Source: a virus. From it: a stretch of DNA of 25,631 nucleotides. The notes beneath the pieces were generated by a model, which ran no database searches, was not told the origin of the DNA, and saw only the letters and a list, made by a program, of their open reading frames with translations. The stretch spans positions 1 through 25,631 of the IMG/VR virus record IMGVR_UViG_3300034375_012127. One strand, written 5' to 3'. Position numbers and translations under genes: made by a program. Positions 1-25,631 of the stretch are shown here, one piece after another. Positions within the stretch are counted from its first letter, which is position 1, and the number at the start of each line of letters is the position of its first letter.

Positions 1-2
1 CT

Positions 3-77
3 AAAGACTTACACACCGAGGCGACAGTAACAGATCCACAGAGACTAGGCTGGTGGTGGGGCGGAGGTGGCTTATAA
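3..77 (+). CDS. C-terminal end of an unidentified protein (5' truncated)
   Basis: An open frame enters from the left edge and ends at TAA (75-77), giving 24 residues that finish GWWWGGGGL. The tryptophan/glycine-rich ending looks like a real protein terminus rather than random translation, and strongly glycine-rich tails are common in phage virion proteins. The gene body is outside the window, so no function can be given. The other two forward frames stop within 30 bases. A 24-codon open stretch can arise by chance, so the call is tentative. Confidence 0.35.
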   Translation, partial: KDLHTEATVTDPQRLGWWWGGGGL

Positions 78-109
78 AAAATAAGAATGATTACAAATAG
101 TCAGTAGAA

Positions 110-190
110 ATGGCAAAAAAACCAAAAGGGGGGTGGGGCCCGAAATACAAAATAAAAAATTATGAAAATATAAATGGAGTGACCCTGTAG
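110..190 (+). CDS. Possible 26-residue micro-ORF, continued in frame past an amber codon
   Basis: ATG at 110 opens a short basic peptide beginning MAKKPKGGWGPKY and ending at TAG (188-190). The same frame stays open beyond the TAG for 18 more codons and ends at TAG 245-247. The second part again contains RGPKY, because the 14-bp repeat at 135-148 recurs in frame at 222-235. No good ribosome binding site precedes the ATG. It may be a tiny basic phage protein, a decayed gene, or an accident of the repeat. Confidence 0.2.
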   Translation: MAKKPKGGWGPKYKIKNYENINGVTL

Positions 191-235
191 GATACTGAGC
201 ATTTTTTTGAAAATTTACCTCGGGGCCCGAAATAC
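135..235. repeat. Exact 14-bp direct repeat, copies at 135-148 and 222-235
   Basis: ggggcccgaaatac occurs twice, with starts 87 bp apart. The second copy ends one base before the stop codon of the leftward 75-residue gene. Each copy contains the palindrome GGGCCC, which stands out in A+T-rich surroundings. A related gggcccgtata lies at 1859-1869 in the repA leader. Nothing else is recognisable in 78-235: I see no convincing terminator or tRNA. Confidence 0.6.
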
Positions 236-463
236 CTAAAAAGGTAGTTCGTCATCTTCTTCTATTTTTATAAGATTATGAAGTTTCCAAAGTGTTAATT
301 CAGCTGATGGGTTTTGTATTACTTTTTCGTTACCTTTAATCGCGCAGTGATCTGCAAGCTCTAATCGGTGCTCGTTGTTTTCAACGGTGTAAGACTTTAC
401 AACATTAGGGTGTAGTTTGATCCAATCTTTAATAATTTTTGATTTTTTATTTTGATGTTTCAT
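236..463 (-). CDS. 75-residue protein with an SSB-like acidic C-terminal tip
   Basis: The protein is small and charged, with a lysine-rich N-terminus (MKHQNKKSK) and an acidic end, IEEDDELPF. Bacterial SSB proteins end in an acidic stretch closed by DDDIPF or DDDLPF, which recruits helicases, primases and nucleases; that is established knowledge. With 75 residues it is shorter than a normal OB-fold SSB, so it may be a minimal single-strand DNA-binding protein or a peptide that imitates the SSB tail. It starts inside the last codons of repA (447-463 shared, different frame), with GGAAGAG a few bases upstream of its ATG. The two are therefore one leftward operon, probably with coupled translation. 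It ends with TAG. Residues 10-55 match no family I can name. The open frame is very probably a real gene; the SSB-related role is inference from the tail and its neighbour. Confidence 0.75.
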   Translation of the reverse strand: MKHQNKKSKIIKDWIKLHPNVVKSYTVENNEHRLELADHCAIKGNEKVIQNPSAELTLWKLHNLIKIEEDDELPF

Positions 464-1835
464 CTGACTCTTCCGTGTTTAAGTAAATTTCGTTAGTATT
501 TTTATCTTCTAATACGATGCCAAGCTCTAGAGCTTTTTTTAGTTTTTTTACGCCGTTAGATCTGTTTAGGTTTAAGGCATCGTATAATTCCATCTTTTTT
601 AATTTTTTACCATTTGATAATACGTTAATAAATTCTTTGGTTAGTTTATCTTTTTTTCTGTTTTCAGGGGAGGTTGTTTGGGCCTCCATAAGTTGCTCGT
701 TTCTTTTTATTTTAGCTTGTTCGGCATCGTAAAAATATAAGACTCCTTCATCGTTTTTTTGCATGTAGAAAATTCTGGAATCTCCGTCAGCCATGTAATT
801 TGATTTGGCGATGTTGTGGATAAAGGTTTTGTTTTTTTCTTCGGAATGCACGTTGTCATTTTGTTTGTTTGCTTTGTCTACCTCGATGCTGTGTCGGGCA
901 CCATTGATGAAGGACGCTGCACCCATAGATCCACCAGCAGAATAGGATCGGTATTTTACGTTGTCGGCAGCTTTGTTTTTATGGTGCAGTATTTCTACGG
1001 TTACGTTTAAGGTTTCACATAGATCCTCTACGTTGAGCATGAATTGCGTAGCAGTTTCGTTATCGTTCATGTCTGCTCCGTAGAGCTTGTTTAATGGGTC
1101 GGCAATTATTAGTCCAACGTTGCCGTAGTCTAAGCACGTTGCTTTTATGCAATTTAGGAACTCTTCACTTGGGTCGGTAAAAGTGCGCTTCATGCCACGG
1201 TTATTTTCACGCAAAGAAGAGAAGTCTACGGCGATGATGTTTTTCAGGTCTTGGGCGATGTCGGAAGCAGAGATTTTATGCACTTGGCAGAGGTGATTTA
1301 CGATACGTTTTAGTCTCCAATGGATTTGGTTTTTGGAATCTTCTTGTGCGATGATGAGTACTTGGCGTTTTTCTTTTACCTCGAATTTATCTAGGTATGG
1401 AAGCCCTGTAGCAATGGCTACTGCTTGCTGCAAAGTTAGGTACGACTTTCCAACCCCTCCTGCACCGTACAAAACGGTGGGAGCATTCTCGGGTAGAATT
1501 CCTTCGATTAAAAAGCTCTCAGGAGTAGGGTCGTAATTTAAGAATTCATCGAATGTAAAAACAGGAAGCACAAAGCCTTCTTTTTTAGGTGTATTTTTAC
1601 TGTCGTTTTTTGGCTGTTGGGCATTCCAAAATACCTCAATTTCTGTTTGAAAGTCTAATCCTGCTTTTTGGCAAAAAATATCGGGGATATCTCCGCACGA
1701 CATTAGGATATCAAAGAATTCATTTAATGGTATTTCTGCATAGAAGTGTTGTCTGAACAATTTTTCTAGCTCATCGAAGGCAGAATCGAGATTTTCTGCT
1801 TTTGTCAGGTCTAATTCGGCAGTCTGTGTCTTCAT
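447..1835 (-). CDS. repA: RepA-type hexameric replicative helicase / AAA ATPase
   Basis: This 462-residue protein has a RecA-fold ATPase core: Walker A GAGGVGKS at 124-131, a probable catalytic glutamate in IIAQED (about 161-166), Walker B VGLIIADP with Asp246, and LHHKNK at 283-288. A downstream SAGGSMGAASFINGARHS stretch (299-316) is typical of the plasmid RepA / phage AAA_25 family. Residues 390-455 are lysine-rich and helical and look like a winged-helix DNA-binding end. RepA-family proteins form hexamers that unwind DNA at iteron-bearing origins, and such repeats lie directly upstream here. The start at 1835 is supported by AGGAA at 1844-1840, four bases away. The leader contains a long structured element. 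The 75-residue SSB-tail gene follows with overlap. No primase domain is visible, so priming must come from elsewhere. Family assignment is firm; the symbol is by family resemblance. Confidence 0.85.
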   Translation of the reverse strand: MKTQTAELDLTKAENLDSAFDELEKLFRQHFYAEIPLNEFFDILMSCGDIPDIFCQKAGLDFQTEIEVFWNAQQPKNDSKNTPKKEGFVLPVFTFDEFLNYDPTPESFLIEGILPENAPTVLYGAGGVGKSYLTLQQAVAIATGLPYLDKFEVKEKRQVLIIAQEDSKNQIHWRLKRIVNHLCQVHKISASDIAQDLKNIIAVDFSSLRENNRGMKRTFTDPSEEFLNCIKATCLDYGNVGLIIADPLNKLYGADMNDNETATQFMLNVEDLCETLNVTVEILHHKNKAADNVKYRSYSAGGSMGAASFINGARHSIEVDKANKQNDNVHSEEKNKTFIHNIAKSNYMADGDSRIFYMQKNDEGVLYFYDAEQAKIKRNEQLMEAQTTSPENRKKDKLTKEFINVLSNGKKLKKMELYDALNLNRSNGVKKLKKALELGIVLEDKNTNEIYLNTEESDETSK

Positions 1836-1850
1836 TTTGTTCCTATGAAG

Positions 1851-1933
1851 CCTTAAGAGGGCCCGTATAGCTCTGAAAGAACAAAAGACTGCCAGAAAAA
1901 TGTACTTAAGGAGTGAGCTATACGGGCTTTTTT
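1851..1933. promoter_or_regulatory. Structured element in the repA leader: 13-bp inverted repeat plus interleaved 7-bp stem
   Basis: gcccgtatagctc (1861-1873) and its exact reverse complement (1915-1927) enclose a 41-nt loop. On the + strand the right arm is followed by six T (1928-1933), so it reads as the terminator of a short rightward RNA antisense to the repA leader. On the - strand it is a leader hairpin ending about 25 nt before the repA start. A second complementary pair, ccttaag (1851-1857) and cttaagg (1905-1911), alternates with the first, so both together would form an H-type pseudoknot, or else compete. Control of repA translation or transcription is inference. Confidence 0.55.
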
Positions 1934-1950
1934 AGGCTTTTATACGTTAT

Positions 1951-1981
1951 ATGTGAATAATTACTTCTTAAATGTGAATAA
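1951..1981. repeat. Direct repeat atgtgaataa, copies 21 bp apart, upstream of repA
   Basis: atgtgaataa occurs at 1951-1960 and again at 1972-1981, exactly two helical turns apart, just upstream of the repA leader hairpin. Read leftward, each copy gives TTCACA, a fair -35 hexamer, with TATAAC at 1951-1946 nearby. The spacing to any -10 is imperfect, so these may be operator half-sites for repA rather than, or as well as, promoter elements. No -10/-35 pair can be called firmly. Confidence 0.35.
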
Positions 1982-2036
1982 CTGGTGTGTACATTTACTG
2001 GCAACAAGGTAATAATAACAAAATAAGGCTATATAG

Positions 2037-2255
2037 GCAACATTTTGTTTGTACTTTAAAGGTAAATTTTAGAAGTTTGAGAAGTTTTTGGATGTTGCGT
2101 TTTATGTTGCATTTTTTAAAAATTTGAAGAGTTTTAAGGTAACATGAATGCTCGAGATCCGCTTTACGAAAGGGTTTGAGGTGTGTCGAAACATAAAACG
2201 TTACATAAATGCTGGAGATTCGCTCTACGAAAGGGTTTGAGGCATGTTGCGTTTT
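2037..2255. repeat. Iteron-like ATGTTGC boxes upstream of repA (candidate origin)
   Basis: The 12-mer ATGTTGCGTTTT occurs at 2092-2103, is followed directly by a tandem near-copy (2104-2115, one mismatch), and recurs exactly at 2244-2255. An inverted related pair lies at 2187-2206 (atgtaacgtttt when read leftward). Single heptamers appear inverted at 2037-2043 (gcaacat) and, with one change, at 2139-2145 (gtaacat) and 2200-2206 (gttacat). Direct and inverted boxes beside a RepA-family gene are the usual layout of an iteron origin. That they bind this RepA or a partner is inference. Confidence 0.55.
2139..2247. repeat. Two 48-bp imperfect direct repeats, 61 bp apart
   Basis: Copies at 2139-2186 and 2200-2247 agree at 41 of 48 positions, with an identical core tacgaaagggtttgagg. 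Each copy begins with a GTAACAT/GTTACAT box, so the repeat carries the iteron-like heptamer together with a longer conserved body. In the first copy, ctttacgaaag is a short palindrome. With two copies and a 13-bp spacer, this is not a CRISPR array. Confidence 0.8.
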
Positions 2256-2265
2256 TGCGATTTTC

Positions 2266-2290
2266 CTATATATATAAATATATATAATTT
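2266..2290. other. (TA)n-rich tract, possible DNA-unwinding element
   Basis: Between the iteron-like boxes and the large dyad lies an uninterrupted A/T tract of alternating TA and AAATA steps. Easily melted A/T tracts beside iterons are the normal site of strand opening in Rep-dependent origins, and the position fits. The sequence shows only the composition; the role is inference. Confidence 0.4.
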
Positions 2291-2302
2291 AGCAGGGCTA
2301 AC

Positions 2303-2412
2303 CAAGGGTATCTGCGGTGTATCAATGTAACCCCAAGATGGCCTGAGGCCACCCCATCAGGGGGCAGGTCTTGGGGGATTACATTTACACACCTAGACAC
2401 ACGGGTACCTTG
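2303..2412. repeat. Large imperfect dyad / cruciform-capable element
   Basis: The main arms are 2317-2338 and 2369-2392. They pair over about 20 positions with two mismatches and two single-base bulges, built around aatgtaa..ccccaaga and its complement. Inside, cctg/cagg (2342-2345, 2365-2368) and cccc/gggg (2352-2355, 2361-2364) extend the stem. Outside, caagg (2303-2307) pairs with ccttg (2408-2412). No T-run follows on either strand, so it is not a simple terminator. Its place between the origin-like repeats and the terminase genes suits an origin, a packaging (cos/pac) site or a regulatory hairpin; the sequence alone does not decide. Confidence 0.65.
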
Positions 2413-2452
2413 AATTCATATAAATATATTTGCCAAAAAGAAAGAGGGACTA

Positions 2453-2480
2453 TTAATATATTTTGCCAACCTGCTATAAT
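2453..2480 (+). promoter_or_regulatory. Extended -10 promoter driving the terminase/structural series
   Basis: TATAAT (2475-2480) is a perfect -10 preceded by TGC, which makes an extended -10. TTAATA (2453-2458) is an acceptable weak -35 with a 16-bp spacer. The predicted start of transcription is about 2486-2488, just before the ATG at 2490, so the first gene would be almost leaderless. The words atatatttgccaa (2424-2436) and atatattttgccaa (2456-2469) are near duplicates flanking the -35 region and could be an operator. Confidence 0.6.
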
Positions 2481-2489
2481 GAATTAACA

Positions 2490-2687
2490 ATGCCTGATAA
2501 ATACATCAAGAAGTATTCGTTCCATAATCGCAGTTGCCAAAAGATCAACATGACACATTCTTGCGCTTCTTGCCGAAGAAATATCAAGACACAAATTCCT
2601 GTGGACTTCGATGCTAACGGGAGAAACAAAGATTTTTTATCAAATTGCTCGTATTGCTTTACTAAAATTTTGTACCAAGAAAACTAA
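2490..2687 (+). CDS. Small zinc-ribbon-like protein upstream of TerL
   Basis: The ATG at 2490 gives a 65-residue protein, MPDKYIKKYS to LYQEN, with two CxxC knuckles: Cys25-x2-Cys28 and Cys53-x2-Cys56 (plus Cys16). That pattern suggests a four-cysteine zinc ribbon. A TTG at 2463 in the same frame would add nine residues but would put the promoter's -10 box inside the gene, so I prefer 2490. No ribosome binding site precedes 2490; with transcription starting near 2487 the message would be essentially leaderless. It lies where a small terminase subunit is usually encoded, and its stop is two bases before the TerL start. It has no visible helix-turn-helix, so TerS is only a positional guess. No family recognised. 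Confidence 0.6.
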   Translation: MPDKYIKKYSFHNRSCQKINMTHSCASCRRNIKTQIPVDFDANGRNKDFLSNCSYCFTKILYQEN

Positions 2688-2689
2688 AC

Positions 2690-4930
2690 ATGTCTAAAAA
2701 AGAGATTGCTAGAAGACTTCAAGCTTTGCAGAAACTTAGGGTCTTGAAAGCTAGAAAAAACTTGATAGATTTTGGGCTTTGTATGCTTGATAAGTACGAG
2801 CCAGAATGGTTTCACTACTTGATTGCTGACAGGTTAGAATCTGCAGAGAGAGGGGAGACTCCTCGTTTGATGATTTTTATGCCTCCAAGACATGGGAAGT
2901 CTGAGCTGTGTTCTCGTATGTTTCCTGCTTGGTTTTTGGGTAAGAATGGTGGTAAGGAAATAATTGCAGCAGCGTACTCCGCTGAACTACAGGCTTCTTT
3001 TGGTAGGGACGCTCGAGATTATGTTTTGAGTCCTGAGTATAAAGAGATTTTTCCAAATGCTCACCTACCCAAAGATGCCTCTGCAAAGACTGACTGGGAA
3101 GTACACCATGTTGTGGGTAAGAAGAAGAGAAGATCTAAGTACTTCGGTACTTCAGTAGCAGGTTCTGCAACTGGTAAAGGGGCGCATGTTTTTATAATTG
3201 ATGACCCTGTGAAAGATCGAGCAGAGGCTAACTCAAAAACTATTCGGGATCGAGCTTGGGACTGGTATACTTCGGTAGCGTATACTCGTTTGGAGGAGAA
3301 GTCATCTGCAGTTGTAGTGATTATGACTCGTTGGCACGAGGATGATTTAGCTGGTCGAATGATTGCTAAAGATAACGAGGCTTTATCTGACCCCAATAGC
3401 GAAAGGTTTTTGGAAGGCTGGGAGATTATAAGTTTACCTGCAATAGCCGAAGAAGACGAACGTTTTGAGATACACAACCCTGATTATCAAGAGAGACTGG
3501 GAGTTAAGTTTGTAGGTCGAAAGATTGGTGAACCTCTTTACCCAAAGAAGTTTCCTGTTGAGAGATACTCTCAGATTCGGGAACTTGATAGGGGGGATTA
3601 TGAGGCGTTGTATCAGCAAAGACCGTCTATTGAAGAAGGTGAAATATTTAAGAGAGATTGGTGGCATTTTTATAAAAAGTCCGATTTACCTCCTGATTCT
3701 ATTCTTGTTCTCCAGTCTTGGGACACAGCTTCTACACGTAACGAAACGTCTGACCCGAGTGTCGGTCTTACGGGTATGTGGGATGGGCGTAATTTGTACC
3801 TTACTCGTAGAGTGCGTGGCAAGTTTACGTATCCAGATCTTAAGCGAACTTTACTTGATGAATATGAGACTATTAAACCACACAAAGTTTTGGTGGAATA
3901 TAAATCGTCGGGAATTGACCTTGTTGAGGATCTTAAACAGACTTTACTTCCTATCACTCCTATTCACGTTCGTGGCGATAGCAAGTTGGCTCGTGCATTA
4001 TCTGCCACTCATCTTGTCGAGTCAGGTAGGGTGAGGCTGCCTGAAGGTGAGCTTTGGGTTGAAGAGTTTATAGATGAATTAAAGAAGTTTCCGAATGCTA
4101 AGAATGATGATCAAGTTGATGCGTTTTCTCAGATGGCACGTTACCTCCTTAACCTCATGGCTGACTCTGTATACGGAGACGATATTTCTCAATCTAACTG
4201 GTTTCCTTCTTTTCGTCCTCCGAGTAACTGGCCTATTATTCGTGCTGTTAATATTCCTTCTAATGGGGATCCTTTTTCTGTTTTATGGCTTGCTCAAGCT
4301 CATGGAGATACTGATCTTTTTGGAATCAAGTTTCCACACAATACTACGGTAGTTTTTGCTGAGCTTTACGGTACTGCGGAAGACTTCCATCCTTCGTTTA
4401 GAGGGGGGTCATACTCTGTGTCCGAGATTTTAGGGTACATTCGTCAGGTTGAGAAAAACTTTAACATGTACCCTAATCATTCGTTTTATTTTCAGGAGAC
4501 AGATGAGTTTGGATCTTTTTCTCAGACAAACTTAACGGAGTTAGTTAACGCTGGGGAGTTGATGATTCCGTTTGACCCAGATCACAGAATGACAGCCCCG
4601 TTTTTGAAACAACTTTTACGTGATGAACGTAAGCCTTTAATTATTACTTCTAATTGTAAAAATCTCTGGAGAGTGTTACCATTTTTAAAGCGGGATAATA
4701 CTGGTGCAGGTGTTTTCGCTAGAAATCAAGAAATTTCTTTGGTAGACTGTTTAATGATGGGTGTGTCTCCAATGATTCGTGGGGAGTTTGCGACTACCCA
4801 GATTACAAAAGATAACATATCTGAAAAGCAGCTGAACGATATAAGGTTCGAGAATATATTTAAGGAGTCTCCAGATGGAGGTTTTTTAACACCTTCGTTT
4901 AACCGTCCTGCTGATGGTTATGACGACTAA
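2690..4930 (+). CDS. terL: Terminase large subunit (packaging ATPase/nuclease)
   Basis: This is the motor that translocates DNA through the portal and cuts it. The ATPase has Walker A PPRHGKSE (residues 65-72), Walker B VFIIDD (167-172) and the following motif MTRWHEDD (212-219). The RNase H-like nuclease carries Asp345 (SWDTAS), Glu403 (LVEYKSSG), Asp473/Asp474 and Asp477 (NDDQVDAF), a complete acidic set. The protein has 746 residues, whereas such a two-domain TerL normally ends near residue 490-500. The extra 250 residues resemble a second nuclease-type fold with lost acidic residues (Asn521 in RAVN, Glu558 in FAELYG, Asp686 in SLVDCLMM). The ribosome binding site is weak, so translation is probably coupled to the zinc-ribbon gene ending two bases upstream. 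The portal gene follows directly. Confidence 0.95.
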   Translation: MSKKEIARRLQALQKLRVLKARKNLIDFGLCMLDKYEPEWFHYLIADRLESAERGETPRLMIFMPPRHGKSELCSRMFPAWFLGKNGGKEIIAAAYSAELQASFGRDARDYVLSPEYKEIFPNAHLPKDASAKTDWEVHHVVGKKKRRSKYFGTSVAGSATGKGAHVFIIDDPVKDRAEANSKTIRDRAWDWYTSVAYTRLEEKSSAVVVIMTRWHEDDLAGRMIAKDNEALSDPNSERFLEGWEIISLPAIAEEDERFEIHNPDYQERLGVKFVGRKIGEPLYPKKFPVERYSQIRELDRGDYEALYQQRPSIEEGEIFKRDWWHFYKKSDLPPDSILVLQSWDTASTRNETSDPSVGLTGMWDGRNLYLTRRVRGKFTYPDLKRTLLDEYETIKPHKVLVEYKSSGIDLVEDLKQTLLPITPIHVRGDSKLARALSATHLVESGRVRLPEGELWVEEFIDELKKFPNAKNDDQVDAFSQMARYLLNLMADSVYGDDISQSNWFPSFRPPSNWPIIRAVNIPSNGDPFSVLWLAQAHGDTDLFGIKFPHNTTVVFAELYGTAEDFHPSFRGGSYSVSEILGYIRQVEKNFNMYPNHSFYFQETDEFGSFSQTNLTELVNAGELMIPFDPDHRMTAPFLKQLLRDERKPLIITSNCKNLWRVLPFLKRDNTGAGVFARNQEISLVDCLMMGVSPMIRGEFATTQITKDNISEKQLNDIRFENIFKESPDGGFLTPSFNRPADGYDD

Positions 4931-4937
4931 AGGAATT

Positions 4938-7232
4938 ATGGCACAGTTAGAACAATTTTCATCCCTGCATTCAGAAAACTCAGAAATAGAAGATCATTAC
5001 ATTAGCTTGTACGACGAGTATGTCTCTGGTAATGATTGGATGCACGACATTTTTCGTCAGGATGATATCGACTTTCTTGCAATTGCTCCTTCAGGTCGTG
5101 ACAGTTCTCCGAATAACTATCGTAAGTGGGTAGGGGATGTTTACGGCATTCGTACTCGCCATGACCCTCAAGGTTGGAAAGACGCAACTCATATCGGTGG
5201 CATGAAACTTCGAGCCAAGTACGTTGCGATGGTTGCTCACTTGTATCAGAACTTAACTCGAGATGGTCGAGTAACGGGTGCTTTGAAACTCACGACTGAG
5301 TCAGATATCGAAGAGCTTTATAATCGAGGTGAGTTAACTGTTAATGGTGGGGAGCCTACCGAGGATCAAGTTCGTGAGTTGATTGATAAGGTTGAGCGTC
5401 GATTAGAGAAAGCACAGGCTCAAGTTTTAGACCATAAGCAAGAGGCGAATGCTGATGAGGCGTATCATCGGTGTATTGAAGATTTAGCTAAGTACGGTGT
5501 TTGTGCGATGGAGCTAGGCATTCGCGAACCTAAGCGTGTCCGTAACTACAGTACTGACGTAATTTTTGATGAAGAGGGTGGTCGGGAAATTTTAGACATA
5601 GTTTCTAAGCCTTCTTTTAAGGATTCGTTTGTAGTTGGGCAACGTAGAGTAAGTCCGTACAACGTTTTGTTAGACCCCAATGCTTCTGGGGATCCTCAAG
5701 CAGGTCTTGGTGTTTTTATTAAAGAGAGACTGAATTTTAATGAGGTAGCAGGTTTAGCTACTCGGGAAGGTAATTGGGACAAAGAAGTTCTAGCGAGTTT
5801 GCTAGATAATCACGATCCCGACAGCATTGCTAAGTCAGATCAGAATACGATGGATGATTCTAGGACTAGCTTGCAAGACATGTCTATTCCTACATCTACT
5901 CAGCCATTTATTCTTAAGAAGTTTTGGGGGTTGATAAACTCTGAGCAGTTAGATGGTTGGATTGGCACTTCTAAGATTTTAGCTAACTTGAAGAAAGAGC
6001 TTATTGCTGAGCATGGTAAAGAGAAATACTCTGAGAGTCATTCTTCTTTTGAGATTCATCTTATTTTTGTGAACGATAAGTTGGTGTACGCAGTACCGAA
6101 TCTTTACGCTAACCGCAAACGCCCAGTAGCTTACGATAGAATGATAGCTGTTGAAGATACTAATTATGGCTTTGGAGTTATGGCTTTAGGCCGAGAGACT
6201 GCAAGAGCTATGTCAGATCTTTGGAGTAGGTCTAAGAATAATGCTACAATAGTTGGTTCGGCGATGTTCTCTTATGATCCTGCGGTCGTAGATGAGCAAA
6301 CTTTGATCTTTCGCCCTGGAGGTAGGATCCGCTATAAGGCTGGAAGCACTTTGGTAAGAGGGTCTGGCCCTGCCGGTGGTTTTTTACACCAAATGAATTT
6401 TACTTCTGTCAGCCAAGAATTAATGCTTCTTTTTCAGAAGCTAGAAGGGCTATTAGATGAACTAACATTAATACCTTCAAATCTTGTTGGCGTTAGCGCA
6501 GCGTCACAACAGACAGCTACTGAGGTAACTCAGAATTTAAATAGTGCCCAAGTAATTTTGTTAGATATTCGTCGCTCGTTTGATCGCGAGATTGTTGCCA
6601 AGGATCTTGAGTGTACTTTTCATTACTTGCAGAACGATAGAGCTACTCCGAAGGACGCATTGATAGATGCTAACGTTGTTGTTTATGGTGCAGAGACTTT
6701 TGCGTTACAGCTTTTGAACAAGCAGATGGTGACGGAACTTCTTCAGATGATGCCAGCTTTTTTACAGGCTAATCAGAGCGTAGTTAATTCTTTTAACTGG
6801 AAGAACATTTTATCTATGACGATGGAAGGCATTGGTTTTGATAAGGAGAAAGTATTGAATACTCCCGAGCTTTCTAGTCAGTTAGATCAGATGTCTATGC
6901 AGATGCAGCAGATGGCAGCACAGATGGAGCAAGCAAATGCAGATGGTCAGCAGGTAGCTAAAGAGCTTGAAGAAGCTGAGGGACGGATACAAGAGTTGAT
7001 GTTAAAGAATTCACAGCTTCAGTCTCAAGCTCCTGTGGAAGCACGATTAAATATTGAACAAATAAATAATAAGAATCTTCAGCAAGAGTTGAAGAATCAG
7101 AGATCAAAATATGAACAAGAAATATCGTCAATGAAGTCTGAACTTCAGGCTTTGAAGGATGGTTTAAAAAATGGCGAGGGTGAGTCCCGAAGACAGATTA
7201 GAGATACTGAACGATTTAGTTCTGAATCTTAA
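4938..7232 (+). CDS. Portal protein
   Basis: A 764-residue protein directly after TerL, of the length and composition of portal proteins from short-tailed phages. Portal-like features include the segment PYNVLLDPNA, the helix-rich middle GRETARAMSDLWSRSKNNA, and QQTATEVTQNLNS near the C-terminal half, a sequence type seen in the crown/wing region of many portals. From about residue 645 to the end it is a long glutamine/glutamate-rich coiled coil (QMQQMAAQMEQA and onward), probably the barrel-like crown facing the capsid interior. I chose the ATG at 4938, which has AAGGA immediately upstream; an in-frame ATG at 4914 lies inside terL without a ribosome binding site. As a dodecameric ring it would connect capsid, terminase and tail adaptor. 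Its 3' end overlaps the next gene by 62 bases. Confidence 0.85.
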   Translation: MAQLEQFSSLHSENSEIEDHYISLYDEYVSGNDWMHDIFRQDDIDFLAIAPSGRDSSPNNYRKWVGDVYGIRTRHDPQGWKDATHIGGMKLRAKYVAMVAHLYQNLTRDGRVTGALKLTTESDIEELYNRGELTVNGGEPTEDQVRELIDKVERRLEKAQAQVLDHKQEANADEAYHRCIEDLAKYGVCAMELGIREPKRVRNYSTDVIFDEEGGREILDIVSKPSFKDSFVVGQRRVSPYNVLLDPNASGDPQAGLGVFIKERLNFNEVAGLATREGNWDKEVLASLLDNHDPDSIAKSDQNTMDDSRTSLQDMSIPTSTQPFILKKFWGLINSEQLDGWIGTSKILANLKKELIAEHGKEKYSESHSSFEIHLIFVNDKLVYAVPNLYANRKRPVAYDRMIAVEDTNYGFGVMALGRETARAMSDLWSRSKNNATIVGSAMFSYDPAVVDEQTLIFRPGGRIRYKAGSTLVRGSGPAGGFLHQMNFTSVSQELMLLFQKLEGLLDELTLIPSNLVGVSAASQQTATEVTQNLNSAQVILLDIRRSFDREIVAKDLECTFHYLQNDRATPKDALIDANVVVYGAETFALQLLNKQMVTELLQMMPAFLQANQSVVNSFNWKNILSMTMEGIGFDKEKVLNTPELSSQLDQMSMQMQQMAAQMEQANADGQQVAKELEEAEGRIQELMLKNSQLQSQAPVEARLNIEQINNKNLQQELKNQRSKYEQEISSMKSELQALKDGLKNGEGESRRQIRDTERFSSES

Positions 7233-7476
7233 GCGTGGGCATTATCGAACGTTGTTTCGGTATTTGTCTATGAGGAAAGAAGAGCAGCTACAAGCAGCCC
7301 AAGACTCGGCAACGAGTGGGGAGGCTCAAGCTACAATGTATTGTGTGTTGGCTACTAAGCTCTATGACGAGATTCTTAGTTGGCCTGATGAAGTAGATGG
7401 CGCATTGGCGCAGGAATTAACTTTAATTAGAGATGAATTAAAATCAAAGCATGAGGCTTTAAAAGAGGAGATTTAA
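7171..7476 (+). CDS. Small helical protein overlapping the portal gene
   Basis: A 101-residue, highly charged and mostly helical protein (MARVSPEDRLEILNDLVLNL at the N-terminus, ending ELKSKHEALKEEI). It starts 62 bases inside the portal gene in another frame, with AAGGA about 11 bases upstream of its ATG. The overlapped part of the portal is the last 20 residues of its coiled-coil tail (KNGEGESRRQIRDTERF). Small helical proteins are often encoded next to the portal, where they act as packaging or head-completion factors, but I recognise no family. Its stop is one base before the next start codon. Confidence 0.8.
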   Translation: MARVSPEDRLEILNDLVLNLKRGHYRTLFRYLSMRKEEQLQAAQDSATSGEAQATMYCVLATKLYDEILSWPDEVDGALAQELTLIRDELKSKHEALKEEI

Positions 7477-7477
7477 A

Positions 7478-7843
7478 ATGGGCCAAGGCGTAGTTACAGA
7501 TCGAAGTCAGGATTTTTCAAAAGTACAGATTTTTACAGGTGGAGTTGCTGGAGGACATACTAAGAAGTATTCAGAGAGTGATACACTTGTTCATGATCCT
7601 GTTGTTGTAGTGGATTCTTCTGCAGCTCAGGTGGATTTAGCTTTACCAGATGCTAAGGTAGATGGTTTTGAAATGCTTGTAGTTTGCAGTGTTGCAGGTA
7701 ACAACGTTGTGATAACTCCTTCTAGTCTTGTAGGTGGAAGTACTATTACTTTTGATGCTGTAGGAGACAGTGTTTGTCTTAAGTTCAGCAAAAAAGCTGG
7801 GGGCTGGGTAGTTCTTGGTGGTCATTCTTACGTTTTAGCTTAA
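7478..7843 (+). CDS. Small beta-rich virion protein with a fibre-type N-terminus
   Basis: A 121-residue protein with a good GAGGAG ribosome binding site. Its first 18 residues, MGQGVVTDRSQDFSKVQI, resemble the start of the following fibre (MGRGVVKDRNNYWSGTQT). The rest (about 40-121) is one beta-rich module, with LALPDA near the start, VVITPSSLVGG in the middle and GGWVVLGGHSYVLA at the end. Such modules are common in phage tail proteins, where a TLP-type strand is followed by an NxV(T/I)I strand and a terminal W-containing strand. I infer a small appendage or adapter sharing an anchoring peptide with the fibre. Alternatives are a decoration protein or a fibre cap. Confidence 0.7.
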   Translation: MGQGVVTDRSQDFSKVQIFTGGVAGGHTKKYSESDTLVHDPVVVVDSSAAQVDLALPDAKVDGFEMLVVCSVAGNNVVITPSSLVGGSTITFDAVGDSVCLKFSKKAGGWVVLGGHSYVLA

Positions 7844-7876
7844 TAGTATTATCAGCTTAATTACAAGGGGTCAGTA

Positions 7877-10800
7877 ATGGGTAGAGGCGTAGTTAAAGAC
7901 CGTAATAATTATTGGTCTGGGACGCAAACTTTTGAACGGATAGTCGTTGAAGATGCGGTTTTTCTTGATGGAGCTGCTTACGATTTATCAAGTGGAAATG
8001 TAACTTTTCCCAATACTTTAGACTCTGGCAGTATTCAAGCTACTGATGAGACTGGTGTTAAGTTAAAAAATGAGTCTGGCACCGAAATTTTTAGAGCTGA
8101 CGGTTCTGGACACATAAGTCTTTTTGACACTCCAATTTCTTCTTGGGGTTCAGATTATCGTGCAGTTGAAGGCCCAAATTCTACTTGGTTGATGTCTGCG
8201 TTACCTTCGGGTAATGAGGTACATTTTGTTAGTCATGCTTATATTGACGATGTAGGTTGGAAATATAAGACTTCTAATGAGATTCCAGTTAAGTCTTCGT
8301 ATGGGGCTGGGACTTTTAGTATTTCTGCAGCTCAAGCAGGAGTTGCTGGAGATGCGTTAACTTGGTCAGATGTTTTTACAATTAATTCTGAGGGGGCAGG
8401 GATTAATAACCCGAATCCTTCAGGTTCTTTAGACGCTAGATCTTTTGCAACAAATTTAGGTACAACCGTTGCATCAGCAAATCTAGATGCTTCTAAAGCT
8501 TTGTTTTTATACTCTGGTCATGATAATCAAGCTCCAACTCTTTTTTGGAATGGTGATCTTGGGATGGTATTTGGTACTGGGTATGACTACACTACTGGAG
8601 CTCTTCCAAGTGGCAACCCTACAAATTATCTTTTGAATCAGCAAACTCACTCTATAAGTAGTTGGGGATGGAATCCAAGTTATGGCCAAATTTCAGGGAT
8701 TTGGGATGAGAGTGATTTTACTTTTGCGGTATTTAATATTGACAGTGCTACTAATGCTAGAGGGTTTAGTTTTACTCCTTTGCAGGGTAACGGGGTTCAT
8801 GGTCGGATTATAAGAGCAATTAGTTTAGTTAGTGTAGATCCTGCTGCATTTTTCGGTCTTGTTGGTACGATTAGATCTTTTAAGTTTTATGGTAAAAATG
8901 GGCCTTCAGGTTCTTTTTCTACTAATCTTAATCCTACTGATTGGACACTTTTAGTTGAGGGGGATAGCACTAGTATTGATTTAACTTCTCCTGATGTTTT
9001 TACATTTACGAACAATACTGTTTACGATCATTATATGATTCATTTTTTACCTAATGATCCCTTTTCTGCTAGGGCATTAGGTATATATGAAATGGGTATG
9101 TATGAGGATGCAGGTTCTTCTTTTACAAACCTTATGCAGATTCTTCCAGATGGTAATGTGAATGTAACAAACACATTGAATGCTACTACTCTTCAAGAGG
9201 GTAACGTAGATCTTAGTACGAGATATATTCTTGCTACTCAGAGGGGTGCGGATGATGGCGTTTGTGAGTTAGTATCTGGGGTTGTTCCTAGCTATAGAAT
9301 GCCTCCATTAGCTATATCTCAGACTAGTGTGGTAGCTGACTTAGCTGCTAAGTACGCTTTGACTACTGAGCGTGGTGACATAGCTATTGTTACAGGGACT
9401 AATCAAACTTTTATTAAGTTGAACGATGATGCTGCACCTACAAATGCTGGAGATTGGACGGAGTTAATTCCTAATGCAGTAGTTTCTGTGAATGGTGATA
9501 CGGGCCCTATTGTAAGTTTAGATACTTCACAGATTGCTGAGGGAGGTACTAATCTTTATTATAGTGATTTACGGGTAGATGGTCGCATATCTAATTCGTC
9601 TATTAATACTTTGAAGGATGTTAGTTTATCACTTGCTACAGCTCCTCAAACTAACCCTTCTAGTGCGAATAAGGCTTTGAGGATAAATGGTGCAGGTAAC
9701 GGGGTAGATCACACTACGTTTAGTTTACCTGTTAGTAACGGTACTAGTGGGCAGGTTCTTACTTCGGATGGTAATGGTAATACTGCTTGGGCGGAACCTA
9801 ATACCGCTTCTACATTTTTATCTTTGTTAGACACTCCGTCAACATATTCTCCTACAGATTTATCTCAACCATCTATGCCTGTTACAGCGAGTTCTACTAG
9901 AAACGGTAGCCCTAGCAATGTTATAGATGATCTTGGTGAGGTGACTGCGTTTGGTTGGGAACCTGATACTGATGCTGTTGCATCGGATGAGTTTGTTGTC
10001 ATAGACTTTGGTTCAGAAGTTACTATAGAGAGTATAAGTGTAGAGGCTCTTTTTGTTAGTAGTAGAGTAGCAGCTAAAGATTTTAAAGTTCTTGGGTCGA
10101 CAGATGGTTCTAATTTTACTCAGTTTTTCCCTGAAGATGGTTCGTCTTATCAACAGTTAGTTTATAACCAGTCAGGCCCTCAGGTTTTTGATTTTACCAA
10201 CAATACTGCTTATCGACACATTAAAGTAATTTTTAATGGGTCATGGTGGTATAAAGAAGGTATAGTTGGTGGCAATTATGGTTCATATCCTACGATAGAT
10301 ATAAGAAACTTGGAGTTTTATCAGTCTTTGGCTGGTTCTTACGTTAAAGTTAATTCAACTGCAAATGGTTTAGTTTTTGAATCGTCATCTTCTGGCAGCA
10401 TTACTTTTACTGGTCTTGCAGACACACCTGCTAATTTTACTTCTTCAGAGGGCAATGTTGTTACTGTAAATTCTACTGGTAATTCTTTAGAGTTTACATC
10501 TGTTTATGACGTAATAAGAGATACTCAGACTCCTGATATTACTTCTTATAATACGACAGCTACTATTAGTAGCCATGATCATAGTGTTATATTTTCTAAC
10601 CCATCTCAAGACATTGCTTTAACTTTGCCTATTAGTCTGACAGACGCTTCTTTGAATGAAGAGTCTAGATTTTATATTAAAAATACTTCTGCGTCACATC
10701 GCGTTATTGTCAGGGGTTTAAGCTCTACTGATCACCCTCAAGTTGAGAGATTAGATTCAAACGATACAACAGCATCGTCTGGGTCTTTTGTATTACATCC

Positions 10801-11974
10801 TAAAGAATCTGCAGTTTTTCAAGGGTATAATACTTCAGGGAATTATCGTGTGGTTTCTCATTACCGTGATGATCTTACTGAGATAGTTACTTCTAGTATT
10901 TCTCAAACAAAGTCGGCTAAGACTTTTGTGTGTACTGCTACTTCTGCTGCGGTTATAGATTTACTAGATTATCCCTTTTGGCCTTTGAATGTACCTATTT
11001 TATTTAAGAATCTCAGTACACAAGATTTAACTTTAGATCCTCATATTAGTACTCAAGTAGATGGTTCTTCTAATTCTATAGTAATTCCTTTTGGTAAATC
11101 TGTAGCTATTCAAAGGGTAGATATTAGTACTCTTATTATAGCTGATGATACTAGGGTAGTTAGCGGTGGTTCAGGCGTATCTGATTTTGTTTCTTTATCA
11201 GACACCCCTGCTAATTTTACGGGTGCTAGTTTAGACTTGGTTAGAGTTAATGGTGCGGGTACCGCTTTAGAATTTGTAGACACATCTAGTTTAGGTTTTG
11301 CTCCATCAAGTCATCTTACAGCCAGTAATCCTCATGGTATTACACCATCAGGTATAGGGGCAGCTACTACTGGTGCTTTGGCTACGACTAATACTAATTT
11401 ATCAACTCATCTTTCAGACCCTAATAATCCTCATGGTATTACTGCAGCAGGTATAGGGGCAGCTACTACTAACGATTTAACAACTCATACTGGTAGTAGT
11501 AATAATCCGCATGGGACTACTTTTCTAAAGTTAGGGGATACTCCAGCTGCTTACTCTAATGGTAGTGCTGTTAGATCTACGATATCAGGGTTTGAGTTTT
11601 TTAATCCTAGACAAGATGATTTGTCTGTTATTACATCGGCTCCGTCAGCATCTCAAACTTTAGATTGTAATATTAATAATGGGAACCAAGTTTTTTATTT
11701 TACAGTTAGTCCTACCGCAGACGTAGCATTGACTTTAGCAAATTTAAGTTTAGCTCAATCTCATGCTACAACGGTTGTTGTTGTTTTTAATCAGGGTGCT
11801 AACCCTTATAAAATTACTGGGCTTGCAATAGCTGGTCAGAGCTCTTTAACTTTAAAGTGGCAAGGTGGTACTAATGCAGTTACTGCGAATAGTTTAGATG
11901 TTTTTAGTTTTACTATTTTAGCTACTGCTACTAATACTTACACTGTATTTGGAAATGTGACTAGTTTTACTTAG
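7877..11974 (+). CDS. Tail fibre / receptor-binding protein with discoidin-like domains
   Basis: A 1365-residue modular fibre. Residues 1-20 share the MG[QR]GVV..DR start with the preceding small protein, a likely virion anchor. Residues 525-570 have the common fibre motif VSVNGDTGPIVSLDT...EGGTNLYYSDLRV. Two discoidin (F5/8 type C)-like domains are visible: a weaker one at about 300-412, and a clear one at 665-816 (SNVIDD, VVIDFGSEVTIESI, KVLGSTDGSNF, FDFTNNTAYRHIKV). Five DTP repeats of the form LxDTPxxF...VNxxGxxLEF lie near 82, 650, 847, 1107 and 1219. Three NPHG[IT]T repeats follow at 1151-1214. Beta modules like the small neighbour occupy about 881-1000, 1008-1095 and 1250-1365. Discoidin domains bind carbohydrate or lipid, so host glycan recognition is likely. 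An AAGGGG site precedes the ATG, and the gene ends with TAG. Confidence 0.88.
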   Translation: MGRGVVKDRNNYWSGTQTFERIVVEDAVFLDGAAYDLSSGNVTFPNTLDSGSIQATDETGVKLKNESGTEIFRADGSGHISLFDTPISSWGSDYRAVEGPNSTWLMSALPSGNEVHFVSHAYIDDVGWKYKTSNEIPVKSSYGAGTFSISAAQAGVAGDALTWSDVFTINSEGAGINNPNPSGSLDARSFATNLGTTVASANLDASKALFLYSGHDNQAPTLFWNGDLGMVFGTGYDYTTGALPSGNPTNYLLNQQTHSISSWGWNPSYGQISGIWDESDFTFAVFNIDSATNARGFSFTPLQGNGVHGRIIRAISLVSVDPAAFFGLVGTIRSFKFYGKNGPSGSFSTNLNPTDWTLLVEGDSTSIDLTSPDVFTFTNNTVYDHYMIHFLPNDPFSARALGIYEMGMYEDAGSSFTNLMQILPDGNVNVTNTLNATTLQEGNVDLSTRYILATQRGADDGVCELVSGVVPSYRMPPLAISQTSVVADLAAKYALTTERGDIAIVTGTNQTFIKLNDDAAPTNAGDWTELIPNAVVSVNGDTGPIVSLDTSQIAEGGTNLYYSDLRVDGRISNSSINTLKDVSLSLATAPQTNPSSANKALRINGAGNGVDHTTFSLPVSNGTSGQVLTSDGNGNTAWAEPNTASTFLSLLDTPSTYSPTDLSQPSMPVTASSTRNGSPSNVIDDLGEVTAFGWEPDTDAVASDEFVVIDFGSEVTIESISVEALFVSSRVAAKDFKVLGSTDGSNFTQFFPEDGSSYQQLVYNQSGPQVFDFTNNTAYRHIKVIFNGSWWYKEGIVGGNYGSYPTIDIRNLEFYQSLAGSYVKVNSTANGLVFESSSSGSITFTGLADTPANFTSSEGNVVTVNSTGNSLEFTSVYDVIRDTQTPDITSYNTTATISSHDHSVIFSNPSQDIALTLPISLTDASLNEESRFYIKNTSASHRVIVRGLSSTDHPQVERLDSNDTTASSGSFVLHPKESAVFQGYNTSGNYRVVSHYRDDLTEIVTSSISQTKSAKTFVCTATSAAVIDLLDYPFWPLNVPILFKNLSTQDLTLDPHISTQVDGSSNSIVIPFGKSVAIQRVDISTLIIADDTRVVSGGSGVSDFVSLSDTPANFTGASLDLVRVNGAGTALEFVDTSSLGFAPSSHLTASNPHGITPSGIGAATTGALATTNTNLSTHLSDPNNPHGITAAGIGAATTNDLTTHTGSSNNPHGTTFLKLGDTPAAYSNGSAVRSTISGFEFFNPRQDDLSVITSAPSASQTLDCNINNGNQVFYFTVSPTADVALTLANLSLAQSHATTVVVVFNQGANPYKITGLAIAGQSSLTLKWQGGTNAVTANSLDVFSFTILATATNTYTVFGNVTSFT
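11327..11520 (+). repeat. In-gene direct repeats encoding NPHGIT..GIGAAT
   Basis: Two 45-bp copies, 11327-11371 and 11426-11470, match at 42 of 45 positions at a 99-bp period, with a third partial copy from about 11503. They encode the fibre motif NPHGIT followed by GIGAATT. High nucleotide identity suggests recent duplication or gene conversion, a usual route of fibre length variation. Confidence 0.8.
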
Positions 11975-11977
11975 TAT

Positions 11978-13777
11978 ATGAATAGATTAACTCGCCCATT
12001 TAGTTTTGTTTCTAGATTTTCTACTGAGGAAGTTCCGTATGTTCCTCAGTCAAATGAAGTTGTTGAAGCTTCTTTTGGAGATAATGCTTCTTTTTTTGTA
12101 AAACAAAATGGGGATGTTTATTTTGCAGGTACAAACACAAGGCGTTGTTCTGGTTTAGGAGGTAGCTACCCTGATACGTATACGACTGTTGGTGGCAACC
12201 CTGTTAAAATAACTTATTTTTCTAGCAACAATATTAGCATTACTCAAGTAGCTACTACATCTTGGGGTACATTTTTTTTATCTAGTACTGGGGTGTTGTA
12301 TTATGCAGGGGATAGCCAGTATGTTACTGGTGCAGCTGCTTTATTTCCTACAGCTGTTCCATCTAGTTATTCTTCTTTGAATGGGGTTACAACTTTTTAT
12401 AACTCTAATATGGGGAATGTTTCTAATATTAGGTTTAGTAAAATAAAATCTGATGGTTATCTTTTTGGTGCTATAACTACAACAGGTGCTTTGGGTCTTA
12501 CTAGGCCTGAAACTACTAACGGGTTTTATATTTTTAAAGGTTTGGAGATGCAGTCGCTTCAAACTACTAGTACTTCTACTACTTCTACTTTTTCTCGCAA
12601 TATTGTGGATTTTGAATTGAAATCAAATGTCAGAGGTGCTTTATATGATCCTGTAGTTTTAGCTATAGACACTTCTGGATTACTTTGGAAAAGAGGGGGT
12701 AATGAGTGGGGAGGCACATATAGTACTTATTATAATCTTAAATCGTTTGGTTTTTATTGGTCTAACTACCAAAATACACTCGGTTTAGTAGAAGGCCCAC
12801 ACGCTTCTTATGTGTGGCATGGGTCTTTAGATACGGCAACTCTTACAGGAGTAAAAGTAACAAGTATAGCTTTAGGTAATTATTATGCTCTTGTTACTAC
12901 AAGTAATGGCGAACTTTGGTGTCAGGGGGATTCTTCACGTTTTGGTGGATCAGGTTCATGGTACGATAGTTACACAAAAATTAATGGAAATTCCCCAACT
13001 CAGTTTGTTGCGTATAATATGACTTTTAATCTTGTATCGAATACTTTAGGATTTTCAAATATTCGTTCTATTGCAGGAGGTTTAGTTACCCCATATTTAG
13101 TGACTCGTGTTGGGGGTAGAGATATAGTAAAACATGGTGCAAATTTTTCTGATCAGTATAATCAACACGAGTGGGTTTTAGAGGATCAATCTTCAGGTTT
13201 TTGGAGTATTGAAGGTAATTGGTCAGACACATTTAAAGGTTGGGCAATTACTGGAAATCATTGGATTACAGATGGTACAGGGTATACAGGTCTTCAAGGA
13301 TATAATCAACCTTATTCTACTTCTACGTCACCTCAAACGGATTACGGTAGAGACCATTTATCTTCATTTTTAAACGGTGGAACTAATTATAATCCTGCAA
13401 CTACTTTTGATATTCAGAATGCTCAACAGAATAATTCGATTAGGGTTCCTGTTAGTTCGGATACTACGGGTTTAGCTGCGAATGCTATAAGTCATATTAA
13501 TACTAATTATAATGTTGATGGGGATTTTTTACGTTTAAAATCTAATAATGCTATTTGGTATCATTTATATGCAGCCCCAACTTTTGATGAGACAGCTAAG
13601 TATGCAGCCCCTTCTTCTGCAGGAGATGTTGTACCAAAAGTTTTTGCAGGTAATAAGACTTTTGGATTTGTACGTAATCGAGTTTTATATGTTTGGGGTA
13701 TGAATCGTAAAGGTCAGACAGGAGTAGCGTCTACTGATTGGGTGGTAGGATACCCTAAAACTGTTACGTTACCTTAA
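11978..13777 (+). CDS. RCC1-like beta-propeller virion protein
   Basis: A 599-residue protein built of RCC1/BNR-like blades. Recurring units are an aromatic-flanked strand followed by xxxGxVYxxGxN: FFVKQNGDVYFAGTN (39-53), FFLSSTGVLYYAGDS (99-113), VLAIDTSGLLWKRGGN (227-242), YALVTTSNGELWCQGDS (303-319), and at the C-terminus FGFVRNRVLYVWGMNRKGQTG (562-582). Blade-like segments spread over the whole length suggest about seven blades, hence a closed propeller. RCC1 propellers are known chiefly as protein- or chromatin-binding modules in eukaryotes and occur in some bacterial and phage surface proteins. Placed just behind the fibre (three bases between them, no clear ribosome binding site, so probably coupled), it is most simply a fibre tip or a second receptor-binding protein. 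That role is inference. Confidence 0.75.
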   Translation: MNRLTRPFSFVSRFSTEEVPYVPQSNEVVEASFGDNASFFVKQNGDVYFAGTNTRRCSGLGGSYPDTYTTVGGNPVKITYFSSNNISITQVATTSWGTFFLSSTGVLYYAGDSQYVTGAAALFPTAVPSSYSSLNGVTTFYNSNMGNVSNIRFSKIKSDGYLFGAITTTGALGLTRPETTNGFYIFKGLEMQSLQTTSTSTTSTFSRNIVDFELKSNVRGALYDPVVLAIDTSGLLWKRGGNEWGGTYSTYYNLKSFGFYWSNYQNTLGLVEGPHASYVWHGSLDTATLTGVKVTSIALGNYYALVTTSNGELWCQGDSSRFGGSGSWYDSYTKINGNSPTQFVAYNMTFNLVSNTLGFSNIRSIAGGLVTPYLVTRVGGRDIVKHGANFSDQYNQHEWVLEDQSSGFWSIEGNWSDTFKGWAITGNHWITDGTGYTGLQGYNQPYSTSTSPQTDYGRDHLSSFLNGGTNYNPATTFDIQNAQQNNSIRVPVSSDTTGLAANAISHINTNYNVDGDFLRLKSNNAIWYHLYAAPTFDETAKYAAPSSAGDVVPKVFAGNKTFGFVRNRVLYVWGMNRKGQTGVASTDWVVGYPKTVTLP

Positions 13778-13882
13778 TTATGTTATTTTACTTGTTTAAT
13801 TTAATGTCGTAAGTCAATAAAAATTTGTGTTAAAATATTTATAAGAAATTTTCTTTACAAATAATAAAAAAAGGAGTAGGCG
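13778..13882 (+). promoter_or_regulatory. A+T-rich gap with a possible internal promoter
   Basis: This 105-bp gap is the longest within the virion gene series before 16.5 kb. It contains TGTTAAAAT (13828-13836), an extended -10 with a near-consensus hexamer, but no good -35. A second TTATAA lies at 13839-13844. It ends with a strong AAGGAG ribosome binding site. A promoter here would separately control the capsid genes downstream of the fibre cassette. No terminator hairpin is visible. Confidence 0.3.
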
Positions 13883-14206
13883 ATGCCTCGGGTAAATTTT
13901 AATCAAATTTTGAAATCTTTAGACGGCAAAAATATTTTGTTAGATGATAAAGAAGAGTTTTCTTTTCGTAAGGCAGCAGTAGGAGCTTTATTAGGCTCTG
14001 GTGGAACGGATGCTACTTTAACAGGGGCAAAGAAAGCTGAGCGTTATGAGTTGGCGTTAAAGGTTTCAACTGCTGAGGGTGTAGTAGATATTACTGCTCA
14101 AGAAGCGGAAGAGATTAAAAAGGTAGTTGGAGAAACTTATGCTCCTATTGTAGTGGGTCAAGTTTTTAGACTTCTTGACGGATCAATTATAGTAGCAGAA
14201 GGATAA
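13883..14206 (+). CDS. 107-residue hypothetical protein
   Basis: A small acidic, soluble protein with no membrane segment, starting at an ATG behind AAAAAAAGGAG, one of the best ribosome binding sites in the window. The N-terminal half has NFNQILKSLDGKNILLDDKEEFSFRK split around a short turn; the C-terminal half is helical then beta (ITAQEAEEIKKVVGE, then a valine-rich end, QVFRLLDG). Short proteins with a 'core domain plus regulatory LDG' look are common between phage structural genes, but I recognise no family. As first gene of the capsid-assembly group it could be a minor head component or assembly factor; that is only position. Confidence 0.75.
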   Translation: MPRVNFNQILKSLDGKNILLDDKEEFSFRKAAVGALLGSGGTDATLTGAKKAERYELALKVSTAEGVVDITAQEAEEIKKVVGETYAPIVVGQVFRLLDGSIIVAEG

Positions 14207-14210
14207 ACAT

Positions 14211-14507
14211 ATGGGTTACGGAAAAATACAGGGCCAAAAAGTTTTTAGTTTTTCAGGTGCAACTAAGGCAGCTTTACCTGACAGTATATTTTCAGATGGT
14301 AAAGTTCCTGCTTTTGCACGTTGTGTGGCAACAGGTGCTGGTACTTTTTTCCATGATGATAGTCAGACCACTGGGGTAGCTGCTACTGCAGGGGATATTT
14401 TTGAAATTGGGGAAGCAGGTCTTTTGCAAAATCCTCAAGCTTTTCGCAGGGCCCGTTTTACAGGTAATTGGGAAGTAATTATTTATTATGGTAGAGGCGG
14501 AAGCTAA
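14211..14507 (+). CDS. 98-residue hypothetical structural protein
   Basis: A small glycine/alanine/phenylalanine-rich protein without charged helices (starts MGYGKIQGQKVFSFSGATK, ends IIYYGRGGS), with the composition of a beta-fold virion component such as a head decoration or fibre-cap protein. AAGGA lies seven bases before the ATG. Its TAA overlaps the ATG of the next gene by one base (TAATG), so translation is coupled. The MGxG...QxF start faintly recalls the small protein at 7478 but is too short to claim kinship. Confidence 0.75.
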   Translation: MGYGKIQGQKVFSFSGATKAALPDSIFSDGKVPAFARCVATGAGTFFHDDSQTTGVAATAGDIFEIGEAGLLQNPQAFRRARFTGNWEVIIYYGRGGS

Positions 14508-15289
14508 TGCAAATTAGAGAAATACTAAATTTAGTGTCGGATGAATTACGGGATGGGAAAGCTACTAAGTACTCTCGTACTTCTTTATTAATAAAACTTG
14601 AAGAAGGCGTTACTCAGTTTGTTCAAGATTCTAAGATTCTTAAGAATAGTATTTTGATCCCTGCAGTTGCAAATCAAGGGGTCTATCCGTTACCTATTTA
14701 TGGGATGAATATTAATGTAATATCTGGTAATGAAGCTGCTTCTTCTTCTGCTAGTGATGACGATCAAGTCCCTACTTATTTAAGTTTAATTCGTTTAGGT
14801 TGGAGGGATAGACTTAATAATGGTGATGATGAGGTGTTGAGGTCTAACTCTACTTTTGAAAGAGATGAAGCAGGTCAGTCTAGGTTTCAAATTGGTGCGC
14901 CTTTATATCACTATAATGATGAGCTTAGTTTTTATAAGTTTGGTGTTTGGCCTATTCCTGACTCTAATGAGATAGCTGCTTCTGGTGTAGATAAGAGGTT
15001 TCAGTTAGATTATGTTCGAGATGCTCTTTATTATACAGATGCTGCGAATACTACTTTAGTAACTACTAGTCTTACCGAAGATCATTATTTAGATAATGGG
15101 ATTCCTTTACAGTTTCAACGTAAGTTATATCTTTTAGTTTGTTACTTACGTTTGAAGAATAGTATTGATCCAACTGATGTACAAAAAGCTGCAAATTATA
15201 AGGCTCTTTATGAGTCTGAATTACTTGAAGAAGCTTTAAGATCTGGTTCTCACATGGAGAGATATAATCAGCTTAAAGTTCAAAGTTAA
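14507..15289 (+). CDS. Head-tail adaptor / connector candidate
   Basis: A 260-residue protein with an N-terminal helical region MQIREILNLVSDELRDGKATKYSRTSLLIKL cut by the turn typical of phage adaptors (helix, 'D..ATKYS', helix LLIKLEEGVTQFVQ), followed by beta-rich central residues (LIPAV..GVYPLP) and a C-terminal helical part with YLLVCYLRLKNS and KAANYKALYESELLEEAL. This layout, a helical base with a long beta insertion and a terminal helix, is that of connector proteins which sit on the portal ring and receive the tail. A position just before scaffold and capsid genes fits. The assignment rests on general pattern rather than a decisive motif; another head-completion protein is possible. 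Confidence 0.5.
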   Translation: MQIREILNLVSDELRDGKATKYSRTSLLIKLEEGVTQFVQDSKILKNSILIPAVANQGVYPLPIYGMNINVISGNEAASSSASDDDQVPTYLSLIRLGWRDRLNNGDDEVLRSNSTFERDEAGQSRFQIGAPLYHYNDELSFYKFGVWPIPDSNEIAASGVDKRFQLDYVRDALYYTDAANTTLVTTSLTEDHYLDNGIPLQFQRKLYLLVCYLRLKNSIDPTDVQKAANYKALYESELLEEALRSGSHMERYNQLKVQS

Positions 15290-15308
15290 ATAACAAAAGG
15301 AAATAAAT

Positions 15309-16481
15309 ATGTCTGAGACTTTTGAGGCTAATCAGCCTATGAATTCTGGCAGTGAAACAGCGAGTTCAACTGCTACTAGTGCTCTTAAAGCTTACCGTGA
15401 AGGTACAGGCTCTAAGAAACCTTTTACAGAGTTTAAAGATGGTAAGAAAGAAGTTAGCGGAAAAGGACACTCAGTACAAACAATAACTGAGCAGCCTAGT
15501 GGCGTAGATGAGCGTCATACAAAAGAGCCTGACACTGTTCAGTATAAAGAGAAGGATTTAGATCCTAATGCAAATGTAAAAAATTCAGGCGAAGAGGTTA
15601 AGAAGGCTGAGTCGAAAGATGGCGAAGAATCTCCGAGTGGCGAAGAATCTGAAAACAAGGTTGAAGATCGTAAGTCTGTTTCTACTGAGTTAGAAAAAGA
15701 CGCTGCGACAAAATCAAAATCAGAAGAAGTCGATGTAGAGAATGAAGTTAAAACTGCGGACAGAACTGACGAACTTTTAAAACGTTTGGAGGCTTTAGAA
15801 ACTGCTAAGCAACGCGAGGCAGAGGAAGCTAGAAAAGCGGAGCGTCTTAAACAAATTAAGAGTGATCAAGAATTAGTTAGTAATGATTTTAAGTTTGAGT
15901 ATGACGTAAGTAGTATTCTTTCTTTAGATGATGTACCTGATTCTGTAAGGGACTATGTCCTTGATGATGAACAAGCAGCACAAACTATGCAGTATTTGAT
16001 TACGGATGCTCTGAACAAGTTAGTCAAAGATTTTTCTGGTTATGGGGATGCTCAAGAAAGAGTTCAGCAATTTCAAATGGAAGAAGCTGAGTCTCAGAGA
16101 CAAACTGTAGTTAGAGGTCTTACAGATCGTGGAATTGATGTGAATGTTTTTAACTCGAAAGAGTTTAAGGCTTTTGAGCAAGATCCAAAGAATTTTAAGC
16201 AGATTGATAATTTGGCTGAAAGATTTGGGTTCGGTTCATTAGAGTTTTCTCATTTGGTTCACGATATGTTTCAGGCAAGCTTAAAAAGTAAGAAGTCTGA
16301 AACAGCTAAAGCGACACGAAGTGAAGCGGAAGCTGCTAGACAGAAAATCGCTCAAGGCCAAGAGACAGCTGCTCAAGGTCAAGTGGTTGGAGGTCGAGCT
16401 ACAGAAAAGGTTGCGGTAGATCCACAATCTCCTGAAGCTAAGTTGGCAGCGTATCGGGCACAGAGGTCGAAAAGGTTTTAA
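15309..16481 (+). CDS. Capsid scaffolding protein
   Basis: A 390-residue, extremely charged Lys/Glu/Ser-rich protein placed immediately before the major capsid gene. Residues 1-150 are low-complexity and probably disordered, including a GEESPSGEESE repeat near 105-115. Residues about 150-180 form a coiled coil (LLKRLEALETAKQREAEEAR), followed by a helical globular part (200-310) and a second alanine/glutamine-rich stretch. The extreme C-terminus is basic (AAYRAQRSKRF), like the basic helix of known scaffolds that docks on the coat protein. Composition, position and basic tail all agree with scaffold function: it would guide assembly and then leave or be cleaved. AAGGAAA precedes the ATG. No protease domain is visible. 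Confidence 0.75.
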   Translation: MSETFEANQPMNSGSETASSTATSALKAYREGTGSKKPFTEFKDGKKEVSGKGHSVQTITEQPSGVDERHTKEPDTVQYKEKDLDPNANVKNSGEEVKKAESKDGEESPSGEESENKVEDRKSVSTELEKDAATKSKSEEVDVENEVKTADRTDELLKRLEALETAKQREAEEARKAERLKQIKSDQELVSNDFKFEYDVSSILSLDDVPDSVRDYVLDDEQAAQTMQYLITDALNKLVKDFSGYGDAQERVQQFQMEEAESQRQTVVRGLTDRGIDVNVFNSKEFKAFEQDPKNFKQIDNLAERFGFGSLEFSHLVHDMFQASLKSKKSETAKATRSEAEAARQKIAQGQETAAQGQVVGGRATEKVAVDPQSPEAKLAAYRAQRSKRF

Positions 16482-16511
16482 CATTAATTATTTATTTTTA
16501 AGGAGATTGAA

Positions 16512-17576
16512 ATGAGTGTAGCAGGAAATACTACCGATAATCTTCGTCGTGAGGTCAGGGACGCGTTTTATAGTCCCAAGTGGTTAGACTACAATCTTAA
16601 GCATTTGCTATGGCAAAAAATGGCTATGCAAATCGAGATGCCTAGCGGTGAAGGAAAGACAGTTCACATTAAAGCTTGGAATCCTCCAGCTAGAGTAATT
16701 ACTCCAGTACCCCTTCTTGAAGGTGTTACTCCAGATGCACGTAAACTTACTCGTAGAGAAGTTAGTGCTCAGTTAGTTTTCTACGGAAATTATTTAGAGC
16801 ACACTGATTTATTAGAGACTATTTTTGAAGATGCAGATAACTTAAAAACTGGTGAGAATCAATTTTTGGCTACTCTTCAAGCTGAAGAGCGCGACATGGC
16901 TATGTTTAATATTCTTACTGGTGGTACTAACGTTGTATATGCAGGTGGAGTTAACTCCCGAGCTAACGTTAAAGCTCCAATTTCTATTGGTGATTTACAT
17001 GCTGTAAACCGAGCACTTAAGAACGGTCTTGATGGTCGAGCAGGAATGCCGATTACTGAGATTATGCGTTCAGATGGTAGTTTTGGTACAGTGGATATTG
17101 AGCCTTCATACGTTGCAGTTATAACTCCAGATTTAGAGTACGATATACGTTCATTGCCTGGATTCGCTCCTTCAAGTTCGTATGCTGCTACTACTAAATT
17201 AATTGACGTTCATGAGTTTGGAAAAGTTGATAATTTCCGATTTATTTCGACTACTAATTATGAGCCTTTCCGCGATGCTGGAATTGCTAATCCTTCAGTT
17301 GAGAATGTTCTTTATACTGCTGGTGATGGTGGTGCTGGAAGTAAAGCTGATGTTTATCCTATTTTGATTTTTTCACAGGATGCTTATGCTACTATTCCTT
17401 TGACTGGTGAGCAGGGCATGATGTTGATTAGAAAAGACTTAGGTTCCTCTGGTGGATTAGATCCTTTGAATCAGAGAGCAACTGTTGGTTATAAGAATCC
17501 ATTTGCTGGAGTAATTTGCTTTCAGGAAAGATTGATCCGACTTGAAGTAGCTTGTACTGCTCAAGCAGGACTATAG
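16512..17576 (+). CDS. Major capsid protein, N4 gp56 family
   Basis: A 354-residue HK97-fold coat protein whose sequence has the hallmarks of the N4 gp56-like family: an N-terminal arm, KTVHIKAWNPP then LLEGVTPDARKLTRREVSAQL, the strand YGNYLEHTDLLETIFED, an E-loop/P-domain region, FRFISTTNYEPFRD in the middle, and near the C-terminus DVYPILIFSQDAYATIPL, DPLNQRATVGYKNPFAG and a final receptor-like strand. Coat proteins of this family are found in N4-like and many other podovirus-type phages. Its AAGGAG site is strong, as expected for the most abundant virion protein. It ends in TAG, which shows that amber is a true stop in this phage. The scaffold precedes it and a small capsid-associated gene follows 16 bases later. 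Confidence 0.9.
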   Translation: MSVAGNTTDNLRREVRDAFYSPKWLDYNLKHLLWQKMAMQIEMPSGEGKTVHIKAWNPPARVITPVPLLEGVTPDARKLTRREVSAQLVFYGNYLEHTDLLETIFEDADNLKTGENQFLATLQAEERDMAMFNILTGGTNVVYAGGVNSRANVKAPISIGDLHAVNRALKNGLDGRAGMPITEIMRSDGSFGTVDIEPSYVAVITPDLEYDIRSLPGFAPSSSYAATTKLIDVHEFGKVDNFRFISTTNYEPFRDAGIANPSVENVLYTAGDGGAGSKADVYPILIFSQDAYATIPLTGEQGMMLIRKDLGSSGGLDPLNQRATVGYKNPFAGVICFQERLIRLEVACTAQAGL

Positions 17577-17592
17577 GAAGTGAGGTAAGAAA

Positions 17593-18048
17593 ATGGGACT
17601 TGATAAGCACGGAATTTTTAGACACACTTATACTGTTGCCGATGGCACTGTAGATATGATTCAAGAGTTAGGTTTTGAACCTTCTGAGATTGAAATTTAT
17701 AATGAGACTACAAAAGTCACTACTTTTTTAAAAGGTGGCATGGTAGCTTCAGAAGAAATTTCACAGCTTGGTGAAGTAAACCCTGCTCCTCATATTAGTA
17801 AGTATGATGGTGGAACTGTTGTTTTGCATGATAATGGTCAGACTCCAACTTATAAAGATTCAAAGGGTAACTCGTTGAGTTCATCTCTTTATAAGGATCT
17901 TGAAGGTAGAGATTCATTGTTGCAGAATTTACCTAAGTTAGAGTTGTCAGATAGCGAAGGTAGTCAGTATATTACTAAGGCTGGTTTTAAATTAGCTAAT
18001 GGGGTATACGCTACTAATGATGTTATACACGTAAAAGCTGTTCGTTAA
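17593..18048 (+). CDS. Capsid-associated small protein (decoration candidate)
   Basis: A 151-residue, mildly acidic protein directly behind the coat gene, with a GAGG ribosome binding site. It is beta-rich with short charged loops (DKHGIFRHTYTVADGTVD at the N-terminus, NGVYATNDVIHVKAV at the end) and has no coiled coil or membrane segment. Genes in this place often encode head decoration or stabilising proteins that sit on the coat lattice. I recognise no family, so the call is positional. The gene is the last before a strong terminator, so it belongs to the capsid transcription unit. Confidence 0.7.
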   Translation: MGLDKHGIFRHTYTVADGTVDMIQELGFEPSEIEIYNETTKVTTFLKGGMVASEEISQLGEVNPAPHISKYDGGTVVLHDNGQTPTYKDSKGNSLSSSLYKDLEGRDSLLQNLPKLELSDSEGSQYITKAGFKLANGVYATNDVIHVKAVR

Positions 18049-18058
18049 TTCAATAGAT

Positions 18059-18086
18059 AGCTAGGGGCTTCGGCCTCTAGCTTTTT
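18059..18086 (+). terminator. Strong intrinsic terminator after the capsid genes
   Basis: agctaggggc (18059-18068), loop TTCG, then gcctctagct (18073-18082) form a 10-bp stem with one G.U pair and the extra-stable UUCG tetraloop, followed by TTTT. It lies 11 bases after the stop of the 151-residue gene. Transcripts of the coat unit would mostly stop here, leaving the tail genes to lower read-through or to an unidentified promoter. Confidence 0.9.
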
Positions 18087-18119
18087 ATTAATTTTATAAA
18101 TTAAAAAAAGGAAATAAAA

Positions 18120-18872
18120 ATGGCAAAGAACTCGAAAATTTCTCCAGAGATTGCTGCACCCCCTGAACAAGAAGATTTACTTCATCAGTTAGAGACTTTG
18201 AAAGCTCAGTTAGCTGAGAAGGATGATCTTATTGCTGAGAGGGATGCTGAGATCCATTCTTTAGAGTATACAATTTCTACAGACTTGATTACTTTTGAGC
18301 GTCAGTTAGCTAAAGATCATGAAACTATTTTGCGTAATTATGGCGAGAAGGTATCTAAATTTCCTCGTCATATGAAGACTGTAGTTAGAGATCATACAGG
18401 TTTTAATGGTCAGCGTCTTACTAAGCAGATTGTTGACAAGTCTCGTTGGACAGACGAGCAAGTTAGAATTTATCAAAAGTATGAAGATGCTTTGAAAGAA
18501 TTAGATGATCGTCGTAGAACAACTATGGTTGCTGTGACTTTAATTGATGACCCTGATGTAGCGGATGGTCAATTGAATTGCGGTGTTAATGGTCAGTTAC
18601 TAGGGTTGTATTACTCTAACGATTACATGGTTGAGGGAGCTAAGGAAGGTAGACGGGTTCAGTTAATTCCTTATTGTAATTATGACGCAATAATGAAGTC
18701 GTACAAAGTTAGATTTAAGCCTATTGTAAACTCGACAGGTGGTGAAGGTCATTTACCTTACAAGATTACCCCAGTTGTTGAAGCATCGTTGGCTACTCCT
18801 GAACAGATAGAAGAGCACAATAAAAAACTTCGTTTAGGCAATAGACGTAGAAACATGGAGCTTTCTGGTTAG
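18120..18872 (+). CDS. Coiled-coil protein of the virion gene series
   Basis: A 250-residue protein. Residues 15-90 are a heptad coiled coil (HQLETLKAQLAEKDDLIAER and onward), so oligomerisation is likely. Residues 120-215 are globular, with TTMVAVTLIDDPDVADGQLNCGVNGQ and a tyrosine-rich strand (LGLYYSNDYMVE), and the C-terminus is basic (LRLGNRRRNMELSG). Placed between coat and tail-tube genes, it may be a head-tail joining or internal virion protein. I recognise no family. AAGGAAA lies before the ATG, and the gene follows the terminator by only 33 bases. Confidence 0.7.
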   Translation: MAKNSKISPEIAAPPEQEDLLHQLETLKAQLAEKDDLIAERDAEIHSLEYTISTDLITFERQLAKDHETILRNYGEKVSKFPRHMKTVVRDHTGFNGQRLTKQIVDKSRWTDEQVRIYQKYEDALKELDDRRRTTMVAVTLIDDPDVADGQLNCGVNGQLLGLYYSNDYMVEGAKEGRRVQLIPYCNYDAIMKSYKVRFKPIVNSTGGEGHLPYKITPVVEASLATPEQIEEHNKKLRLGNRRRNMELSG

Positions 18873-18914
18873 GTAAACTTTTAGTACGAGGTTTAATGGC
18901 TATGTGAGGGTCTA

Positions 18915-21900
18915 ATGGCTGAGAAAAATATTCGTGTTTTTAAGGGTCTTAACAGTGTTACAGACCCTTCTTTTTTAGATGAAGCTGGGGGTCAATTAGT
19001 TTGGGCTGAGAACGTAGATTTTCGTTCTGGGAAGATTCGTCCACTACCAAAGAGTGAGCTCGTACTTACTCAGCCTGATGATTATCAAGTAGGGTTAAAC
19101 CCTGTCCCTCAATTTTATCAAGGCAATTATTTAACTCAAGAAGCTAGATCAAATGTTTGGGGGTTGAATGATATTTACTCTGTGAGTTTATGGGTGTTAG
19201 GCCAAGATGTTTTTTATTATTTACTTTCTCATACAACTCAAGATTTTTACATTTATCGGGGGACTTTAGATTACTTAAATCCTATTCCTGATTTGAGCAT
19301 AGATTTTCGTAAGAAGGTTGGAGTCCCTGCTCCTGATGAAATTGAACCTAGTCTTTCTTCTAGTTTTAATACGAAGATAAAAACAGTTTATGACTCGGCT
19401 AATTATGCTATTTCTTTTACTCAGAATCATTTTGGTAGGATTACTGAGGGCCCTCTTACTTTTTTGAAATCTTTTTCAGGGTTTTCTAATTATGGGTTTG
19501 AGTATATTTCGGATTATAGTTCTGGTATTTCTGATTTACACAATGAGGATCAAGAGAATTACAGTTTGAATACGATTCAGTCTAGTAAGCTGCTTTATTC
19601 TGGGGTTTTAGCTCCTTACATTAATTCAAGTGTGGCTGGGTCAAAATTGACTTTGATTCGCAGTTATCATAGCGATGCAGGGTATTACTATGGGTTTGGG
19701 TCAGAGGTATCTTGGTCTAAGTCTGGATCTGTATTGTTGAGATTTAGCCCAGATTTTGGGGATGATGCTAGTATTCGATTTACTGATCAAATTTTAGCTA
19801 CAGTTCGAGCAAATCCTGAGTCAACTTCTGGTGGTGCGATGATTGTAGTTCATAGTCGTCCAAAGTTATCTGCGGAGTTATTCACACGTAATATTGCATC
19901 TTCTGTTATGTGGGTGACTACGTCTCAAGTTGATACTTCTACACAATGTTTGCTTCGTAATGGAAACACAGGAGATATTGACTTTCAAGCTGAGTTTAAT
20001 GATGGAGACTATTTTTTATTGGGGGGTATGCTAAGTGATTATGGCAACCCTGTTGCGGATTATTTTATTGGTAGGGTTGCTGGGGAACCTTCGGGCCCAG
20101 ATTATATGGAGTTTGAAATTTTACTTAATCCGAGTTTAGTTCCAGCACCTCAGGCACTTACTCAGTTTAGTTCTTCTTCTCCTCGTGGGGCTCTTAATTT
20201 TTTCTCTATAATGAAGTTTACATCTCTCTATCCAGATTTGATGGTTAGAGTTTTTGATAATTCAAGAAATGAAATAACGTCTCTTCAATTTGATGTTGAA
20301 ATTTCTGGTCAAAGTATTATGCAAAAGTACTTGGATAATCCTGTAGATAAACACATTTACTTAGGTGTTTCTTGGGACTTTGCACCTTCTACTGGTGATG
20401 GGAAAGTTACAGTTTTAGGAGACATTTCTAATGATGCTACTCCTGAAAGTAATTTGAATTGGGGGAGTGTTCCTGTAACTAAGAGTTCTGCTTCGGCTAA
20501 CAATGTTTCGTTGGGGGCAGCTAAGCTTACATTACTAGGGTCGTGTAATACTGATTTTTCCAGTTATAGTGAGCAAGATTTAACTTTAGGTCATACTAGG
20601 GCTACTGGTTTTAGACCTTATGGCATTCATAATATTTCAAGTTCAATTGGTGCGTATGTGACTCGACAGGGGAATCATGTTTCTCCAAATCGTTATGACA
20701 ATATAATTTATAATTTTACGAGTCGTGGTAGGGGTGGAATGACGATGGATCTTCAGCAAGTTGTAGTTGCTGATGATTATCATGCGGATTTAGGGTCTAA
20801 TTCTGCAAGTTCTCCGCATTTTCGAGAAATATCTTTTGGTCAGAATTATGATGTATTAGTGCCTTGTCCAACGGAGCCTACAACTGTCGGAGACCATTTT
20901 TTTCCTGGACAAAGTACTGTTGTTGCAGGGTATACAACTGCTTGGAATTTATATCGTTTGTACAATGGAGAGTACTTAAAGGTTGCAAGTTTACCTACGT
21001 ACGGTTTTGTACCGAGTTCTTTGATGGCTACAGGAAGTATTGATTTACTTGCGGATACTAGTAAGACTGGGAGTACAAAGCAAGCAGTACCGAATGTTAC
21101 GAATTATTCTTCAAATGTTACGTTTTCAGCAGGTGATTTTGTAATTAGTGGTTCATCGTATTACCGATATCTTGGAAATCGCAGTTACTCATTTACAGCA
21201 GGATTGAGCTCTGCTGCGGATCAAATTATAACTTTTTCGAATGACCCTGATGCAGAGTTAAATCCTCAAAATTATATTGAGTCTGTTTTGATTGGTAATG
21301 AACTTCAACGAGAATATTGGGAACTTTTGGATTACGATCCCAGAGTTCAGTTTGTTGATATTGTTGCGGATGAAGAACTTGGCGATCAGTCTGAAAGTTT
21401 TTTTACTTCTTCAGTAACTGGCGACGATATTCTTTTGCAGAGCCCTATCGAGGGTCTGGACGGAATAATTGATCAACCTTACGCTAATATGATGTTTGGT
21501 TGGAAAGGGTCTGTACTTTATTGGTCTGAAACTTTGCTTGGTCACAGTTGGTCTAAAAGTTCTTTTTTTTATAATTTTCCAGATCAGATTGTGGGAGTTA
21601 TTGGGGGATCAGAGCAGCTGACTGTTGTTACTAAAACTTCTGTCCATTCAACAACAAATCGAAATCCTGAAGAGATTACATTTTATGACGTTGCAAATAT
21701 AGGGGCATTAAATCGTTTTGCTGTTTCTAGTTGGGAGGGGAATGTCGTATTTTTGTCTCATCTTGGTCTCATTTTATTTAGAGGTGGAAATTACACAAAT
21801 TTGACTCAACAAGCTATTCCATCTGAGGTTTTTAGGTCTTCGGTAGCTCCAATTACTGATAGAGAGCTTGGGACTGATCGAGTAGAGAATCCCTGTGTTG

Positions 21901-23363
21901 GAGTATTTAATGATACTATTTTCTTTTACTTACCGAATGCAGGTATGTATGCTTATAATGTCCGTGAGCAAGTTACTACGGAAATAAAATTGCCAGATGG
22001 CCCAGACGGGATTCCTCTTAGTGTTCGACTTATTCAAACACATTATGATGATAAAGCTGTTGCGGTTTCTCAGGTTAATAGCAAGATTATTTACACGGTA
22101 TTGCTAGATCCTTTTGTTGCACCTCCTGGGTTAGAGTATAGTGAATTTTTTGCACACTCCGCTGACATTGATTTAAATCGGACAGATTGGAAACAATTTG
22201 AAAGTTTACAATTTCAAGGTAGTGGTATTGTAGAGGTTTGTATTTTGGATCGCGATTCCATAATTTTGAAAAGAGATGATCAAGATCCGAGGACAAACAT
22301 TGACGGAGAGGGGTATGTTTACCCTGTAGGAACTAATAGTTTTTTTGTTAGTGGGGATACTGTGGGCGGAGCTCAAGTAATTCCACAACCTGCAGACAGG
22401 ACTGCATTTTATTCTGAGAGAGACTTAATTATTCTTTTTAATAGTTCTGGGATAGCAAATGGTCGTAAGGCGTATGAAGTTTTTGAGGTTCAAGATATTG
22501 ACGCTTCTAATTTAACTTTGGATCGTCCGATTTTTCCTGTTAATGACAATGGTTTACTTTCTCCTTCAAGTGTTGGCACAGTTTCGCAAGTTATGTTTGG
22601 GACTGGTTTGCAGGGTGAAAGGATTTATAATCCTCGTTTTTCAGAATACCGTTCAGGGGCTGCGTTTCTTTCTGATGTTTATATCCAACCTCGTAGAAAT
22701 TGGGATTTTAAGGCTGGTGCAGTAATTGTAGTAAAAGATGCAACTAGTGTTATTGGTCGAAGATACTTGAAATATAAGGGCGATAAAATTTTAAACTTTA
22801 ATACGGAAGGTGTAGATTCTTTTCAGTTTTCTGATACTCCAAGTGCTACAGAGATTGAGTCTGTAATTTTGAGTACTACTCAATTTAACTCCGATTATTG
22901 GGAGGATGTAAGTTATCAGAGTCGTCAGAAAGTTTTTGATATAACAGATCAGTATGGGTCTACTCTTGGCGCAGGTTTAATTGGTGATACTGTTACTATT
23001 CCTCCGCTTCAAAAGATTTTTAAAGGTGATATTCTTCATGGTAAACTGAGGAATGGTCGACAGTTTTGGGCTCAATACTTGGGAGAGCATACTATTTCTA
23101 ACTTAAGTTCTTCGCATTTGACGTTGCCTATGGTTAAGTCTATAGATATTTCTACTAGTGTTGGAGTTCCAGCTGTTTGTATATATGAAGATCAAATTTA
23201 TCAGCCATATATAAATGTATTTCCGTATCAAGGTTATCAAATTGATTTTACAAATTTAGATGGATCTAGAGTTGGGGTTCCTTTTGATTGCCCAGTGGAC
23301 AGACTTTCTTTTATAATAAGAGGAACGGGGAAAGTTATTGGCGTTACTATTAATGGGTTTTAA
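18915..23363 (+). CDS. Very large tail tube / nozzle candidate
   Basis: A 1482-residue protein. The N-terminus (FKGLNSVTDPSFLDEAGGQ, ENVDFRSGKIRP) is the 'GLN/GGLN ... DP..L..G....EN..F..G..R' signature found at the start of tail-tube B, stabilisation and nozzle proteins of podoviruses. A middle stretch (about 860-1060) contains YWSETLLGHSWSKSSFFYNFPDQ split by short turns, VVTKTSVHSTTNR, LGLILFRGGNYTNLT and VFNDTIFFYLPNAGMYAYNV, a beta-propeller-like series typical of those families. Family members are usually 450-900 residues long, so this is about twice as long; the extra regions (100-600, 1080-1480) are beta-rich and serine-rich. A GAGGG site precedes the ATG. The following gene overlaps by one base. 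Role: tail lumen/needle-proximal tube, inferred. Confidence 0.6.
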   Translation: MAEKNIRVFKGLNSVTDPSFLDEAGGQLVWAENVDFRSGKIRPLPKSELVLTQPDDYQVGLNPVPQFYQGNYLTQEARSNVWGLNDIYSVSLWVLGQDVFYYLLSHTTQDFYIYRGTLDYLNPIPDLSIDFRKKVGVPAPDEIEPSLSSSFNTKIKTVYDSANYAISFTQNHFGRITEGPLTFLKSFSGFSNYGFEYISDYSSGISDLHNEDQENYSLNTIQSSKLLYSGVLAPYINSSVAGSKLTLIRSYHSDAGYYYGFGSEVSWSKSGSVLLRFSPDFGDDASIRFTDQILATVRANPESTSGGAMIVVHSRPKLSAELFTRNIASSVMWVTTSQVDTSTQCLLRNGNTGDIDFQAEFNDGDYFLLGGMLSDYGNPVADYFIGRVAGEPSGPDYMEFEILLNPSLVPAPQALTQFSSSSPRGALNFFSIMKFTSLYPDLMVRVFDNSRNEITSLQFDVEISGQSIMQKYLDNPVDKHIYLGVSWDFAPSTGDGKVTVLGDISNDATPESNLNWGSVPVTKSSASANNVSLGAAKLTLLGSCNTDFSSYSEQDLTLGHTRATGFRPYGIHNISSSIGAYVTRQGNHVSPNRYDNIIYNFTSRGRGGMTMDLQQVVVADDYHADLGSNSASSPHFREISFGQNYDVLVPCPTEPTTVGDHFFPGQSTVVAGYTTAWNLYRLYNGEYLKVASLPTYGFVPSSLMATGSIDLLADTSKTGSTKQAVPNVTNYSSNVTFSAGDFVISGSSYYRYLGNRSYSFTAGLSSAADQIITFSNDPDAELNPQNYIESVLIGNELQREYWELLDYDPRVQFVDIVADEELGDQSESFFTSSVTGDDILLQSPIEGLDGIIDQPYANMMFGWKGSVLYWSETLLGHSWSKSSFFYNFPDQIVGVIGGSEQLTVVTKTSVHSTTNRNPEEITFYDVANIGALNRFAVSSWEGNVVFLSHLGLILFRGGNYTNLTQQAIPSEVFRSSVAPITDRELGTDRVENPCVGVFNDTIFFYLPNAGMYAYNVREQVTTEIKLPDGPDGIPLSVRLIQTHYDDKAVAVSQVNSKIIYTVLLDPFVAPPGLEYSEFFAHSADIDLNRTDWKQFESLQFQGSGIVEVCILDRDSIILKRDDQDPRTNIDGEGYVYPVGTNSFFVSGDTVGGAQVIPQPADRTAFYSERDLIILFNSSGIANGRKAYEVFEVQDIDASNLTLDRPIFPVNDNGLLSPSSVGTVSQVMFGTGLQGERIYNPRFSEYRSGAAFLSDVYIQPRRNWDFKAGAVIVVKDATSVIGRRYLKYKGDKILNFNTEGVDSFQFSDTPSATEIESVILSTTQFNSDYWEDVSYQSRQKVFDITDQYGSTLGAGLIGDTVTIPPLQKIFKGDILHGKLRNGRQFWAQYLGEHTISNLSSSHLTLPMVKSIDISTSVGVPAVCIYEDQIYQPYINVFPYQGYQIDFTNLDGSRVGVPFDCPVDRLSFIIRGTGKVIGVTINGF

Positions 23364-23794
23364 TGTCTCCCCCACCAAAGAAAAAACAACGTGGTTCTGG
23401 TCTTCTTCAAGTCTTTTTAAAGACTGGGGACTGGAAGTCCCTTAAAAATCAGCTTTTAAAAATTGTTGATAAACTTACTAATTTATCTGAAAGAATAGCT
23501 ATACTTGAGAATCAACAAGGTACAGTAGCTAGTGCAGATCAAGCAGGTTCTTTAACACCTGAGCTTTATAAAGCGTTACAAAACCTTTTAGTTCCAGTAA
23601 TTGGCGAGACTTTAACTCGTGTGAATTCTAGGAATTATACAACAGAGTATACTTATCAAAACATTCAAATTTTTCGTAACGGGCAGGAGGTTACTGTCGA
23701 AGTTACTTTGGACGGAAATCGCAATGTCCAATTTCCTACAGATGTAGGCGAGTCTGAGTCGATTACTGCGACTTATTCTCGTAAGATTACTTAA
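23363..23794 (+). CDS. Small fibre-associated or tail-adapter protein
   Basis: A 143-residue protein overlapping the preceding stop by one base (TAATG), so it is made with the tail protein. The N-terminus is basic (MSPPPKKKQRGSG). Residues 22-55 form a helical coiled-coil stretch (NQLLKIVDKLTNLSERIAIL) that could trimerise. Residues 85-143 are beta-rich (TEYTYQNIQIFRNGQEVTVEV). A short coiled coil plus a beta cap is the plan of small trimeric tail appendages. No family recognised. Confidence 0.65.
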   Translation: MSPPPKKKQRGSGLLQVFLKTGDWKSLKNQLLKIVDKLTNLSERIAILENQQGTVASADQAGSLTPELYKALQNLLVPVIGETLTRVNSRNYTTEYTYQNIQIFRNGQEVTVEVTLDGNRNVQFPTDVGESESITATYSRKIT

Positions 23795-23817
23795 GTTTTA
23801 ATGAAAGGATAGGTGTT

Positions 23818-25631
23818 ATGCCTTTAGAGTTTGTACGTGATCAGTTATCTGATAACATTATTGATTCTTCGAAGATTAATGACTCAGCAGTTACTACCTC
23901 GAAGATTGCAGATGATGCAATTACGTCTGCAAAGATTGCAGACAATGCAGTAGAAGATGCTGCTATTGCTAGTGGTATTACTTTTTCAAAGCTTTCTGCT
24001 CCATTAGCAGACTTTGATTTGAACAATCAAAAGATTACTAACTTAGCTACAGGTACTAATAGTGGAGATGCAGTTAATTATGCTCAAATGAATTCTGCAA
24101 TTGCTTCGGTTATTACTGGAGATAACTGGCAGAATACTGTTTTAGATTTTGGATCTACTCCTCCTGAAAGTCCTTCAGCTGGAGATAGATATATTGTAGA
24201 AGCTACTGCTACAGGAGACTGGGCAGGGCAAGAGAACAATATTGCTGAGTTTGACGGATCTTCTTGGTCGTTTACAGTTCCTTCAACTGGTACATTTATT
24301 GATGTTCAGTCTGAGAATAACGCTCTTTATTATTTCGGTGGAAGTAGTTGGGCAAAGAAGGAATTTGAAGCAACTACTGCTGGGGACGGTCTTTCTTTAT
24401 CAGGTCGTGAGATGAGTTTAGATCCTAGCGTTGCTGGGGACGGTTTAGATATTTCTAGTGGAGTTATGTCCCTAGATCTTAAAGCTGATAGTGGTTTAGT
24501 AATTGACTCTTCTGAGTTGAAGATTCTTAGCGACAGTTCTACTGGTGCTTCAGTTTCTCCTCTTAATATTGGTGTGAACGGTGTTGGTCTTAAGGTAGAC
24601 AATTCTAGTATCAAACATAATTTAGGGGAGTTAAGAGTTGGAGACATTACTCGCGCTAACATTTTTAATATGTTTGGCGGAGCTTCCGCTGATGAAGGTA
24701 AGATGGTTATATGTGATGGTTCTAACGGGCCAATCTTTGCTAGCTACAAAGTTTTTGAATTTACTTCATCTAACTTTTCTTCACAAAGTGCTGGCGGAAC
24801 ATACAATCCTCTTGGGTCAACTTATGATCGTATTGTTGGGCCATCCATGGTTTTTTACAACGGTGCTTTGCAGACTGATTCAGATATAGCTGTTGCATCT
24901 AATGGTCAGCTTACTATTCAGTCAGGCAATAGTTTAACTAGTAGTCTTCCAATGCGTTTAGTTGCTTACTGTGCTGAGCCTTTTACACTTTCTGAAATCA
25001 ATGAGATGAATGACTTGGATTATGATGGTCTTATTGGTTTGGTTGATTTGAACGACAATGAAGTTCTTTCATCTAGTTTAGGTGCTGCAGCTACTTCGGG
25101 TATTTCGGAAGATCCTGCTGGAAGTGGTGCGCCATTATTTACTAGCGGAACTTATATTGACGGTAATGGAGTTACTAGGTCTTCGACATTTTTTAACTAC
25201 ATTTACATGCATAGTTCTTGGACTAATGCAGCAGGTCTTTCACCTGCTTATCCTGACGTAGAAGTTGGGAACATTGGAACTATTTATGTTGTAGCAACTG
25301 TTAATGAAGCTCCTTTTCAGGACAGCTTACACATTAACACTTACACTGTAGCTGAGGGCGATGGTCAAGATGCTGCTAGTTGGTACCGATCTAGGACTGC
25401 TTTTAAGCCATCTGATTCACCTCAGTTTACTAGAGGAGTGAAAACTTTATTCTGGTATGGTCAAGAACCTGCTGCAGATGTTCATCAAGGTTTACCTAGA
25501 GTTGAGTTGTTACCTGTGATCGCTGCTGATCAGGTAGGCCCATTAGGTTCTTCTGAGACACTTTTAGCTGTTGCGGTTTCAACTAATACAGCTAATACTG
25601 ATGGTAGTTGTAAGATCGTATTCGAAAAAGC
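23818..25631 (+). CDS. Tail fibre protein (3' end outside the window)
   Basis: Starts at an ATG with AAAGGATAGG upstream and stays open for all 604 codons to the window end, so it is truncated by the edge. Residues 10-55 are decapeptide repeats around SKIND, SKIAD and AKIAD. FDLNNQKITNLATGTNSGDA (about 70-89) is a standard fibre motif that leads from shaft to body. Residues 105-175 look like a DUF2793-type domain (STPPESPSAGDRYIV, then SSWSFTVPSTGTFIDV). Then come shaft-like repeats GDGLSLSGREMSLD and GDGLDISSGVMSLD, followed by SGLVIDSSELKIL (about 193-245), which recall triple beta-spiral fibre shafts. The remainder is a beta-rich head region with VVATVNEAPF near the end, probably the receptor-contacting part. 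The last gene of the tail block, probably a second adhesin beside the 1365-residue fibre. Confidence 0.85.
   Translation, partial: MPLEFVRDQLSDNIIDSSKINDSAVTTSKIADDAITSAKIADNAVEDAAIASGITFSKLSAPLADFDLNNQKITNLATGTNSGDAVNYAQMNSAIASVITGDNWQNTVLDFGSTPPESPSAGDRYIVEATATGDWAGQENNIAEFDGSSWSFTVPSTGTFIDVQSENNALYYFGGSSWAKKEFEATTAGDGLSLSGREMSLDPSVAGDGLDISSGVMSLDLKADSGLVIDSSELKILSDSSTGASVSPLNIGVNGVGLKVDNSSIKHNLGELRVGDITRANIFNMFGGASADEGKMVICDGSNGPIFASYKVFEFTSSNFSSQSAGGTYNPLGSTYDRIVGPSMVFYNGALQTDSDIAVASNGQLTIQSGNSLTSSLPMRLVAYCAEPFTLSEINEMNDLDYDGLIGLVDLNDNEVLSSSLGAAATSGISEDPAGSGAPLFTSGTYIDGNGVTRSSTFFNYIYMHSSWTNAAGLSPAYPDVEVGNIGTIYVVATVNEAPFQDSLHINTYTVAEGDGQDAASWYRSRTAFKPSDSPQFTRGVKTLFWYGQEPAADVHQGLPRVELLPVIAADQVGPLGSSETLLAVAVSTNTANTDGSCKIVFEK

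Follow-up and report, generated by a model that had tools for sequence, protein, structure and literature searches.

A pseudoknot-capable leader that may act as a bistable switch of repA translation in an uncultured phage

The region upstream of a repA-like gene in an IMG/VR virus record (linear, 25,631 bases, analysed over its whole length and hereafter called the window) may be a cis-acting, pseudoknot-capable bistable leader switch of repA translation on the minus strand, a reading to which we give a probability of roughly one half. Three independent leaders were compared: that of the window, to which relative L001 is identical; that of L002/L005, 92-93% identical to the window in DNA; and that of L102, whose RepA is 60% identical to that of the window and which has a near-copy, L106 (99.9%). 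Since there are only three such sequences, of which two (window and L005) are 92-93% identical, with few changes in each of the elements called U and S1 below, our confidence in the leader-switch reading is moderate. RNA-only control of rep genes is so far known mainly from plasmids, where it usually depends on antisense RNA; were the reading true, such control of replication-protein synthesis would extend to an uncultured phage group, and the leader would be self-contained and open to a simple reporter assay. The features are, in window coordinates:

447..1835, minus strand: repA-like gene, 462 aa, AAA_25 / RSF1010-RepA-type helicase, start codon 1835-1833
1818..1825, minus strand: repA codons 4-7, AGACUGCC, complementary to loop segment GGCAGUCU (1893-1886)
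1835..1844, minus strand: Shine-Dalgarno and spacer, AGGAACAAAA, adjoining the AUG; complementary to S1 loop 1877-1886
1851-1857, no strand assigned: one arm of a 7-bp pair, CCTTAAG; other arm CTTAAGG at 1905-1911; not kept in L005
1861..1873, minus strand: S1 3' arm in the mRNA, GAGCUAUACGGGC; perfect inverted repeat, one compensatory change in L005
1877..1886, minus strand: anti-Shine-Dalgarno (anti-SD) segment within the S1 loop, UUUUGUUCUU; L005 lacks one U here and has C-G in place of a U.G
1890..1905, minus strand: Lp, segment GUACAUUUUUCUGGCA of the S1 loop; complement of U
1915..1927, minus strand: S1 5' arm in the mRNA, GCCCGUAUAGCUC; perfect inverted repeat, one compensatory change in L005
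1952-1960 and 1973-1981, minus strand: two DnaA-box-like sites, TTATTCACA, 21 bp apart, between U and S1
1989..2003, minus strand: U, UGCCAGUAAAUGUAC, with which the predicted repA mRNA begins; complementary to Lp over 6 + 8 bp
2012..2040, minus strand: predicted repA promoter, TTGCCT-17-TATTAT, the -10 being preceded by TG; consensus matches only

The gene and the stem of its leader

The 462-aa RepA-like protein matches AAA_25 (Pfam, E 3e-30) and primase/helicase families among the PHROGs, and in a structure search it matches weakly the solved structure of RSF1010 RepA (1g8y, E 0.006); TAL-effector matches from the same search, which span about 50 residues and include no significant stretch, were set aside as a profile artefact. 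An AGGA Shine-Dalgarno precedes its start codon on the minus strand. The promoter predicted for L102 at the equivalent place, TTGACC-18-TATCAT, likewise consists of consensus matches only. No further relatives of the leader were found in viral contigs, species genomes, and phage or plasmid records, nor in the bacterial genomes scanned, and a search with the exact S1 pattern returned a sole match, an identical contig. In GenBank phages and plasmids the relatives of RepA are only 22-30% identical, as compared at the protein level. An 18-nt loop pattern, tried as a marker of other carriers, matched five contigs, all unrelated.

Among the elements of the leader, stem S1 has by far the strongest support. 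It is, exactly as a sequence-only reading of this DNA had reported, a perfect 13-bp inverted repeat, GCCCGTATAGCTC (1861-1873) and GAGCTATACGGGC (1915-1927). The repeat encloses a 41-nt loop, lies in the repA leader on the minus strand and has been retained in relatives. No other perfect inverted repeat of at least 13 bp within 100 nt occurs in the window (dinucleotide shuffles, 0.18 per window), a duplex as strong is met at 0.03% of comparable positions, and the folding z-scores of the region range from -3.7 to -5.6. All 13 pairs are kept between the window and L005, one of them passing from G-C to A-U by changes on both sides (1865 and 1923); strict covariation thus amounts to a single base pair, for which a shuffle control on two rows is uninformative. 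At the equivalent place L102 carries a stem, AACCCGGUUCUGAGA/UCUCAGAACC(U)GGGUU, that is unrelated to S1 in sequence and has a stem energy of -23.1 as against -24.2, and across the lineages the loop of such stems measures 40-65 nt. From the compensatory change in L005, and from a stem of unrelated sequence and near-equal energy at the same place in L102, we infer that S1 is very likely a selected structure, which bears out the earlier claim of a structured, pseudoknot-capable leader near the repA start codon. The arm GCCCGTATAGCTC resembles the 5' end of a tRNA, a likeness that we regard as coincidence, as ARAGORN finds no tRNA and the L102 arm is unrelated. Rfam gave chance-level matches only, all below the gathering score, and no known riboswitch or leader family.

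The pseudoknot first proposed for this leader combined S1 with the 7-bp pair 1851-1857/1905-1911. That pair is indeed present in the window and interleaved with S1, but L005 carries three changes in 1851-1857 and none in 1905-1911, and loses two of the seven pairs. Comparison with relatives, the check that had been suggested for both stems, therefore upholds S1 (one compensatory pair, none broken) and goes against the 7-bp stem. The pair is weak evidence to begin with: CTTAAG is self-complementary, so that any two copies pair; moreover, its 3-nt connector across the 13-bp stem would be strained, and the match is best regarded as accidental. The L005 change at 1856, within this arm, preserves a small hairpin on the Shine-Dalgarno, UC(U/C)UA/UAGGA, formed on the minus strand by UAGGA (1845-1841) and the complementary UCUUA (1858-1854).

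Possible pairing of the S1 loop with the predicted mRNA 5' end and the start region

As judged by complementarity, the interleaved pairing that recurs is that of the mRNA 5' end with the S1 loop, in addition to a pairing of the loop with the start region; the idea of a leader pseudoknot hence survives as a pseudoknot-capable interleaving, wired through U and the S1 loop and not through the 7-bp pair. In the window, U (UGCCAG-U-AAAUGUAC, 2003-1989) pairs with Lp (GUACAUUU-UU-CUGGCA, 1905-1890), and the predicted mRNA of L102 begins with UGACCGAAAAC, which can pair with the S1 loop over 11 bp. U is complementary to Lp in three lineages, and the predicted promoter places it at the mRNA 5' end in all of them, U starting 9 nt (window) or 8 nt (L102) past the predicted extended -10 box. 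The pairing was spotted first in L102 and afterwards tested in the window, where equal-or-better matches at equal spacing gave p 0.0047 for energy and 0.009 for the 8-bp run, and shuffles gave 0.0015-0.0055; the corresponding values in L102 are p 0.007 for the 11-bp run and, against its own contig, 0.085 for energy. Between the loop and the start region, the window has two separate complementary runs of 8 bp (p 0.0008), and L102 has one (p 0.04). All of these p-values are partly post hoc, since segments were partly picked by eye; when limited to -25..+6, loop complementarity to the Shine-Dalgarno is no better than in shuffles.

Read on the mRNA strand, three one-sided differences that L005 shows within the helices discussed (at 1903, 1878 and 1856) replace U-A by U.G or U.G by C-G; read on the opposite strand, or in DNA, they would create or abolish mismatches. 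Since these differences preserve pairing on the mRNA strand alone, they favour the repA mRNA as the active molecule. They also bear on a rather unlikely alternative, in which the region is an origin or operator acting as DNA: the repeats would be initiator or repressor sites around the repA promoter, together with DnaA boxes, and the complementarities would arise from repeated motifs, TTGCC-like in the window and TTGACC-like in L102. It draws on the pair of DnaA-box-like sites in the leader, which lie 21 bp apart and are kept in L005 (the relaxed consensus has 6 matches in the window, with 2.9 expected), on the recurrence of TTGACC at the -35, Shine-Dalgarno and codons of L102, and on the 61-bp-spaced repeats that adjoin at 2136-2247. 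The three L005 changes, however, keep RNA pairing by G.U and would spoil DNA symmetry or not need it, the DnaA boxes are absent from the L102 leader, and the arms differ wholly between lineages while the architecture is constant.

The proposed switch and the antisense question

In the leader switch that we prefer, the mRNA would run, from its 5' end, through U, the S1 5' arm, the loop (Lp and anti-SD), the S1 3' arm and the Shine-Dalgarno to the AUG. S1 and U:Lp would exclude each other as simple folds and could stand together only as a pseudoknot, and the part of the loop beside Lp could alternatively pair with the Shine-Dalgarno and first codons, so that RepA translation would follow the fold adopted by the nascent or mature mRNA. 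The site of transcription start, the formation of these pairings in cells, the control of translation, its polarity and its trigger are what we infer; the trigger may be folding kinetics, processing of the 5' end, translation of a mini-ORF at U, RepA itself or another factor. The minimum free energies calculated for the S1 and U:Lp folds are -40.5 and -36.2 kcal/mol in the window, -42.8 and -42.3 in L005, and -41.2 and -44.2 in L102; near-isoenergetic, mutually exclusive folds are thus predicted across the lineages. In calculations that ignore pseudoknots, the Shine-Dalgarno is predicted to be somewhat less accessible in the U:Lp fold in the window and L005, by a modest difference, and its accessibility hardly differs between the folds in L102. 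Forced-helix energies for Lp with the Shine-Dalgarno describe nested folds that lack S1 and were not taken to estimate the energy of a loop:Shine-Dalgarno pseudoknot.

More tentatively, the 5' bases of the mRNA might compete with the ribosome-binding site for the hairpin loop, free of any antisense RNA, with loss or occupation of the 5' end setting RepA output. Mini-ORFs without a clear Shine-Dalgarno start in or beside U, namely MYTPVIHI (8 codons, 1994-1968, minus strand) in the window and MTENSLPLKM (10 codons, near 1774-1742, minus strand) in L102; they are possible leader peptides, of a kind common by chance. A simpler account, which we judge unlikely, takes S1 as a simple, stable hairpin at the 5' end that shields the message or makes RepA synthesis slower, and ascribes the other complementarities to chance: S1 does stand far above the rest in support, and the alignments are too few for the other pairings, but two lineages whose leader sequences are unrelated show U:Lp independently and at the same position.

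On the plus strand, where a countertranscribed RNA with its own terminator had been suggested, TTTTTT directly follows the second S1 arm (1928-1933), and in both the window and L005 weak A-U/G-U pairs extend S1 into the T-run. This run is eroded to CTTTTG in L005, the 41-nt loop is unlike that of an intrinsic terminator, no plus-strand terminator is called at S1, and a consensus scan for sigma-70-like promoters (other promoter types being possible) finds none on this strand upstream of S1 in the window, L005 or L102. With no such promoter, an eroded T-run and a 41-nt loop, the antisense RNA appears unsupported, and nothing in the sequences speaks strongly for it. The IncB/IncI-alpha-like model of the sequence-only reading, in which the pseudoknot of S1 with 1851-1857/1905-1911 is joined by a plus-strand antisense RNA ending near 1933, is accordingly very improbable: its elements are present in the window and the extension into the T-run is seen in both phages, but it must contend with the two broken pairs of the 7-bp stem as well as with the state of the T-run, the loop and the promoter scans in three lineages.

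Known systems and neighbouring repeats

In ColE1 RNA II (alpha/beta/gamma) and in the rep attenuators of the pT181 type, one segment with two exclusive partners decides the outcome, at the primer in ColE1 and at termination in pT181, both via antisense RNA. The leader resembles them in having one segment with two mutually exclusive partners, and differs in lacking, in both the window and L005, a T-run after S1 on the mRNA strand. Attenuation by exclusive folds has been described (PMC8383071), as has the requirement of repZ translation for a pseudoknot and its block by Inc RNA (PMC8383071). As in ColIb-P9 (IncI-alpha), IncB and IncL/M, whose rep leaders carry a hairpin with a loop that pairs to a remote segment close to the rep start, the arrangement would form a translational switch; unlike there, the recurring partners of the loop are the mRNA 5' end and the start region itself, and neither antisense RNA nor leader-peptide coupling could be shown. 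We looked for a kept second stem near the rep Shine-Dalgarno and for an antisense gene with a sigma-70-like promoter and a terminator and found neither, so the leader is not classed as IncB/IncI-alpha.

Among phages, the leader pseudoknot of T4/RB69 gene 32, of about 28 nt, is the nucleation site for autogenous repression by gp32 (PMC535899). The likeness lies in a 5' pseudoknot, here a predicted capability of the leader, ahead of the ribosome-binding site in the mRNA of a phage replication protein; unlike T4 gene 32, the present leader has no UUAAA array and its RepA no known RNA binding. Extrachromosomal mycobacteriophages have RNA-based origins, with non-coding initiator RNAs beside parABS (PMC7157519), which set a precedent in phages for RNA replication functions like those of plasmids, whereas the present RNA is the leader of a RepA-like gene.

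Further upstream of repA, the window holds two iteron-like direct repeats of 51 nt, 61 bp apart (2136-2247) and 84% alike, for instance AAATGCTGGAGATTCGCTCTACGAAAGGGTTTGAGG; a similar motif lies upstream of repA in L102. Between repA and terL there is a large imperfect palindrome (2301-2413), unchanged in L005 and a candidate packaging or replication site, and L102 has a palindrome (1920-2035) with a different centre and similar ends, CCAAGGGTATCT ... TACCTTGAA. Outside its matched terminase domains, the terminase large subunit itself (2690-4930) has about 250 additional residues.
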